A stretch of DNA of 64,000 nt from Opitutaceae bacterium EW11 (GTDB taxonomy: Bacteria; Verrucomicrobiota; Verrucomicrobiia; Opitutales; Opitutaceae), in assembly GCA_003054665.1 (NCBI GenBank), contig QAYY01000013.1, forward strand, positions 310,001 to 374,000, given 5' to 3'. Made by a program: the position numbers and the translations under genes. Below the pieces are notes generated by a model. It was not told the DNA's origin. It did no database searches and was given only the letters and a program-made list of their open reading frames with translations. Below, one piece after another: positions 1-64,000 of the stretch (positions are counted from its first letter, which is position 1; each line of letters opens with the position of its first letter).

Positions 1-229
1 AGACGCCCAGCATGATGACAAACATCAGATCCATCACCTCGGGCGCGGGGACGAGCGACCGGCCTTTCTTGGCGTACCGCGCGAGAAGCCAGGCTGCGCC
101 GAGAAAGCCGAGGACGTAAGCCAGACCGTAGTAGCGCACTCCCAGTTGCTCGGTGTGCGGCAGAAGCGGGACGAACCGTGGGAGATCGTGCACCCAGTGT
201 CCGTTGATGATCAGGGCGAAGAACGACAT
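1..229 (-). CDS. lgt: Prolipoprotein diacylglyceryl transferase, N-terminal part (cut by window edge)
   Basis: Lgt moves a diacylglyceryl group from phosphatidylglycerol to the lipobox cysteine of prolipoproteins in the inner membrane. Only about 76 N-terminal residues are in the window; the gene runs off its left edge. The visible part has the family's opening: a short hydrophobic start, HWVHDLPRF, then RYYGLAYVLGFLGAAWLL, which is the first transmembrane segment with the usual YGL..GF pattern. The ATG at 229 lies 24 bases below the stop of the CNNM/CBS gene on the same strand, so the two are probably co-transcribed. Recognition is by pattern only. The catalytic residues lie outside the window. 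Confidence 0.85.
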   Translation of the reverse strand, partial: MSFFALIINGHWVHDLPRFVPLLPHTEQLGVRYYGLAYVLGFLGAAWLLARYAKKGRSLVPAPEVMDLMFVIMLGV

Positions 230-253
230 GGTTTCCGTGTAGTGAGAAAGAAA

Positions 254-1318
254 TTACGCGCGCGGACCGGAGGCACTGTCGGTGGAACGCCGGGCGCGAG
301 CCTGCTTTTGAAGCCGCGACCGGGCAAGTTCGCGCATGTCGACCGCCATGTCGTCCTTCTCGAATATTTCGCGGCCGATCAGCTGCTCCATCACGTCTTC
401 CATCGTGACCACGCCCGCTGTCGCGCCGAACTCGTCGACCGCCACGAGGAGCTGCTGGTGCGTTTTCAGGAAGACCTGGAGGGCGTTGGCCACCGTCACC
501 GTTTCGGGGATGAAGTGCACCTCCTGCATGAGCTTCTCGACCAGCTCGAAATCCTGGTCGTTGGCCTTGCTCTTCAGCAGATCGCGGCGGCGGATCAGCC
601 CGACGACGTTGTCGAGATTCTTGTCGTAAACCGGGATTCGGGCGAACGGGATGTTGGGGTATTCGCGAAAAACCTCGCCGACATTGGCCTGTTTGCGGAT
701 CGCGGTGACCACCGTTCGGGGCGTCATGATTTCGCTCACGCGAACGTCGTCCAGCGAAAGGGCGTTGGCGATGATGCTGGATTCGCTCCGGGAGAGCGTT
801 CCCTGCTGCGCGCCGCGCTCCGCCAACAGGATGATTTCCTCGTCGGATTTCTCCATGGCCGGGCGGGAACGCGCGAAGGGGCGGACCACCAGATTGCAGA
901 GGTAAGTGATCGGCCGCAGCACGCGCGTCAGCAGCAGCAAAGGGGCGGCGAGACGCGGCTGCAGCTCCCGCCGGTAGGTCACGCCCAGGTTCTTCGGCAG
1001 CACTTCGGAGCCCACGAGCAAAGCCGCGCCGAAGATTACCATCGAAATGGCCAGGGTTCGCTCGTCGAAAAAGTGAGCTCCGATGGCGCCGAGCGTCGCG
1101 GAACCGAAGGCGTTGGCGATCGTGTTCAACGTCAGGATGGCCGAAATCGTTTCGTCGAGGCCGAGCCTGAGTTTCTCCAGCACTTCCCCCGTTTTCGGGC
1201 GGCTCTTTTTCAGCCCTTCTATCTCAGCGACCGTCGTGCTGAGCACCATAGCCTCCATCATTGAGCAGACAAAGGAGATGGCCAACGTGGCCACCGCCGT
1301 GAGGAGGAACCATTGCAT
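254..1318 (-). CDS. CNNM-domain/CBS-pair membrane protein (HlyC/CorC-like, possible ion transporter)
   Basis: A 354-residue inner-membrane protein. Residues 1-170 form a DUF21/CNNM transmembrane domain with hydrophobic segments near 1-25, 60-80, 88-105 and 120-145. Two CBS motifs follow at about 197-250 (starting at EIMTPRTVV) and 262-315 (with VDEFGATAGVVTMEDV). The CorC_HlyC domain that often ends longer homologues is missing: the protein stops in a basic tail soon after the second CBS. Family members are linked to Mg2+/Co2+ export; the old hemolysin label is not evidence of toxin activity. The frame stays open further upstream, but that part lies antisense to gcvT, so the ATG at 1318 (MQWFLLTAVA) was chosen. 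It is divergent from gcvT and followed by lgt. Confidence 0.85.
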   Translation of the reverse strand: MQWFLLTAVATLAISFVCSMMEAMVLSTTVAEIEGLKKSRPKTGEVLEKLRLGLDETISAILTLNTIANAFGSATLGAIGAHFFDERTLAISMVIFGAALLVGSEVLPKNLGVTYRRELQPRLAAPLLLLTRVLRPITYLCNLVVRPFARSRPAMEKSDEEIILLAERGAQQGTLSRSESSIIANALSLDDVRVSEIMTPRTVVTAIRKQANVGEVFREYPNIPFARIPVYDKNLDNVVGLIRRRDLLKSKANDQDFELVEKLMQEVHFIPETVTVANALQVFLKTHQQLLVAVDEFGATAGVVTMEDVMEQLIGREIFEKDDMAVDMRELARSRLQKQARARRSTDSASGPRA

Positions 1319-1456
1319 GCGCGTCAGTGTATGAGGCGCGCCGTGTTTACCACTCAAAACAGCGGGACCGGCGAACGTGGTGGAAAAACTGAAACGGCAG
1401 CGGATTGTGCAGAAAACTTCCTTGCCCAGCGCCGATAGGTCGCGCCAACGTCGTGC

Positions 1457-2560
1457 ATGAGTCAACTGCAGCGCACACCCCTGTACGCCTTTCACGTGGC
1501 ACGCGGCGGCCGAATGGTCGATTTCGCAGGATGGGAGATGCCCGTCCAGTACCGCAGCATCCTCGAGGAACACAAAGTCGTGCGGCGGGCGGCGGGTCTA
1601 TTCGACGTCAGCCACATGGGCGAGGTGGACGTTCGTGGGCCCGAGGCGCTGAAGTTCCTGAATCATCTGGTCACAAACGACGTCAGCAAACTCTACGCCG
1701 GGCGCATTCTCTATACGGTGATGTGTTACCCGAACGGCGGCGTGGTGGACGATCTGCTCGTCTACATGAAGGGGCCGGACGACTATTTCCTCTGCATCAA
1801 CGCGGGCAACATCGCCAAGGACGTGGCTTGGATCAAGGAACAGGCGGCCAAGTTCAACGTGACCGTGACCGATCGTTCGGCCGATTACGCGCTGCTGGCG
1901 GTGCAGGGACCCAAGGCCACGGCGATCCTTCAATCCCTCACGGGCGCCAAACTGGACCTCATTAAGTATTATCATTTCGGCGAAGGCACCGTTGCCGGCG
2001 TGCACTGTTTGCTCAGCCGGACCGGATACACCGGCGAAGACGGTTTCGAACTGTATCATGCCCCGGGCGATTCCCTGAAATTGGCTGAAGCGATCATGGC
2101 GGCCGGAGCCCCTCACGGGCTCGAACTCGCCGGTTTGGGAGCCCGCGACTCGCTTCGCCTCGAAGCGGGGTATCCGCTTTATGGGCACGAAATCAGCGCC
2201 GAGATCTCCCCGCTGACCGCCGGCCTCGGGTGGGTCGTGAAGCTCGACAAGCCTGACTTCGTCGGCAAAGCCGCGCTGGTCCACGAAAAGTCGGTCGGTT
2301 CGGCACGGAAAGTCGTGTTTTTCAAGACCGCGGACCGCCGTATTCCTCGCGCCGGTACACACGTGACGCAGTTGCCCGAAACGACGGTGGGCTCGGTGCT
2401 GTCCGGCACCCTGTCGCCGGTTTTGAATGTCGCCATCGGTTCGGCCATCGTCGGAGCCTCGTCGGTGGCCAAGCCGCTCGCCGTCGATATTCGCGGCGAA
2501 ATGATTCCTTTGCAGCTGGTCAAACCCCCGTTTGTCGAACTAAAGAAACCTTCCTCATGA
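1457..2560 (+). CDS. gcvT: Glycine cleavage system T protein (aminomethyltransferase)
   Basis: GcvT takes the aminomethyl group from lipoylated GcvH, releases ammonia and makes 5,10-methylene-tetrahydrofolate. The protein is 367 residues, the usual size. Recognisable family stretches are [10 protein letters not shown] near residue 23, [11 protein letters not shown] near 47, the LVTNDVSKL folate-site segment near 71, [14 protein letters not shown] near 182 and the [20 protein letters not shown] block near 226. Its stop overlaps the gcvH start in an ATGA arrangement, so the two are translationally coupled. No gcvP follows, unlike the common gcvT-gcvH-gcvP order. The ATG at 1457 gives the standard N terminus. 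Confidence 0.96.
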
Positions 2561-2940
2561 GCAGCGTCCCATCTGACCTGAAGTACGCAAAATCGCACGA
2601 GTGGCTGAAGCTTGCCGGCGACGGCACAGCGCTGGTCGGCATCACCGACTACGCCCAGAATTCGCTCGGCGACATTACCTACGTGCAGTTGCCCAAGGTC
2701 GGGGCGACGCTCAAAGCAGGGGAGTCATTCGGTGTCGTCGAGTCCGTGAAAGCGGCGTCCGACATCTACGCTCCCGTCGCGGGCACGGTGCTTGCGGTGA
2801 ATGGGGCGCTCGATTCCGCTCCTGAGACGGTCAATCAAGCTCCCTACGAGGGCGGCTGGATGATCAAGCTCAAGCTCGCCGACCCGAAGAGCGCTGAGGC
2901 GCTCCTGGATGCGACGGCGTACCAAGCCACGCTCGGCTGA
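2557..2940 (+). CDS. gcvH: Glycine cleavage system H protein (lipoyl carrier)
   Basis: GcvH carries the aminomethyl intermediate on a lipoyl arm between GcvP, GcvT and the L protein. It has 127 residues, with the family N terminus (YAKSHEWLK), the [19 protein letters not shown] core and the lipoylation motif ESVKA, in which Lys65 is the expected modified residue. It ends in the normal GGWMIKLKL segment. The start overlaps the gcvT stop by four bases. The next gene converges from the minus strand 18 bases beyond the stop, so the transcript probably ends here or inside that gene's 3' end, where an inverted repeat is visible. Confidence 0.96.
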
Positions 2941-2958
2941 GTTGCCGAGTCGTTTTGC

Positions 2959-4188
2959 TCACCGAGCTGCTGCCTGCGCGGCCGTGGCAGCTCGGCGTTG
3001 AGCGCGCTCGACCGCCGGGATGCTAAAGCCTCCGACGGGGCGGGTGCTCAAAACGTAAAGCCAGTCTTCGACCGAGTCGCTGGCGACCGAAACCGGATCG
3101 CCGAGCTTCAGCCCGGGAAGATCAATCGGGCAGTTGCCAAGCCGCCCCCGAATACATTCGGCGGAGAGCGAGGTCACTTCGATCCAAATGTGCTCTGTGT
3201 GACCGGATCGTGTGATGGGAGCCTTGATGGAGAAGTGCTGTTCGGGATGACGCCGGGAAAACTTCTCCACGAACTCCGGCCAGCGGCGCCGAGCTTCTTC
3301 GACGGCCGCGCAGAGCAACGGATCGTCGCCATCGAGCGCCACGACAGCGGAGCCGCTCGAGGAGGCGAGGTAGTCTTGCGGATTCCCGTCGCGGAGTCCG
3401 GCATCCGACGAATCGTCCCAGGTCCGAAAGGCCCCGTTCTCCGCTTCGATGAGCGCGACAGGTTCGATCCCTTGTGCGAGTTCCGCCGCCAAGGCGCCGG
3501 CCTTGGCGAAGGCTGCGTCGCGGGTGGCTTCGTGCAGGGCGGTGACGACGTCGATCGACGTCCAATGTGAATGATTGCGGATCGCTCGCTGCGCGCGAAG
3601 GTCGCCGAAATGCGCCGCGATGTCCTCCGGTTCGTCCCAGTAGTTGGCGTCGGAGGTGCGGACAAAAATCCGGGCTCCCGAGATATGCACCTGGTATGAA
3701 CGCGGCTCGTGCGGTGAAACCTCGCAGTCCGTGACGCTGCCACCGGGGAGGGGACTCTCCCACGCCTCTTCGGCAATGGCCTTCAACAAGACGGCGTCGA
3801 GGTGCCTTGGGGCATCGTGAAGAATGACGAGGGAAAGCCGGCACAGGCTTGGCGCAGGTCGGGATCGACGTTGCCGGCGCAGGTGACGCAGCGCGATCGT
3901 GACGAGAACGAGCGCGCTGGCTGCGGCCAGTAGATGCCGCCAGGAGAGCATCCATGCGGTCTCGGCGATCGCCAGCCCCAGGAGAAGCAGGCTGACTGCA
4001 AGGGCGCACCAGCGGCCCCAGTACGCTGTTCGACGAGCGGCCATGCCCACCAGAACGAGGACGAAACTCGCGGCGCAGAGTTGTGTATCCACGTCCGCTA
4101 TACCAGCGGCAAAGGAGATCCCAGCGGATCCGGACACGAGGAGGTCCATCCACGTCGGGTGCGCGTCGCGAGGGGTATCGAACGCCAT
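2959..4188 (-). CDS. Membrane protein with C-terminal DUF2314 domain
   Basis: A 409-residue protein of unknown function. The first 105 residues hold about four hydrophobic segments separated by short basic turns. A long soluble region follows, containing DAVLLKAIAEEAW and SGARIFVRTSD. The C-terminal part from about residue 290 matches the DUF2314 pattern: EEARRRWPEF, FSIKAPITRSGHTEHIWIEV, a PIDLPGLKLGDPV stretch and VEDWLYV. DUF2314 is usually a stand-alone small domain or is fused to DUF4026-like regions; a membrane-anchored version is less usual. The tail is Ala/Arg-rich. The gene converges on gcvH. There is no metabolic clue from the context. Confidence 0.75.
   Translation of the reverse strand: MAFDTPRDAHPTWMDLLVSGSAGISFAAGIADVDTQLCAASFVLVLVGMAARRTAYWGRWCALAVSLLLLGLAIAETAWMLSWRHLLAAASALVLVTIALRHLRRQRRSRPAPSLCRLSLVILHDAPRHLDAVLLKAIAEEAWESPLPGGSVTDCEVSPHEPRSYQVHISGARIFVRTSDANYWDEPEDIAAHFGDLRAQRAIRNHSHWTSIDVVTALHEATRDAAFAKAGALAAELAQGIEPVALIEAENGAFRTWDDSSDAGLRDGNPQDYLASSSGSAVVALDGDDPLLCAAVEEARRRWPEFVEKFSRRHPEQHFSIKAPITRSGHTEHIWIEVTSLSAECIRGRLGNCPIDLPGLKLGDPVSVASDSVEDWLYVLSTRPVGGFSIPAVERAQRRAATAAQAAAR
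2962..2995 (+). other. Perfect 9-bp inverted repeat downstream of gcvH
   Basis: The arms CCGAGCTGC and GCAGCTCGG are separated by 16 bases, starting 22 bases beyond the gcvH stop and inside the 3' end of the converging DUF2314 gene. It could end gcvTH transcripts, but no T-run follows on the plus strand. A terminator call is therefore weak. Confidence 0.4.
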
Positions 4189-4373
4189 TGCGCAACTCTA
4201 TGTTGGTCAACGCAGAGAAAGGCAAGTTCTGCGAGCGGACAGCAGGGGGCTCTCATTGCGAGCTGCTGGCGAGAGCTCGCCCAGGGTGTGGGCTGCCGTA
4301 TCCGCCAACGCAGTATGGGCGGTGAGCGACGACCTCCCGAGGGGAGTCAGCCCAATAGACGGCGACCGGGCAC

Positions 4374-4405
4374 AAAAAAGGCCCAGCCGCGTACGCGGCT
4401 GGGCC
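4374..4405 (-). terminator. Rho-independent terminator of typA
   Basis: A near-perfect hairpin, GGCCCAGCCGCG with its complement CGCGGCTGGGCC around a TA centre, begins 16 bases beyond the typA stop. On the minus strand it is followed by a run of six T. This is a strong canonical terminator. Confidence 0.92.
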
Positions 4406-4420
4406 TCGGAAGAGTTTTGT

Positions 4421-6241
4421 TTAGGCGACGCGGTTGGCGCGTTCGACCTTGCGGCGGTCTACCGCCTTCAGGATGCGCTTGCGGAGTCGCAGGTTCTTGG
4501 GAGTGACCTCCACGAATTCGTCCGGAGCGATGTATTCGATCGCGCGTTCGAGAGAGAGCTTCACCGCGGGAGTCAGCTGGATGCCTTTGCCTTCACCCTG
4601 CGAGCGGAAGTTCGTCAGTTGCTTCGCCTTGCTCGCGTTGACGGGGATGTCCTCCTGGCGCGGGTTTTCACCGACGATCATGCCTTCGTAGACGTCCTCG
4701 CCGGGGCCGACGAACAACTTGCCGCGTTCCTGGACGGCTTCCAGGGCGTAGGCGGTGGTGACGCCGGCTTCGGTCGCAACCAGAGTGCCGGTGAGGCGGG
4801 TGGTGAGTTCGCCCACCGCCGGGCCGTATTCCTTGAACAGGTGGCTCATCACGCCGCGACCGCTGGTGGCGTTGACCAGATCGATTTCGAAACCGATCAG
4901 GCCGCGTGTCGTGATCGTGGCCTCGATCATGGTGGAGTGCGGGTGCTTCTCCATGTGCGTGATCTGCCCCTTGCGGTTGGCCAGATTCTGCATGATCGAT
5001 CCGACGCATTCCTCCGGGACTTCCAGCCAGAGCGTCTCGTACGGCTCGTGGACCTGACCGTTCACGTTGCGCGTGATCACCGATGGGCGGGAGACGAGCA
5101 GTTCGTACCCCTCGCGCCGCATCGTTTCGACGAGCACCGCGATCTGCATCGCGCCGCGCGCCTTGATATTGAAGACGGCCGCCGTTTCGGAGTCCTCGAC
5201 CTTGATGGAGATGTTGGTCTTCACCTCGCGATAGAGGCGGTCCCGAATCTGGCGGGAAGTGACGAGCTTGCCGTCCCGGCCCACGAGGGGACCGTCGTTC
5301 ACCGCGATCTGCATTTCCAGAGTCGGGGGATCGATTTCCGTGAAGGGGAGGGCGTGTCCGTTTTCGTCGGCGGTCAAGGTGTCGCCGATGTCGATGTCCT
5401 CGAAACCGGAGAGGCCGACGATGTTTCCGGCGATGCCATTGGTGGACTCTTCCGTCTGGAGGCCGGAGAACTCAAACACCTTGGTGATCTTGGCGCGGAC
5501 GTGCTGATCCGTGCCATGGCGCACGATGTACACCGTGTCGCCGACCGTGATCTTGCCGGAAAGGATCTTGCCGACCGCTATTCGGCCGACGTAGTCGCTC
5601 CAGTCGATGTTCGAGACGAGCATCCGGAACGGCTCGTCCGCCTTGGCGAACGGGGGCGGGATGTGTTCGAGGATGGTGTCGAAGAGGGGCGTCATGTCCT
5701 TCTTCTCGTCCGTCAAGTGCTTCATCATGTAGCCGTCGCGGCCGGAGCCGTACACCACGGGCGCATTGAACTGCTCCTCGTTGGCGTTCAACTCTAGCAG
5801 CAGCTCGAGCACTTGGTCGTACATCTTCTGCGGGTTGGCGTTATCGCGATCGATCTTGTTGATCACGATGATGACCTTGAGGCCATGCGCCAGGGCCTTG
5901 CGGAGCACGAAGCGGGTCTGGGCTTGCGGGCCGTCATAGGCGTCCACCAAAAGCAGCACGCCGTCGACCATGCGGAGCGCGCGTTCCACCTCGCCGCCGA
6001 AATCGGCGTGTCCCGGGGTGTCGACGATGTTGATCAGTTTATCCTTCCAGTGAACCGCGGTGTTCTTGGCCTTGATGGTGATGCCCTTCTCGCGTTCGAG
6101 GTCCATGGAATCCATGGCGCGCTCTTCGACCTGTTGGTTGGCGCGGAAAACCCCGCCTTCCTTCAGAAGCTTGTCGACGAGAGTGGTTTTGCCGTGGTCG
6201 ACGTGAGCGATGATGGCGATGTTTCGGATGTTCGGATTCAT
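4421..6241 (-). CDS. typA: Ribosome-associated GTPase TypA/BipA
   Basis: TypA is a translational GTPase of the EF-G superfamily that binds the ribosome under stress or low temperature and assists 50S assembly. The 606-residue product is the family's normal length. The G1 motif AHVDHGKT is at residues 12-19, the switch [10 protein letters not shown] near 80, and the NKID specificity motif near 134. EF-G-like domains II, III and V follow, then the TypA-specific C-terminal domain with [11 protein letters not shown] and [16 protein letters not shown]. The open frame continues far upstream, but only the ATG at 6241 ([13 protein letters not shown]) gives the family N terminus. It is a single-gene unit with its own terminator. 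Confidence 0.97.
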
Positions 6242-6520
6242 TTCTGCAGTCACTGAAGTTCCAGAAAAAGAGGCCCAACGTGCAGACGGCTGCCGGGGAA
6301 CGCAAGACCGATCCCAGCCCAGGCGCGTTTGGAACGGAAACGTAACCGGACAACGGGAAGGGGAAGAACCGTGGCGAACAGTCGTTGAACCGCCGCTCGG
6401 TGGTTGCGGGGAATGGCCGCCTCGAATGCCGCCGGGCAGGAAACCTGCGGCTGTCGTGCGCCTTCTGCTTTTTCCCAGTTGCCCTCGTCTTGGGCCGCCC
6501 AACACTCTGGCGTTTTTTCC

Positions 6521-7975
6521 ATGGCTTACGACTGGTTGAAAGGTGTCGCCGATGAGTACGATGTGATCGTCATCGGGAGCGGACTGGGCGGGCTCACAGG
6601 GGCCAACGTCCTCGCCAAGGCCGGGCACCGGGTGCTGTTGCTCGAGCACCATTACCAGTTCGGCGGCTTGGCGACGTGGTTTACCCGAAAGGGGGGCCAT
6701 ATCTTCGACATCTCCCTGCATGGTTTCCCGGTCGGCATGGTGAAGTCCTGCCGCAAGTACTGGACGAAGGAGATCGCCGATTCGATCGTCCAGCTGAAGG
6801 AAATCCGCTTTGTGAACCCGCAGATGGACGTCCGCACGACGTTCACGCGCGAGGACTATACTCGCGTGCTGGTGGAGCAGTTTCACGTCGACCGGACGGT
6901 GGTGGAGAGCTTCTACGATCACCTCCGATCGATGAACTTCTACGACAACAACCGGGAGACTACCCGGGAGATGTTCAACCGCTTCTTCCCGGGGCGCGAC
7001 GATGTCCACCGGCTGCTGATGGAGCCGATCGCCTATGCCAATGGTTCGACTCTGGACGACCTGGCGATCACCTACGGCATCGTCTTCTCGAACTTCATGG
7101 GCTCGGGCGTCTACACGTTCCGAGGAGGATCCGACCTTCTGATCGAGAAAATGGTGGAGGAGCTGAAGCGAAACGGCGTGGAACTCCGCAAACGCGTCCT
7201 CGTAGAGAAACTGCTGATCGAGGAGCGCGACGGCCGCAAAGTCGTGTCCGGCATCGTCGCCAAGGGCGGGCGCGTTATTCGGGCGAAGGCGGTGCTCTCC
7301 AACGCGAACATCAAGAACACCATTTTCCGGCTCGCCGGGAAAGAGAACTTCCCGACGCCGTTTGTGGAGGCCGCCGAGCAGGTTCGCATCAACTCCAGCT
7401 CGTGCCAGGTGTATTTCGGTATTCGAAAAGGCGAGACCATCCCGCATATCGGCGACCTCGTTTTCACCTCCGACGCACCGAGGTTCAGCAGCGACGAATT
7501 GACGGATTTTCACACGACCAGCCGCACGTTTTCTCTCTACTATCCGGAGACGCGGCCAGGCTCCGACCGGTACACTGTCGTGGTTTCGCTCAACGCCCGG
7601 TATGCCGACTGGCAGAAGCTGACCCCGGAAGAGTACGAAGTGCACAAGAAGCGCCTGATCGACGAATCCCTGGCTTCGCTGGAGCGCTTCATCCCGGGAA
7701 TCGGCGCAAAGATCGATTGGAAGGAAGCGGCCACGCCGCGCACGATCGAGCGATACACGACCCACTTTGGCGGCACGTCGTTTGGCACCAAATTCGAAGG
7801 TCTGAAAGTCTCCATGGACCTCTCCGAGAATCTCCCGGGCCTGTATCATGCCGGATCCGTCGGCATCATCATGTCGGGCTGGCTCGGTACGATCAATTAT
7901 GGTGTCATCACGGCCAACAAGATCGACAAGGCCTTGTTCAGCCAGAAGGCTGCCGCAACTGCGCCCGCCGCCTAA
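6521..7975 (+). CDS. CrtI/phytoene-desaturase-like FAD-dependent oxidoreductase
   Basis: A 484-residue flavoprotein. It starts with a Rossmann dinucleotide motif GSGLGG at residues 19-24 and an acidic strand end (LLLEHH, Glu42) that would bind FAD ribose. This is followed by [17 protein letters not shown], the substrate-side signature seen in CrtI, retinol saturase and related amine-oxidase-fold enzymes. The C-terminal FAD contact is [22 protein letters not shown]. The family desaturates, saturates or isomerises polyenes and retinoids, so the substrate cannot be named. It opens a plus-strand run with FabZ, a FabI-like enzyme, OleA and OleB, which suggests a lipid or polyene substrate rather than a C40 carotenoid; no crtB or crtE is nearby. 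The ATG at 6521 was chosen because the upstream part of the frame has no family match. Confidence 0.85.
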
Positions 7976-8005
7976 CGACCGGACACTCGATCCCGACGCA
8001 TTTCC

Positions 8006-8470
8006 ATGTCGCAACCCGTCACTGAGCTCATCCCGCATCGTCCACCGTTTCTTTTTGTGGACGAGATCGTGTCCACGACTCCCGAGTCGCTGACGGCCAA
8101 GCGCACCTGGCGCGGGGAAGAGGATTTCTACAAGGGGCACTATCCGGGCGCCCCGATCACTCCGGGAGTGTTGCTCTGCGAAGCCGTTTTTCAGACGGGA
8201 GCCTTGTTCCTCTCGCGCGAAGCAAAGGCCTCCGGCGCCGAACTCGGCGAGGGAGTGCCACTCCTCGCGAAAATCAGCGATGTCCGGTTCCGCAGCCCCG
8301 TCTACCCCGGCGACCAGGTCGTCATCGAAGTCAAACGCAAGGACCGGATGGCCGGATTCCATCTGATGACCGGCGCCATCAAGAAGGCCGACGGCACGCG
8401 CGTGCTGAACGTCGACTTTTCGGTGGCCTGGAAATCGCCGGAGAAGCCCACCGGCGGAGCCGGAATCTGA
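8006..8470 (+). CDS. fabZ: 3-hydroxyacyl-ACP dehydratase, FabZ type
   Basis: A hot-dog-fold dehydratase that removes water from 3-hydroxyacyl-ACP to give trans-2-enoyl-ACP. The 154-residue protein has HRPPFLFVDE near the N terminus and the catalytic block GHYPGAPITPGVLLCEA, giving His45 and Glu59 as the expected catalytic pair. It lies 30 bases after the FAD oxidoreductase and 67 bases before the FabI-like gene. No acyl-carrier protein, fabD or fabF is adjacent, so this may be a pathway-specific paralogue rather than the bulk fatty-acid enzyme. The symbol reflects family membership, not a proven housekeeping role. Confidence 0.88.
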   Translation: MSQPVTELIPHRPPFLFVDEIVSTTPESLTAKRTWRGEEDFYKGHYPGAPITPGVLLCEAVFQTGALFLSREAKASGAELGEGVPLLAKISDVRFRSPVYPGDQVVIEVKRKDRMAGFHLMTGAIKKADGTRVLNVDFSVAWKSPEKPTGGAGI

Positions 8471-8537
8471 GCTGCTGCGGCAAGCTGCCTTAGCTGCCCC
8501 GAAACGACGGAGCCGAGTCGCTGCCCAACCGAAACCC

Positions 8538-9356
8538 ATGCCAGACTTTCTCAAGCTGAACGGCAAAACGTTCGTCGTCTTCGGCGTCGCCAACAAGAAA
8601 AGCGTGGCGTGGCACGTCGCCAGATCGCTCGAGACGGAAGGCGCGAAGGTCGTCTACAGCGTTCGGTCCGAGGCTCGTTGGAAATCGCTGGATACGTTGC
8701 TTGCGGGGAAGCCCGTCTTCGTCTGCGACGTGGAGCAGGAGGGGGCGGTCGAACGTCTGGCCGGCGAGATCGCCGCTGCCGGACATGGGCCGCTGCAGGG
8801 ATTGGTGCACTCGATCGCGTTCGCGAACTACGCGGAGGGCTTCAAGGCGTTTCACGAGACGAAACGCGCCGATTTTCTCCAGGCGACGGCGATATCGGCG
8901 TTTTCGCTGGTGGAGATCGCCCGTGCTTTCAAGCCGCACTTCGCCCGCGACGCTTCGGTGGTGACGATCGGCATTTCGTCGCTCTTGGTCACCCCCGACA
9001 ACTACGGGTACATGGGGCCGATCAAGGCCGCGCTTGAGTCGGCGTCGCGTTTCCTCGCCAAGAGCTTCAGCGCGGATTCGGAGGTGCGCTTCAACGTCGT
9101 CGGCGCCGGTCCTCTCAAGACCAGCGCTTCGGCCGGGATTCCTGGATACATCGAGAGTTACCTCTACGCGGAAAAGCTCACCTTCCGGAAACGCAGTCTC
9201 TCGACGCAGGAGGTTGCCGACACAGCTCTCTTCCTCCTCAGCGAACGAAGCAGCGGTCTGAACGGGACGACGCTGATCGTCGATGCTGGGCTCGGCTCGA
9301 ACTATTTCGACCAGGAGATCATTCGCCTCGCGATGCGGCCGGAGGAGAAAAAGTGA
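8538..9356 (+). CDS. fabI: Enoyl-ACP reductase, FabI-like SDR (one active-site Tyr absent)
   Basis: An SDR-fold protein of 272 residues that aligns by eye with FabI along its length. It has the N-terminal NAD site FGVANKKSVAWHVA near residue 15, LVHSIAFA near 89 and GPLKTSASAGIPGY near 190. The catalytic pair Tyr156 and Lys163 is present (NYGYMGPIKAALE). The first conserved FabI tyrosine, ten residues before Tyr156, is replaced by Ile146 (VTIGISSLL). This suggests altered substrate choice or a paralogue next to a separate housekeeping FabI. It sits between fabZ and oleA, consistent with reduction of an enoyl intermediate made by the dehydratase. The assignment to the FabI family is fairly sure; its substrate is not. 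Confidence 0.82.
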   Translation: MPDFLKLNGKTFVVFGVANKKSVAWHVARSLETEGAKVVYSVRSEARWKSLDTLLAGKPVFVCDVEQEGAVERLAGEIAAAGHGPLQGLVHSIAFANYAEGFKAFHETKRADFLQATAISAFSLVEIARAFKPHFARDASVVTIGISSLLVTPDNYGYMGPIKAALESASRFLAKSFSADSEVRFNVVGAGPLKTSASAGIPGYIESYLYAEKLTFRKRSLSTQEVADTALFLLSERSSGLNGTTLIVDAGLGSNYFDQEIIRLAMRPEEKK

Positions 9357-9369
9357 CGAATCAGCGGCA

Positions 9370-9430
9370 GTCCCGTCTCGCGTCGGGAGTGCCCGCGGCC
9401 AGCCGGCGCCGGATGGGCACTCGGCGGGAC
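9370..9430 (+). other. Nested inverted repeats in the leader of oleA
   Basis: Between the FabI-like gene and oleA lie GAGTGCCC (9387-9394) and GGGCACTC (9415-9422), an 8-bp perfect inverted repeat enclosing a GC-rich inner hairpin. These are flanked by GTCCCG (9370-9375) and CGGGAC (9425-9430). The arms are nested and could fold into one long stem 40 bases before the oleA start. There is no T-run, so this is not a plain terminator. It may be an attenuating or stabilising RNA structure. Confidence 0.45.
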
Positions 9431-9469
9431 GCCGGTTCTCCCGGGTTGCTCCCTGTTGTTTCCTGAGTC

Positions 9470-10504
9470 ATGCGCTTCGATAACGTCTGCCTCGAATCCA
9501 TTGCTGTTGCCCTTCCGGACGAGGTCTGGACGTCTGCCGCGATCGAGGAGCGGCTCCAGCCGATGTACGACCGACTCAAGCTGCCGGTGGGACGCCTTGA
9601 GCTGATGACCGGTATCAAGGAGCGCCGCCACTGGCCCGTCGGCACTCGCCCCTCCGATGCGAGCGCACTCGCCGGGAAAGCCGTGCTGGCGAAGTCGGCG
9701 CTTCGTCCGGAGCAACTCGGCGTGTTTATCCACGCCGCCGTTTCGCGTGACATGCTGGAGCCGGCAACGGCTTCGTTTGCCCATCGGAAGATCGGCCTGC
9801 CGAGCACGACTCAGCTGTTCGACTTGTCGAACGCCTGCCTCGGTTTTCTGAACGGGATGGTGACACTCGCCGGATTGATCGAGTCGGGCCAGGTGCTGGC
9901 GGGCCTGGTCGTCTCTGGCGAGAACGGCCGGCCTCTGATCGAACAGACACTCTCGCACCTTCTGTCGGCCCCGCTCTCTCGCAACGCCATCAAGCCGTTC
10001 TTCGCGAACCTGACCATTGGTTCGGGCGCGGTGGGAGCGATCCTTTGTCATCGTTCCTTGGTGAAGGGCAGGGCGCATCGGCTCCTCGGCGGCGCAGGCC
10101 GGGCGGCCACGCAGCACAGCGAGCTTTGCCAGGGCGATACGCACGGTGCGGACTCGCTCGCGATGCAGACCGACTCCGAGCAGCTGCTAATCGCCGGAGT
10201 GGAACTCGCGCGAGAAACCTGGCGCGACTACACCGCGGCGACCGACTGGAACCGCGACAGCATCGATCGCTTCATCTGCCACCAGGTGGGCTCGGTTCAT
10301 CGACGGAAACTGTACGAGGCGCTGGGGCTCGATCTGGCCAAGGATTTCTCGACCTTCGAGACCCTGGGCAACATGGGCTCGGCTTCGCTTCCGGCGACGC
10401 TCGCGCAGGCGGTATCCACCGGAGCGGTTCGTGAGGGAAACCGCGTCGGGCTGCTCGGCATCGGCAGCGGCTTGAATTGCCTCATGCTGGCCCTGGAGTG
10501 GTGA
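9470..10504 (+). CDS. oleA: OleA-type thiolase (acyl-CoA head-to-head Claisen condensation)
   Basis: A thiolase-fold protein of 344 residues that would often be labelled 3-oxoacyl-ACP synthase III. The motif LEPATASFAHRKIG, with Glu97, matches the OleA signature rather than FabH. The catalytic residues expected for OleA are all visible: Cys123 in SNACLGFLNGM, His271 in FICHQVGS and Asn301 in LGNMGSASLP. OleA joins two fatty acyl-CoAs into a beta-keto acid, the first step of long-chain olefin synthesis. It ends two bases before the GTG codon upstream of OleB, so the two are tightly linked. It sits behind fabZ and fabI-like genes, which is not part of the classical ole cluster. Confidence 0.85.
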   Translation: MRFDNVCLESIAVALPDEVWTSAAIEERLQPMYDRLKLPVGRLELMTGIKERRHWPVGTRPSDASALAGKAVLAKSALRPEQLGVFIHAAVSRDMLEPATASFAHRKIGLPSTTQLFDLSNACLGFLNGMVTLAGLIESGQVLAGLVVSGENGRPLIEQTLSHLLSAPLSRNAIKPFFANLTIGSGAVGAILCHRSLVKGRAHRLLGGAGRAATQHSELCQGDTHGADSLAMQTDSEQLLIAGVELARETWRDYTAATDWNRDSIDRFICHQVGSVHRRKLYEALGLDLAKDFSTFETLGNMGSASLPATLAQAVSTGAVREGNRVGLLGIGSGLNCLMLALEW

Positions 10505-10506
10505 CG

Positions 10507-11415
10507 ATGACGGCGGAAAACCCCACGTCCGCGCCGGTCATTCCCGAGTGGCTTCGGGCCGAGTATCCGTTCGCTCCGAAAACGTTTCGGACGCCGAGCG
10601 GTGCGGCGATGTCCTATCTGGACGAGGGCCCCCGTGACGAAACGGCGACGCTCCTCCTCCATGGGAACCCAACATGGTCGTACTTCTACCGCGACCTCGT
10701 GAAAGGGCTCCGCGCTGGGCAGCGGTGCATCGCACCCGATCACGTGGGCATGGGGCTTTCGGAGAAACCGCAGGATTATTCGTACCGCCTGGAAACGCGC
10801 ATCGCCGACGTCGAGGCGTTGGTGGCCAGCCTGGGCGTAAAGCGCATCCGGTTGGTCGTTCACGATTGGGGGGGCGCGATCGGGTTCGGGTTCGCCACGC
10901 GTCATCCCGAGATGATTGAGCGTATCGTGGTCCTCAATACTGCCGCCTTCCTCTCGGACGACATCCCTGGGCGTATCGCTCTCTGCCGCGCCCCAATTCT
11001 GGGCGCGCTGATCGTTCGCGGTTTCAACGGGTTTGCCTGGCCTGCGACCTGGATGGCGATGCACGGGCACTCACTCGAACGCGACCAGAAGCGCGGATAC
11101 CTTTATCCCTACGGCAGCTGGCACGATCGCGTGGCGGTTCATCAGTTCGTCCGCGACATTCCGATGGAGCAGGACCATCCGACGCGGCGGACACTCGCAG
11201 CCATCGAGGCGCGGTTGCCGGCGCTCGCCGACCGGCCGAAACTGATCGTCTGGGGCGGCCGAGATTTCTGCTTCAATGACCGGTTCCTGGCTCGGTGGCG
11301 GGCCATCTATCCGGATGCCGAGGTGGAACGACACGCCGAGGCGGGCCATTACGTGCTCGACGATGCCGGGAAACCGGCCCGAGAGCGTATCCTTCGTTTC
11401 CTTACCCTCGCATGA
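10507..11415 (+). CDS. oleB: OleB-like alpha/beta hydrolase (haloalkane-dehalogenase fold)
   Basis: A 302-residue alpha/beta hydrolase. The oxyanion loop HGNPTWS is at 52-58, the nucleophile elbow HDWGG carries Asp120 rather than Ser, and the catalytic His281 lies in AEAGHYV. An Asp nucleophile is typical of haloalkane dehalogenases, epoxide hydrolases and OleB. Its position directly after oleA supports OleB, which decarboxylates the beta-lactone intermediate to the cis-olefin. The ATG at 10507 was chosen; a GTG at 10501 overlapping the oleA stop is an alternative. Its own stop overlaps the next start in ATGA. oleC and oleD, which make the lactone, do not follow. Confidence 0.8.
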   Translation: MTAENPTSAPVIPEWLRAEYPFAPKTFRTPSGAAMSYLDEGPRDETATLLLHGNPTWSYFYRDLVKGLRAGQRCIAPDHVGMGLSEKPQDYSYRLETRIADVEALVASLGVKRIRLVVHDWGGAIGFGFATRHPEMIERIVVLNTAAFLSDDIPGRIALCRAPILGALIVRGFNGFAWPATWMAMHGHSLERDQKRGYLYPYGSWHDRVAVHQFVRDIPMEQDHPTRRTLAAIEARLPALADRPKLIVWGGRDFCFNDRFLARWRAIYPDAEVERHAEAGHYVLDDAGKPARERILRFLTLA

Positions 11416-11792
11416 AATTCGAACACTTCGCGATCAATGTCGCAGACGCCCGCGCCGCCGCGCGTTGGTACGTCGAGAGCCTCGGCCTATCGGTGGCGCG
11501 GAAACGAGAAGATGCTCCGTATACGCACTTTCTGGCCGACGAAACCGGCCGCGTGATTCTCGAAATCTACTCGAATCCTGCGGCGGAAGTACCCGACTAC
11601 CCGGCGCGGCATCCGTTGGTTTTCCATATCGCATTTGTTGCAGACGATGCCCGTGCGGTCCGGCCGAGACTTGAGAAAGCCGGGGCGAGCTTCTTTACGG
11701 AGGAGATCCTTCCGGATGGCTCGATTCTCCTGATGATGCGGGATCCGTGGGGCGTGCCTCTGCAGTTTTGCCAGCGGACGAAACCGTTCTGA
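11412..11792 (+). CDS. VOC (glyoxalase/bleomycin-resistance fold) protein
   Basis: A 126-residue single-domain VOC protein made of two beta-alpha-beta-beta-beta units. Metal-site candidates are His5 in FEHFAINV, a Glu in VILEIYSN, and a His in LVFHIAFV. The position usually filled by a last Glu is Gln in PLQFCQR, so metal binding may be altered. The ATG overlaps the OleB stop by four bases, implying coupled translation and a shared pathway. Family members catalyse isomerisation, dioxygenation or glyoxal chemistry, or only bind ligands. No specific reaction can be read from the sequence. Confidence 0.8.
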   Translation: MKFEHFAINVADARAAARWYVESLGLSVARKREDAPYTHFLADETGRVILEIYSNPAAEVPDYPARHPLVFHIAFVADDARAVRPRLEKAGASFFTEEILPDGSILLMMRDPWGVPLQFCQRTKPF

Positions 11793-11915
11793 GCGAGGCG
11801 ACTCGCAGGCAAGCGCTCCTCGTGCTCCCACCTCCGAACTCCGATCGCTGGCCCTGACGTCTGCCCAGTTGAGGCTGGTCCGCGGCCCGCGTCCTGCTAG
11901 ACCGCTTCTCGCTCC

Positions 11916-12320
11916 ATGACGCTCTCGCTTTATCTCTGGATCGCCCTTGGCGGCGCACTCGGCAGCGTGACCCGCTTTGCGTTTTCCGGTCTCGTGGCGA
12001 CGCATCTGGGCGAGACCTTTCCGTGGGGGACGTTCATCGTCAACGTGGTCGGCTGTTTCGTCATCGGCTTTTTCTCCACGCTGACTTCGCCGGATGGGCG
12101 CTGGCTCGTGTCGCCCACGGGCCGCCACTTTTTCATGACCGGCGTGCTGGGCGGATTCACCACGTTTTCTTCGTTCAGCCTGCAAACCCTGAGTCTTGCC
12201 CGCGACGGTGACTGGGGACGCGCTGCAGGAAATGCCATCGGGTCGCTGGTCGTCTGCCTCGTCGCCGTGTGGCTCGGATACCTCGTCGCCAACCTGATCA
12301 ACGCCGGAAAGGCCTCCTGA
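11916..12320 (+). CDS. crcB: Fluoride exporter CrcB/Fluc
   Basis: A four-helix inner-membrane protein of 134 residues that works as a dual-topology dimer to let fluoride leave the cell. The family pattern is clear: IALGGALGSVTRF at the start, WGTFIVNVVGCFVIGFF in helix 2, and GGFTTFSSFS, the phenylalanine/serine-threonine fluoride path, in helix 3. It is followed one base later by a DUF190 gene, a frequent partner. I looked for a fluoride riboswitch in the 123 bases upstream and did not see its conserved core. Confidence 0.95.
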   Translation: MTLSLYLWIALGGALGSVTRFAFSGLVATHLGETFPWGTFIVNVVGCFVIGFFSTLTSPDGRWLVSPTGRHFFMTGVLGGFTTFSSFSLQTLSLARDGDWGRAAGNAIGSLVVCLVAVWLGYLVANLINAGKAS

Positions 12321-12321
12321 C

Positions 12322-12669
12322 ATGAACCTGCCCGAAGACTCCGTTTTGTTGCGTATCTTCATCGGCGAATCCGATCGTCACGACGGACATCCCCTCTACG
12401 AAGCGATTGTGCTCAAGGCCCGGGAGCAGAAGCTCGCCGGTGCAACGGTGCTGCGCGGCCCCATGGGCTTTGGCGCCACGAGCCACCTCCACACCGCGAA
12501 GATCCTTCGCCTTTCCGGCGATTTGCCGATGGTGATCGAAATCGTGGATACGGAGCCGAAGATTCAGGGGTTTCTGCCGGTGCTCGACGGGATGATCGGA
12601 GGCGGCATGGTCACCCTGGAAAAGGTGAAGGTGCTCCGCTACGGCCACCGGCCGTCGTCGCCGGTTTGA
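12322..12669 (+). CDS. DUF190 family protein (CrcB partner)
   Basis: A 115-residue cytosolic protein of the DUF190 family, a PII-like ferredoxin fold often found beside crcB. Visible family features are LLRIFIGESDRH near the start, PLYEAIVLKAREQKLAGATVLRGPMGFG in the middle and DLPMVIEIVDTE later. The start codon is one base beyond the crcB stop. A role in fluoride tolerance is inferred from this linkage only. Confidence 0.88.
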   Translation: MNLPEDSVLLRIFIGESDRHDGHPLYEAIVLKAREQKLAGATVLRGPMGFGATSHLHTAKILRLSGDLPMVIEIVDTEPKIQGFLPVLDGMIGGGMVTLEKVKVLRYGHRPSSPV

Positions 12670-12707
12670 GGCCGGGCGCCGTCGTAAAAGGCGTTTCAGC
12701 AGAGTCG

Positions 12708-12724
12708 GCCGGTTCCGGCTTTTT
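12708..12724 (+). terminator. Possible weak terminator after crcB-DUF190
   Basis: A short GCCG-GTTC-CGGC hairpin is followed directly by TTTTT, 38 bases after the DUF190 stop and before the converging alkC gene. The stem is only four base pairs, so the call is tentative. Confidence 0.35.
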
Positions 12725-12757
12725 CCGCACTGCTCGGCAGCCGAGGTACCGACGTGG

Positions 12758-13855
12758 CTACACGGTCAGGGCAAAACTGTCCCGTGCGACCACGGCGCCG
12801 TTGATCAGCACCTCCACGACGTGCTTCCCGGGATAGTGCTTCCGCGTGGTGTAATCCTTGATACGCTGCCTTTTCGACAGGCGGAGCGACTCGTTGGGCG
12901 CGAGGTCGACGGCTTTCCACTTGAAAACCTTGTGGGAGGTGTCGGCGGATTTCTTCACGTAATGGATCGCGTAGTCCACGACGAGATGCTGCTTCGTTTT
13001 CCCGGTCGAGCGCAGCGAAAGGTCCAGCGCGATGTCTCCTCCCAGAGCCAGGCGTTTGGGCTTCACGGAGAAGGCGACCTTTCCGACCGCGGCGGCTCCG
13101 GTTGCTCCCACGAGCGCAAGGGCTGCGGGGTGACCTTTTTTGATCAGCGTGCGCAGTGCCCGCTTCATGATCCACCGGGTGTTCGGAGTCTGGAGATCGT
13201 GCGCCTTGAGCCAGCCGATCAGCCACTCGGGATGGTCCTTCGAGAGATCGTTGAGGTGGTTCGCAACCGATTTCCGGACATAGAGACTCGGGTCGTTGAG
13301 CAGTTTCTCGAGAATCGGTGTGGTCAGCGTCGGATCCTTGATCAGAGCAGCGACACGCGTGGCCCAAGGCAGGCGCGGGCGCGAACCTTCGCTGGCCAGC
13401 CGCCGAACGTGCTCGTCGGGATCCTCCGCCCACTTTGTCATTGTTGCCAGGGTCCGTTTCAGATCGGCCTGAAGGAACGGGCGGATGCCGAACTCTGAAG
13501 ACCCGAGCGTGGTGAAATACTTCAATGCCTCGAGCGACGTCTCGTAATGTGCCGCGCCATACAGGCCCACGAAATCCGGGTAAACCAGATTGGCGAAGCT
13601 GCGGGGTAGCTGGACGGAGACATCGCGCAGAACTTTCACCGCTGCCGGGAAGCCGCTCGGCAATGTCTCGCGCAGCGCCTCGGTTGCGCGGCGAAGCCTC
13701 TGCATCAGCGATCGTTCTTCGATTCCCGTGAGGGTCAGCGCGAGAAAGCGTTTTTTGTCGAACGCTGGGTAAACCTTTGGGAGGGCATCGGCCAGAACTC
13801 GGTGAGGTTTTTCGCCGAGAAGTTCCTTCAGCGCGGGCCGGGGTTCGTCGCTCAT
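12758..13855 (-). CDS. alkC: DNA alkylation repair protein AlkC with C-terminal Ig-like domain
   Basis: A HEAT-repeat DNA glycosylase-like protein of 365 residues that removes N3-alkyl purines. Residues 1-250 are helical repeats with the AlkC/AlkD signature WAEDPDEHVRRLASEGSRPRLPWA. Residues 255-365 form a beta-rich domain (VKPKRLALGGDIALDLSLRSTG, ending VEVLINGAVVARDSFAL) that fits the Ig-like domain known from some AlkC proteins and proposed to grip DNA. It lies downstream of alaS on the same strand with 84 bases between. No adaptive-response regulator is nearby. Confidence 0.88.
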   Translation of the reverse strand: MSDEPRPALKELLGEKPHRVLADALPKVYPAFDKKRFLALTLTGIEERSLMQRLRRATEALRETLPSGFPAAVKVLRDVSVQLPRSFANLVYPDFVGLYGAAHYETSLEALKYFTTLGSSEFGIRPFLQADLKRTLATMTKWAEDPDEHVRRLASEGSRPRLPWATRVAALIKDPTLTTPILEKLLNDPSLYVRKSVANHLNDLSKDHPEWLIGWLKAHDLQTPNTRWIMKRALRTLIKKGHPAALALVGATGAAAVGKVAFSVKPKRLALGGDIALDLSLRSTGKTKQHLVVDYAIHYVKKSADTSHKVFKWKAVDLAPNESLRLSKRQRIKDYTTRKHYPGKHVVEVLINGAVVARDSFALTV

Positions 13856-13939
13856 GGTTGAGGGAGTGGAAACAACAGGGTGAACCGATGGCGCGTTGCG
13901 GACAACACGCCCTGCCTACGAATCCGACGCCGACGGCCT

Positions 13940-16657
13940 TCAGGCCTTCAGCACTTCGGCCAGTTTACCGACGTCTTTGCCGCCGCCCATGGCGAAGTCC
14001 GGCTTGCCGCCGCCTTTGCCGCCGAGCTTCGCACTCAGTTCGCCGATGATCTTTCCGGCCTGCTGTCCGGCTTTGATCGCGGCGGGTGAACAGAATGCGA
14101 CGACGGTGGCTTTCTCGCCGAACGCGGCGCCGAGGGTGACGACGCCGCCATCGCCGAGCTTGGCGGCGATCTGGCTGCCAAGCGTGCGGAGGGCGTCGGG
14201 ATTCTCGACGGTCACGACCGCGGAAACGAGCTTCAGCCCGTCGCGGGCGACCGCGTGGTGGACCAGGTCGTCCGCGATTCCGGCCACGGCCTTCTGTTCG
14301 AACGCGCGCAGCTTTCGCTCCAACTCGGCGGTGTGCGCGAGGAGGGAGTCGATCTTCTTCTCCAGGTCCGATGGCGAGGCGTTCAGTTTGCCGCTGACGG
14401 ATTTCAGCTTCTGCTCCTGGTCCTCGACGAAGCGCAGCGCGGCTTCTCCGACGACGGCCTCGAGCCGGCGGGTGCCGGCCGCGATGGCGCCTTCGCTGAC
14501 GACCTTCACCAGGCCGATCTCGCCGGTAGTGCCCACGTGGGTACCGCCGCAGAGCTCGCGGCTGTACCCGCCGACATCGACGACGCGGACGACTTTGCCG
14601 TACTTCTCACCGAAGAAGGCGAGGGTGCCTTCCGGTTTCTTGTCGAAGTCGACCTCGTATGCGTCGACCTGGGCGTTGTCCAAGATGCGCTCGTTGACGA
14701 TCTGCTCGATCTCCCGGAGTTGCTCGGGCTTCACCGCTTCGAAATGCGCGAAGTCGAAGCGCAGGCGGTCCGGCGCGTTCAGGGAGCCCGCCTGGCGGAC
14801 GTGCGTGCCGAGGACTTTGCGGAGGGCGAAATGGAGCAGGTGCGTGGCCGTATGGTGACGCTGGATGGCGCGGCGGCGGGAGAGATCCACTTCGAGTTCG
14901 GCGATTGTGCCGACGGAGAACGATGAAGGGTCGATCGGCGACTCGCCGTCGAGCTGGAGGCGATGGAGATGACGCCCTGCCTTGTCCTTGACCGTGTCGG
15001 AAATAGCGACGCGCTGGCCGGCGATTACCGCCGTACCGCTGTCGCCGACCTGGCCGCCCATCTCGCCGTAGAAAGGAGTCCGGTCGAAGACCAGGAACAC
15101 GCCGTGATCGCTTTTCACGACGTCCGTCACGGTCGCCGTGTAAGGAGCGCCGGTCTGGAGCACGTATCCGACAAACAGCGTCGGCTGCTGCTTGACCGCG
15201 CTGTCGCCCTCGGTGGCGGCGACGATGACTTCCTTCTTCATCGCGGCCCGGGCCCGCTCGCGCTGCTTTTCCATTTCCACCTCGAAACCGGCGGTGTCGA
15301 CCGCCAAGCCGCGCTCCTGCGCGAGCAGCTGGGTCATATCCAGCGGGAAACCGTAGGTATCGTAGAGTTCGAACGCCGCGTGGCCCGTGATCGAGCCGGC
15401 CTGCGCGGCCTTGTTGAAGATCTGCAGTCCGCGGTCGATGGTTCGGCCGAAGCTCTCTTCCTCGCTGTGGATAACACGGCGAATGATATCCTGACGCTCC
15501 TTCAACTCGTGGAAAACGGGTCCGAGGGATTCAACCACGGGCGCGACGAGCTGCTCGAAGAAGCCGGTCGAGAGACCGAGCTTCTTGCCGTAGAGGATGC
15601 CGCGGCGGAGAATGCGGCGGATGACGTAGTTTCGGCCCTCGTTGCCCGGAAGAATGCCATCGGCGATGGCGCACGAGATGGTGCGGGCGTGGTCGGCGAG
15701 GACGCGGAACGCGATGTCGGTGTTCTCCTGTTCGGAGAGACCTTCGCGTTTTGTCGGGACGGTGCCGCGGTAAGTCTTGCCCGAAAGTTCGGTGACCTTC
15801 TTGAAGAGCGGCGCGAATACGTCGGCGTTGTAGTTCGACGGATCGGCGGAGAAATCCTTGAAGCCTTTTGTCGTGGCGTAGATGCCGGCAACGCGCTCGA
15901 AGCCCATGCCGGTGTCGACGTGCTTCGCCGCGAGCGGGGAGAACGTGCCGTCGGCGTTCGCGTTGAACTGGATGAAAACGTGGTTCCAGATCTCGATGCA
16001 GCGGGGCGAGCCTTTGTTCACCAGCTCGCGTCCGGCGTTTTCCTCATCGCTCGGGAGGAGGTTGAAATGGATTTCCGAGCACGGGCCGCAGGGGCCGGTG
16101 TCGCCCATCATCCAGAAATTGTCCTTCTTGTTGCCGAAAACGATGTGGACCTTGGGATCGAGGCCGGCCTTCTCAAAAATCTTGGCCCAGATATCGTACG
16201 CTTCCTGGTCGAAGCTCGACGGGTCGCCGGCTTGCGGTTTGTAGACCGTCGCGAAGAGGCGTTTCGCCGGAATGCCCCACACCTGGGTGATCAGCTCCCA
16301 GCCCCACTCGAGCGACTCCTTCTTGAAGTAGTCGCCGAAGGACCAGTTGCCGAGCATCTCGAACATCGTGTGGTGGTACGTATCGAAGCCGACGTCCTCG
16401 AGGTCGTTGTGTTTGCCGCCGGCGCGGATGCACTTCTGTGTATCCGCCGCGCGGGTATCCTTCGCCGGACGGACGCCCGCCCACTTCGAGACATCCGGAG
16501 TGCGGTCGCCGAGGAAGATCGGGACGAACTGGTTCATCCCGGCGTTCGTGAAGAGCAGTCCCGGAGAATCGGGCATCAACGACGAGGACGGAACGATCGT
16601 GTGGCCGTGTCGCGCGAAGAAATCGAGGAACGACTGGCGGATGTCAGCGGAGGTCAT
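13940..16657 (-). CDS. alaS: Alanine--tRNA ligase
   Basis: Charges tRNA-Ala and edits mischarged Ser or Gly. At 905 residues it is full length. The class II catalytic domain starts with IRQSFLDFFARHGHTIVPSSSL and has LLFTNAGMNQF and FDTYHHTMFEMLGNWSFGDYF. The editing-domain zinc motifs are HTATHLLHFAL and CGGTHVG. The C-terminal oligomerisation domain ends in a Gly-rich GGKGGGKPDFAMGGG segment, as is usual. The ATG at 16657 gives the standard N terminus. It lies downstream of leuB on the same strand, 121 bases apart. Confidence 0.98.
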   Translation of the reverse strand: MTSADIRQSFLDFFARHGHTIVPSSSLMPDSPGLLFTNAGMNQFVPIFLGDRTPDVSKWAGVRPAKDTRAADTQKCIRAGGKHNDLEDVGFDTYHHTMFEMLGNWSFGDYFKKESLEWGWELITQVWGIPAKRLFATVYKPQAGDPSSFDQEAYDIWAKIFEKAGLDPKVHIVFGNKKDNFWMMGDTGPCGPCSEIHFNLLPSDEENAGRELVNKGSPRCIEIWNHVFIQFNANADGTFSPLAAKHVDTGMGFERVAGIYATTKGFKDFSADPSNYNADVFAPLFKKVTELSGKTYRGTVPTKREGLSEQENTDIAFRVLADHARTISCAIADGILPGNEGRNYVIRRILRRGILYGKKLGLSTGFFEQLVAPVVESLGPVFHELKERQDIIRRVIHSEEESFGRTIDRGLQIFNKAAQAGSITGHAAFELYDTYGFPLDMTQLLAQERGLAVDTAGFEVEMEKQRERARAAMKKEVIVAATEGDSAVKQQPTLFVGYVLQTGAPYTATVTDVVKSDHGVFLVFDRTPFYGEMGGQVGDSGTAVIAGQRVAISDTVKDKAGRHLHRLQLDGESPIDPSSFSVGTIAELEVDLSRRRAIQRHHTATHLLHFALRKVLGTHVRQAGSLNAPDRLRFDFAHFEAVKPEQLREIEQIVNERILDNAQVDAYEVDFDKKPEGTLAFFGEKYGKVVRVVDVGGYSRELCGGTHVGTTGEIGLVKVVSEGAIAAGTRRLEAVVGEAALRFVEDQEQKLKSVSGKLNASPSDLEKKIDSLLAHTAELERKLRAFEQKAVAGIADDLVHHAVARDGLKLVSAVVTVENPDALRTLGSQIAAKLGDGGVVTLGAAFGEKATVVAFCSPAAIKAGQQAGKIIGELSAKLGGKGGGKPDFAMGGGKDVGKLAEVLKA

Positions 16658-16778
16658 GGCGGCAAGAGGGGCGCACTGAATTCGCCGGGCTCGAAAACGG
16701 AACGCACAGAAACTTTCTCCTGGGCGGTGTTACCGAGCGGCGGTCGTGCGAAGGTTTTGATCGAAAAGGAGGAGGCGA

Positions 16779-17879
16779 TCAGAGGGCGGCGATCACGGCG
16801 TCGGCCATGGCTTTCGTTCCGACGCTGGGGCGCCCGAAGGCGATGTCGCCGGTGCGCGTGCCGGAAGTGACCGCCTTCTTGACGGCGGCCTCGATCCGGG
16901 TGGCAACCTTGTCCAAGCCGAAGCTGAAACGGAGCATCAGGGCGGCGGAGAGGATTTGCGCGCAGGGATTCGCGATGCCCTTGCCGGCGATGTCTGGGGC
17001 GGTGCCACCCGCGGGTTCGTAGAGACCGAACGGCAGGCCCAGCGAGTTTTTGCCGGCGCCGAGCGAAGCGGAGGAGAGCATGCCGAGCGAACCGCAGACG
17101 CACGCCATCTCGTCGGAGAGGATGTCGCCGAACATGTTTTCCGTGACGAACACGTCGAACTGGTTCGGGTTGCGGACGAGCTGCATGGCCGCGTTGTCCA
17201 CGTACATGTGGCTCAGCTCGATCTCAGGGGCGTTTTTCGCGACGTAGTCCGTCACGGTCTTGCGCCAGAGGACGGACGTCTCGAGGACGTTGGCCTTGTC
17301 GACGGAGCAAAGCTTCTTCTTGCGGGCGCGGGCGGTGGTGATCGCGGTGGCGACGATCCGCTCGATCTCGCTCTTGCGGTAGACCATCGTATCCACGGAC
17401 TGGACGTCGCCGTCGGGCAGGGTGGTGGTGGTCTTCGGCTGGCCGAAGTAGAGGCCGCCGGTCAGTTCGCGGATGCAGACGATGTCGATGCCGTCCGGAA
17501 TGCGCTCGGATTTTATCGGAGAAGCGTCGGCGAGCTCGCGGTAGAGCAGACCCGGGCGGATGTTGGCGAAAAGGGTGAAGTGCTTGCGCAGCGGCAGAAG
17601 CGCGGCGCGCTCGGGCTGTTCTTTGGGCGGAAGCTTTTCCCACTTGGGGCCGCCGACCGACCCGAAGAGAATCGCGTCGGACTGCTCGCAGGTTTTCACC
17701 GTCGAGTCCGGCAGGGCCTTCCCGTGGTTGTCGATGCCGGCGCCGCCGACGTCCGCGAGCTTGTAGTCCAGCTTGAGGTTTTCCTGGCGGGCGACGTGGT
17801 CGAGGACGCGAAGGGCCTCGGTCATGACCTCGGGCCCGATGTAGTCTCCGGCGAGAACGGCGAACTTCAGTGTCGGCAT
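16779..17879 (-). CDS. leuB: 3-isopropylmalate dehydrogenase
   Basis: Third step of leucine synthesis: NAD-dependent oxidative decarboxylation of 3-isopropylmalate. The 366-residue protein carries RPGLLYRE near 105, the [11 protein letters not shown] substrate loop, and [22 protein letters not shown], the metal/NAD signature. The first loop reads GDYIGPEV instead of the near-universal GDGIGPE, putting Tyr at residue 13. The start at 17879 ([12 protein letters not shown]) fits the family; the frame upstream is open but unlike LeuB. leuA, leuC and leuD are not in the window. Confidence 0.94.
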
Positions 17880-17980
17880 AGGAATCGCCCAGCGTGGCCG
17901 AGCGGAACCTCGGCTGGCAAGGGACATTTTGAGAGCGGCAAGCGGCGCGTCAGGAGCGGGTTGCCGGACCGGGCGAGCAA

Positions 17981-18016
17981 CAAAAGGCCCCGCAGCCGGC
18001 GGGCGACTGCGAGGCA
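17981..18016 (-). terminator. Terminator after the large TonB-dependent receptor
   Basis: On the minus strand GCCTCGCAG pairs with CTGCGGGGC (one G-T pair) around an 11-base loop, followed by TTTTGTTG. It starts 26 bases beyond the receptor stop. Confidence 0.8.
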
Positions 18017-18041
18017 ATTATCACCTGTTGGTTTACCCCTG

Positions 18042-21000
18042 CTAGAACATGAAGGTATTGGTCAACTGAAACGCCTGGCCCTCGGCGATGCGGTAGGCGC
18101 CGGCCGAGCCGTCCGGCTGGACGCTGATCGGGATCAGGTGCGCGTTCTCGCCGACGTTTCGGACGTTGAGCTGAATGCGCCAGCTGAGCTTATCGCTCAG
18201 CTTTTTCTGGTAACCAACCCAGACGTCGACCGAGTTCTCGGAGTCGCCGCGGTAGGGGCGGTTGACGTCGATGAGCTGCGTCGTGGCGTTCAGAGCATAC
18301 CCCAGGATCTCGCCTTGCTGCCAACGGTCCGCGACGCCGACGTTGAAGCCCTTCAGCAGTCCATTTCGAAAGGTGTAGTTCGAGATCACGTTGGCGCGCC
18401 ACGGCCGGATTTCCGGAGCCGACGAGCCGGACTGTGCGAGCAGGTTCTGGTACGGGCCGTAGATGTTGGCCGTCCAGACCTGATTGAACGTCTGGCCGCC
18501 GTTGCCCCACAGGCGAAGATCGCCGGCCAGGCCCTGGAACTTCGTCCTTTGGAGTTCGATGAACCGGCTGAGAGTGCTGCTCAGATTCTGCCGGGTCGCC
18601 TCGGTCTTTGCGACGTTGACGGTGATGTCCCAACCTTTCGTCGGCTGGGCGTAGAATTCGAACTCGATGCCCTTCGAGACCGTGTCGACGGTCGCGACCG
18701 GGGCAATGCCACCGATCGTGCCTCCGGTGGAGGACTGCAGGCTGCCGATGTTGCCCACGTTCCAGCCGGGCAGGGCGTTGGTCCAGTCGTGCTGTTTTGC
18801 GGCGGCGACGTTGACCGGCATCCCGTACGCGTCGAAGAACGCCTGATCGGGCATTTGCTGTATCCAGGCGTCGACGGCGGCCAACTCGTGAGCGTCCGTC
18901 GCGGCGGCGGCGGAATCGGTCGAGCGGGGCTGGGCCCCGTAAGGCGTGCCGTTGTCGTTCGTCGCGTAATCCCAGAGGTACGCGTAGCCCTGGAGCGATT
19001 GTCCCTGGATCGTCTGATTCCGCAGACCGGCCTCGGCGACGGCGGCCGTCGCGGTGCCCCAGGCTTCGAGAAGGTACATGTAGTACAGGTTGTTGCCGAT
19101 GCCGGCGCCCGGCCCTTCGAGCGTGGCGTCTTTCACCGTCGTTTTGTACCAGTTGACCTTCAGCGAAACGCGGTCATCGAGCGCCGAAACGATGAAGCCG
19201 TAGTCCTTGGTTCGGCCGGTCGAGTTCGGAAGCGTGCGCCCTTCGACGTCCTTGCGGATGGTGTCCGCCTTGAAGTTCTCGCCGTCGTTGTAGAACAGGC
19301 TGACCTGCGTGCCCCAGGGCATATTGCTCCTGAGGAACTGCGGCGTGTGCATGACCACACTCCAGCTCTTGCTCGTCTGGGACTGCTTGCTCAGCACCGG
19401 GCCGGCGTCGTAGTCGAGCGACGCGACCTTGGTCACCGGAATCAGCGGTGCGGCGGCGGAGGCGAGGCTCACGGTGTCGCGCCGAATGCCTACGGTTGGG
19501 ACGATGGTGTTGTCCCAGAAATATCCCTGCCAGGTGAAGCCCTTGGCATCGATCTTGTTCACCCGCTTGGCGCCGTTGGTGTAGAGCTCGTCGATGTCGC
19601 CGTTATCCGCATTCAGGATACGGAACGGGCGGGTAACCCAGCCGACGTAGTTGGCCGGATTCTCCGCCTGCGTGGAGTCCAGCGCGGAGCCATTCGGATC
19701 GTAACCCGCGGCCTGCGTGACGAGCGGCAGGCGATAATACGCCGTCGGGTCGACATAGCCCGGATCGGTGGGATTGAGGGAGTGGGCCCAGTGTGAATCG
19801 AAGAACCGCACGTTGGCGGTTCCACTCGGGATCTGGTTCACCTTGAGAGGATTCAGGTGAGCGTTGGCCGCCGACGAGGCGCCCGATAGGCTGGGCCCGA
19901 TGTAGGTGATGACGTCGACCTGCCGGTCGCCGTCGGAAATGCCCGCCGAGCCTCCGCGGGCGGTCACCCAATCCTGGGAGACAGCAAAGCGATTCCACGC
20001 GAACGCGTTCTGCTTCACCTCGTCTTGGGAGTAGAGCCCGGTGAAGACATGGTGCCCGAGGATTCGGGTGAGAAGCGACTTCTCCAGGAAGTCTTCGGCT
20101 CTCAATTCGCCGTAAACGGTGGCGCGGACCGATTCGCGATCGTTGATGTTGCCGTTGTTGCCGTACAGGCCGCTGCTGCCGACGTACGGGCGACCGACGT
20201 TGGGATTAGGCGAACCGTCGGCCAGGTACTGGTTGATATCGACGCTGATGTTGTACTGCTGCGAGTTCAGCAGGGTTTCCTGGCCGTCTTTGTAGTGCTC
20301 GTCGTAGTACGCGACGTCGAAGCCGAGGCGGTTGTCGAAGAACGTCTGCTGCAGGTCGAGGTTGAGCGCCTTCCAGTTCTGCCACTCCCGCTTGTTCGGA
20401 CCGTCCATCAGGTTGTTGTAGAAGTCGTAGATCGACGGGTCGGAGAGGGACCGGTCCTTGTAGACGTTGTACTGGGAGCCAGGGAGCCCCGCGGCGCGGG
20501 AGTAGGAGTTGTATCCGGCGATGGCGAGCGGCCGCGCGAACGGCAGGCCGCCGATGCCGGAGTCGATCGAACCATTGGACGCGATCCCGAAGGTCGACGC
20601 GATCATCGGCTCCTGGACGCGCGAAGGCACCGAACTGTCGTGGTTGAACACGTAGCCGACGTCGGCGTTGAAGATGCGCCCCATGAACGCCTCGTTGAAC
20701 CAGGGATTGAAGCTGCGGGAACTCGTTTGCGCGATGCCTCCCGGGCGGAACGCGTCGAGCGGATCGTAGGTGGCCTTGTTCAAGTTGGTGAACCACGGCG
20801 TGATCGCGTCGATCGGCGGCAGGAGCCGCGGACGGTTCGCGTTGATCCGGCCGTTCTCGAAGTTGACTCGGATCGAGGTGTGAGCTCCGCCGACGTCCAG
20901 AAACTTGGGGTCGTAGCGCAGAGAGCCATACAGGCGCTTGTCCTGGTTGAACGCCGGTTTCTGTTGGTACTTTTCCTTGTCGAGCAGCGCCTCGATGCGG

Positions 21001-21692
21001 ATCGCGAGCTCCTGATCGAGCGGCACGTAGTTAAAATCGACGAGATTTCGGAAACTGCCGTAGCTGCCGTAGCGGCTCTCAACTTTGCCCGAGTTTTTGA
21101 ACGACGCGTCGTTCAAGCTGGTGTTGATGATTCCGGCCGGGCTGCCGACGCCGAACAGCATGGAGTTTGGGCCGCGCTGCATGTCGACGCGGCCGACGTT
21201 GTAGCCGTCCCAAGGGATGTCGGTCAGGAAGAAGTTGCGCGTGTTGTCGGCTGCGGTGAGGCCGCGGACACGGGTCGCGTTGGCCGGCCGAAGGAGACGG
21301 GCGGTTTCAGTCAACTGGCCGCCGTTGCCAAGGCTGGCGAAGTTTCCGTAGAGGCCGCCGACCTCGGTGTTGGTCGTGTACTGCAGCAGGCTCTCGGCGT
21401 TGTTCGCCGAGATGTCGCGCAGGAGTTTTCCGGTGACCACGGTGATCGCGGAGCCGAGATCCTTGACGTCGGTGCGGACGCGGGAGCCTGCGAGCGTCTC
21501 TTTTACGGCGTAGGAGTCCTGGCCTTCGGTCGCGTTGACGATGAATGGCGATAACTCGATCGTTTCTTCTACCGGGACGGCCGCCGGTGTATCGGCTGTC
21601 GGCGCGGTTTGGGCCGTCGCCGGAATAACCGGCGCCAGAGTCAGGGCCGCGGCGATGCGGAGCACCGGAGCGGGCAGATGGTTACGTCTCAT
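18042..21692 (-). CDS. TonB-dependent receptor, Opitutaceae type (1216 aa)
   Basis: Outer-membrane beta-barrel importer driven by TonB. Residues 1-28 are a signal peptide ending ATAQ. The N terminus has IELSPFIVNATEGQDSYAV and then ETLAGSRVRTDVKDLGSAI, the plug style abundant in Opitutaceae. The plug continues with MQRGPNSMLFGVGSPAGIIN, and the chain ends in a barrel strand with C-terminal Phe (TNTFMF). At 1216 residues it is longer than siderophore receptors and resembles carbohydrate or large-ligand receptors, though the ligand cannot be read. A XylR-type regulator lies 183 bases upstream on the same strand, with a corrinoid methyltransferase cassette beyond. Confidence 0.93.
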   Translation of the reverse strand: MRRNHLPAPVLRIAAALTLAPVIPATAQTAPTADTPAAVPVEETIELSPFIVNATEGQDSYAVKETLAGSRVRTDVKDLGSAITVVTGKLLRDISANNAESLLQYTTNTEVGGLYGNFASLGNGGQLTETARLLRPANATRVRGLTAADNTRNFFLTDIPWDGYNVGRVDMQRGPNSMLFGVGSPAGIINTSLNDASFKNSGKVESRYGSYGSFRNLVDFNYVPLDQELAIRIEALLDKEKYQQKPAFNQDKRLYGSLRYDPKFLDVGGAHTSIRVNFENGRINANRPRLLPPIDAITPWFTNLNKATYDPLDAFRPGGIAQTSSRSFNPWFNEAFMGRIFNADVGYVFNHDSSVPSRVQEPMIASTFGIASNGSIDSGIGGLPFARPLAIAGYNSYSRAAGLPGSQYNVYKDRSLSDPSIYDFYNNLMDGPNKREWQNWKALNLDLQQTFFDNRLGFDVAYYDEHYKDGQETLLNSQQYNISVDINQYLADGSPNPNVGRPYVGSSGLYGNNGNINDRESVRATVYGELRAEDFLEKSLLTRILGHHVFTGLYSQDEVKQNAFAWNRFAVSQDWVTARGGSAGISDGDRQVDVITYIGPSLSGASSAANAHLNPLKVNQIPSGTANVRFFDSHWAHSLNPTDPGYVDPTAYYRLPLVTQAAGYDPNGSALDSTQAENPANYVGWVTRPFRILNADNGDIDELYTNGAKRVNKIDAKGFTWQGYFWDNTIVPTVGIRRDTVSLASAAAPLIPVTKVASLDYDAGPVLSKQSQTSKSWSVVMHTPQFLRSNMPWGTQVSLFYNDGENFKADTIRKDVEGRTLPNSTGRTKDYGFIVSALDDRVSLKVNWYKTTVKDATLEGPGAGIGNNLYYMYLLEAWGTATAAVAEAGLRNQTIQGQSLQGYAYLWDYATNDNGTPYGAQPRSTDSAAAATDAHELAAVDAWIQQMPDQAFFDAYGMPVNVAAAKQHDWTNALPGWNVGNIGSLQSSTGGTIGGIAPVATVDTVSKGIEFEFYAQPTKGWDITVNVAKTEATRQNLSSTLSRFIELQRTKFQGLAGDLRLWGNGGQTFNQVWTANIYGPYQNLLAQSGSSAPEIRPWRANVISNYTFRNGLLKGFNVGVADRWQQGEILGYALNATTQLIDVNRPYRGDSENSVDVWVGYQKKLSDKLSWRIQLNVRNVGENAHLIPISVQPDGSAGAYRIAEGQAFQLTNTFMF

Positions 21693-21875
21693 GTTTTGCT
21701 TGGGTTCGTGGGGTTGGGCGCAGCCGATGCGCGTGGGCGCGGCGGTGCGCAGAAACGGCGCCGGACGGGCACCGACCTGTCTGAATCAGCGCCGCCCATC
21801 GTACCTGACGGGCTCGCGCAAAGGGTAGTGAATCGGTTCTACGCCGCCTGTGATTTCTTCACCGCGTAACGGAGA

Positions 21876-23165
21876 TCAGGATACGGCGAGCTTGGTCGGA
21901 GTCGCCGTTGGGAAACCGGCAGCCCAGCCGGTGCGGGCGATGGGCGGTGTGTCCGATGCGGCCGCCAGCCGTCGCTGCCGGTAGACGCTCGGGCAGAGAC
22001 CGGTCATTCTCTTGAAGAACACGGTCATGTACTCGACGTATTCGAAGCCGGTCAGGTCCGCGATTTGCTTGAGAGGCATGTCCGTTTCCGCAAGCAGCTG
22101 CCGTATCCGTGCCAGCTGTACGCGTCGGATCTCGCCGTGCGGCGTGCGGCGCAAATGGCGCCGGAACTGCTTTTCCAGCTGGGCGCGGGACATCGCGGCA
22201 ATCGGAAGCAGATCCTCGACGGTGATTCCCTGGCAGGCGCGTTCGTGAATGAATCGCAGGGCTGCCGCCACGCCTCGATTGCCGATCGCAAGATGATCCG
22301 TGGAGCGCCGGGCGACAACGCCTGCAGGCGGGATTCGGATGTCGTATGCGGTCAATGAATCTCCGACCATGAGACGGTCGAGGCAACCGGCGGCTTGGAA
22401 CCCCGTCTCGATGGGATTCAGGGCCACGCTGGAGAGCGCGGGTGACGTCAGCTCGCAGCGCACGGACTCGTTGTTGACCCCGAGCACCGCCACGTCCTCG
22501 GGCACGCTGAACCCGCTCCGCGCGACGGCTTCGAGAAGCAACTGGGCCCGAAGATCATGGCAGGTGAGGACGGCGACGGGCTTGGGCAGACCCACGACCC
22601 ATGCGGCCAGCTCCGCAAGTTGGCAGGCCTGCCACTCCGGAGTGTCGGTGCCTGGGTAATCGCACTCGTGCAGTGCGCAGGCGAAGCCGGTATTCTCCAG
22701 TGCGGCGACGAAGCCGGCGCGCCGTTCGACCGACCATGTCCGGTTGGAAAACCCGGAGAAAGCGAAGCTCCGAAAACCGCGATCGACGAAATGCTCTGCG
22801 GCGAGCTGCCCGACGGTGTTGTTATCGGGACGGATCTTGCAGACGCCGTCAAAGGTGGGGGAATCGTCGAGATCCACGAGCGGGATTCCGCGCTGGGCGC
22901 AGGCGCCGACGAGGGCCGCGGAAGTGTGGCAACTCAGGACGCCATCCCATTTCTGGGTGTAGATCCAGTGCTGGTCGGTTTCGGCCAGCCCTTCGTCGTC
23001 GAGAAAGACCGTCCAGGGCGAACGTGTGGCTTCGTGGTGGGCCACGCCCTTGAGGGCGGCGGCTGACAGCTCGTGTCGGGTGCGAAACACCAGAAGCACC
23101 CGTGGCTGCGGAGGAGCCGCCGGCCGGCGGGCGGGGGTGGAGTTGACAAGAGGAGCGAGAGGCAT
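21876..23165 (-). CDS. XylR-type regulator: LacI-like sensor domain with AraC DNA-binding domain
   Basis: A 429-residue transcription factor. Residues 20-285 resemble a periplasmic-binding-protein/LacI sensor: VLLVFRTRHELSAAALKGV, WDGVLSCHTS, PLVDLDDSP and VPEDVAVLGVNNE. The C-terminal part (about 290-395) is an AraC double helix-turn-helix with RRVQLARIRQLLAETDMPLKQIADLTGFEYVEYM. This architecture is that of E. coli XylR, and Opitutaceae carry many copies next to carbohydrate genes. Sugar sensing is inference. An 8-bp inverted repeat lies 127 bases upstream of its ATG (23292-23321). The gene probably controls the receptor downstream and perhaps the methyltransferase upstream. Confidence 0.9.
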   Translation of the reverse strand: MPLAPLVNSTPARRPAAPPQPRVLLVFRTRHELSAAALKGVAHHEATRSPWTVFLDDEGLAETDQHWIYTQKWDGVLSCHTSAALVGACAQRGIPLVDLDDSPTFDGVCKIRPDNNTVGQLAAEHFVDRGFRSFAFSGFSNRTWSVERRAGFVAALENTGFACALHECDYPGTDTPEWQACQLAELAAWVVGLPKPVAVLTCHDLRAQLLLEAVARSGFSVPEDVAVLGVNNESVRCELTSPALSSVALNPIETGFQAAGCLDRLMVGDSLTAYDIRIPPAGVVARRSTDHLAIGNRGVAAALRFIHERACQGITVEDLLPIAAMSRAQLEKQFRRHLRRTPHGEIRRVQLARIRQLLAETDMPLKQIADLTGFEYVEYMTVFFKRMTGLCPSVYRQRRLAAASDTPPIARTGWAAGFPTATPTKLAVS

Positions 23166-23291
23166 GGCGGCGTGAGGCTAACCGGCGCGCGTAATTCCCT
23201 GGTCGATACGAGGGCAGCGTTGGCTGCATCGTGCGGATGCCCACTAGAAACCCGCCGGCCGCGGAAGCCCTTCAGAATCCCGTGCGATGTT

Positions 23292-23321
23292 CGTTCGGGT
23301 TTTCCCGCTGATTCCCGAACG
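23292..23321. promoter_or_regulatory. Inverted repeat between XylR-type and methyltransferase genes
   Basis: CGTTCGGG and CCCGAACG form perfect 8-bp arms 14 bases apart, 74 bases after the methyltransferase stop and 127 bases before the XylR-type start. It could be a regulator site or an RNA hairpin; there is no T-run on either side. Confidence 0.45.
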
Positions 23322-23394
23322 GGGGATTGGAACTCCGGCTCGCCGGCACCGGCGCAGAACGGACGATAAAGAATCTCCGGTATGCAGAAGATGG

Positions 23395-24465
23395 TTACTC
23401 GCCGGACAGTCCGGTACGCAGCAGCCGAGCCACCTTGGCCCGGATGGTGTCGGCGCAACCATCGACGTGCAGCGTGTCGCATTCGGTGCCGAGAATGAAC
23501 GCGTGCCCGGTCGATTTCATGCGCCGGGCGAGATCGGCCGCCATTTCGTCCACTTTGTCGGCCGGCATCACGCTATCCGAGTAGAACTGTTTCGACGGCA
23601 GATTGCCGTACAGGACGATGTCGTCGGGAATCCGGAGGGCGTCTTCCCAAAGCCGGCGCGAGCTTCCGAGCGACAGCAGAGCGGGGCGGAGGGAGCAGAA
23701 TCCGTCGAGCATGGCGTCCGTGAGCTCTCCACAACAATGGAAGAGGAAGTCCGCGTTCCGGCGTTCGATCAGTTCCGCGATCGTCCGATTCGGAGCGAGT
23801 GCGCAGCATTCGAACGCCGTACCGCCCGCGGCCATTTGCTTCGGGGAAAAGTAGACCTTGTTTGCCGCCGGATCCGCGAGGAATACCGCCGTCGCGCCTG
23901 CATCGAGGAGCTCCGTGACGGACTGCAGCACCACAGCTCGCGCGAGCCGGAGAGCGGTTTCGAGCAGGGCAACCTCCGGTTCGTCCGCTGCTGTCGCCCC
24001 TTCGCCCGCAAGGTAGACGGGGGTGATCGGATCGTTGAGCAGTTTGGTCGTCAGCGAGAACGGTCCGATGCACATGGCGATCGGGACCAATGCTGTTCGT
24101 TGGGCAATGAAGCGAATGGCTCCGAGATTCGCGGCCACCCTCGACGGCGGTGGATTGACGGGGAGCGCGCCTTCAAAACGGGCAATCGTCGCGTCATCGG
24201 GAAGCTGTTCGAGATGGAACGTATCGGCCTCTTCTGTCGCGACGCCGAGGAGCGACACCAATCGCGCTTTCTCGAGCTTCAGGTCCATCAGCGGGAAAGC
24301 CAGCGGCGAGCTGAATTCGGCGGCGGCTTCGGCGATGACCGCTCCCAGTCTTTCGCCATCGAGGAGGATTTCCTCGGCGTCGCGGTGCCGGCGGAGCACA
24401 AGATCGGCGGCAATCGGCACTCGGTGCCCCTGTCGAGCCAAGGCTAGGAATGCGGACCGCGACAT
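23395..24465 (-). CDS. Uroporphyrinogen-decarboxylase-family zinc methyltransferase (MtaA/CmuA-like)
   Basis: A 356-residue TIM-barrel protein of the UroD superfamily. It has the zinc-ligand pattern of the corrinoid methyltransferases MtaA/CmuA rather than a haem-pathway HemE: His243-x-Cys245 in FHCCGEL and Cys329 in GTECDTLH. HemE motifs are absent. Such enzymes move a methyl group between a corrinoid protein and a thiol or other acceptor. The corrinoid protein gene lies directly upstream, 84 or more bases away on the same strand, which strongly supports this. The methyl donor and final acceptor cannot be read. Confidence 0.85.
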   Translation of the reverse strand: MSRSAFLALARQGHRVPIAADLVLRRHRDAEEILLDGERLGAVIAEAAAEFSSPLAFPLMDLKLEKARLVSLLGVATEEADTFHLEQLPDDATIARFEGALPVNPPPSRVAANLGAIRFIAQRTALVPIAMCIGPFSLTTKLLNDPITPVYLAGEGATAADEPEVALLETALRLARAVVLQSVTELLDAGATAVFLADPAANKVYFSPKQMAAGGTAFECCALAPNRTIAELIERRNADFLFHCCGELTDAMLDGFCSLRPALLSLGSSRRLWEDALRIPDDIVLYGNLPSKQFYSDSVMPADKVDEMAADLARRMKSTGHAFILGTECDTLHVDGCADTIRAKVARLLRTGLSGE

Positions 24466-24549
24466 GGGGGTGCAGGCGTATGGAATCGCGTCGCCCGGTT
24501 GTCCGCCCGAGCGGACTTGGCTCCGGCGAGACCCGAGCTTCGGCGACGA

Positions 24550-25182
24550 TCAGGCTCCTATCAGCTCGAGGGCTTTGTCGACCGAGCTGGAAGCGTCGGG
24601 CGCATAGCCGTCCGCGCCGATCTCTTCGGCGAACTGCCGACTGACGGGGGCGCCGCCCACAAGGATCTTCACGGGAGGGCAATCGCCGGTGCGGATGGCG
24701 CGGATCGTGGCACCCATCGCCGGCATGGTCGTCGTGAGCAGTGCGGATAACCCGACGATCTGCGGCTGGTGCTGTTTGATCGCGGCCACGAACTTGGATG
24801 CCGGGACATTTACACCGAGATCGATCACGCGGAAATTCGCTCCCTTCCAAAGAATGGTGACGAGGTTTTTGCCGATGTCGTGGAGGTCTCCTTGGACCGT
24901 GCCGATCACGGCGGTGAACTTCGGAGTGATGCCTGCCGCGACCAGCCGGGGTTCCAGGAGCGTCATCGATTCTTTCATGGCGCGAGCCGAGATGAGCATC
25001 TCCGGCACGAAGATTTCTCCGTTTTTAAACCGTTCACCGACGACCGACATCGCGGGCACGAGGGCCTGATCTACGACGTCGCCGGGGCGGGTTCCTTCAT
25101 CGAGCGCGAGTTGGGTGAGCGTCTTGGCGTCCTTGCTCTTGCCCGCCACCACCGCCTGGGAAAGGGATTCGAGGGTCGTCAT
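24550..25182 (-). CDS. Methyltransferase cognate corrinoid (B12-binding) protein
   Basis: A 210-residue carrier of the MtaC/MtbC/MetH-cap type. A helical cap domain (residues 1-85, with VPEMLISARAMKESM) is followed by a Rossmann B12 domain. That domain has the cobalt-ligand motif GDLHDIGKNL (lower-axial His101), then GLSALLTTTMPAM and ILVGGAPVSRQFAEEIGADGY. It shuttles a methyl group on cobalamin between two methyltransferases; only one is encoded here. The ATG at 25182 was preferred over a TTG nine bases upstream. The AraC/PocR-type regulator ends about a dozen bases before it, so all three are likely one transcript. Confidence 0.93.
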   Translation of the reverse strand: MTTLESLSQAVVAGKSKDAKTLTQLALDEGTRPGDVVDQALVPAMSVVGERFKNGEIFVPEMLISARAMKESMTLLEPRLVAAGITPKFTAVIGTVQGDLHDIGKNLVTILWKGANFRVIDLGVNVPASKFVAAIKQHQPQIVGLSALLTTTMPAMGATIRAIRTGDCPPVKILVGGAPVSRQFAEEIGADGYAPDASSSVDKALELIGA

Positions 25183-25193
25183 GATGCTCAAGA

Positions 25194-26444
25194 CTAACAG
25201 CGCACGGCGGCTCCTGGCTTGTAGAGCCGTGCGGAAGTTTGGGACTTTGGTGCGGAAGCGTTCCGGATCGGGCGTTTCGCCCGTCGGAATTCACTAGGCG
25301 TGAGCCGATGCGTTTTGCGGAAAACCCGAGTGAAATAGCTCTGGTCGGTAAAGCCGCACGCGGCCGCTACGTGCGCCAACTCCGCATCCGTGTGGACGAG
25401 CAGGCTTCTCGCTCTTTCGAGACGCATGCGGGTCAATAACTGCGTGAACGTGCATCCCATCCTCGCCTTCATGAGGTGCGAGAAGTGGCTCGGGGAGAGT
25501 CCGGCGGCGCGTGCCACCTCCTCGCGTGGAAGCGCCTCGGCCAGGTGCTCCTCAACATATTTCACTGCGCGGGCCAGCTGACTGGAGCCCGGGAGGCGGC
25601 TGTTCGATTCGATGGCATCAATCAACGATTCCAGCATCCGACAGAGCCAGCCTGCCAAGTCCTCCTGGTCGGAAATATCGGCGAGTCGGGAGAGTGACTG
25701 GTAGTTCAGACCAAGGATGTTTTCTGGGTTTCCGCCTGCCTGGACTGCGGTGCGCGTCATCGTGACGACGAGTTCCAGCGCCAGGCTCTTCAGGAGCTCG
25801 ATCCGTGACTGACCGAGCATGTAGATCGCGGTGAGGACTCGGTTGATCGCATGGCGTGCGGCGCTCCGTTCGCCCCGGCGAATCGCGGCGATCAGTGCGG
25901 GTTCCTCGCGCAGATAGATGCTGCGGATCGTGTCAAAGGTGCCCTCTTTCATGAGGTGCAGCGCTTCAGCCTTTTCCTGCTCGCGACGGGCGGTCTCGCG
26001 CCGCTCTGAAAGGAGCGGCGCGTTGACCAAATTGTAGCGTGTTCCGAGTTCGAGCAGGACGCGGCAGGCGGAGACGACGCGCTGATCGAGTGCGCCAGCC
26101 TTCGACGGACGGCGTAGACGGGTGACGGTTACGACCAAGCCGCCCAGCAGCTTTTGGTTTTGGCAGACTGGAATCGCCCAAAGCACACCTTCGATACCGT
26201 CGCTGAGGACACTCGGTTCGCCCCAGCGCAACGCTTCTGAAACCGCATGTTTTCTCAGATCGCTGACGGAACGGCCTTCTGATGGGCGCTCCGCTCCCCC
26301 GCGCCGTAGCTTCCCGTCGGAGTCGCACGCGCAGATCTCGAATCCGCAGGCTCGCCGGTATTCCGCGGCAAGCGCTGCGAATTGGGCCGAACTGAGAAGA
26401 CCGGGAAAGGGCGCCGAGGGTGCACGGCGCGAGCCGACTCGCAT
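25194..26444 (-). CDS. AraC-family regulator with PocR-type ligand-sensing domain
   Basis: A 416-residue transcription factor. The N-terminal region (about 1-180) has the PocR-type sensor pattern: LRKHAVSEALRWGEPSVLSD and LWAIPVCQNQKLLGGLVVT. A helical middle region follows with a long acidic helix. The last 100 residues are an AraC helix-turn-helix pair (LPREEVARAAGLSPSHFSHLMKARMG and VAAACGFTDQSYFTRVFRKTHRLTPSEFRRAK). PocR domains bind small hydrocarbon derivatives such as 1,3-propanediol and are common beside corrinoid methyltransferases. The start at 26444 is a guess among several; the frame is open to 26906. A direct role in switching on the methyltransferase genes is likely from the tandem arrangement. 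Confidence 0.85.
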   Translation of the reverse strand: MRVGSRRAPSAPFPGLLSSAQFAALAAEYRRACGFEICACDSDGKLRRGGAERPSEGRSVSDLRKHAVSEALRWGEPSVLSDGIEGVLWAIPVCQNQKLLGGLVVTVTRLRRPSKAGALDQRVVSACRVLLELGTRYNLVNAPLLSERRETARREQEKAEALHLMKEGTFDTIRSIYLREEPALIAAIRRGERSAARHAINRVLTAIYMLGQSRIELLKSLALELVVTMTRTAVQAGGNPENILGLNYQSLSRLADISDQEDLAGWLCRMLESLIDAIESNSRLPGSSQLARAVKYVEEHLAEALPREEVARAAGLSPSHFSHLMKARMGCTFTQLLTRMRLERARSLLVHTDAELAHVAAACGFTDQSYFTRVFRKTHRLTPSEFRRAKRPIRNASAPKSQTSARLYKPGAAVRC

Positions 26445-26572
26445 GGGCGGGACTGTGCTGAACGTCCGCTGAGATGGCGAGGCTTTGTGCTTTCGGTCGG
26501 CGCAGCGAGCGGCGTCTGGCAATTTCGAATACGGAGGAGACTCCGGGGCGAATGGCGGCGCCGCGAACGTTT

Positions 26573-26593
26573 GTGACGCTTCCGCATCGTCAC
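26573..26593. promoter_or_regulatory. Inverted repeat between the divergent PocR/AraC and MBL genes
   Basis: GTGACG and CGTCAC are separated by nine bases in the 194-base divergent spacer. It is a possible operator but could be chance. Confidence 0.3.
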
Positions 26594-26638
26594 GGTTTTG
26601 GCGTTGCGGGTGCGACCAAACCGGCTGGATTGGCAACC

Positions 26639-27286
26639 GTGAACCTTCATGTCCTGGCCGCCGGGCCGCTCCAGACCAACGCCTATTTGCTCTCCGCTCC
26701 CGAGCGCAAGGAGGCCGTGCTGATCGATGCACCCCTTGGCGTTTGGGCCGATCTTCAGCCGGTGCTGGCAAAGAACGGTTGTTCGCTGGTCGAGCTTTGG
26801 CTGACGCACGGGCATTTCGATCACATGGAGGGCGCAGCCGAGGTGGTCGCCGCGACGAAGGCGAGAGTCCGCGCGCATCCGGCGGACAGGAACCTGTTCG
26901 AGTCACCGGGGATGATGAAATGGTTCATCGACATGTTCCTTCCCGGCCATCCCGACATCCGGCCGGTTCATCCGGATAGCTGGGTCGAGGGCGGGGCAAC
27001 GTTCGAATGCCTTGGCGAGACCGTGGAGGTTCGGCATGTGCCGGGTCACGCCGACGGAAACGTGGTGTTCTACCTGCCGAAACTCGCGATGGCGTTTGTC
27101 GGCGATTCGCTGTTTGCCGGCAGCATTGGGCGGACGGATCTGCCTGGAGGAAGTTTCGAGGTGCTTGAATCCTCGATACGTCAGCAGTTGTACACGATGC
27201 CCGATTCGGTTGTGATCTATCCGGGGCACGGCCCGAAGAGCACGATCGGTGCGGAAAAGCGCGGCAACCCCTACGTCCAGCCATGA
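26639..27286 (+). CDS. MBL-fold metallo-hydrolase (glyoxalase II-like, YcbL type)
   Basis: A 215-residue metallo-beta-lactamase-fold protein. The metal site is LTHGHFDHMEG (HxHxDH), with the later ligands in HVPGHADGNVVF, VGDSLFAGSIGRTDL and IYPGHGPKSTIG. The short length and the SIGRTD segment match the YcbL/GloC type of hydroxyacylglutathione hydrolase; the substrate is not certain. The start is taken as GTG at 26639 (NLHVLAAGPLQTNAYLL follows); the frame upstream is open but unlike the family. Its stop overlaps the ribD start in ATGA, so the two are coupled. Confidence 0.85.
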   Translation: MNLHVLAAGPLQTNAYLLSAPERKEAVLIDAPLGVWADLQPVLAKNGCSLVELWLTHGHFDHMEGAAEVVAATKARVRAHPADRNLFESPGMMKWFIDMFLPGHPDIRPVHPDSWVEGGATFECLGETVEVRHVPGHADGNVVFYLPKLAMAFVGDSLFAGSIGRTDLPGGSFEVLESSIRQQLYTMPDSVVIYPGHGPKSTIGAEKRGNPYVQP

Positions 27287-28434
27287 GCGATCACGAACAC
27301 TTCATGCATCGGGCCTTGGAACTGGCTCGGAAAGGGTGGGGAACGACTCATCCGAACCCGATGGTCGGCGCGGTCATCGTCGAAGACGGGCAAATCGTCG
27401 CGGAGGGTTTTCACGCCCAGGATGGCGGTCCGCATGCGGAGCGCGTCGCGCTCGCGGCGTTGGGTCGCGACCCGAAACCCGGGGCTGCGATGTACGTGAC
27501 GCTCGAGCCGTGCAGCACCCACGGACGCACGGGAGCGTGCACCGAGGCCATCAAGGCCGCGGGAATCCGAACAGTCGTTGTCGGAGCAACCGACCCATTT
27601 GGCGACCATGCCGGGCGTGGCCTGGAGGTTCTGCGTACTGCCGGCGTAGAGGTTACAGCAGGCGTGCTCGAGCGGGAGTGCACGGACCTCAATCTCATCT
27701 ACAACCATTGGGTTACCCACCGCACACCACTGATCGCGGCCAAGTCCGCGCTCACGCTAGATGGGAAGATCGCGACGCGAACGGGAGACTCGAAATGGAT
27801 TACCGGCGAAGCCGCACGGTCCGACGTCATGGAGTGGCGCCGTCTCTTCCCGGCCATCGCTGTCGGCGCGGGCACGGTCCTTCGCGACAACCCCAAACTC
27901 ACCGCACGACGCGGCGATGAGGAGTGGTCGCCGATCCGGTTTGTCTTCGATGGGCTGCTCAGAACGGTGACCGATCGAACCCTGCCGCAGGTCTATACGG
28001 ACCGTTACCATGACCGGACGATCGTGGTGACCACGCCTCATGGGGGCCTTGGCTACGTGCGAAAATTGCGCGACATGGGTGTTAAGGTCTGGTGCCTGCC
28101 GTCCCCGACGCAGCGCGTTTCGATGGCCGAATTCCGCAACCGTTGCGTACAGGAGAAGATATCGGGTGTGTACGTCGAGGGAGGCACGCAATTGGTGAGC
28201 GAGTTTCTGCAGGAGCGGCAGATCGACTATTTTTTTATGTACCGCGCTCCCATCCTGCTGGCCGACGAGAAAGCCAAGCCTGGTTACTCGGGATTGCGGA
28301 CGGAGAAGCTGGACCAGGCGATTCGGCTGACGGAGGTGCGGCACGCGGCCTTCGGCGACGACCAGCTGATCCGAGGCCGCGTGGCGTACCCCTCGAAGAT
28401 GCACGTGGATGAAACTATATTTAGCATCGGGTAA
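27283..28434 (+). CDS. ribD: Bifunctional riboflavin deaminase/reductase RibD
   Basis: RibD deaminates the pyrimidine formed by GTP cyclohydrolase II and then reduces its ribose. The 383-residue protein has the N-terminal CMP-deaminase-like domain: HPNPMVGAVIVEDG, the zinc site PHAER, and EPCSTHGRTGACTEAI. The C-terminal DHFR-like reductase has LKSALTLDGK-type AAKSALTLDGKIAT, SKWITGEAARSDVM and YVEGGTQLVSEFL. It overlaps the MBL gene by four bases upstream and rdgB by 26 bases downstream. The other rib genes are not in the window. Confidence 0.95.
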   Translation: MSDHEHFMHRALELARKGWGTTHPNPMVGAVIVEDGQIVAEGFHAQDGGPHAERVALAALGRDPKPGAAMYVTLEPCSTHGRTGACTEAIKAAGIRTVVVGATDPFGDHAGRGLEVLRTAGVEVTAGVLERECTDLNLIYNHWVTHRTPLIAAKSALTLDGKIATRTGDSKWITGEAARSDVMEWRRLFPAIAVGAGTVLRDNPKLTARRGDEEWSPIRFVFDGLLRTVTDRTLPQVYTDRYHDRTIVVTTPHGGLGYVRKLRDMGVKVWCLPSPTQRVSMAEFRNRCVQEKISGVYVEGGTQLVSEFLQERQIDYFFMYRAPILLADEKAKPGYSGLRTEKLDQAIRLTEVRHAAFGDDQLIRGRVAYPSKMHVDETIFSIG

Positions 28435-29005
28435 CGCCCACAAGGCGCAGGAATTCCAGGCTCTCGCAGATGCTTCGGGTGCCGAGATGCAGGTGCTCTC
28501 GGCTCGCTCGCTGGGCGGAATGCCGTCCGTGGTCGAGGACACCGGCACTTTCGTGGGCAATGCCCGAAAGAAAGCCCATGCCTTACGTGTCTTGGCTCCC
28601 GCGGACGCTTGGGTTCTGGCGGACGACAGCGGCCTCTGTGTGGATGCGCTGAGTGGCGCCCCCGGAGTCGAGTCGGCCTATTATGCCGGCCCGCAGAGTG
28701 ATGGAGCTGCCAATCTGGCGAAACTTCTTCACGTGCTGCGCGACGTTCCGGGCGAACGCCGTCGTGCGCATTTTGTATGCGTGCTCGTGTTGCTGAGTCC
28801 CACGGGCAAGGAACAGATCTTCGAAGGCCGTTGCAACGGCACGCTTGCGGAAGAGGCGAGGGGAGACCACGGCTTCGGCTATGACCCGATTTTCATTCCG
28901 GATGGTCGCAAAAAGAGCCTCGCCGAAATGAGCGAGGCTCAGAAAAACGCCCTCAGCCACAGGGCGAGGGCGTGGATGGAGTTGCGGAAAGCTTTGGTTG
29001 GCTAG
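28409..29005 (+). CDS. rdgB: XTP/dITP diphosphatase (non-canonical purine NTP pyrophosphatase)
   Basis: Removes dITP, XTP and ITP from the nucleotide pool. The 198-residue protein opens with KLYLASGNAHKAQEF and has WVLADDSGLCVDAL, GAPGVESAYYAG, GFGYDPIFIPDG, SLAEMSEAQKNALSHRARA, all hallmark RdgB/Ham1 blocks. The start overlaps ribD by 26 bases. Its 3' end overlaps the opposing PilX-like gene by four bases and contains two terminator-like hairpins for that gene, so the DNA encoding the conserved C-terminal motif also seems to serve as a transcription stop. Confidence 0.95.
   Translation: MKLYLASGNAHKAQEFQALADASGAEMQVLSARSLGGMPSVVEDTGTFVGNARKKAHALRVLAPADAWVLADDSGLCVDALSGAPGVESAYYAGPQSDGAANLAKLLHVLRDVPGERRRAHFVCVLVLLSPTGKEQIFEGRCNGTLAEEARGDHGFGYDPIFIPDGRKKSLAEMSEAQKNALSHRARAWMELRKALVG
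28910..28940 (-). terminator. Terminator-like hairpin inside rdgB (second of a pair)
   Basis: On the minus strand GAGCCTCGC pairs perfectly with GCGAGGCTC around an 8-base loop and is followed by TTTTT. It lies within the rdgB codons for SLAEMSEA, about 60 bases downstream of the PilX-like stop. Confidence 0.75.
28943..28972 (-). terminator. Terminator-like hairpin inside rdgB (first of a pair)
   Basis: On the minus strand CGCCCTC pairs with GAGGGCG around an 11-base loop and is followed by TTTTT. It starts 30 bases beyond the PilX-like stop, inside the rdgB codons for ALSHRARA. Together with the next hairpin it forms a tandem terminator for the pilin operon. Confidence 0.7.
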
Positions 29006-31698
29006 GGGACCATTCCGTATTTCTGGAGGTCTTTAAGGTCGTCGCTGTTGCCGGTCCGGAGAATCTTGAAGTTTGTTGTCCGGTACGAGTAGGCCATCGG
29101 GGTTCCGGGAGGAAACTGACCTAGGGCGAGGAATTGATGGAATCGAACTGCGGCAATAGCGAACGCTCCATGCGCATGGTAGTAATGCTCGATAACCGTT
29201 CCCGTGTCTCGCCCGTACGCCTGTTTGATGTGCTGGATTTCGCTATGAAACATGCCGACCACGGATCCTTTGAAGATGATTGGGTTGGCTTTCGTGGTGC
29301 TCATCTTGTCATAGAGCGATTTGTAGTTTTCCAAGGCGTGGATGAAGAACTCGAAGATCGGGTACTCACCTGTCGCAATACACGCCGAAATTTCGACGTA
29401 ATTAATCACCGGGCGGTTATTGATGGAGGCGTTGGCTGTGCCGATGAAACTCTTTTCGCGATTCACACCCTTGATGCTTCCGACCGTGATATACTTGCCC
29501 CACTCGTTTGAGAGAACCGTATAGGTATCGCAGAAGATCGCAGCCGGAATTTCATCCTCGCTATCAGCAGTCGCATAGGTTCCCGGCTGATTGCTCGTAA
29601 TGTTGGTGCCCGTCAGGTAGTTGCCGTCGGCGTTGTAGTTTCCGACGGTATAGACGGCGCCGTTGGTGGCGATCGTGAAGCCCAAGGGCGTGTACTTACC
29701 TTTGGAATCCTTGATGGTAGACGCCGGGATGTTCGGGAGCTTCGACCCGTTGACCAACTGCACGGCAGGGATGGCATAGCGGGGGTTTTGCAGCGTAGCG
29801 TCGGAATAGTCCGTCGGGTACTGCCTAAGCTCCGGGGCAATGGGCACGATCTTGTCCTCGCGGTTTTTTCGGCCTTCGGTATCGAGCGGACCCGAACGGT
29901 CGGGGTGAAGGAGTTCAACGTTCTTTGCCAGTCTAAACTGGTAGCTCACCACGCCACCCAGATCGTTCTTTCTGCTTAGATCGGGTTCGAGCGAGGTCGG
30001 GAATTCCACATAGATGATGCCGTTCCATTCATTCTGAAGATACCCCGCGTCAACGTTCCTAATCTTGAAACCATATTTGCCGTCGCTATCTCCAAGGCGG
30101 AATATTTTGTCGTTACCGGTGAGTGTGTTGGGATTCGCTTCCATCACATGCTTGAGCTCTTCGAGATCGATGGTCAGCGGTTGTACACCTCGGCCCAGAC
30201 GCGCGTCGTGCAGGCCGGTATCTACTTTGCTGGTAGACGTATTGTATTTGTACTTCTCCAGGCGATAGTCAGCAGGAGTCGCGCCCGGAGTGACGCTGAT
30301 GTACTTGTACTGACCATTCTGATCTTTTGCGAAATGCTTTGAGAGGTCGGGATCGTAGCGAGCGATGCCGATTGCTGCGGTCGGGAGCATCACGCGCTGA
30401 TCCGGAAGCTTCGCGGTGCCTCGGTAGGCTCGCACGATAAAGAGATCGGCCAAGTTGGCGGCTTCAGCGGCCGTCGCGACGGTGTTCCCGTTGGCATCTT
30501 TCAGCTTCGACATGAAGTTGTCGCAGGCTTCGATCGACAGAATAAGGGAAGCTTGGGCTTCGAGGTTGTAGATATTCCCCGGTTTGTAGCCAGGGTGGGT
30601 GTCCGGGAGAACGGGTTCGATCAGGGCGTAAGGGCCGTTGGTAAACTCGTTTTTCCCGGTGGTGGATTTGACGTCTTGGAGGTATCCGTCGGCGCCCGTG
30701 GGGGTGATCTGCGGAACGGAGTGCGAAACATCCTCGAGATTGCCGTTGAATCGTTCGGAGGCCTTCGTCTTCCAATCGGTCATTCGGGAATCGAAGTTGT
30801 TCGGCACGGTGGCGTATGGGTCAGGCGCGTTGGATCCGCCGATCAGAATCTTGATTTGGCCGGATCCGCCGGTCGCAACCGGTTTTAGGTTACTATAAGT
30901 AAAGTCGAGTTCGCCCTTGCTGTTGACAGGGCAGTAAGCGTAGCCGTCGACTCCCGTGCCGCCAGCATCGAAAGTGGAGCCTCTATAGAAGCGCGCGCCG
31001 GCGGACATTCTTCCGTTGTAGAGCGCCGTGTCGTCGTCGTGGGCATTGAGCAGCAAATTGCCATTTGTGTGAATTGAGCCCATGGGCCGGTAGCCACGGT
31101 GCAGGTGAAGCTGGCCTTGGAAGAATATGGCGTGCTGGAAAAGGGGCACCCGCCGGAGCGCGATGTCTTTCTCGACGTACGCGGTCTGCTCCTGCTTACC
31201 GGATTCCGCGGAAACCTTCGCGCAGACGGGTACGGTGCTCTCGTAAACCCACTGGTTGCGGTTGGGATCATTGGAATAGGCGGGATCTTTGCCGTTCACA
31301 AACCAGGCTCCGTTTTTCTGGGTTTCCGGGGCGCCGACTCGTACCGTAGCGCCTGTGAGGGAGATAGGCCCTGGTGTGGTGGAAAACGAAGTCGTGGAAG
31401 GGACGGTTCCTTTGAAAAACTCCTCGCTTCCGGCTGGAAAGGTGAACTCGAGGGACCCGGACGTCGGGACCGATGCCGCTCCCGTGAGTGAATTAGTCTC
31501 GATATCGTTGATGACATACGAGTATGCCGCATCCGCGGCAGACTCCGCCGCGTTATAGGCATGAACCTGCAGTTCCTTGCGCAAGGTCAGGTTGCGCTGG
31601 AACCCGAGGAGATTCATCAGTGAAAAAATGATAATCGCAACGATGATCGTGATGATCATTACAGCCGCGATAGCTGAGCCCTGTTTGGACCGGTTCAT
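29002..31698 (-). CDS. Large PilX-like pilus-assembly/secreted protein (898 aa)
   Basis: An 898-residue protein anchored by one N-terminal hydrophobic helix (about 8-30: GSAIAAVMIITIIVAIIIFS). The basic lead and Gly-Ser junction resemble PilX/GspK-type minor pilins, which often lack the Glu at position 5. The helix continues into LRKELQVHAYNAAESAADAAY, the usual amphipathic pilin stem. The long remainder is beta-rich and extracellular-looking, with HAIFFQGQLHLHRGYRPMGSIHTNGNLLLNAHDD reminiscent of a PilX/DUF pilus-assembly core. It is much longer than ordinary PilX (about 200 residues). The PilW- and PilV-like genes lie directly upstream. It is probably a tip or adhesin component; no adhesin domain is recognised. 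Confidence 0.75.
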   Translation of the reverse strand: MNRSKQGSAIAAVMIITIIVAIIIFSLMNLLGFQRNLTLRKELQVHAYNAAESAADAAYSYVINDIETNSLTGAASVPTSGSLEFTFPAGSEEFFKGTVPSTTSFSTTPGPISLTGATVRVGAPETQKNGAWFVNGKDPAYSNDPNRNQWVYESTVPVCAKVSAESGKQEQTAYVEKDIALRRVPLFQHAIFFQGQLHLHRGYRPMGSIHTNGNLLLNAHDDDTALYNGRMSAGARFYRGSTFDAGGTGVDGYAYCPVNSKGELDFTYSNLKPVATGGSGQIKILIGGSNAPDPYATVPNNFDSRMTDWKTKASERFNGNLEDVSHSVPQITPTGADGYLQDVKSTTGKNEFTNGPYALIEPVLPDTHPGYKPGNIYNLEAQASLILSIEACDNFMSKLKDANGNTVATAAEAANLADLFIVRAYRGTAKLPDQRVMLPTAAIGIARYDPDLSKHFAKDQNGQYKYISVTPGATPADYRLEKYKYNTSTSKVDTGLHDARLGRGVQPLTIDLEELKHVMEANPNTLTGNDKIFRLGDSDGKYGFKIRNVDAGYLQNEWNGIIYVEFPTSLEPDLSRKNDLGGVVSYQFRLAKNVELLHPDRSGPLDTEGRKNREDKIVPIAPELRQYPTDYSDATLQNPRYAIPAVQLVNGSKLPNIPASTIKDSKGKYTPLGFTIATNGAVYTVGNYNADGNYLTGTNITSNQPGTYATADSEDEIPAAIFCDTYTVLSNEWGKYITVGSIKGVNREKSFIGTANASINNRPVINYVEISACIATGEYPIFEFFIHALENYKSLYDKMSTTKANPIIFKGSVVGMFHSEIQHIKQAYGRDTGTVIEHYYHAHGAFAIAAVRFHQFLALGQFPPGTPMAYSYRTTNFKILRTGNSDDLKDLQKYGMVP

Positions 31699-31702
31699 GT
31701 CG

Positions 31703-32347
31703 TTAGTTCCTTACGATGAATGATGCCTCGATCAGTTTGGCATCTTTGGTGAGTTTGTTTGTTCCCTCCCGTGCCAGGAAGGCGATGTGCGCATAGCTGG
31801 GAGCGAGAAAATAGAATACCTTGCCTCCTGATTTAATCGGTTCGATTCCGTCGGCTTGCGGCTCTAGGGAGAAGTTGCCCTTGTTATTGATGAGTATGTC
31901 CTCAAGTGAGGCCGGGGTCGGTGTCTGCTCGGCTGAGCTCACTTCGTATTCGAATTTATACAGCGTCTTTTTGTCCTCTTTGTAGAGATAGCCGATAATC
32001 CGGCTGTAGCTTGGATTCGTATTGGGGTTCGAGCCGGAAGGAATGTAACTTCTGCTAAAAATCAGCAGATTTCCCTGCGAAGTCGGGGTTGTGATGCGTT
32101 TCTCGAAGGTCAGGGAGGTAGTCACCAGATCATCGTAGATCGCCATCCCGTTTGCCTGGCGTGAGTCGAGCATGAGACGACTCGTCAGACTCCACTGATC
32201 CATGTTGTTTTGACTAATGGCTGTGCCTTTCAGCGTGGCGCGTGTGCTCTCCACAATGAAATAGGCGGTGATTCCGAGGATGGTGACGGCGATCGCAGAG
32301 GCGATCATCACCTCAGGCAGGGAGAATGCTAGTCGGGAGCGACGCAT
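31703..32347 (-). CDS. PilW/GspJ-like minor pseudopilin
   Basis: A 214-residue type IV pilin-like protein. A short basic leader is followed by AFSLPEVMIASAIAVTILG: a prepilin peptidase site with Ala rather than Gly before the cleavage, Phe at +1 and Glu at +5. The remainder is a globular domain with the W/J-type length. The ATG at 32347 was chosen for the short leader; the frame is open further up. It lies four bases ahead of the PilX-like gene and 22 bases after the PilV-like gene, so the three form an operon. Confidence 0.82.
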   Translation of the reverse strand: MRRSRLAFSLPEVMIASAIAVTILGITAYFIVESTRATLKGTAISQNNMDQWSLTSRLMLDSRQANGMAIYDDLVTTSLTFEKRITTPTSQGNLLIFSRSYIPSGSNPNTNPSYSRIIGYLYKEDKKTLYKFEYEVSSAEQTPTPASLEDILINNKGNFSLEPQADGIEPIKSGGKVFYFLAPSYAHIAFLAREGTNKLTKDAKLIEASFIVRN

Positions 32348-32369
32348 GGTTGGGAGAGTTGTTTCGGCC

Positions 32370-33029
32370 TCAGGTGGCGGGCGCCTTTTGGCGTAGAAGT
32401 GCGCTCGTGTTGGGTATGACGAGGCGGACATTCCCATATCTCCAGGTTGTGGATATACCTGGCGCCTTCCACCGATAGACTATGATGGCCTCGAAATACT
32501 GCCGTTTGGGCATTGTTAGGAGGGATTCGTTTTTCGTGAGAGAGAGCCATAGCTCCATCGGAATCGTGGACGTGGTATCCGTATTGATCGGGAGCTGGAC
32601 CTGGCTCCACGCGGAGCTGATTTCCACGCCGTCCTTGACGTTAATACGGAGTTTAATCGGGCGATGGCCGAAGGGGACGTCCGTGTCTGCAGGTAGCGGA
32701 GTATAAGTCGGGTCGACGATGTAGACACGCAGGTCCGTCGGTGTGGACGAGGTCGCCGTGCCATGGGCGGTCACGAGATCGGCCCAGCCGATTGCGCGCA
32801 CGCGCTCCAATACTCCCAGAGCGGTAGTCACCGTTTGGGTACGATAAGTCATCAGCTTTGCGTCCCGGATGTTGTGGACGAACGAACTCGAGAGGCCGAC
32901 CGTCAGTATCACGAGCAGAACCGAGGCGACGAGGACTTCTGTCAGCGTCATACCAGAGCGGGCCCATTTGTGCGGGCTCACGAACGAACGCTGCAGTCTG
33001 GGCGTTGGGGAGATTTCCTTCGGTTGCAC
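32370..33029 (-). CDS. PilV/GspI-like minor pseudopilin
   Basis: A 219-residue pilin-like protein. The prepilin motif SGMTLTEVLVASVLLVIL places the cut after Gly26, with Glu at +5, followed by a hydrophobic helix. The leader of 26 residues is long and needs a GTG start at 33029; no nearer start keeps the cleavage site. It is first in the minor-pilin operon. The type IV pilus core genes (pilA, pilB, pilC, pilQ) are not in the window. Confidence 0.8.
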   Translation of the reverse strand: MQPKEISPTPRLQRSFVSPHKWARSGMTLTEVLVASVLLVILTVGLSSSFVHNIRDAKLMTYRTQTVTTALGVLERVRAIGWADLVTAHGTATSSTPTDLRVYIVDPTYTPLPADTDVPFGHRPIKLRINVKDGVEISSAWSQVQLPINTDTTSTIPMELWLSLTKNESLLTMPKRQYFEAIIVYRWKAPGISTTWRYGNVRLVIPNTSALLRQKAPAT

Positions 33030-33088
33030 GTATCCAGATTACGCCAGTGCAAGCCGGGGAAACAGGGGTGAACCGCCCGTTATTTGGA

Positions 33089-33116
33089 CCCTACCCGACT
33101 AGGGCCGATCGGCCCT
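33089..33116. promoter_or_regulatory. Overlapping palindromes upstream of the minor-pilin operon
   Basis: CCCTA-N6-TAGGG (33089-33104) runs into a perfect 16-bp palindrome AGGGCCGATCGGCCCT (33101-33116). They lie in the 93-base gap between the response-regulator stop and the PilV-like start. They may be an operator or a cruciform; they are unlikely to be a terminator because no T-run follows. Confidence 0.4.
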
Positions 33117-33122
33117 GCAATG

Positions 33123-33779
33123 TCAGCGCTGCTCGGAACTCACGAACATCGCCACCGCCTGCGAGCGGCGGCTTACCGCGAGTTTATCGAAGATATTCGC
33201 GAGGTAGTTTTTCACAGTCTTCTCGCTCAAGTTCAGTTCCACGCCGACTTCTTTGTTGGTTTTCCCCTCGGCGATCAACGACAGGACTCGACGCTCTTGC
33301 GCGGACAGACTCTCGAGTGGCTTTGACGCGCCGCCAGCCGTCTTGACGAGCTTCATCACGCGTGCCGTGACCGCCGGGTCGAGAATGGATTTTCCGGCAG
33401 CAACATCGAAGATCGCCTGGATCAATCCGCGGCCATTGATCTCCTTCAGAAGGTATCCGTGGCCTCCACAGCGGATCGCTTCGTCGACGAGCTTGTCGTC
33501 GACAACCGACGTAAGAAAAAGAACGCGGCACTCCGGAAGGCTCTGGAGAATCCGTCGACACGCATCGAAGCCGGTTCCGTCCGGCAGTCGGATGTCCATG
33601 AGCACCACTTCCGGTTTTTCCGTTCCTGAAACCGCAAGTGATTGAGCGACATTGCCCGCTTCGCCGACGATCCGAATCATCGGTTCGGGAGTCAGAAGTG
33701 TGCGCAAGCCCATCCGGACCACTTCGCTGTCGTCCACGATCACCAAACGGATCGGTTTTGTCGGAAGGGTGGAGTTCAT
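33123..33779 (-). CDS. NarL/LuxR-family response regulator
   Basis: A 218-residue response regulator. The receiver domain has the acidic pair Asp16-Asp17, phospho-acceptor Asp62 in VLMDIRLPDG and the Lys of GYLLKE. The C-terminal LuxR helix-turn-helix covers about 150-215: LSAQERRVLSLIAEGKTNKEVGVELNLSEKTVKNYLANIFDKL. The ATG at 33779 overlaps the histidine kinase stop by four bases, so kinase and regulator are made together. The minor-pilin genes lie just downstream on the same strand and are plausible targets. Confidence 0.93.
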   Translation of the reverse strand: MNSTLPTKPIRLVIVDDSEVVRMGLRTLLTPEPMIRIVGEAGNVAQSLAVSGTEKPEVVLMDIRLPDGTGFDACRRILQSLPECRVLFLTSVVDDKLVDEAIRCGGHGYLLKEINGRGLIQAIFDVAAGKSILDPAVTARVMKLVKTAGGASKPLESLSAQERRVLSLIAEGKTNKEVGVELNLSEKTVKNYLANIFDKLAVSRRSQAVAMFVSSEQR

Positions 33780-35032
33780 GAGTGTGCGGCTGAGACGACG
33801 GGCAGCGTCACCACGATTCGGGTGCCGGCTCCAGGGGTGCTGGAGCACCGGACGTTCGCCGAAAGATGCTCGGCCCTTGCCTGCATGTTGTCGAGCCCAT
33901 GGCCCCGCGTTGCACGGTCGAGGTCGAAGCCTCGCCCGTTGTCCTGGACGGCCAAAGCGATTTCTCCCTGGCTCTCGTGCAGGCGCACGGAGATCTCGGT
34001 CGCATGACCATGCCGAAGGCTGTTGCTGATCGCTTCACGGACGATCTGGAGAAGGTCGGCATGCTGGCTCTCGTCCACCTTGGCCGCTGCGGATTCGTCG
34101 ACGCGGATATCGAACTGGACCTGCTTTCCTGCTGCGAGGGTATCGGCGATCGATCGGACGGCTTCGGAAAAGGTCTGCCGATGAAGGTTCTCGGGAGACA
34201 AACCAAGAATATAGCTGCGTACATCCCGGATCGTCGTGTTCAGCATCTTGAGCGCTGTTTCGAGCTGCTGGCCGGCAAGTTTCGGGTCGGTCCCGGTCGA
34301 TTTCTGCGCCGCCTCGAGCGTGAGCCCGGTGGCGTAGAGTGATTGAATGATGCCGTCGTGCAGGTCGTGGCCGAGTCGGATTTTCTCCTCCAGCGCACGA
34401 TTCAGAAGAACCTGCTGGAAGTTGAGATCCTCCTGAATGCGCAGGCGCTCGTTTCGCTCCCTTTCCAACTCCGCTCCCTGTTCGACTGAAACGCGGGCCA
34501 GTCTGGCGAGGCTGTTCATCTCCGCCCGGAACGGCGTGGGAGGTCCGCCAGCTTCCGAGCTCTTGTTCTCCCGGGTGGCGAGGAAGACGACGGCCACAAG
34601 CAACAAGAGCAGCGTGAGCGAAAGGAGCAGAAGCACGATTGCCACGCGCTGGTACAGCGCGAGCAGCTTGGCGGAGTGCGGCGTGTCGTATTCGACGCGG
34701 ACGATGTGCCTTTGGCCGGCAGCGATTCCCGGCTGCGCCGTATCGAAAGACCAAATGCGGTGGCGCATCGCCGGATCGCCCTGAGGGGGATCGAGCACGA
34801 GATGGCCGCCCACCGCGCGGGCAAGCGAGGTTTCCACGTCAGGGCTCCACGGCACGGGCCCCGGCTTGGCCAACTCCAGGATCTGCTCAAACTGACCGCG
34901 GCGAAGCTGCAGAAACTCGTTTCGCACCTTCTCGTATTGCTTCCCGGCCCACCGTTCGCCCAGGGCGCTTCCCGCGACCAGGAGAAGGACGAGTCCGACG
35001 AGCAATCCGAGCAATCGAGTGACGGTGTTCAT
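33776..35032 (-). CDS. NarX/DegS-type sensor histidine kinase
   Basis: A 418-residue membrane kinase. Transmembrane helices at about 5-22 and 128-152 bracket a roughly 105-residue periplasmic sensor with no recognised domain. A coiled region (170-215) leads to the HisKA_3 box GHDLHDGIIQSLYATG, with His225 as phospho-site. The ATPase N-box is REAISNSLRHG (332-342) and the G-box is QDNGRGFD near 364, followed by GHGLDNMQARAEHL. It pairs with the NarL-type regulator it overlaps. The signal is unknown. Confidence 0.92.
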   Translation of the reverse strand: MNTVTRLLGLLVGLVLLLVAGSALGERWAGKQYEKVRNEFLQLRRGQFEQILELAKPGPVPWSPDVETSLARAVGGHLVLDPPQGDPAMRHRIWSFDTAQPGIAAGQRHIVRVEYDTPHSAKLLALYQRVAIVLLLLSLTLLLLLVAVVFLATRENKSSEAGGPPTPFRAEMNSLARLARVSVEQGAELERERNERLRIQEDLNFQQVLLNRALEEKIRLGHDLHDGIIQSLYATGLTLEAAQKSTGTDPKLAGQQLETALKMLNTTIRDVRSYILGLSPENLHRQTFSEAVRSIADTLAAGKQVQFDIRVDESAAAKVDESQHADLLQIVREAISNSLRHGHATEISVRLHESQGEIALAVQDNGRGFDLDRATRGHGLDNMQARAEHLSANVRCSSTPGAGTRIVVTLPVVSAAHS

Positions 35033-35164
35033 CGGGGAAAAAAGGCGGCCGAGTCATGGCTAACCTGCCCGGCTATCGCTTCGCAAGAGCGGGCAGTGAG
35101 GGCACCAATTTTCATAACGTTTGGACTTTTCCGGGGCGGCCGCTTTGTTTGGACGGCTCTCCGC

Positions 35165-36694
35165 ATGAAAAACTTCTACATCACGACCGCCATCGACTAC
35201 GTGAACGGGTCACCACACCTCGGCCATGCGTACGAAAAGGTGCTGACCGACGTCATCGCCCGGTTTCGTCGGATGATGGGAGACCGCGTACATTTCCTCA
35301 CTGGTGTCGATGAGCACGGGCAGAAGATTCAGCAGAGTGCTCGGAAGAGCGGGAAGCCGCCGCAGCAGTTCGTCGACGAGGTATCGGAGGAATTCCGCGA
35401 GATGTGCCGGAAACTGAATATCTCCAACGACGATTTCATCCGAACCACCGAGCCGCGCCACAAAAAGGTCGTCCGCGATATTCTCCAGAAGCTCTACGAC
35501 GCCGGCGAAATCTACAAAGCCGAGTACAAGGGTTTCTACAGCACGCGCCAGGAGCAGTTTCTCCAGGAGAAAGATCGCAATCCCGACGGCACGTGGCCCG
35601 AGATCTTCGGCGAGGTGACGGAGATCACCGAGAGCAACTACTTCTTCCGGCTTCAGAAATACCAGGATTGGCTGATCTCGTATCTCAACGAGAACGACAG
35701 TTTCGTTTTCCCGCGCTACCGCCAGAAGCAAGTCCTCGAGTTCCTCTCCGAGCCGCTAAACGATCTTTGCATCTCCCGGCCCAAGGAGCGGCTTGAATGG
35801 GGCATCCCGCTGCCGTTCGACGAGAACTTCGTCACGTACGTCTGGTTCGACGCGCTCCTCAACTACTACTCGGCCGTGGTCGACAAGCCGGGCGTCTGGC
35901 CGGCCGATTTTCACGTGATCGGAAAGGACATTCTTGTCCCGCCGCACGCTGTCTACTGGCCGATCATGCTTCGCGCCGCCGGCTTGCCTCCGCCGAAAGC
36001 GCTGCTCGCCCATGGGTGGTGGTCGATCAACGGGGCGAAGATGTCCAAGAGCACCGGCAACTTCGTGGAGCCGATCCAGTTTGCGAATACCTACGGCGCC
36101 GACGCGCTGCGCTATTTCCTCATTCGCGAGATGAGCGTGGGGCAGGACAGCGACTTTTCGCAGCAACAATTCCTGGCCCGGTACAACGCCGAACTCGCCA
36201 ACAACCTGGGCAATCTCGTCAACCGCACGCTCAACATGACGAACCGGTTCGGTGGGGGAGTCATTCCCGCGGCCGAGGCGCCGCAGGATGCCGAACGCGA
36301 GCTGCAGGCGCTCTGGAACAAGACGCGCGACGAGGCGATTTCGCTCTGCGAGGGGTTCCAGTTCCACATCGGGCTCGAGCGGACGTTCGCCTTCATCACC
36401 GCCACCAACGGCTACATCGAGAAACGCGCTCCATGGAAGCTGGGCAAATCGACCGTTCCCGAGGACCAGGCTTTGCTCCGTCTTTCTCTGGCCACCATGG
36501 CGGAAGCGTTGCGCTGCGGCGTGAGCCTGCTGCAGGCGGTGATGCCGGAGACCACGCAGAAGATCTACGGCGTTCTCGGACATACGCCGGGCGCGGTTTG
36601 GAAGGAGGAACTCGTCTGGGGCGATCGTTTGTCCGGCAAGAAGGTCGCCGAAACCGCGATCCTTTTCCCGCGCCCGCAAACGGAGAAAAAATGA
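35165..36694 (+). CDS. metG: Methionine--tRNA ligase (short, zinc-less type)
   Basis: Charges tRNA-Met. The 509-residue class I enzyme opens with FYITTAIDYVNGSPHLGHAYEKVL (HIGH-like HLGH) and has the KMSKSTGN loop near 300. The connective peptide region reads YKGFYSTRQEQFLQEKD, without the CxxC zinc knuckles of the longer E. coli type, and no C-terminal tRNA-binding extension is present. The ATG at 35165 gives the usual N terminus; the frame upstream is open and was rejected. menF follows on the same strand after 70 bases. Confidence 0.96.
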   Translation: MKNFYITTAIDYVNGSPHLGHAYEKVLTDVIARFRRMMGDRVHFLTGVDEHGQKIQQSARKSGKPPQQFVDEVSEEFREMCRKLNISNDDFIRTTEPRHKKVVRDILQKLYDAGEIYKAEYKGFYSTRQEQFLQEKDRNPDGTWPEIFGEVTEITESNYFFRLQKYQDWLISYLNENDSFVFPRYRQKQVLEFLSEPLNDLCISRPKERLEWGIPLPFDENFVTYVWFDALLNYYSAVVDKPGVWPADFHVIGKDILVPPHAVYWPIMLRAAGLPPPKALLAHGWWSINGAKMSKSTGNFVEPIQFANTYGADALRYFLIREMSVGQDSDFSQQQFLARYNAELANNLGNLVNRTLNMTNRFGGGVIPAAEAPQDAERELQALWNKTRDEAISLCEGFQFHIGLERTFAFITATNGYIEKRAPWKLGKSTVPEDQALLRLSLATMAEALRCGVSLLQAVMPETTQKIYGVLGHTPGAVWKEELVWGDRLSGKKVAETAILFPRPQTEKK

Positions 36695-36764
36695 AGCGCC
36701 GCGCGGTTGGCCCGGAGCTGCGTTGGGGCCGCTTCGTCCCGCTGGCTGCCTGGTTTCTCGTTCC

Positions 36765-38189
36765 ATGACGATTCTGCCGCTAGATCCCCGAGAGAACGAA
36801 ACGCCCGAGGCACTCTTTCGCTTTCTCTCGGAGTGTCAGGCTGTAGCCGTCAGAAAACGCCACGCTCAACTGGTCAGTATCTCGCTCGAGGTCGAATCGC
36901 TCGATCCGCTGGCCGTTCTGGAGTCGATCTTCGAGGCCGGTGAGCAGCATTTTTATGTCGAGCAGCCGGCCAACGGTTTGGCGGTGGCCGGGGCGGAGGC
37001 GGTTCTTTCCTTCTCCGCCAATGGACCGGGGCGCTTCGCGGCCTGCCAGCAGTTCGTCGACGAGGCTTTGGCCAACGCGCTCGCGGTCGGGGATCTGGCC
37101 TCTCCGTTTTCCGGTCCGCATTTCTTCCACGCGTTTTCTTTTTTCAACGACGTCGGAGGCACCGAGCCGTTCTCCGCTGCGACCGTCTTTGTGCCCCGTT
37201 GGCAGGTGGCGACTCGCGAAGGGCGCACGACGGCGGTGGCGAACCTCTCGATTGACGCAGCGAGCCCTCTCGAACTATTGGCCGAACGCATCTGGCGCGC
37301 CCGAAAGAAATTTGCCCGATTCGAATACTCCGCGCCGGGTTTCAGACCTGCTTCGAAGCCGGCCGCCATTTCCGTAGCGGATGTCCTCGCGCCCGGGGCC
37401 TACGAAGCGTCCGTCGCCGCGGCAGTCCGCCGGATCGCGGCGGGAGAGTTTCAAAAGATCGTCCTCGCCCGGGCTCGGGATCTGACCGCGGACGATGCCT
37501 TCCACCCACTGCAGGTTCTCAATGGTCTTCGGCAGCGCTACGCGGACTGCTACAGCTTCTCCTTCGCGAACGGAAAAGGGCAGAGTCTGATTGGCGCGAG
37601 TCCGGAGCGCTTGGTCGAGGTCCGCTCCGGAACGATTTCGACGGAGGCGCTCGCGGGCTCCGCGCGTCGAGGTGCTTCGGCGAGCGAGGACGCGGCTCTC
37701 GGTTCGGGACTGCTCCGCAGCGAAAAGGACTTGGCCGAGCATGCCTATGTCGTGCAGGCGATCCGGCGAAGACTGGCTCCGCTGGGCATCGATCCGACGA
37801 TTCCCCCGCGCCCCGTTCTCAAGCGGTTGGCCAACGTCCAACACCTTCAGACGCCGTTCCGCGCCGCATTGCCGGCCAGTGTGCGGTTGCTCGATGTCCT
37901 GGCTGAACTGCATCCGACACCTGCCGTCGGCGGCTCGCCGCGCGAGCAGGCGCTCAACGGAATCCGAGAACTGGAAACGTTTCCGCGCGGGCTCTATGCG
38001 GGCTCGGTCGGCTGGCTGGATTCACGAGGCGAGGGAGAGTTTTTTGTGGCGCTCCGCTCGGCGCTTGTCGACGGCGCGCAGGCCCGCATTTACGCCGGTG
38101 CCGGAATCGTCGACGGTTCGCAGCCGGAGCAGGAGCTTGCCGAAACGGAGCTCAAGTTCCGCGCGCTGCAGGACGCCTTGACGGCCTGA
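36765..38189 (+). CDS. menF: Isochorismate synthase
   Basis: Converts chorismate to isochorismate, the entry step of classical menaquinone synthesis. The 474-residue protein has a variable N-terminal half and the conserved chorismate-binding core in the C-terminal half: GEFQKIVLARARDL, SFSFANGKGQSLIGASPERLVEV, TEALAGSARRGAS, LHPTPAVGGSPREQAL and FPRGLYAGSVGWLD, ending RIYAGAGIVDGSQPEQELAETELK. menD lies 19 bases downstream, which favours MenF over a siderophore-type EntC or a salicylate synthase. Confidence 0.93.
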   Translation: MTILPLDPRENETPEALFRFLSECQAVAVRKRHAQLVSISLEVESLDPLAVLESIFEAGEQHFYVEQPANGLAVAGAEAVLSFSANGPGRFAACQQFVDEALANALAVGDLASPFSGPHFFHAFSFFNDVGGTEPFSAATVFVPRWQVATREGRTTAVANLSIDAASPLELLAERIWRARKKFARFEYSAPGFRPASKPAAISVADVLAPGAYEASVAAAVRRIAAGEFQKIVLARARDLTADDAFHPLQVLNGLRQRYADCYSFSFANGKGQSLIGASPERLVEVRSGTISTEALAGSARRGASASEDAALGSGLLRSEKDLAEHAYVVQAIRRRLAPLGIDPTIPPRPVLKRLANVQHLQTPFRAALPASVRLLDVLAELHPTPAVGGSPREQALNGIRELETFPRGLYAGSVGWLDSRGEGEFFVALRSALVDGAQARIYAGAGIVDGSQPEQELAETELKFRALQDALTA

Positions 38190-38208
38190 CGGACAAACGT
38201 GCCGCGTA

Positions 38209-40005
38209 GTGCAGCCAAGAAAAGAAGGCTCGGGATTTCCGAAGGATTCGTATTCATTGGCGGGCAATTTCCCCGTGGCGCTCGACTTCCGAAATACGAA
38301 CTCGCTTTGGTGTAGTGTGATGGCGGAGACGCTGGCTCGTTGCGGCGTCGACCGGGCGGTGGTGTCTCCCGGTTCGCGGTCCACTCCCTTGACGATGGCG
38401 TTGGTGGCGAATCCGGTCATTGAGGCGATTCCCGTGCTCGACGAGCGATCGGCCGCCTTTTTTGCCCTCGGACTGGCGAAACAGCGCCGCTCGCCGACCG
38501 TGCTGGTCTGCACGTCCGGCACCGCCGGCGCCAACTATTTCCCGGCGGTGATCGAGGCGCATGAGAGCGGAGTGCCGCTGATCGTCATCACGGCGGATCG
38601 TCCCCCGGAAATGCGCGAATGCGCGTCAGGCCAGACGATTGATCAGCTTCGTCTCTTTGGTGCGCACGTGGCGTGGTTCCACGAGTTGGCCGTGCCGGAG
38701 CCGTCGCTCTCGCTGTTGCGGTACCTCCGCCAGACCGTTGCTCACGCGTGTGAACGTTCCGCAGCCGGCCCCGTGCATCTCAACGCTCCGTTCAGGGATC
38801 CGCTTGCGCCGGTGGAGGACGCCTCGGCAAAGGCGCTCGAGAGCAGCCTCGATGTTCCGTTTTTCGCCCACCTGCGCAAAGCGGAGGCGCCGGCGAGCGC
38901 GACAGTATTCTTGCAGCGACCGACGACCGCGCGCGGAGTGATTGTGGCCGGACCCGAAAGCCCTCCCGACCCGAAGAACTACGCGGAAACGATCGTGCGG
39001 CTCGCGGAGGGGCTCCAATGGCCGATCCTCGCGGATGCTCTGTCACCGGTGCGGCGCTACGCGCCCAGGAACGATTACGTGGTGGCGGCGTACGATGCGA
39101 TTCTCCGATCCACGGCGGTTGCGAGGCACCTTTGTCCGAAATCGGTCTTGTGCCTCGGAGGTTGGCCGACGAGCAAGGTGCTTCGCTCCTGGATCGACGA
39201 GTCTGGGGCGGAGATCGCGCTCGTGAGCCCGCGTTGCGAGAACCGCGATGCGTTGCACGGACGAACCCGGCATATTTCGGCATCGGCCGAGCAACTGGCG
39301 GCGGCCGGAGAAGGGATCGGCGACGGGAGTTATCTGCTCGATTGGCGCCGGTGCGAGGAGCGAGCGCAGTCCGTGTTTGAGAGGGAACTCAAGACCGACG
39401 AGAGGGTGGAGCCGCGGATCGCACGGGAACTGGCGGCCCTGCTACCGGCCGGCACGCCTCTGTTTGTCGCGAGCAGCATGCCGATTCGCGACGTCGAATA
39501 CGTCTGGCCGGTCACGTCGAACGGCGTGCAGCTGCACTTCAGCCGGGGAGCGAACGGCATCGATGGCACACTCTCCACCGCCTTGGGCGTGGCGCACGGT
39601 GGGGCGCCCGCGGTTCTTCTGACCGGCGATCTGGCCCTGCTGCACGACACGAATGGTTTTCTCCTCCGCTCGAAGCTCCGCGGCAGTCTCACCGTAGTCC
39701 TGGTGAACAACCGCGGCGGCGGCATCTTTCAGCATTTGCCCGTGGCGCAGTTTGACCCGCCCTTCGAGGAGTACTTTGCGACGCCGCAGGACGTGGACTT
39801 TTCCAAGCTGTGCTCGGCGTACGGAGTTCAGCACGTCGCGATCGCGACGTGGGAACAATTCGCCGAAGCTCTCGGCCAACTCCCTCAGACCGGTATCCGC
39901 GTTTTGGAGATACGGACCGACCGGAAACGTGACGTTGCTTTCCGAAAGTCGCTTTTCGCCAAGGCGGCCGCGGAGGCCGAACAGGGACTCGGCGACCAGC
40001 GTTAA
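38209..40005 (+). CDS. menD: 2-succinyl-5-enolpyruvyl-6-hydroxy-3-cyclohexene-1-carboxylate synthase
   Basis: A ThDP enzyme that joins isochorismate and 2-oxoglutarate in menaquinone synthesis. It has 598 residues. The N-terminal pyrimidine domain carries VSPGSRSTPLTMAL, LVCTSGTAGANYFPAVIEA and ITADRPPEMRECASGQTIDQ. The C-terminal ThDP motif is GDLALLHDTNGFLL followed by VVLVNNRGGGIF. The start used is GTG at 38209. A TTG at 38257 has a better-placed AAGGA-like sequence and is a real alternative, shortening the protein by 16 residues. menF is just upstream; kup interrupts the strand before menB. Confidence 0.95.
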   Translation: MQPRKEGSGFPKDSYSLAGNFPVALDFRNTNSLWCSVMAETLARCGVDRAVVSPGSRSTPLTMALVANPVIEAIPVLDERSAAFFALGLAKQRRSPTVLVCTSGTAGANYFPAVIEAHESGVPLIVITADRPPEMRECASGQTIDQLRLFGAHVAWFHELAVPEPSLSLLRYLRQTVAHACERSAAGPVHLNAPFRDPLAPVEDASAKALESSLDVPFFAHLRKAEAPASATVFLQRPTTARGVIVAGPESPPDPKNYAETIVRLAEGLQWPILADALSPVRRYAPRNDYVVAAYDAILRSTAVARHLCPKSVLCLGGWPTSKVLRSWIDESGAEIALVSPRCENRDALHGRTRHISASAEQLAAAGEGIGDGSYLLDWRRCEERAQSVFERELKTDERVEPRIARELAALLPAGTPLFVASSMPIRDVEYVWPVTSNGVQLHFSRGANGIDGTLSTALGVAHGGAPAVLLTGDLALLHDTNGFLLRSKLRGSLTVVLVNNRGGGIFQHLPVAQFDPPFEEYFATPQDVDFSKLCSAYGVQHVAIATWEQFAEALGQLPQTGIRVLEIRTDRKRDVAFRKSLFAKAAAEAEQGLGDQR

Positions 40006-40060
40006 CCCAGTTCAGGGAACCGCCGGGCGGGGGATAACCCGCGCCGTTGGCCGAGAAACG

Positions 40061-41956
40061 TTACAACTGAACCGGCAGACCGATCTCGATGATCTGTGTC
40101 GGCAGGATCTTGTAGTAGTCCTTCACTGGCGTCGCGTTGCGGCTGAGGAACGCGTAAAGACGTTTCTGCCAGTCCCACATCCGCGCGTTGCCGCCGGTGA
40201 TGATCATCTCGCGGTTGAAAAAATAGGTGGTAGCGGCCGGATTGATCGGTACGCCTCGACCGCGGACCCTCTCGACCAGGTCGCTGACGTCGGGCGACTC
40301 CATGTATCCGTAGCGGCCGATCGCGCGCCAGACACCTTCGCCGAGTTCCTCGACCGTCAGGCGTTCCTGGTCCGGGACCTGCGGAACTTCGGACGTCGAA
40401 ATCGTCAGCAACACCACGGTCTGCTGCAGGCACTTGTTGGCCTTGAGGTGGTGGAGCAGGGCGAGCGGCGTTCCCTTGGGCGTAGCAACCATGAACACGG
40501 CGCTTCCGGGCACGCGGGTGATCGACTTGCTCTTCGCGACGCTGGACAGCTCGAGTTCCGTGATGGCGCCGCCGTAGACCTTGTCCTGGATCTCGTTTCG
40601 TCCGCTCTTCCAGGTGTGCATGACGGCGAGCACACCCACGCCGATCGCCAGGGGTAGCCAGCCGCCGTCGGAGATCTTGTGGATGTTCGCGCTGAACAGG
40701 GCCAGATCCACGGCCATGAACGCCGTGCAGAGCGTCAGCGCTCTGGTGCGGGACCATCGCCAGACACGCCGGGTGACTTGGTAGAATGCGAAGGTCGTCA
40801 CCGCCATCGTCCCTGTCACCGCAATCCCGTACGCGGCGGCCAGGCCGGCGCTGGAACGGAATTCGAGCACGATCCAGACCGTGCCGATTGCGAGGCACCA
40901 GTTGACCAACGGCACGTAAATCTGACCCTCCTGCTCGGCGCTCGTATGAAGGATCCGGAGACGGGGAAAATAGCCCAGCTGGATCGCCTGGCGGGTGAGC
41001 GAGAACGTTCCGGAAATCAATGCCTGGCTCGCAATCACGGCGGCGGCAATGGAGAGCCCGACCAGGCACAGCCTCGCCGGCCCGGCCGGGGCGAGGGCGA
41101 AAAACGGGTTGGCGGTTTCCTCGGGGTGGGCGAGAGCCTGAGCCCCCTGGCCAAAGTAATTCAGCACCAGGGCTGGAGCGACGATGAACGCCCAGCTTCG
41201 TGCGATGTAGCGACGCCCGAAGTGTCCCATGTCGGCGTAGAGCGCTTCCGCACCGGTGATCGTGAGGACGATCGCGCCGAGGATCGCCGCCGCTTTGCCC
41301 GGATGCAGAACCAGCAGCTGCAATCCGTAGACTGGGTTCAAAGCGTGAAAGATCTGAGGCGTATCCCAAAGATGGTACGCGCCCAGCACGCCGAGCGTGC
41401 AGAACCACACCAGCATGACGGGGCCAAAAACGCGCCCGATCGCGTGTGTGCCCTTCGCCTGGAAGAGAAAGAGCAACGCGAGGATCAGCACGGTGATCGG
41501 CACGACGTAAGGTTCAAAGCGCGGACTGAAGTCCTTGAAGCCCTCCGCGGCACCGAGCACGGAGATCGCGGGGGTGATGACGCCGTCGCCGTAGAGCAGC
41601 GCGGCTCCCGCAAGCACGATCATCGTGGCCAGTCCGAGACCTCGGTTGCGATCGGTCGCGTCCTGACGGCGAAAGGCTAGCGCCAGCAAAGCGAAAATGC
41701 CGCCTTCGCCTCGGTTGTCGGCTCGGGTGACGCAAGAAACGTACTTCACCGACACGACAAACATGAGCGCCCAGAAAACCAAAGAGAGGATGCCCAGGAT
41801 GCCCTCCGTCCGATCCATGATCGGAAGTTGCGCCAGGCACTCGCGCATGCCGTAGAGCGGACTCGTGCCGATATCGCCGAACACGACCCCCAGGGCACCG
41901 ACGTAGAGCGCAGTGCGTATGCCCTTTTCTTGAGAGGTGATCGGTGCTTCCGACAT
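40061..41956 (-). CDS. kup: Potassium uptake protein Kup
   Basis: A proton-coupled K+ importer of the KUP/HAK family. The 631-residue protein has about twelve transmembrane helices followed by a cytosolic C-terminal domain of roughly 170 residues. Family blocks include GVVFGDIGTSPLYGMRE near residue 24, DNRGEGGIFALLAL, LYGDGVITPAISVLGA and GTHAIGRVFGPVMLVWF. It lies on the strand opposite menD and menB, converging on menD and divergent from menB, with 110 bases of shared promoter space. A kdpD-type regulator or riboswitch was not seen. Confidence 0.96.
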   Translation of the reverse strand: MSEAPITSQEKGIRTALYVGALGVVFGDIGTSPLYGMRECLAQLPIMDRTEGILGILSLVFWALMFVVSVKYVSCVTRADNRGEGGIFALLALAFRRQDATDRNRGLGLATMIVLAGAALLYGDGVITPAISVLGAAEGFKDFSPRFEPYVVPITVLILALLFLFQAKGTHAIGRVFGPVMLVWFCTLGVLGAYHLWDTPQIFHALNPVYGLQLLVLHPGKAAAILGAIVLTITGAEALYADMGHFGRRYIARSWAFIVAPALVLNYFGQGAQALAHPEETANPFFALAPAGPARLCLVGLSIAAAVIASQALISGTFSLTRQAIQLGYFPRLRILHTSAEQEGQIYVPLVNWCLAIGTVWIVLEFRSSAGLAAAYGIAVTGTMAVTTFAFYQVTRRVWRWSRTRALTLCTAFMAVDLALFSANIHKISDGGWLPLAIGVGVLAVMHTWKSGRNEIQDKVYGGAITELELSSVAKSKSITRVPGSAVFMVATPKGTPLALLHHLKANKCLQQTVVLLTISTSEVPQVPDQERLTVEELGEGVWRAIGRYGYMESPDVSDLVERVRGRGVPINPAATTYFFNREMIITGGNARMWDWQKRLYAFLSRNATPVKDYYKILPTQIIEIGLPVQL

Positions 41957-42066
41957 GGACGCCTAGAGATTCGAGGCACAGCCTCGTGGCTCCAAGTCGT
42001 TTCGCAAGTCTGGGAAAATTTGGTTGCCATTGACCTACCGCCGGTTCTGCGCTCCGTTCGCCCGCC

Positions 42067-42903
42067 ATGAGCGCAATCGTTTGGAAGACAGCCAAGACCT
42101 ACACCGACATTCTCTATCAGAAGGCCGACGGAGTCGCCAAAGTGACAATCAACCGGCCGGAAAAACGCAACGCGTTCCGCCCGAAGACGGTTTTCGAAAT
42201 GTACGACGCGTTCATCGACGCCCGGGAGGACCCGTCCGTCGGAGTCGTGCTGCTGACGGGGGCGGGGCCTCACACGGACGGCAAATATGCGTTCTGCTCG
42301 GGCGGCGATCAGACGGTCCGCGGCCACGCGGGATACGTCGGGGAAGATGGGGTGCCGAGGCTGAACGTGCTCGACCTCCAAAAACTGATCCGCTCGATGC
42401 CGAAGGTCGTGATCGCGTTGGTCGCCGGCTACGCGATCGGCGGCGGCCATGTCCTCCACATCGTGTGCGACCTGACGATTGCGGCCGACAACGGGATCTT
42501 CGGCCAAGTCGGGCCACGGATGGGAAGCTTCGACGGCGGTTTCGGGTCGAGCTACCTGTCCCGGATCGTAGGCCAGAAAAAGGCCCGGGAAATCTGGTAT
42601 CTTTGCCGGCAGTACACCGCGCAGCAGGCGCTCGAGATGGGATTGGTGAACGCCGTGGTCCCGGTTCAGCAGCTCGAAGAGGAAGGCGTCAAATGGGCCC
42701 GGGAGATCCTCGGCCACAGCCCGTTGGCCATCCGCTGCCTGAAGAGCGCCTTTAACGCCGACGTCGATGGCCAGTCGGGCATCCAGGAGCTCTCGGGTAA
42801 CGCCACGCTGCTGTATTACATGACGGAGGAGGCGAAGGAGTTCCACCGGGCGCAGCAGGAGAAGCGGAAACCGGACGCGCGCAAGTTCCCTTGGCTGCCG
42901 TAG
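42067..42903 (+). CDS. menB: 1,4-dihydroxy-2-naphthoyl-CoA synthase
   Basis: A crotonase-fold enzyme that closes the second ring of the naphthoquinone from O-succinylbenzoyl-CoA. The 278-residue protein has [70 protein letters not shown] and a C terminus ending [12 protein letters not shown], all MenB signatures. It lies beyond kup, in the same direction as menF and menD. menC, menE and menH are not in the window. Confidence 0.96.
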
Positions 42904-42966
42904 AACCAGGGCCGTCGGCGAGGCCGACGCGGGGAATTCGAACGGCCGGATCTGTCCCGACCGGCA

Positions 42967-43001
42967 ACAAAAACGCCGCGAAGCCCAGGCTTTGCGGCGT
43001 G
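42967..43001 (-). terminator. Terminator after the siderophore-type TonB receptor
   Basis: On the minus strand ACGCCGCAAAGCC pairs with GGCTTCGCGGCGT (one mismatch) around a short loop and is followed by TTTTGTTG. It starts 24 bases beyond the receptor stop and also separates it from the converging menB. Confidence 0.85.
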
Positions 43002-43024
43002 CGATTGTCCTCAGAGCCAACGGC

Positions 43025-45427
43025 TCAGAAGCTGTAGGTGATCGATCCCTTGACGGCGCGGGGATCGCCCACGATCAGCGCCGAACGGCTGCCCGCGGCA
43101 AGGATGTAGTCCTTGTCGAAGAGGTTCGAGATCTGGATCTGCGCTTTCCAGTCCTTCGCCTTGTAGCTGAAGCCCAGGTTCCAGAGAATCCGACCGGCGA
43201 CGAAGAAGGTCGGCTGCGCCGGAATGAACTCGCCGTTGATGGGGGCCGTGGTGGTGAACCCGGAGGCGTTGTCGCCCGCGACGTCGCTCTTGTAGTCGAC
43301 GCCGACATTCACGCCGAAGCCCTTGAGCAGTCCCTCGGTGAACCGGTAGTCGGCATAGGCCGCTCCGGCCTGATCGGGGGTTCCGCGCACGCGGGTCTCG
43401 GTGATCGGCTGGCGCATCTTGAATTTCGTGTAGTTGCCGAGAAGCGTCAGGTTCTTGTTCACGGCGTAGGTAAGTTCAAACTCCCAGCCGGAGGAGTTGA
43501 GGTCCAGGTAGAGCGAAGACGGAAGCTTCGCGGCTTCGTCGAATTTTCCCTCGGCGACCAGCTTGTAGTATTCGCTGTTCGTCGTGGGGTAGTTCTTCTG
43601 GACGATGTCGAAGTAGGAGAAGGATGCCGTGAGCGCGCCGTTGAGCTGGGTCGTTTTTACGCCGTACTCGTTCTGATTTCCCTCGGCGACGCGCAGCGTC
43701 GGCAGGTTGTTGCCCGCGCTCAGCGATCCCGGCATGGTGCCGCCGGATTCGTTGTATCCGTAGAAGAGCGACACCGACTTGACCGGCTTCACCACGACGC
43801 CGAGCGATTTGGCGGTGTCGGTCAGCGAATACTTCGGGTATTTCGTGCCGAGAACCGGGTCGATCGCCGTGCCCGTGGTGTCGACCCGCTTCAGGTCGCC
43901 GGAGAACCGCGAGATGCCTCCCGAGAGCTGCAAGCGTTCCTGCAGGACGGAGAAGGTCTCGTAAGCGAAGAACTGCCAGTCGTTCTGCTTCGCGGTCTTG
44001 TCCGTGCCGTTTGCCGGACCTCCGGGCGTGATCGCGGGCCACGCATAGGGCGGATAGAGAATCGAATCCAGCGCGTAGGCGTAGACCGACGGACGTGGAG
44101 CGGCCGGCCGGGACTTGAAATGCACCTTGGAATAGTTGCCTGCGAAACCGACGATCGAGGTCGACTTGAACCACGGTTGCTCGAACCGGATGGCGTAGTC
44201 GTTCTTGATGTGGGCCTCGGTGTATTCGAGGTACACGGCGCCGGCGTTCCGGGTGTATACCCAGGTGGGCCAGGGCGTGATGGGAGCGGAGGTGGACGCG
44301 AGCGTGGTTGAGTTCCAGTTCACGCCCGGTTCGTAGAGACCGGTGTACGGATTCCGGCTGCCGCCGCCGGCATTCGTCAATCCGGCGTTGGTGGCGCCTT
44401 CGTCGTCGCGAATGACGTGATCGCCCATGACGTACAGCCGCGAGGTGACGTGGTCGCCCCAGGTGGAAAGCAGCTCGCCGCTGAGGCGCTGGGTTTCGCG
44501 GCGGCGCGAATCGGAGTCGTCGCCGAACGACCAGTTGCGGGGGAGCCCGGTCGCGATGCGCGCGTAGCCGTTGCTTCCGATGCTCGGATCGATGGGCAGG
44601 CCGCCGAGGTTGAGTTCGCGGTTCAGGACGAACTCGCTCTTGAGCACCAGCGTGTGGGCCGGCGAAAGCTTGAACGAGACCGACGGGGCGATCATCCAGC
44701 CGTTCCGGTAGTTGTTTTTGATGTAGCCTTCATTTCGCCAATACGCCGCGACGAGGCGCGCCGCGATTGTGCCCTTGGCGTTCAGCACGCGGTTGAGGTC
44801 GGTGCTGATGGCGTTTCCGTAGTACTCGGCGAGTTCGAGCATGACGCTGCTCTTGTCCACCCAAAGCGGAGATTTCGTGATCGGATTCATCACGCCGCCG
44901 GGGCTTCCGCCCGGAACCAGGATCGCATTGGGCCCCTTCAGCACCTCGATGCGCTCAACATTGTATGGCGCGAGCGACATGCTGTAGCCGTCGGCGCCGG
45001 AGATGACGGAACCGTCGATGAATTCCTGCGAAACCTGGAAGCCGCGGATCTGATAGCGGTCGCCGCCGAAGGGAAGGGTGGATTCGACGATGGGCGTGAC
45101 GTATTTGGCCGCATCGAGCATGCGGAACCCCATCGCGTCGTGCATGAACTCTCCCGATACGACTGAGATCGTCTGCGGCACATCTTGTATTTGCATCGCA
45201 ATACGCGACGACGACAGCGCCTGTTGCGATTGATAGGGATTCGCCGGCTTCTCGGTGATCTCGAACTGGGGTAGATTGACAGTCTGCTCCGGCTCGGCCG
45301 TGGCGCTGGCGGTGGAAGAGGCGGTTTGCGCCTGGGCCAACGAGGCCAGGACTGCCGACGTGCAGAGCGCAGCTAACAGTCGCCGCCGGTGGTCACGGCG
45401 CGACGTGCGGTGATATGGGTCGTTCAT
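43025..45427 (-). CDS. TonB-dependent receptor, siderophore type (800 aa)
   Basis: Outer-membrane importer. Residues 1-34 are a signal peptide ending AQAQ. The plug domain contains DVPQTISVVSGEFMHDAMG, YQIRGFQVSQEFIDGSV and YNVERIEVLKGPNAILVPGGSPGGVMNPITK, the pattern of FhuE/FpvA-type ferric-siderophore receptors. The C-terminal strand ends RAVKGSITYSF. No extra N-terminal signalling domain is evident. A LacI-family regulator is transcribed divergently 527 bases away; that is an unusual partner for an iron receptor (Fur or sigma/anti-sigma being expected) and hints that the ligand may be a carbohydrate or that control is catabolic. Siderophore transport is by family only. Confidence 0.92.
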   Translation of the reverse strand: MNDPYHRTSRRDHRRRLLAALCTSAVLASLAQAQTASSTASATAEPEQTVNLPQFEITEKPANPYQSQQALSSSRIAMQIQDVPQTISVVSGEFMHDAMGFRMLDAAKYVTPIVESTLPFGGDRYQIRGFQVSQEFIDGSVISGADGYSMSLAPYNVERIEVLKGPNAILVPGGSPGGVMNPITKSPLWVDKSSVMLELAEYYGNAISTDLNRVLNAKGTIAARLVAAYWRNEGYIKNNYRNGWMIAPSVSFKLSPAHTLVLKSEFVLNRELNLGGLPIDPSIGSNGYARIATGLPRNWSFGDDSDSRRRETQRLSGELLSTWGDHVTSRLYVMGDHVIRDDEGATNAGLTNAGGGSRNPYTGLYEPGVNWNSTTLASTSAPITPWPTWVYTRNAGAVYLEYTEAHIKNDYAIRFEQPWFKSTSIVGFAGNYSKVHFKSRPAAPRPSVYAYALDSILYPPYAWPAITPGGPANGTDKTAKQNDWQFFAYETFSVLQERLQLSGGISRFSGDLKRVDTTGTAIDPVLGTKYPKYSLTDTAKSLGVVVKPVKSVSLFYGYNESGGTMPGSLSAGNNLPTLRVAEGNQNEYGVKTTQLNGALTASFSYFDIVQKNYPTTNSEYYKLVAEGKFDEAAKLPSSLYLDLNSSGWEFELTYAVNKNLTLLGNYTKFKMRQPITETRVRGTPDQAGAAYADYRFTEGLLKGFGVNVGVDYKSDVAGDNASGFTTTAPINGEFIPAQPTFFVAGRILWNLGFSYKAKDWKAQIQISNLFDKDYILAAGSRSALIVGDPRAVKGSITYSF

Positions 45428-45954
45428 AGTCGTCTATGGGCTGTGGGGTTAGGGTTCGCGCCGTTGTGAACGGGCGTGTTTCGACGAGTTGGGGGCTCGC
45501 CAAAAAGGGGTGGGCCTGAGGCCCTGTCTGCGACCGGAATTCTTGCGCTGAAGAGCGCTTTAGCCCGCTGAGCTGAAATTGCCGAACGGGGTGGAGGTGG
45601 TGGGGAGGAGCGGTATGAAGGACCGCGAGGCCTGGATTCCTACGGAGCGCGAAAGCGGCGATTTGGCTACGCGCCTTGTTGGTGAACAGTAAGAACGCAC
45701 GGGGATCTTCTGCGTGAGGGGAATGCGGGCGTGCTCACAAAATGCTTCCGCCGGAGCGGGCGACCGCGCGTTTGTCGCGCTGGGGGCAATACAAGTGCGT
45801 TGGGGGGGGCACACCACGGAGGACTTTCGAATTACGGGAGTCGAAGGGCGCGGTGCATTCGATGGTTGTACCGTCGCTGGACGAAGGGGCACCGGGACCT
45901 GAAAAGAATTGTGTTCGGCCGGCGAATCGCGGATTTGCCGAACAGTTCGGCACC
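45428..45954. other. Divergent intergenic region (527 bases) between TonB receptor and LacI-type gene
   Basis: No convincing gene is seen. The region holds a 13-bp palindrome GGGCCTGAGGCCC (45512-45524) 85 bases upstream of the receptor start, a half-site TGCCGAAC (45580-45587) identical to an arm of the palindrome at the lacI-type start, and a run of eight G (45802-45809). One plus-strand frame stays open from 45742 into the regulator, but its translation has no family match and is probably leader. Confidence 0.6.
45936..45952. promoter_or_regulatory. Perfect 17-bp palindrome, likely operator of the LacI-type regulator
   Basis: TGCCGAAC-A-GTTCGGCA is a perfect inverted repeat around one base. 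It ends two bases before the ATG of the LacI-family gene, so a bound repressor would block its own expression. LacI-family operators are palindromes of this size. One arm recurs at 45580-45587 on the receptor side. Confidence 0.7.
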
Positions 45955-46974
45955 ATGCCCCTGCGCCCCACCATACGCCTGCTCGCTGAAGAACTCCGCC
46001 TGTCGATCTCGACTGTTTCCGACGCCCTCAAGGGTACGGGTCGAGTCGGCGAAACCACCGTTCGCCGTGTGCGGGATGCGGCTCGACGCATGAATTACCG
46101 GGTCAATCCGCTGACGGCGGCGATGATGGCGGACATTCGTCGTTCCCGAGCAGATACTTTCCGCGGCGTGCTGGCGGTGGTGGAAATCAACGAGCCGGAA
46201 CGGGCGCCCCACGGACCCTTTCCTCGGCAGATCGTCGCGGGAGCGCACGAACGTGCGGCAGAGCTGGGTTTCGAGATCGCCGAGTTTCTGCTCGGGAAAG
46301 GCGGGCTCACGCCCCAGCGGCTGGATTCCGTGCTCCAGTCCCGGGGGATCCGCGGGATCCTGCTGCTGCCAGCATGGAACCTCCCCCGGCTCGCGGGACT
46401 GGACTGGTCGCGGTACGCCGCGGTCTACACGGATTCGCTGATCGAGGAGCCGGCTCTGCACCGGGTGTGCCCCGACCACTATCGTTCCATGATGCAGCTG
46501 CTGCAGCTGCTTTACGACCGCGGCTACCGGAGGCCGGGGCTGGTGCTGGACCGCGGACGCGACGAGCGCATCCAGCTGCGGCGGAGCGCGGCCTTTTGCG
46601 CTTTCCTCGGAAGTCGTCCGGATGTGCGGCCGGTGCCCGTGTCGTTTGTGGACGAATACCGCTTCGAGCACTTTCGCCCCTGGTTCAGGCGCCACCGGCC
46701 CGATGTCGTGCTCAGCCACGACGAGAACATCCTGGACTGGATGGAGCGCCTGGGCGTGACCGTTCCGGAAAAGGCGGGTTTCGCTCTCCTGAACACGCTC
46801 GGACAGCGCCGGCGCTGTGCCGGGCTGGAGCTGCAGCCGAAGCAACTCGGCGCCCGAGCCGTCGAACTGCTCGTCGGTCAGCTCTTCCAGAATCAGGTCG
46901 GGCTGCCGACGTGGCCGACTTCCACGATGCTGGATGCGCGATGGGTCGAGGGGCCGACGGTGCGAATGGCATAG
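45955..46974 (+). CDS. LacI-family transcriptional regulator
   Basis: A 339-residue repressor. The helix-turn-helix is at the very N terminus (TIRLLAEELRLSISTVSDALKGTGRVGETTVRRV), followed by the hinge helix region MNYRVNPLTAAMMADIRR. A sensor domain of the periplasmic-binding-protein type follows (GVLAVVEINEPERAP, GIRGILLLPAWNLP, YRRPGLVLDRGRDERI, VPEKAGFALLNTLG). The ATG at 45955 puts the DNA-binding domain at residue 4, as in the family. It is divergent from the TonB receptor and preceded by a perfect palindrome touching its start, suggesting autoregulation. The ligand is unknown. Confidence 0.93.
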   Translation: MPLRPTIRLLAEELRLSISTVSDALKGTGRVGETTVRRVRDAARRMNYRVNPLTAAMMADIRRSRADTFRGVLAVVEINEPERAPHGPFPRQIVAGAHERAAELGFEIAEFLLGKGGLTPQRLDSVLQSRGIRGILLLPAWNLPRLAGLDWSRYAAVYTDSLIEEPALHRVCPDHYRSMMQLLQLLYDRGYRRPGLVLDRGRDERIQLRRSAAFCAFLGSRPDVRPVPVSFVDEYRFEHFRPWFRRHRPDVVLSHDENILDWMERLGVTVPEKAGFALLNTLGQRRRCAGLELQPKQLGARAVELLVGQLFQNQVGLPTWPTSTMLDARWVEGPTVRMA

Positions 46975-47011
46975 CCCCGGCCAGCGTGATCTTCCCGCCG
47001 GGGATCCGTAG

Positions 47012-48271
47012 TCAGCTTTTTTCGTCCGCCCGTTGCACCTCGAGAAGCACGCCGTCGAGCAGGTATTTCGAGAGATACTCGTAGGTGACACGGCCGTATC
47101 CACCTTCTCCCCACGACATGCCCCAGGAGTTCTTGAAAAGAAAGACCGCATCCTCGATGCGACCGCTCTCGCATTTGTAGCCGACCACTGTCACGGCGTG
47201 CGCGTAGTCCAGAATCGGCTTCTGCTGGCTGAGATAACCGGCCCGGAGCGTGCGGTAGTGCGGCCATCGCAGACCGACTGCCACGGGCGTCCCGGTGTTC
47301 AGCGCCTGCACCAAATTGTTGATACGCGTGGCTGTGTCGTGCCCGGGAATAACGTGGATATAGACCTTCCGATGTTTGCGGGCTTCGGTCACGACGTTCG
47401 CCGGCGGCTCCGGTATATCCTCCATCTTGGTGCCAAACGTATTGGGCATGGAGGACTGCGGCGGTATTCCGTACGCGCGAAGGGCGGCGACGACTTCGGG
47501 GAGTGAAAAGCCTTCGTCTTCGTCGTCCTTGGCTGGGTTTTCCGCATCTTCTCGGACGACGTCCTCCGTGGAAACATGCGCGGCGCGTTGGGTGGTGCGG
47601 CGGGTTGCCCAAACGAGGTATTCCTCCGAAAGCTTCTCCGCTGTCCCGGAAACGACGGCGTTCTGGTATTCGAGCGCACTCACGACGGCGAAGACGGAGC
47701 AGCTCGGGCGCCGACCCTGATCCTTGATGCCGAGAGCGAGGTCGCGGAACTGAGGTCGCAGGTCGATCTCCGCATGCAGCTCGGCGGGCTGTCCGAAGGA
47801 CTGCAGGATCCGCTCGAAGGTCGTGGCTGCACTCTCGGCGCGGTGGTCCTCGCGGATCTTGCGCTGCTTCGCGAGAAGTTCAGCGCTGCGTTTCTGCGCC
47901 GCAGCCATCTTTTCGTCAGCGGCCCGCTCAGTTTCCGGGTTGTAGCCGAATCTCGCCTGAAGCTCGGGCGGGAGTTCACGCAGGAGAATGGATGCCATAC
48001 CTGTCGAATGCGTGACGGTGATGCTGCGAGGCGTGACGCTGCGGACGACGACCTGCTCGTAGCGCCGTGTCCCGACGGTCAAGCTTTCGAATTGCGTTCC
48101 GACGCCGTTGGTCTCGACCGCGTGGAGCGGTGAGAGCGCGGGAGTTGCGAGGAGCGCGCATGCAAAAAGCAGCGCTCGGGCGCAGCGTCGAAATCCCCCC
48201 GCGAACGCGAAGGGCACATTCAGGCCCGGCTGGTCCGCGGCAGGGGCATATGCAGGTTTCACCGCCATCAT
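47012..48271 (-). CDS. Secreted papain-like (C1A) cysteine peptidase
   Basis: A 419-residue protein with a hydrophobic signal-like segment at about 30-50 (ARALLFACALLATPALSPLHA). An N-terminal region follows with a coiled stretch (115-150), then a C1 peptidase domain. The active-site set is complete: Gln185 and Cys191 in KDQGRRPSCSVFAVVSALE, His358 in DYAHAVTVVGY, and Asn381 in LFKNSWGMSWGEGGYG. The cysteine region differs from the usual CGSCWAF: there is no Cys three residues before the nucleophile and the Trp after it is replaced. An insert of acidic residues (DAENPAKDDEDEG) lies between. The target and localisation (periplasm or outside) are inferred. Confidence 0.87.
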   Translation of the reverse strand: MMAVKPAYAPAADQPGLNVPFAFAGGFRRCARALLFACALLATPALSPLHAVETNGVGTQFESLTVGTRRYEQVVVRSVTPRSITVTHSTGMASILLRELPPELQARFGYNPETERAADEKMAAAQKRSAELLAKQRKIREDHRAESAATTFERILQSFGQPAELHAEIDLRPQFRDLALGIKDQGRRPSCSVFAVVSALEYQNAVVSGTAEKLSEEYLVWATRRTTQRAAHVSTEDVVREDAENPAKDDEDEGFSLPEVVAALRAYGIPPQSSMPNTFGTKMEDIPEPPANVVTEARKHRKVYIHVIPGHDTATRINNLVQALNTGTPVAVGLRWPHYRTLRAGYLSQQKPILDYAHAVTVVGYKCESGRIEDAVFLFKNSWGMSWGEGGYGRVTYEYLSKYLLDGVLLEVQRADEKS

Positions 48272-48320
48272 GGCAGTCCGCGCGGCGATTCGACGCAAAC
48301 CGTCAGGCGTGAAGGAAAAA

Positions 48321-48349
48321 TAAAAAGCGCGGCCAAATGGCCGCGCTCG
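48321..48349 (-). terminator. Terminator of the fructose-bisphosphate aldolase gene
   Basis: A strong hairpin, AGCGCGGCC with GGCCGCGCT around a four-base loop, is followed on the minus strand by TTTTTATTTTT. It begins 26 bases beyond the aldolase stop. Confidence 0.95.
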
Positions 48350-48374
48350 AAAGGGTCACCTGAGCCGGGAGTGC

Positions 48375-49325
48375 TTACTTCTTGAGAGAAGCGCGCACTT
48401 CCTCGAGCTGGCCGGCGGAGCCGAGCAGCTTGTTGCGGCTGGAGATGAACTTCGCGTACTCGTCGATGTAGACCTTGCCGGGAGCGCGGAAGTCGAACTC
48501 AGCGGGCTTGTCGCGGAAGAACTCGCGGTGGACGCGGGTCCAGACCAAGCGGCCGTCGGTGTCGATGTTGATCTTGGCGACGCCGAGCTTGGCGGCGGGC
48601 AGGTACTCGTTCACGTCGACGCCAGCGGAGTCTTTGATGGCGCCGCCGGCCTTGTTGATCCGGTCGACTTCGTCCTTCGGAACCGAGGACGAGCCGTGCA
48701 TCACCAGCGGGAAGCCGGGGAGGCGGGCCTTGATGGCTTCGAGGACTTCGAAGTGGAGAGACTGCTTGCCCTTGAACTTGAACGCGCCGTGGCTGGTTCC
48801 GATCGCGCAGGCGAGGGAGTCGCAGCCGGTGGCCTTCACGAAGGCCTGGGCTTCGTCGGGGTTCGTCAGGGTAGCGTGGCCGTCTTCGACCTTCACGTCT
48901 TCCTCGACGCCGCCGAGCATGCCGAGCTCAGCCTCGACCGAGATGCCCTTCTTGTGAGCGGCTTCGACGACACGCTTCGTGATCGCGACGTTCTTGTCGA
49001 ACGGGTCGTGCGAGGCGTCGATCATGACGGAGCTGAAAAAGCCCGAGTTGATGCAGTCGTAGCAGGTTTCCTCGTCACCGTGATCCAGGTGAACAGCGAA
49101 GATCGCTTCGGGGAAGATTTGGTCGGCGGCGCGGATGATCGCCTCGATCATGCGCTTGTCCGTGTATTTGCGCGCACCCTTCGAGAGCTGGATGATAAAG
49201 GGCGCCTTGGACTCGATGCAGCCCTTGAAAAGGCCCATCGCCTGCTCGGCGTTGTTGATATTATAGGCGCCCAGGGCGTATTTGCCGTAGGCGTGTTTGA
49301 ACAGCTGCGCAGTGGTGACGATCAT
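48375..49325 (-). CDS. fba: Class II fructose-bisphosphate aldolase
   Basis: Cleaves fructose 1,6-bisphosphate to dihydroxyacetone phosphate and glyceraldehyde 3-phosphate, or the reverse in gluconeogenesis. The 316-residue enzyme has the zinc-site motifs VHLDHGDEETC near residue 78, GTSHGAFK near 178 and MHGSSSV near 209, with the loop GMLGGVEEDVKVEDG. The start GKYALGAYNINN motif is standard. It is a single-gene unit with a strong terminator. Unlike most enzymes here it has little context; no other glycolytic genes adjoin it. Confidence 0.95.
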   Translation of the reverse strand: MIVTTAQLFKHAYGKYALGAYNINNAEQAMGLFKGCIESKAPFIIQLSKGARKYTDKRMIEAIIRAADQIFPEAIFAVHLDHGDEETCYDCINSGFFSSVMIDASHDPFDKNVAITKRVVEAAHKKGISVEAELGMLGGVEEDVKVEDGHATLTNPDEAQAFVKATGCDSLACAIGTSHGAFKFKGKQSLHFEVLEAIKARLPGFPLVMHGSSSVPKDEVDRINKAGGAIKDSAGVDVNEYLPAAKLGVAKINIDTDGRLVWTRVHREFFRDKPAEFDFRAPGKVYIDEYAKFISSRNKLLGSAGQLEEVRASLKK

Positions 49326-49443
49326 AGGCTAAATGGTTGCCGGAGGTTCACGGTAAGGTTGGGCCTCGAAGTGCCACAAGGGCAAACTTCCGGTGAGCAA
49401 AGAATCGCAAAATCTGCGGAAAGCGGGAGGGCGTACGCCGCCT

Positions 49444-50418
49444 TCATCCCGAGGGAGGCGGATTCGCCGGTGGCGGGGTGGGGGGGCGACGCAGAAGCTG
49501 CTGGATTTGCTGCCGCGCTTGCTGCTCTTGCTGGATCTGCTGGAGAGCGGACAGCTGATCCGGTGTCAGAACCGTGCCAGCCTGGTTGATGCTCGCGTCC
49601 GTCAACGTGACTCGGCCTCCGCCGGGGCCGCGAGCCGGGTTCTGTGTGGGATTGTTGGGCTTCGTGGTCTCGGCGAGAACCTGAACAAGCTGGTCTGCCT
49701 GGGTCTGGCTCAGCGGATTCTGGGTGTAGCTCAGCCGGCTGCTGAGTTGATCGACAAGGGTCCGCTGCGGAGCTGTCTGCTCGTATTGTTTGTACTGCGC
49801 GTAGGCGGACGCCCCGAGCAGGTTTTGAATGTTCTGATCGACCTCGGCGTTGGCTTGGCCGACGAGCTGCCGGATTTGGCTGCGATCCTGGCGCGGATCG
49901 AGGCCCTGGCTGCGGGCTGCAGCGAGCACGTCACGGAACGTGTTTTGTTTCTCCGCGAGCAGTTCCTTGAAACGGGAGAGCTGCGCGGGACTCAGGTTGA
50001 GCGCCTTGAAGAGAGCGGCATATGTGGCGTCGATCTGTCCGCGCTGCTGCAGCGCCAGCAGCTTGGAAACCTCAGGGTTGTCCATCAGCTGTGCCAATTC
50101 GGCCAGCAGCGCGCTCCGGCGGCCGCGGCCAGGAAGAGGCGGCTCGTCGGAATCGGCCGGTTCGAGCGGCTCGCCGTCGGGCGACCATCCCTTTCGTCTA
50201 GGTTCGAGACTGGATGCGAGCTGGGCCTCCAGGTCCTTCACTCGTTGTTCAGCCGCGGCGAGCTGCGCTTCGAGATCGGCCCTTTGTTTTTTGGCTGCAG
50301 CTTCGGCCGCAGCGATTCGAGCGGCGGATACACTTCGCTCGTACCAAGCCAGCGTGCCGAGAGCCAGCGTGCACAGGCACAAGAAGGTCAGGAGTAAATT
50401 GCGAGGGTGGGCAGCCAT
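49444..50418 (-). CDS. Membrane-anchored coiled-coil protein, unknown function
   Basis: A 324-residue protein not recognised. Residues 8-26 are hydrophobic (LLLTFLCLCTLALGTLAWY), probably a membrane anchor. A coiled coil rich in Ala, Glu and Lys follows (33-75). A helical region (115-230) has the feel of a Spy/LTxxQ-like periplasmic helical bundle: LNLSPAQLSRFKELLAEKQNTFRDVL and GASAYAQYKQYEQTAPQRTLVDQL. A second LTPDQLSALQQIQQEQQARQQIQQLL segment precedes a proline-rich tail. A periplasmic protein of envelope stress type is one guess. The ATG at 50418 was chosen because it puts the hydrophobic segment near the N terminus. Confidence 0.6.
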   Translation of the reverse strand: MAAHPRNLLLTFLCLCTLALGTLAWYERSVSAARIAAAEAAAKKQRADLEAQLAAAEQRVKDLEAQLASSLEPRRKGWSPDGEPLEPADSDEPPLPGRGRRSALLAELAQLMDNPEVSKLLALQQRGQIDATYAALFKALNLSPAQLSRFKELLAEKQNTFRDVLAAARSQGLDPRQDRSQIRQLVGQANAEVDQNIQNLLGASAYAQYKQYEQTAPQRTLVDQLSSRLSYTQNPLSQTQADQLVQVLAETTKPNNPTQNPARGPGGGRVTLTDASINQAGTVLTPDQLSALQQIQQEQQARQQIQQLLRRPPTPPPANPPPSG

Positions 50419-50611
50419 CCTCCGAATGACGCACGACGGGCCAGAAGGTTGCGACGCGACAGGTCGCACGCGAGGGCTGAGCCTGCGTGCAGATCGTCAT
50501 CGCCGTCCCGACCGCGGCGCGTGAGGAAGGAGGAGACCGCCGTGCGGCGAGCCTCCTCGCATTGGCTGTCTGGAGAAGCGGGGTCGGCTCGCTGGCGACG
50601 CAGCCGGCTGC

Positions 50612-53416
50612 TTAGCGAGGCGGAAACTCGAATTCGGCCTTCTTCTTGTCCTTCGACAGCGTCAGGTAGGCGCTGAACGTGGAGCCGCGCTTCGAGACAA
50701 AGCCCTCGATCAGGCCGGTCTTCCCGGTCTCGACCAAACGCTCAACTTCGTCGGACGGGATTTCCTTCTGGCAGAGGGTGCGCTTCAGTTCGAAAACGAC
50801 GCGCGGCGACCCGTCTCCGGAAGGCTTCGTCACGACAAACGACTCCGGTGTCTGAAGGAGTTCCCCGCCGTGGGCTTTGCTTTCGCCGATGCGCACGGCC
50901 TTCGTCAGGTCGAGCGGGGCCTTGGTGCGGCGGGTCTTCGCTCCGACTTCGCCGTCTTTCGCGGCTGTTTTTCGCGGTGGAAATTCCCAAGAGACCTTCG
51001 GGCCCTGCCGAACGAGATAAGCGTCGAAGGGACGGCCTTTCTTGGAGATGAACCCTTTGATGAGCTCGGTCTTTCCGGCCTCGATCAGTCGGATGGCTTC
51101 CTCGCGCGGGATCGGCTTCTGGCACATCAGCCGACCCACCTGGAAAGCGACCTTCCAGCCTTCTCCTTCGCGTTCGCGGAGGACGTAGCTGGTCGGCGCC
51201 TCGCAAAGCTCGGCCCCGGTTTTCGGATCCGTCCAGAACGGCTCGATGGTGTTGACGTCGTATTTGTTTCCGAAATCCAGCTCCGCTTTCCGTTTGCCTG
51301 CCTCCTTCGGGTCGTCGACGAGACGGACTGTAGCGGGAAAACGGTTACCGGTCTTTGCCGAAACGAAGCCGTCGAGGGGGCCGATCTGGCCGTTGGCCAC
51401 GAGTTCGCGGACTTCATTCTCCTCGAGCTTACGCCCGCTCATGACCTTGTAGATCATCAGCGTGCCGTCCTGCGACTTGTAGCCGCGGAGCGTCTCGAGC
51501 ATGGGCTTGCCGTCGGTCGGGGAGGGGATGTCCGTCTGCCGCGCGGTGGAGGCGTCTTCCTCGAAGGTCTTGGTGCGGTCGACGATGCCCTTGGTGACGT
51601 CGACGATTTCCGACATGAACCTGTCGCGGGGAAACTTGCCGTGCTCCATCTGGCGCAGCTTGTGTTCCCATTCGCCCGTCATGTCGGGCTTCGTGAGCGC
51701 GTCGGCTTTCACCGCGGCGAGAAATTGCAGGAGCGACTCCGCCTTGGCGGTGGGCACGAGTTCCCGCTGCTGACGCTCGATGTACTTCTGATTGATGAGA
51801 CCGTCGATCGTGTCGGCACGGGTCGCGGGCGTACCGAGCCCGCGCTCCTTCATCGCTTCGGCGAGGTTCTCGTCGTCCACGAGCTTGCCGGCGCCTTCCA
51901 TCGCGGAGAGCAGGGTTGCTTCCGTGTACCGCGGAGGCGGCTTGGTCGTCTCGCTGTGAAGCTGCGCCCCGAGGGTCTTGGCCTGCGGAGGATTGCCGTC
52001 CGCCGGATCGATCGGAGGCAGCGCCTTCGAATCGGGCGAGTCGTCGTCGACGGTGGTCTTTCCGTACACCGCGAGCCAGCCGGGCGAGGTGAGGACCTTG
52101 CCCTCGGTTTTGAACTGATGGCCGGCGACGGTGCTGAGACGGGTGGTGATGTCGAACTCCGCCGGCGGGAAGAAGGTCGCGACAAATCGGCGGGCGATCA
52201 TGTCGTAGATCTTCGCTTCCATCTCCTCGAGGTTCTTGGGCTCCGCATCCGTCGGGATGATGGCGAAGTGGTCGGAAATCTGGGCGTTGTTGAAAATCCG
52301 CTTGTTCGGCCGGACCCATCCTTCGCCCAGCACTTTCTGGGCGTGCACTGCGAGATCACCCTGCAGGTTGCCGAGTGCCTGGCGCACGGTCGGCATATAG
52401 TCCTCAGGGAGGGCCCGCGAATCCGTTCGCGGGTAGGTGATCATCTTGTGCTTTTCGTACAACGCCTGCGCGATCTGCAGCGTGCGGCGCGCCGAGAGGC
52501 CGAAACGGTTATTCGCCTCGCGCTGGAGCGTGGTCAGGTCGTAGAGGCGGGGCGAAGACTGGGTGGCCGACTTCTTTTCTTCCGAGACGCTGGCCAGCGG
52601 CATGCCCTGGCATGCGGCGACGATCGCTTCGGCGGTCGCCTGATCCCAGATGCGATCAATGCGGTCGTGCTCGTCGGAGTCGGACTTCCGGTAGTTGGGG
52701 CGCTGGTACACGCCCTCGTAGTTGCCCTTGGTGACCTGGAAGGTCGCTGTGACTCGCCAGTAACCGCGCGGCTTGAAATTCCGGATCTCGAGTTCGCGGG
52801 CGAAAACGATCGCGAGCGTCGGAGTCTGCACCCGGCCCACGGAGGCGACGTTGCCGGCCCGGGAGCCGAACATGCGTTTGGTGATCGCACGGGTGCCGTT
52901 GATGCCGATCAACCAGTCGCTTTCGCTGCGGCAGCGCGCGGCGTCGGCGAGCCCGGCCATTTCGGCTCCGTCGCGCAGGTGTTTGAACGCCTCGCGGATG
53001 CCCTCGGTGGTCATCGTCTGCATCCAGGCGCGTTTCACCGGAAGCTTGGCCTTCGCGAGCTGGTAGATGTAGGCGAAGATCAACTCGCCCTCGCGTCCGG
53101 CGTCGCAGGCGTTGACGACCTGATCGACGTCCTTTCGCTGAAGCAGCTTTTTCAGGTGATCGAAGCGGTCCTTCGCGTCCTGAATGGGCTTCAGTTCGAA
53201 CTTCTCCGGGATGATGGGGAGCGTCTCGAGCCGCCAGAATCCGTACTTCTTCTTGTCGATGTCCTCCGGCATGAGCAGTTCCACCAGGTGACCGACGGCC
53301 GACGTGATGACGTATTCGTCATTCTCGTAGTGATCACCCTTCTTGGGAACTTTGCCGAGCGAGCGCGCGAGGTCCGCAGCGACGGACGGCTTCTCGGCGA
53401 TGACAAGAGACTTCAT
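50612..53416 (-). CDS. topB: DNA topoisomerase III with three C-terminal repeat domains
   Basis: A type IA topoisomerase of 934 residues. The Toprim domain has LVIAEKPSVAADLA and the metal motif DAGREGE (105-111); the catalytic tyrosine is Tyr328 in MITYPRTDSR. SVGRVQTPTLAIV and the GLGTPATRADTID segment are family hallmarks. The final 290 residues lack zinc-ribbon cysteines and instead hold three copies of a roughly 100-residue unit ending in (A/I)-GF(V/I)SK(K/R)G, at about 660-720, 770-825 and 875-934. This matches the topoisomerase C-terminal repeat domain. Relaxing or decatenating roles are by family. Confidence 0.92.
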   Translation of the reverse strand: MKSLVIAEKPSVAADLARSLGKVPKKGDHYENDEYVITSAVGHLVELLMPEDIDKKKYGFWRLETLPIIPEKFELKPIQDAKDRFDHLKKLLQRKDVDQVVNACDAGREGELIFAYIYQLAKAKLPVKRAWMQTMTTEGIREAFKHLRDGAEMAGLADAARCRSESDWLIGINGTRAITKRMFGSRAGNVASVGRVQTPTLAIVFARELEIRNFKPRGYWRVTATFQVTKGNYEGVYQRPNYRKSDSDEHDRIDRIWDQATAEAIVAACQGMPLASVSEEKKSATQSSPRLYDLTTLQREANNRFGLSARRTLQIAQALYEKHKMITYPRTDSRALPEDYMPTVRQALGNLQGDLAVHAQKVLGEGWVRPNKRIFNNAQISDHFAIIPTDAEPKNLEEMEAKIYDMIARRFVATFFPPAEFDITTRLSTVAGHQFKTEGKVLTSPGWLAVYGKTTVDDDSPDSKALPPIDPADGNPPQAKTLGAQLHSETTKPPPRYTEATLLSAMEGAGKLVDDENLAEAMKERGLGTPATRADTIDGLINQKYIERQQRELVPTAKAESLLQFLAAVKADALTKPDMTGEWEHKLRQMEHGKFPRDRFMSEIVDVTKGIVDRTKTFEEDASTARQTDIPSPTDGKPMLETLRGYKSQDGTLMIYKVMSGRKLEENEVRELVANGQIGPLDGFVSAKTGNRFPATVRLVDDPKEAGKRKAELDFGNKYDVNTIEPFWTDPKTGAELCEAPTSYVLREREGEGWKVAFQVGRLMCQKPIPREEAIRLIEAGKTELIKGFISKKGRPFDAYLVRQGPKVSWEFPPRKTAAKDGEVGAKTRRTKAPLDLTKAVRIGESKAHGGELLQTPESFVVTKPSGDGSPRVVFELKRTLCQKEIPSDEVERLVETGKTGLIEGFVSKRGSTFSAYLTLSKDKKKAEFEFPPR

Positions 53417-53726
53417 GAGGAGGCGAGCGGTTAGGGAGCGTCGCGTCGAATTTCAAGCCCGACTTTTTTTGCGCGCCCCGAAAACGGGCCGTGGTGCGAC
53501 GCGCGAACGCCTGTTTGCGCAGGCTGATTTTCCCTCGGTGCGGAGGCGTTGGGTGCGAACTCTTTTTCGTGTTCGTGCGCGAAGAATCCGGCGAATGGCT
53601 GCGCAGCGCCGATGGAGTCGAGGTCGACGCCGGCAGCTTTTCGCTCGTGATCGGATTCACAATGGTTTCACTAGACGCACCCCGTGAGCGTTCGTTGATC
53701 GGGTCCCGCGAACCTTTGTTTACCTG
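53417..53726. other. Intergenic region upstream of the receiver-HDOD gene (310 bases)
   Basis: No secure gene. The topB start and the receiver-HDOD gene point away from each other, so this is a divergent promoter region. A 78-residue plus-strand frame (53491-53727, GTG start) ends in a TGATG overlap with the next gene and could encode a small coupled protein, but it matches nothing I know and its first half is probably non-coding. Confidence 0.5.
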
Positions 53727-55562
53727 ATGGCTACCGTATTAGTCGTCGAAGACGACAGACTATCCCAGCGTCTCCTAGGAAAAATTCTCAGTGGAGCGGG
53801 GCACACTGTGCTCTTCGCGGATACGGTGCAGAGCGCCTGGGACCTCCTGATGCGGCCGACGCTGGCGGATCTCGTCGTACTCGATAACCAGCTCGCTCGG
53901 GGGTGGGGTTGGGAACTGCTTGAGCGGATCCGCTCGGATGTCGTGTTTCAGTCCCTACCGGTTGTCGTCTACACGGGGCATACGGAGCGCAGTTCGATTC
54001 TGAAATACGTGGAGCTCGGCGTGCAGGGGATGCTCGTGAAACCCTATCGGGCGGATATCATCCTCGCCGAGGTGCAGCGGGCGGTGGCGGCAGACTGGAT
54101 GAGCCGGCTGATCGATTCGCCGGACGTCGCGTGCCGGCGCCTGGGCGTCAACGACGTCGATTATTACAGCCTGGTCAGCGCGGTCGCGTCGTCGCTCGTG
54201 AAGGATATTCACGAACTGCGCGAGGCCGTGAAAACCCGCAGCGGAGCCCATCGCACCGGCGGGCTGCTCCAGCGCGTATTCGATCAAAGCGCTTCGCTGG
54301 GCATGCCGGCGCTCAAGAAGACGGCCGAGGAACTCGGTCGTGCGATCGATCATCGCCAGAGTCCTGACGTGCAGGTTCGGCTGAACCACCTCGAGTCGAT
54401 CCAGCGCATGCTGCAGCATCGGGCCAACGTCTACCTGGGCGTCCAGGAGATCGTTGCCCAGACGCCGGTGCAGAAAGAATCGCCGAAGCCGCCGACGCCC
54501 GCCCCGGTTGCACCCACGGGCGAGCCGCAGACGCCGTTTTCGCTTTTCGTTCGCCGCACTGCCGCGGCTCCGATGTGGCTGTTTGGCGCGTATGCCGACC
54601 GGATCGGCGGGGGAAAACTCTGCGATCCGGAGGAACTGAAACGCCAGGCAGTCGAGGGCGCGCGCCCGCCGTTGCTCGAAGCGGTGCTTCACGGCGCCGG
54701 ATATCTGCGCAACGTGCCCCAGATCGCACTCGATATGCTGACCGAGGACGTCGCGAAGCTGCCGGATTTCCAGCCGTTGTACCTCACGATCGCCAAACGC
54801 GTCGGCACGATGGAGGACGAACACCAGACGATCGACATGGATCACGCCCTGAACCGGCTCGGCGTCGACCGCACCGGCGTCTTCGTGACCTGTGCTCGCG
54901 TCGCCCGCGCCGTGCAGACGACGTCGCCGCTGGATCTCGGACCGCTGCTTCAGCACACGTTGTCCGTGACGCTCGTCTCGTACGAGATCGCGCACACGCT
55001 GCGCGTCAGCGAGGAGCATCTCGCCGCCGCCGCGGGGCTCGCGCACGACGTGGGCAAGTGGATACTCGTTCTCCAGGAGCCTGCGCTTTATGGCCTGACG
55101 TTGGCCATCGCGCTCCACCGGGGGAGCGTCCCTTCGGCGGCGGAGCACGACGTCTTCGGGGTCACCCACGAGCAACTCGGACAGGCGTTTCTTCAAGGCT
55201 GCGAAATGCCCGCCCTGCTTTGCGAAGCGGCGGCCTTTCATTCCCAGCCGGAATCCGCTTCGGCGGGGAATCTCGGCATTCTCGCCTGCGTGGCGCTGGC
55301 GAACCAGCTGGCCTGGTCGGCGACCGCCGAAACCGAAGAGCAGGTCAAGATGGCTCAAGGCGAGATAATCGACCCGGCGAATCCCGTTTGGCCCGCGCTG
55401 CGGTCGGCAGGCGTGGAACTGCCGATGGACGTTCCCGAGTTGGTCGACTCCCTTCACCGCGTGGCGAGCACCGCGCTCTGGATCAGTTCGCTGCTGGCGG
55501 AATGGGCGAAGGCCAAGAGCGGCAGCGGGGCCCCTGCGCCCTCGGCGGTGAAGTCCGCCTGA
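53727..55562 (+). CDS. Receiver domain fused to HDOD domain
   Basis: A 611-residue signalling protein. An N-terminal CheY-like receiver (1-120) has Asp9-Asp10, phospho-acceptor Asp53 in VVLDNQLA, Thr83 and Lys105 in MLVKPYR. A helical middle region (125-250) and a Pro-rich linker (255-280) follow. The C-terminal half holds an HDOD-type helical domain (about 310-520) with GLAHDVGKWIL and a FGVTHEQLGQAFLQGCEMPALLCEAAAFH stretch. HDOD proteins often regulate secondary messengers, motility or pilus functions but lack clear phosphodiesterase activity. No dedicated kinase adjoins it; the two-component kinase at 33.8-35 kb already has its own regulator. Confidence 0.87.
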   Translation: MATVLVVEDDRLSQRLLGKILSGAGHTVLFADTVQSAWDLLMRPTLADLVVLDNQLARGWGWELLERIRSDVVFQSLPVVVYTGHTERSSILKYVELGVQGMLVKPYRADIILAEVQRAVAADWMSRLIDSPDVACRRLGVNDVDYYSLVSAVASSLVKDIHELREAVKTRSGAHRTGGLLQRVFDQSASLGMPALKKTAEELGRAIDHRQSPDVQVRLNHLESIQRMLQHRANVYLGVQEIVAQTPVQKESPKPPTPAPVAPTGEPQTPFSLFVRRTAAAPMWLFGAYADRIGGGKLCDPEELKRQAVEGARPPLLEAVLHGAGYLRNVPQIALDMLTEDVAKLPDFQPLYLTIAKRVGTMEDEHQTIDMDHALNRLGVDRTGVFVTCARVARAVQTTSPLDLGPLLQHTLSVTLVSYEIAHTLRVSEEHLAAAAGLAHDVGKWILVLQEPALYGLTLAIALHRGSVPSAAEHDVFGVTHEQLGQAFLQGCEMPALLCEAAAFHSQPESASAGNLGILACVALANQLAWSATAETEEQVKMAQGEIIDPANPVWPALRSAGVELPMDVPELVDSLHRVASTALWISSLLAEWAKAKSGSGAPAPSAVKSA

Positions 55563-55601
55563 GCGGAGTTCGCAGGCGTTCTCGAGCGTTGCCGGTCAGA
55601 C

Positions 55602-55632
55602 AAAAAAAGCGGCCGACCCGGAGGTCGGCCGC
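55602..55632 (-). terminator. Terminator of the aminotransferase gene
   Basis: GCGGCCGACC pairs perfectly with GGTCGGCCGC around a short loop and is followed by TTTTTTT on the minus strand, 29 bases beyond the aminotransferase stop. It also separates it from the converging HDOD gene. Confidence 0.95.
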
Positions 55633-55660
55633 GAAATACGAACGTTATTGGGGGAGCGCC

Positions 55661-56752
55661 TCAGCTCGCAGCCGCTTTCGGCGTTTCGGCCAGTGCGGAA
55701 TCGAGTGCCTTGATCAGATCGGCGATCGTGGCGTCGGTCTCATCGCCCATGTTCGAGATGCGGAAGGTCTTCCCCTTCAGCTTTCCGTAGCCGCCGTCGA
55801 TCACGAGCTTGTGTTTCGACTTCAGCGTCTTGTTCAGCGCGGCGAGGTCGACGTTGAGCGTGTTCGCGAAGCAGTTGAGCGAGATGGAGCCGTAGCCTTC
55901 CTTCGGGAAGAGCTTGAAGCCTTTTCCGAACGCCCAATCGCGCACCTTCTTGTTCAGACGGAGGTGGCGGTCGTAGCGGTTCTGGATGCCTTCGGCCTTG
56001 ATGTCCTCGAGCTTCGACTTGAGCGCGTAGATGAGCGGAATCACCGGTGTGCTCGGCGTCATGCCCTTCTCGTGGTTTGCCTGGAATTCGACGAAATCGA
56101 AGTAGTAACCGCGATCCGTGACCGTGGCGGCGCGTTCGAGCGCGCGCTTCGAGACGGAGAAGAGAGACAGTCCTGGCGGGAGGGCGAGGGCCTTCTGCGA
56201 ACCGGTAATGAGGACATCGATACCGAGTTCGTCCTTCTTGATCGGAACGGCGCTGAACGAGCTGACCGTGTCGACGATCGAATAGACCTCGGGGAATTCG
56301 CGGATCACCTTCATCACCGCCGCGATGTCGCTCATGCAGCCGCAAGAGGTCTCGTTGTGGATGAGGGTGACGGCGTCGTATTGGCCCGTGCTCAGCTCTT
56401 TGCGAAGGGCGTCCGGGTCTACCGGCTGACCCCACTCGGCTTTGAGCGCGCCTGCCTGTTTTCCGCAGCGCTGGGAGACGTCGAACCACTTGTCCGAGAA
56501 GGCGCCGTTCATGCAGTTCAGCACCTTCCTTTTCACCAGATTCCGGATGGAACCTTCCATCGTGCCCCACGCGGAGCTGGTGCTCAAATACACCGGATCC
56601 TGGGTGTAAAACAGCGTTTGCAGCTCGGGCTGCAGCGACTGGTACAGGGCCACGAAGTCGGTGCTCCGATGGCCGATCATGGGCTGGGCCATAGCGCGCA
56701 GTGTCTTTTCAGAAACCGCGATGGGACCGGGGATGAACAGTTTGTAGCTCAT
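55661..56752 (-). CDS. Class V aminotransferase (alanine-glyoxylate/serine aminotransferase family)
   Basis: A PLP enzyme of 363 residues. It opens with KLFIPGPIAVSEKTLRAMAQPMIGHRS, the class V start of serine-glyoxylate/alanine-glyoxylate aminotransferases, and has the PLP-lysine motif ITGSQKALALPPGLS (Lys187) and IVDTVSSFSAVP before it. It could act on serine, alanine or phosphoserine; some bacteria use this family in place of SerC. It lies 37 bases downstream of panD on the same strand and has its own terminator, so the two are likely one transcript. Confidence 0.85.
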   Translation of the reverse strand: MSYKLFIPGPIAVSEKTLRAMAQPMIGHRSTDFVALYQSLQPELQTLFYTQDPVYLSTSSAWGTMEGSIRNLVKRKVLNCMNGAFSDKWFDVSQRCGKQAGALKAEWGQPVDPDALRKELSTGQYDAVTLIHNETSCGCMSDIAAVMKVIREFPEVYSIVDTVSSFSAVPIKKDELGIDVLITGSQKALALPPGLSLFSVSKRALERAATVTDRGYYFDFVEFQANHEKGMTPSTPVIPLIYALKSKLEDIKAEGIQNRYDRHLRLNKKVRDWAFGKGFKLFPKEGYGSISLNCFANTLNVDLAALNKTLKSKHKLVIDGGYGKLKGKTFRISNMGDETDATIADLIKALDSALAETPKAAAS

Positions 56753-56789
56753 GTGGGAAAAGGTCGGAAAAGAGCCGTCGAGGAGGCGG

Positions 56790-57155
56790 TTATTTCGAGC
56801 TGCGTTTGATCACCTTCTGGTTGGCGTCGCCGAGGACGACGACCGTCGGCTTCCATCCCTCCGCCTCTTTTTCGTCGACGACCGCAAACGACATGATCGT
56901 CAGCAAATCTCCGCGTTTGCCCAACAAGGCTGTGCCGCCGTTCAGGCTGATCACCTTCGATCCCGCTGGGGCAGGGATGGCATACGTCTCGAACCGCTCT
57001 CCGTTGCCCATATTGCCGATCAGGATGCGCTCGTATTGGCGCATGCCGGCAAGGGCCATGATTTCGGAATCGATCGCGAGACTGCCCTCATAATTGAGGC
57101 TCGTGTCGGTCACCTCGGCGCGGTGAATCTTCGACTTGAGTAGATTGAGTTGCAT
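56790..57155 (-). CDS. panD: Aspartate 1-decarboxylase proenzyme
   Basis: Makes beta-alanine for pantothenate. The 121-residue proenzyme has the self-cleavage site at Gly24-Ser25 in NYEGSLAID, which yields the pyruvoyl group, and the [22 protein letters not shown] and [12 protein letters not shown] blocks. The ATG at 57155 ([15 protein letters not shown]) fits the family; 11 upstream codons in frame do not. It is divergent from lpxK and followed by the aminotransferase. panB and panC are not here. Confidence 0.96.
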
Positions 57156-57240
57156 GGAGCAGGAAGCGACGTGATAGAGAACCGTCAACGAAGCGTCAGC
57201 CGCTCACCCTCGTCAATCCTCAATACCCGCTCTGTCCGGC

Positions 57241-58437
57241 ATGTCGTCCTGGCTTCAAAAAAAGCTTAACTCGCTCGAGCAGTACACGATCGATATCCAC
57301 GCGGGGCGGCGTGAGGGCGTACGGGTCAGTCTGTTTGCGGCGTTTTTGCAGGCGCTGTCCTGGCTGTTCAGTACGGGCGTTCAGGCTCGCCTCTGGTTGT
57401 ATCGGAAACGGATCTTTCACGACCAGCCGTTGGGGTGCCTGGTGGTCGTGGTGGGCAACTTGACCGTGGGCGGCACCGGAAAGACGCCGGTGGTCGAAAA
57501 GTTCGCCCGCGCGCTTCGGGATCGCGGCCGGAAAGTCGCCATCCTGAGCCGGGGATACAAAAGCAAGTCGACGCCGCTGTGGCGCCGCTGGTGGAACAGT
57601 CTGACCGGAGTGGCCGAGCCCCCTCCGCGCATCGTGAGCGACGGCAATCGCGTGCTGCTCGATTCCGAACTCGCCGGCGACGAGCCCTACATGCTGGCGC
57701 GAAATCTCCCCGGTGTGATCGTGCTCGTGGACAAAAACCGCGTCAAAGCCGGCACGTTCGCGATCAAGAAATTCGGATGCGACACGCTCGTTCTCGACGA
57801 CGGGTTCCAGTACCTCCCGCTGAAGGGCCGGCTGAATCTGCTCCTCGTCGACAAGACCAATCCCTTTGGCAACGGCTTCCTGCTCCCCCGCGGGATCCTG
57901 CGCGAACCGATCAAGCACCTGAAACGGGCCAGCTACGTTTTCCTCACCAAGTCGAACGGCCAGCGCGACGAAGAACTCGAGGAAATGATCCAGAAGTACA
58001 ATCCGGGCGTGGACGTGATCGAGTGCGCTCACCGCCCGAAGCATCTGCGGCGGTTCGGCAGCGACGAGCAGCAGCCGCTCTCGCATCTGAAGGGCAAACG
58101 GGTGGGGGTGTTCAGCGGCATCGCGACGCCGGAAAGTTTCGAGAAGTTCGTGAAGGATCTCGGCGGCAACATCGTCTTCGCCCGGCGGTTTCTCGACCAC
58201 TACCGCTTCGCGTACGACGACTTCGTTGCGATCTTCAGCGAGGCGCTGGAGAAGAAGGTGGATTTTCTCGTGACGACGGAAAAGGACGCGGTGCGCATTC
58301 CCGACGGCCTCCCTTGTCCGGTGCCGCTCTATTTTCTCCGCCTCGAGATCGAAATCATCCGGGGCGCGGCGGACTTCGACGAAGCCGTGGGGCGCATCTG
58401 TTTCTCGGAAACGCCGACCGGCCTCCCTTCCGTGTAG
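57241..58437 (+). CDS. lpxK: Tetraacyldisaccharide 4'-kinase
   Basis: Phosphorylates the lipid A disaccharide at the inner membrane; its presence shows that the cell makes lipid A. The 398-residue protein has a hydrophobic N-terminal helix (about 28-55) and a Walker A motif GGTGKT at 77-82. [21 protein letters not shown] and [15 protein letters not shown] are LpxK signatures, and [13 protein letters not shown] and TTEKDAVRI follow. kdtA, often adjacent, is not seen; lpxK stands between panD and an M29 aminopeptidase. Confidence 0.95.
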
Positions 58438-58548
58438 TCGTTTTTTGGTGGCAGGGTGCGGCCCGGCGACGCGCAGCATTCGAGGTGGCGGCGCTCGCGG
58501 CCGCTTTCCCTCTTGCCCGGCGAATGCTCCCGAGGGAAAGCTACTCCC

Positions 58549-59673
58549 ATGCTTACCGATCCCCGTTTCGATCAACTGGCTGAGGGCCTTGTCGGCTTTT
58601 CGACGAGTCTGAAGAAAGGCGAGCGAGTGCTCATCGACGCCTTCGATATTCCGGATGCCATGATCATCAGCCTGATCCGCGCCACCCGAAACCATGGCGC
58701 GCATCCCTATGTGAACATTCACCGGGCCCGCATCACGCGGGAGATCACGCTCGGCGCAGCGGAGGACCAGTTTCGACCGCACGCCGAAATCGAACTCGCC
58801 CGTATGCAGAAGATGGATGCGTATATCGCGCTGCGGGGCTCGGAAAACATCTTCGAGGCCTCGGACGTCCCGCCGGAGCGGGTTCAGCTGGTCAGCCGGT
58901 TGATGAAGCCCGTGCTGGACCACCGCGTCAGCAAGACGAAATGGGTCGTGCTCCGCTGGCCGGCTCCCTCGATGGCTCAGCTCGCGGGCAAAAGCACGGA
59001 GGAGTTCGAGGACTTCTATTTCCGCGTCTGCACCCTCGACTACAGCCGGATGACCCCGGGCATGAAGGCGCTCAAGGAGCTGATGGAGAACACCGATCAG
59101 GTGCACATCGTCGGCCCCGGAACGGATCTTCGCTTCTCGATCAAAGGCATCGGTGCACAGCCCTGCGGCGGCCTGCGCAACATCCCGGACGGCGAAGTGT
59201 TTTCCTGCCCGGTCAAACACAGCGTCGAAGGTGTCGTCCAATACAACGCTCCGACGGTCTATCTGGGTCAGTCGTTCGACAACATCCGCCTGAGCTTCAA
59301 ACAGGGCAGAATCGTCGATGCGTCGGCGAACAACACGAAGCGCCTGAACGAAATTCTCGATAGCGACGAGGGGGCGCGGTACATCGGCGAATTCGCTCTG
59401 GGCTTCAATCCGTATATCCTGGAGCCGATGCGCGACATCTTGTTCGACGAGAAGATCGCCGGCTCCTTCCACTTTACCCCCGGGCAGGCCTACGAGACGG
59501 TGGGCAACGGCAACCGTTCGCAGGTCCACTGGGACATGGTCTGTATCCAGCGTCCGGAGTACGGCGGCGGTGAGATCTACTTCGACGGAAAACTGATCCG
59601 GAAGGACGGGCTCTTCGTCCCGAAGTCGCTGCAGAAGCTGAACCCGGATTACCTCCTGGGAAAAACGAAATGA
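58549..59673 (+). CDS. M29-family metallo-aminopeptidase
   Basis: A cytosolic metalloaminopeptidase of 374 residues, family M29 (AmpS/AmpT type), that cuts N-terminal residues from peptides. Visible signatures are [32 protein letters not shown] and the C-terminal [12 protein letters not shown], which carry the Glu and His metal ligands. The ATG at 58549 gives the family's length; 31 codons upstream in frame have no match. It is spaced 22 bases from the adenosine deaminase gene that follows. Confidence 0.9.
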
Positions 59674-59695
59674 CCCGCTGCGGGCCGGAAATATC

Positions 59696-60739
59696 GTGAA
59701 GAACTTCATCCAGACGCTCCCGAAGACGGAGACGCATCTTCATCTCGAAGGCGCGCTCCCGTACGAGCTGCTGCACGCTTGGCAGCCGGAGCGGTTTCCC
59801 GCCGAGGCGAGTTTTCACGCGCCAGAGTTCCGGTTCGCGAGCTTCCCGGCGTTCGACCAGGTGCTTCTTGGCCACGCCTTGCCCTGGTTTGTCTCCGCCG
59901 AGCGCTATCATCAGGCGGCAAAGGCGATATTTGCCCGTCACCTCGCGCAGAACGTCCGATACGTCGAAACGAGCTTTCATCTGCCGGTGACCGGCTTCAT
60001 CGGCGTCCCGGGGCGTGAGATCATCGCGGCCATTCGTTCCGCAGTTCCGGCCGGGCTCGAAGTGCGAATCTTCGCCGGCATGCTGAGGACCGACTATGTC
60101 GACGCGATGCAGGTCGTGATCGAGGAACTCGAGAACTGGGACGAACTTGATGGCGTCGATCTGCACGGTTACGAGCCGGTCCCGACCGAGTCGTGGACGG
60201 CGCGCGTTTGGGCGCGACTGCGGGCTGCCGGGAAGGTGACCAAGGTGCACGCGGGAGAATTCGACGGCGCCGCCCGCGTCCGAGAGGCGATCGAGGTCCT
60301 TGGCTCCAGCCGGATCCAGCACGGCGTTCGAGCCGTCGAGGATCCGTCCGTGTTATCTCTGGCCCGCGACCGCGGAGTGACGTTCGACGTCTGCCCGATC
60401 AGCAACGTGCGGCTGCGTGTGGTGCCGGAAATGAAAGCGCATCCCCTGCGAAAACTGATGCAGGCGGGGGTGCGGTGCACCGTCAGCACCGACGATCCGC
60501 TTGTATTCGGAAACTCGATCACGCAGGAATACGAGGCTTTGGCCGAGGAACTTGCGTTCACGTGCGAAGAGCTCGCGGCGGTCGCGCGCAACGGATTTTC
60601 GGTCGCGTTGATCCCCGAGGAACAAAGGCGCCGGCACCTGGCGGACATCGATCGACTGCTCGCGGAAAGCACGGCCGCTGCTGCCGCTGTGCGGTCCAAT
60701 GGACGCCCGGCTGCCGTTTCGCGCGCCGCCGGACTCTAG
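59696..60739 (+). CDS. add: Adenosine deaminase family protein
   Basis: A TIM-barrel metal hydrolase of 347 residues. Metal and catalytic motifs are [10 protein letters not shown] (His-x-His), [19 protein letters not shown] and STDDPLVFG. Members deaminate adenosine, adenine or aminodeoxyfutalosine. Because the window carries menF, menD and menB, the futalosine role is unlikely, so adenosine or adenine is preferred. The GTG start at 59696 puts [10 protein letters not shown] in its usual N-terminal place. The tail is Ala-rich. rluD starts three bases beyond the stop. Confidence 0.85.
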
Positions 60740-60742
60740 ACG

Positions 60743-61696
60743 ATGACGGAGCCCACCACGTTTGTCGTCCCGGAAGGCATCCGCCGCTCGCGCGCCGACA
60801 AGGTCCTGGCGTCGGCATTTCCCGAATACAGCCGGGTGGCTTGGCAGCGGTCCTTTGACGCCGGACTTGTCGCCCGTGGCGGAAAGCCGATTGATCGAAA
60901 CGACTCGGTTTCCGCCGGAGAGATCATCACGTTTTCGCATCCCGAGGCGAAGCCGTCGGAGTTGCGGCCCGTCGACATTCCGCTCGAGGTGCTCTACGAG
61001 GACGAGCACCTCCTCGCGATCAACAAAGCCTCGGGGATGATCGTGCATCCCGGAGCGGGGACGGGAGAGGACACGCTCGTCCACGCGCTGCTCGCGCACT
61101 GCGAAGGCGAACTGAGCGGAATCGGGGGCGTCGAACGCCCGGGAATTGTTCATCGGCTCGATCGCGAAACGTCGGGAGTGATGTTGGTGGCGAAGACGGA
61201 CGCGGCCCATCGCGGGCTGTCGGAACAGTTTTCCGAACGCGCCCTGCAGAAGGAGTATCTCACTCTGGTCAGCGGCGCGCCGAAGCTGCTCAGCGGCAGC
61301 TTGAAGAAGCCGATCGGACGCAATCCGCACCAGCGCCACAAAATGGCCGTCGTCGAGACCGAGGCCGGCGGCCGCGATGCGCACACGGACTGGGAGGTGG
61401 TGGAGAAATTCGGGCAGATCGCCGCGCTGATCCGCTGCGCGATTCACACCGGCCGCACACACCAGATTCGCGTCCACATGAAGGCGCTCGGTCACATCGT
61501 GCTCGGGGACGATGTCTACGGCTGGAAACCGGACGCCCGCCTGAAGCAGCAACCGGAGCGCGTCATGCTGCATGCGGAGCATCTCGTCGTGAAACACCCG
61601 ATCACGGGAAAGAGCCTGGACCTCCGCGCGCCGATCCCGGCCGACTTCCAGTCGATGATTGCCGGTCTGCGCGAGGCGGCGAAGCGCGGGCGCTGA
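60743..61696 (+). CDS. rluD: RluD-type ribosomal RNA pseudouridine synthase
   Basis: Isomerises uridines in 23S rRNA to pseudouridine. The 317-residue enzyme has an S4 RNA-binding domain (about 12-70) and the catalytic motif HRLDRETSGV with Asp140. LYEDEHLLAINKASGMIVHPGAG and IHTGRTHQIRVHMKALGHIVLGDDVYG are also RluA/RluD hallmarks. It is last in a plus-strand run with lpxK, the M29 peptidase and the adenosine deaminase. Distinguishing RluD from RluB/C-type RluA members needs comparison. Confidence 0.9.
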   Translation: MTEPTTFVVPEGIRRSRADKVLASAFPEYSRVAWQRSFDAGLVARGGKPIDRNDSVSAGEIITFSHPEAKPSELRPVDIPLEVLYEDEHLLAINKASGMIVHPGAGTGEDTLVHALLAHCEGELSGIGGVERPGIVHRLDRETSGVMLVAKTDAAHRGLSEQFSERALQKEYLTLVSGAPKLLSGSLKKPIGRNPHQRHKMAVVETEAGGRDAHTDWEVVEKFGQIAALIRCAIHTGRTHQIRVHMKALGHIVLGDDVYGWKPDARLKQQPERVMLHAEHLVVKHPITGKSLDLRAPIPADFQSMIAGLREAAKRGR

Positions 61697-61784
61697 AGCT
61701 GCTTGTCGCGCAAAAACGCGACGGCTGGTAGCTTCTGGAGCGCCGGACTGCCCTGGCGGCGGAGTTCGCCGCGGTTCGGGGGCT

Positions 61785-62720
61785 TCAGCCGTCTAGAGTC
61801 TCATCCGCGACGCCCCAGCGCAGGTTGTAGAGCGAATTCCGATACGCCTGGATTCCGCCGAGTTCGGCGAGGGCAATGAAGGTCGCGAGGGCCGTCGGAA
61901 AAACGTCGGCGCGTCCGGCGGGAAGGCCCGGCACTTTCCTTCTTTCTTCCAGGGCGAGGCCACCGATCTCCGCGAGAAGGGAGCGAAGCACGGGCAGAGG
62001 AAGGAGCGTATCGGTCTCTTCCAACTTTCTGCCGGCCCGTTCGCCGAGGATGGCCCGGACCGTGGTGAGGGTCCCGCCGGTGCCGACCGCGATGCCTTCG
62101 GATCCGACTGCAAAATGAAACCCACTCTTGGCCACAACCTCCTTCGTAAGTTCGGAAATGCGTCGGATCGCGTCGGTCGTGATCGGCGCCGATGGGTCTG
62201 CAACGTACCGTTCCGTCAGCCGCACGCAGCCCAGGGCCAGGCTGACGGCCTGTTCGGTCCGGCCCTGCCGAAAGGTGAGGCACTCGAGGCTTCCGCCCCC
62301 GAGGTCGAACATCGAGAAATCGGACAGCGCCGCGATCGCCGGATCGCAGCGAAGCCCGCGGCCGATGAGGCTGGCTTCCTCCTGGCCGGAGAGCACACGC
62401 ACGGCGTAGCCCGTGTCGGCTTGGATCGCGGCGCAGAACGCGGGACCGTTCAAGGCATCTCGAACGGCGCTGGTCGCGACGAGAATGATGCGGTTAGGGA
62501 AAAAGGCGCGGGCGTCCGCGACGAGCTCACGAACGGCGGCGCGGCCGCGTTGCATGCCTTCCTCGCTGAGCAGCGGTTTGGCGCGGCTGATCCCGGCGCT
62601 GATGCGCGCATCCAGCGTCTTGAAACCCAACGATGAGAGCGTTCCCGCGGGAGTACGCTCGGCCACCAGCACTTTGATCGAATTGCTTCCGATATCGATG
62701 ACAGCGATCGGCGCGGACAT
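61785..62720 (-). CDS. Ppx/GppA-type phosphatase
   Basis: An ASKHA-fold phosphatase of 311 residues, shorter than E. coli Ppx or GppA (about 500) because it lacks the C-terminal HD domain. Motifs are AVIDIGSNSIKVLVAE at the start, LVATSAVRDALN, LSGQEEASLIGRGL and MFDLGGGSLECLTF. Members hydrolyse polyphosphate or pppGpp. The ATG at 62720 was chosen over a TTG slightly upstream. It converges on rluD; two GC-rich hairpins without T-runs lie in the gap. It follows rsmI by 97 bases on the same strand. Confidence 0.9.
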   Translation of the reverse strand: MSAPIAVIDIGSNSIKVLVAERTPAGTLSSLGFKTLDARISAGISRAKPLLSEEGMQRGRAAVRELVADARAFFPNRIILVATSAVRDALNGPAFCAAIQADTGYAVRVLSGQEEASLIGRGLRCDPAIAALSDFSMFDLGGGSLECLTFRQGRTEQAVSLALGCVRLTERYVADPSAPITTDAIRRISELTKEVVAKSGFHFAVGSEGIAVGTGGTLTTVRAILGERAGRKLEETDTLLPLPVLRSLLAEIGGLALEERRKVPGLPAGRADVFPTALATFIALAELGGIQAYRNSLYNLRWGVADETLDG

Positions 62721-62817
62721 GGCAGACACCAAACCGGCGTCCGGGCGGAAAGAAAAGCGCGGAGTGGGGAAGCGCTGGCGGCCCAGGCCGAGCGCCGGCT
62801 GGCGGCCTGCGCTTGGC

Positions 62818-63540
62818 CTACAGCACGAAATCCGACGGGGCGATCAGGAGGACGAATTCGCCCTTCAGGCTGGTTTTCGCCAAGCGCGCGCGGACATCGG
62901 CCGCCGTCCCGACGAGAAACGTCTCGTGCAGTTTGGTGACCTCCTTGGCCACTGCGATCACGCGAGACTCGCCGAGCGTAGCGACGATCTCGTCGACGAA
63001 CTTGTCGATCCGGTGGCACGATTCATAGAACGCCACTGTGTATTCGAAATCGCGGTACTTTTGGAGAAAGCCGACGCGGGCGGAGGTCTTCGGCGGCAGA
63101 AAACCGACGAAGAGAAACCCGTTTGTCGGGAGCCCCGCGGCCGAGAGAACGGAAACCAGTGCGCTCGCACCGGGCACGGGCACGACAGGTAAATTGCGTC
63201 GGCGGCAGGCGCGGACGATGCGAAAACCGGGGTCGCTGATCGCCGGCGTCCCGGCGTCGCTCACGAGCGCGATCGATTTTCCGGTTTCCAGGTCCGCCGC
63301 CAGTCGGTCGGCCGCTTCCGTCTCATTGTGCTCGTGGTAGGCGACGAGCGGACGATGGATTCCCAGGCGTGTCAGCATCGCGCCGGTGGTCCGGGTATCT
63401 TCGCAGGCGATAGCGTCGACCGCCGAAAGGATGGCCCGCGCGCGGTCCGACAGATCGGCCAGGTTGCCGATGGGAGTGGCCACCACGTAAAGATGGCCGG
63501 ACAACGGCTTGAGCGACGGATTATCGACGGTTTCGGGCAT
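62818..63540 (-). CDS. rsmI: 16S rRNA (cytidine1402-2'-O)-methyltransferase
   Basis: Uses SAM to 2'-O-methylate C1402 in the decoding centre. The 240-residue protein has the tetrapyrrole-methylase-like pattern of RsmI: LYVVATPIGNLADLSDRA, ACEDTRTTGAMLTRLGI, ALVSDAGTPAISDPG and VVPVPGASALVSVLSAAGL. The ATG at 63540 follows the T-run of an upstream terminator with no gap, so this mRNA may be nearly leaderless or use a later start. A TTG at the LSGHLYVV segment is possible. Confidence 0.94.
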   Translation of the reverse strand: MPETVDNPSLKPLSGHLYVVATPIGNLADLSDRARAILSAVDAIACEDTRTTGAMLTRLGIHRPLVAYHEHNETEAADRLAADLETGKSIALVSDAGTPAISDPGFRIVRACRRRNLPVVPVPGASALVSVLSAAGLPTNGFLFVGFLPPKTSARVGFLQKYRDFEYTVAFYESCHRIDKFVDEIVATLGESRVIAVAKEVTKLHETFLVGTAADVRARLAKTSLKGEFVLLIAPSDFVL

Positions 63541-63570
63541 AAAAAAATCCGGCCAGAACGGCCGGATTTC
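63541..63570 (-). terminator. Terminator after the small lipoprotein gene, abutting the rsmI start
   Basis: AAATCCGGCC pairs perfectly with GGCCGGATTT around a five-base loop, followed by T residues that run straight into the rsmI ATG. It starts 18 bases beyond the lipoprotein stop. Confidence 0.88.
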
Positions 63571-63588
63571 GCAAAGGCAAAGCGTTCT

Positions 63589-63756
63589 TCAGCGGCGCTG
63601 TTCTTCCATCGAACCCATGCCGGGAATGTTGCCTTCCCAGCTCGCCGGACGGCTCCACGGAATGGAAGTATCCTGGTTCGTTTTGGAGGTGCAGCCGCAG
63701 AGGGCGGCCATGATGCCGAGAGTGAGGAGGGCGAGGAGCGCCTTCGAAGATTTCAT
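63589..63756 (-). CDS. Small putative lipoprotein (55 aa)
   Basis: A 55-residue protein with a basic start (MKSSK), a hydrophobic segment (ALLALLTLGIMAAL) and Cys residues in LCGC that form a lipobox-like end of a signal peptide. The mature part would be about 33 residues, with DTSIPWSRPASWEGNIPGMG. It is not known to me by function. Processing by Lgt and Lsp is inferred; the exact lipidated Cys (first or second) is unclear. It has its own terminator, so it is probably a real transcript. Confidence 0.7.
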   Translation of the reverse strand: MKSSKALLALLTLGIMAALCGCTSKTNQDTSIPWSRPASWEGNIPGMGSMEEQRR

Positions 63757-63858
63757 GTGAAGAGACATTAGAAGACTGGAGAGAAAGAGCGCAAGGTGGG
63801 TTGTGAGTGGACTTTCCACCCTGCGCCCGTGTTCCGGGAAAATCGCCCTAAATCGGCG

Positions 63859-64000
63859 CTAGGCAGCTCGATAGGTGCTCTCGAACCACGGCTGCTTGGC
63901 GGTCTTGCGGACCGTGCCGTTGGCGGCGAGGTGCTCGAGAATCTTGAACACCGTTTCGGTTTGCTCCGCGGCTCCGATCTTCGCCGCCAGCGCTTCCGCC
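63859..64000 (-). CDS. C-terminal end of an unrecognised protein (cut by window edge)
   Basis: The last 46 residues of a protein running off the right edge. The visible tail is mostly helical (EALAAKIGAAEQTETVFKIL, then HLAANGTVRKTAKQPWFEST) and ends in YRAA. The helix-strand pattern hints at a winged-helix domain, but I cannot assign it. Confidence 0.55.
   Translation of the reverse strand, partial: AEALAAKIGAAEQTETVFKILEHLAANGTVRKTAKQPWFESTYRAA

Follow-up and report, generated by a model that had tools for sequence, protein, structure and literature searches.

A regulator-linked corrinoid carrier and a predicted sulphur-type UroD-fold methyltransferase in Opitutaceae bacterium EW11

From which compound, and to which acceptor, is a methyl group passed when a corrinoid carrier is encoded beside one methyltransferase and one regulator? 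The question is raised by three genes in a stretch of 64,000 nucleotides from Opitutaceae bacterium EW11 (GCA_003054665.1, contig QAYY01000013.1, positions 310,001 to 374,000), referred to here as the window. All three are intact, lie on the minus strand with open frames, and are separated by gaps of 11 and 84 bases. First comes an AraC-type regulator with a divergent PocR-like N-terminal sensor (25194..26444, 416 amino acids), followed by the corrinoid carrier protein Corr1 (24550..25182, 210 amino acids) and the UroD-fold methyltransferase UroD1 (23395..24465, 356 amino acids), which is predicted to be S-type. Start codons are inferred, and the reading frame of the regulator is open as far as 26906. 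The original prediction of a corrinoid methyl-transfer module, arranged in line on one strand with its own regulator, is borne out by the frames and gaps, by the domain matches and by partners in the genome.

The AraC part of the regulator is supported by Pfam (HTH_18/HTH_AraC; HTH_18 88 bits). The PocR domain (PF10114) gave no match at E ≤ 1 in the window's own copy but was reported in three of five aligned regulators, with a best E of 4.4e-7, so that the divergent PocR-like sensor is assigned by homology only. Of the predicted PocR/AraC sensor, the AraC half thus stands and the PocR half is weaker. PocR-type regulator homologues occur in 18 of 87 UroD1 loci, the window included. Downstream of the trio and on the same strand lies a sugar-type regulator (21876..23165) with a periplasmic-binding domain (Peripla_BP_3, 111 bits) and an AraC helix-turn-helix (HTH_18, 72 bits in the domain search), which may belong to the module.

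Corr1 has the features of a methyltransferase corrinoid protein, namely a cap domain (B12-binding_2, 78.5 bits in Pfam) and a B12-binding domain (87.8 bits) with the DxHxxG motif. His101 in the sequence GDLHDIGKN (codon 24880..24882, minus strand; residue 101 is H in VQGDLHDIGKNLV) is kept in 10/10 aligned corrinoid proteins and is presumably the cobalt ligand, a role known from the B12-binding family. The best solved relative is 1y80 (E 2.7e-53) and the best NCBIfam match is MtgC_2 with 196 bits, below the cut-off of 370.

UroD1 belongs to the UroD superfamily (PF01208, URO-D, 33.5 bits against a cut-off of 23.9). Its putative zinc ligands are His243, Cys245 and Cys329 (codons 23737..23739, 23731..23733 and 23479..23481, all on the minus strand); these residues and His101 of Corr1 read as originally claimed. 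H243, C245, E328 and C329 are identical in 66/66 aligned UroD1 proteins, and a carboxylate or a lost Cys at the three motif positions was found in none of these relatives. Within the superfamily, His-Cys-Cys is reported to mark methyltransferases acting on S or Se, whereas in O-types Asp/Glu or a non-ligand takes the place of at least one of the two Cys (PMC10418091). The rule is empirical and, since CdmB and a Moorella O-demethylase are UroD relatives reported to be active without zinc, it is not absolute. UroD1 is nevertheless most likely an S-type methyltransferase with a putative zinc site and a sulphur rather than a methoxyl substrate, as judged from sequence. Selenium metabolism has been proposed for related S-type clusters; selenium is unlikely as a substrate of UroD1 because SelD (E ≤ 1e-20), present in 4 of 115 genomes, is missing from all 12 with UroD1.

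The original prediction pointed to methoxyaromatics, methanol or betaine, with UroD1 as an O- or N-demethylase that loads Corr1. The superfamily, a gene order like that of O-demethylase operons, the activators and acceptors present in the genome, and the existence of zinc-free O-demethylases would all suit such an enzyme. However, the invariant motif argues for sulphur under the empirical rule of PMC10418091; by the same rule, and not by sequence comparison, UroD1 is set apart from the O-demethylases MtvB, OdmB and VdmB, as both motif Cys are kept. A separate MtaB-MtaC-RamA cluster is available for methanol, and the known betaine enzymes belong to a different Pfam family, PF06253. We consider this function improbable and its substrates unsupported.

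The structure model of UroD1 (pLDDT 96.2) has the methylcobalamin:thiol methyltransferase MtaA (4ay7, Z 30.1) as its closest solved fold in model comparison, with HemE at 28.8 and below; Foldseek matched both HemE and MtaA at E ~1e-9. By sequence alone, UroD1 had no match to a solved structure at E ≤ 0.001, and its profile reached a best E of 0.0055. It scored far under all curated methyltransferase models that it matched, with 24.3 against 244, 16.3 against 400 and 16 against 600 bits for the NCBIfam MtaA/MtbA models. An identity with HemE was rejected: the hemE model is absent among the UroD1 matches at E ≤ 0.01, and the genome has a separate 385-bit URO-D copy at C27:342850. The model also resembles structures of MetE, an enzyme that binds homocysteine at zinc (Z ~21). 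Together with MtgC as the best match of Corr1, this resemblance would be in line with an accessory methionine synthase, with UroD1 as the enzyme that moves the methyl group of Corr1 onto homocysteine. The genome, however, already encodes a two-part MetH and a separate homocysteine methyltransferase, and UroD1 co-occurs with homocysteine methyltransferase in clusters, which makes such a role very improbable.

The primary methyl-donor enzyme was predicted to lie elsewhere in the genome or to be UroD1 itself, and the prediction was to be given up if the genome held no other genes for methyl transfer or corrinoid activation. Such genes are found on contigs C27 and C3, and the prediction is not refuted on this ground. 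RACo-type activators (RACo_C_ter), the reductive activators of a corrinoid system, are encoded at C27:532293 and C3:442340. Near the RACo gene on C27, a xylan-type cluster contains a second UroD methyltransferase, UroD2, with the O-type motif HND...GGGT by pattern reading, but no gene for a corrinoid protein. C27 also encodes a homocysteine S-methyltransferase. A C27 gene of ~260 amino acids had no Pfam or NCBIfam match. MtaB, an MtaC-like protein and RamA are encoded on C3. No MtaA was found in this genome by a PF01208 scan that also missed UroD1, so other divergent UroD proteins, MtaA-like ones included, may have escaped it. PF00809 matched MetH and a single further frame of 286 amino acids in the genome, and nothing else. 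4-O-methylglucuronate is a common side group of xylan, and its corrinoid-dependent O-demethylation is a candidate function of the C27 cluster.

UroD1 is a member of an uncharacterised family with a strictly conserved sulphur-type motif. Of 171 relatives found, 80 were kept and fetched; they come from at least nine phyla, among them Verrucomicrobiota, Planctomycetota, Lentisphaerota, Armatimonadota and Acidobacteriota. The original remark that a corrinoid system is less expected here does not hold, relatives being frequent both in Verrucomicrobiota and in a number of other phyla. With this distribution, the trio is no isolated curiosity but part of a poorly explored area of one-carbon metabolism. 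Neighbours were counted in 87 UroD1 loci including the window; seven of the 93 relatives' loci had no called UroD1 and were left out (L028, L029, L032, L063, L070, L082 and L088). L028 and L070 are one contig, which does carry UroD1 and Corr genes. As many fetched loci are short, the counts are lower bounds.

In 39/87 loci the fetched stretch around UroD1 also contains a Corr1-related gene; in 26 of those 39 the two genes share a strand and are at most 300 bases apart. This association is more than chance. Other neighbours are RACo (23 loci), DUF1638 (21), homocysteine methyltransferase (13) and various further methyltransferases; a PF00809-type folate methyltransferase was found by BLAST in one of the 87. 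Apparent in-frame stops in RACo matches were checked against a gene call in one case (G045, L031), where they came from read-through beyond the true end of the gene. Rich clusters combine a single UroD1 with several methyltransferases: L073 has MtaB, four UroD2-type and three UroD3-type proteins and MWK, and the clusters of L064 and L118 include MtaB. By pattern, O-type motifs are present in 7/15 UroD3-type proteins (H-T-D) and 6/8 MWK proteins (H-L-D). Nine of 27 UroD2-type neighbours, three of them in L073, also read H-x-C...C; other UroD proteins besides UroD1 are therefore S-type, which slightly lowers our confidence in the explanation given below.

All 12 UroD1 genomes among the 115 searched, our own included, hold a close Corr1. 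Likewise, 33 of 35 genomes chosen for having no Corr right beside UroD1 (those of 34 of the 51 genome_contigs loci in which no Corr had been called, and that of L044, where Corr is 3.6 kb off) have a Corr1 match of at least 200 bits. Conversely, 14 of the 26 genomes with a close Corr1 are without UroD1, and 8 of the 10 examined (10 of the 14 were fetched) carry MtaB or UroD2/3-type genes in the fetched stretch. UroD1 is thus not an obligatory partner of Corr1, and we reject it as a universal methyl acceptor enzyme. In the UroD1 genomes G125 and G127, a Corr1-type cluster has its own folate methyltransferase, and where homocysteine methyltransferase shares a cluster with UroD1, it could already be the acceptor enzyme.

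Given the established genes, motif, predicted fold, genome partners and recurring neighbours, we tentatively propose, at somewhat below even confidence, a corrinoid system with scattered genes in which Corr1 serves as the carrier and UroD1 as the methyltransferase on the sulphur side. An activator of the RACo/RamA kind, with its gene at another locus, would bring the cobalt of Corr1 to the Co(I) state, and Co(I)-Corr1 would be methylated by substrate-specific methyltransferases that are likewise encoded outside the trio, with the O-type UroD2 of C27 and MtaB of C3 as candidate donors that may pair with it. UroD1 would then pass the methyl group at its His-Cys-Cys site to a thiol, presumably bound at zinc, in the way that MtaA methylates coenzyme M, while the PocR/AraC protein may induce the pair upon a methyl compound or its product. 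This proposal is supported by the invariant motif together with the rule of PMC10418091, by MtaA as the closest fold, by rich clusters in which a single UroD1 gene accompanies a variety of methyltransferases, by O-type motifs in the partner enzymes, by the co-occurrence with Corr1, by the rarity of folate methyltransferase relative to homocysteine methyltransferase in the loci, and by a PF00809-poor genome in which the C3 set was found without MtaA. It is weakened by the Corr1 genomes that are without UroD1, by the folate methyltransferases of G125 and G127, by homocysteine methyltransferase in the clusters, and by the empirical nature of the motif rule, given the activity of CdmB and the Moorella enzyme without zinc.

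The direction of transfer is unreadable from sequence. It is conceivable, though somewhat unlikely, that UroD1 demethylates a methylated sulphur compound such as methanethiol, dimethylsulfide or a methylthio-nucleoside and loads Corr1, after which the homocysteine S-methyltransferase of C27 or MetH makes methionine; the trio would then be a switch for scavenging methyl-sulphur compounds. Such a reversal would suit the His-Cys-Cys site, the homocysteine methyltransferase in the loci and in the genome, the precedent of a split methionine synthase that likewise has RamA-like and DUF1638 helpers, and a dedicated regulator, which fits a substrate-specific donor enzyme. Against it, no sulphur-metabolism family is prominent among the neighbours common to many loci (only shared neighbours were annotated), and the absence of SelD makes a selenium variant unlikely. 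If transfer instead runs from Corr1 to a thiol, as we favour, UroD1 might further play the part of MtaA in a bacterium, as a methyl-thiol hub outside methanogens that several corrinoid routes share and that stores or forwards methyl groups on a small thiol. The hub would be fed through Corr1, on which the C27 cluster would rely, by xylan-derived O-methyl sugars and, through MtaB, by methanol; this extension we regard as unlikely. Methyl transfer to thiols by UroD1 would give the bacteria of this family a corrinoid route for methyl groups in which no dedicated folate methyltransferase is required. The system also offers a way to test what becomes of the methyl ether in 4-O-methylglucuronate.

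EW11 would not be expected to contain coenzyme M. The methanogen methylcobamide:coenzyme M methyltransferases MtaA and MtbA share the UroD fold and His-Cys-Cys with UroD1, at 16% identity and with at most 24.3 bits against curated cut-offs of 244-600; unlike them, UroD1 adjoins a PocR-like AraC regulator. Several searches of open-access literature yielded nothing pertinent, and the UroD1-Corr1 system was not found in the passages of PMC11264602 that were consulted; other searches led to PMC10418091, PMC13222342, PMC12478193 and PMC5764234. Type 1 mlp gene clusters (Kountz and Balskus, PMC10418091) resemble the trio in having an S-type UroD protein and a corrinoid protein without folate methyltransferase. 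Compared by description, not sequence, the window cluster has one UroD gene, hence no Mlp2 plus Mlp3 set, and no Ram/RACE/RACo gene, and so is not of Type 1; the clusters of UroD1 relatives, unlike Type 1, mix S-type with O-type UroD proteins, MtaB and DUF1638, and a further difference is that SelD was found in none of the 12 UroD1 genomes. The O-demethylases and haloalkane enzymes MtvB, OdmB, VdmB, MtoB and CdmB are, like UroD1, UroD superfamily enzymes beside a corrinoid protein; UroD1 is distinguished, again by description, by its S-type motif and by having no adjoining folate methyltransferase. The split methionine synthase/betaine demethylase of Phaeobacter and Ruegeria consists of MtgC, MtgD, MtgE, RamA and DUF1638, and the same helpers recur around UroD1 as an MtgC-like corrinoid protein, PF02574, a RACo-type activator and DUF1638. 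The UroD1 system differs from it in a UroD-type instead of an MttB-type donor enzyme, in the near absence of PF00809 from the loci and in a genome that also encodes MetH.

The three window genes form a real corrinoid methyl-transfer set. An AraC-type regulator (25194-26444), the corrinoid carrier protein Corr1 (24550-25182) and the UroD-fold protein UroD1 (23395-24465) are consecutive open frames on the minus strand, spaced by 11 and 84 bases; the window corresponds to G000:C5:310001-374000 in the 6.4 Mb genome. Pfam recognises HTH_18/HTH_AraC in the regulator, the B12-binding domain and its cap domain in Corr1, and URO-D in UroD1. As the original prediction had it, His101 of Corr1, the cobalt ligand, and His243, Cys245 and Cys329 of UroD1, the putative zinc ligands, are present at these positions. 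The regulator had been described as a PocR/AraC sensor; its AraC part was confirmed, but Pfam reported the PocR domain in three of five aligned regulators and not in the window copy, which would respond to a putative effector.

By sequence, UroD1 is distant from the curated families: no MtaA/MtbA-type model scores it above 24.3 bits, where the cut-offs range from 244 to 600, and the UroD1 profile reaches a best E-value of only 0.0055 against solved structures. The AlphaFold model, built from 66 sequences (pLDDT 96.2), shows the UroD fold; VIA-align places MtaA at the top (4ay7, Z 30.1, rmsd 3.0, 308 aligned), with HemE structures at Z ≤ 28.8 and MetE at about 21, and Foldseek scores HemE and MtaA as equal. 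His243, Cys245 and Cys329 are invariant in all 66 aligned proteins and are likely zinc ligands, the metal itself being presumed. According to Kountz and Balskus (PMC10418091), His-Cys-Cys marks S- or Se-methyltransferases of the UroD superfamily, and one or both cysteines are lost in O-type enzymes. Because UroD1 carries His-Cys-Cys, it would by that rule be S-type, and given this motif the likely substrate class of the trio is sulphur, not methoxyl as initially suggested. The rule has limits, since zinc is reportedly not needed by CdmB or the Moorella O-demethylase (PMC13222342). Selenium is an unlikely substrate: at E ≤ 1e-20, SelD was found in four of the 115 genomes searched and in none with UroD1.

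UroD1 occurs in 12 of these 115 genomes, our own included, with two copies each in G020 and G063. The species-level genome collection holds 171 stretches encoding relatives, of which 80 were fetched, nearly all from metagenome-assembled genomes; by title they belong to Planctomycetota, Verrucomicrobiota, Armatimonadota, Lentisphaerota, Acidobacteriota, Sumerlaeota, Spirochaetota, Pseudomonadota and Kiritimatiellota. In the tree, the window copy pairs with that of genome G003 (100/97), followed by L040 (Lacunisphaera) and L041 (100/99). The phylum label changes 21 times (minimum possible 8, shuffled mean 44); transfer, paralogy or binning could account for this.

Further methyl-transfer and corrinoid-activation genes, whose absence would have refuted the original prediction, are present elsewhere in the genome. 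RACo-type activators are encoded at C27:532293 and C3:442340. The C27 cluster comprises GH115, a UxuA-like protein, RACo, a protein of about 260 aa without assignment, an SDR, a homocysteine S-methyltransferase and a second UroD enzyme, here UroD2. The C3 cluster encodes MtaB, an MtaC-like corrinoid protein, RamA and DUF1638; the first three score 655, 259 and 705 bits against cut-offs of 720, 420 and 500, respectively. The coordinates of this methanol-type system are G000:C3:441230-443113 and L026:7671-12552. No MtaA for it was visible in a PF01208 scan of the genome, which found a HemE-like copy and UroD2 yet missed UroD1 and is thus not exhaustive. Of the six B12-binding matches, two outside MetH are candidate methyl carriers: the MtaC-like protein and Corr1. 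MetH, in two parts, adjoins apparent cobalamin salvage and uptake genes (named by eye). Apart from MetH, PF00809 matched just one open frame, which has 286 aa and is probably dihydropteroate synthase; a dedicated folate acceptor enzyme did not come up in this search.

GH115 enzymes free (methyl)glucuronic acid from xylan. The xylan-type cluster of our genome lies at L025:2648-12234, equal to G000:C27:527147-536733. That of G003 (L141) carries on a single strand GH115, a regulator, UxuA, RACo, two proteins without assignment, an O-type UroD2 and a corrinoid protein, then an arabinofuranosidase, MTHFR, a PF00809 protein, an amidohydrolase, a homocysteine methyltransferase and an SDR. Unlike L141, the cluster of our genome contains no corrinoid or folate methyltransferase gene. 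The UxuA-RACo-unknown-UroD2 core recurs in L142, L144, L145 (one additional gene between UxuA and RACo) and L149; L146 has RACo-unknown-UroD2-Corr, UxuA being absent from the stretch, and GH115 was recognised in L025 and L141 alone. Between RACo and UroD2 lie two conserved genes without Pfam match, a smaller one (L141:11547-11873, about 110 aa) and a larger one (L141:11870-13231; L025:8533-9321; about 260-450 aa), of which L025 shows only the larger. These clusters are a candidate corrinoid O-demethylation route for 4-O-methyl-D-glucuronate from glucuronoxylan, for which no published report was found in searches of open-access papers. A 1.1 Mb plasmid of Gemmatirosa kalamazoonensis, a member of another phylum, carries a frame (NZ_CP007129.1:929696-930742) that shares 69% identity with UroD2, which suggests lateral transfer of UroD2. 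An amidohydrolase-like gene (e.g. L141:3076-4350, L129:10003-11253, L147:9718-11007) was noted in nine loci, eight of them also with a PF00809-type methyltransferase, and could be an unrecognised folate-pathway hydrolase.

Called by pattern, not structure, the motifs of other UroD-like enzymes are O-type in UroD2 of C27 (HND without a later cysteine), in 7 of 15 UroD3-type proteins (H-T-D) and in 6 of 8 MWK proteins (H-L-D); 9 of 27 UroD2-type proteins are S-type, as UroD1 is. MWK (L073:15081-16193 and eight relatives, alignment A6; about 370 aa; no Pfam match in two members scanned) is probably an undescribed methyltransferase family, its model (pLDDT 90.6) having the UroD fold with Z about 20 to MtaA and HemE. 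At L148:4484-6280, a UroD enzyme and a corrinoid-binding protein are fused in 598 aa, much as in CmuA.

Around UroD1 the company is varied. At 87 loci, the window included, neighbours were counted as lower bounds, many stretches being short: a corrinoid protein in at least 39, RACo in at least 23, DUF1638 in at least 21, UroD2-type in at least 19, PocR/AraC in at least 18, homocysteine methyltransferase in at least 13, UroD3-type and MtaB in at least 8 each, MWK in at least 7 and a PF00809-type folate methyltransferase in at least one. The gene-rich clusters L073, L064, L118, L100 and L102 combine a single UroD1 with several different methyltransferases. Where no Corr gene lies right beside UroD1, 33 of 35 genomes have a match of at least 200 bits (in G145 solely inside an 806-aa open frame); G119 and G123 gave only MetH-like or weak matches. 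Close Corr1 relatives (≥ 285 bits) occur in 26 genomes, 12 with UroD1 and 14 without it, which argues against strict pairing of the two; ten of these 14 were fetched, and MtaB or UroD2/3-type genes lie in the stretch of eight.

We propose that Corr1 most likely carries methyl groups, which UroD1 would exchange with a zinc-bound sulphur; the favoured direction is from Corr1 to a thiol. This direction is favoured because UroD1 is constant while the adjoining methyltransferases vary, because folate acceptor enzymes are almost never found beside UroD1, and because our genome has an O-type UroD2 without carrier and MtaB-MtaC without visible MtaA, both presumed to be served across loci. Nearly as likely is the reverse, in which UroD1 would scavenge the methyl group from a thioether and homocysteine would be the last acceptor; the helpers around UroD1 (RamA-like, DUF1638, PF02574 and MtgC-like proteins) are the set known from Phaeobacter and Ruegeria, whose split methionine synthase is described in PMC5764234 and PMC12478193. 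In the favoured transfer from Corr1, UroD1 would act on a thiol much as MtaA does when it passes the methyl group to coenzyme M.
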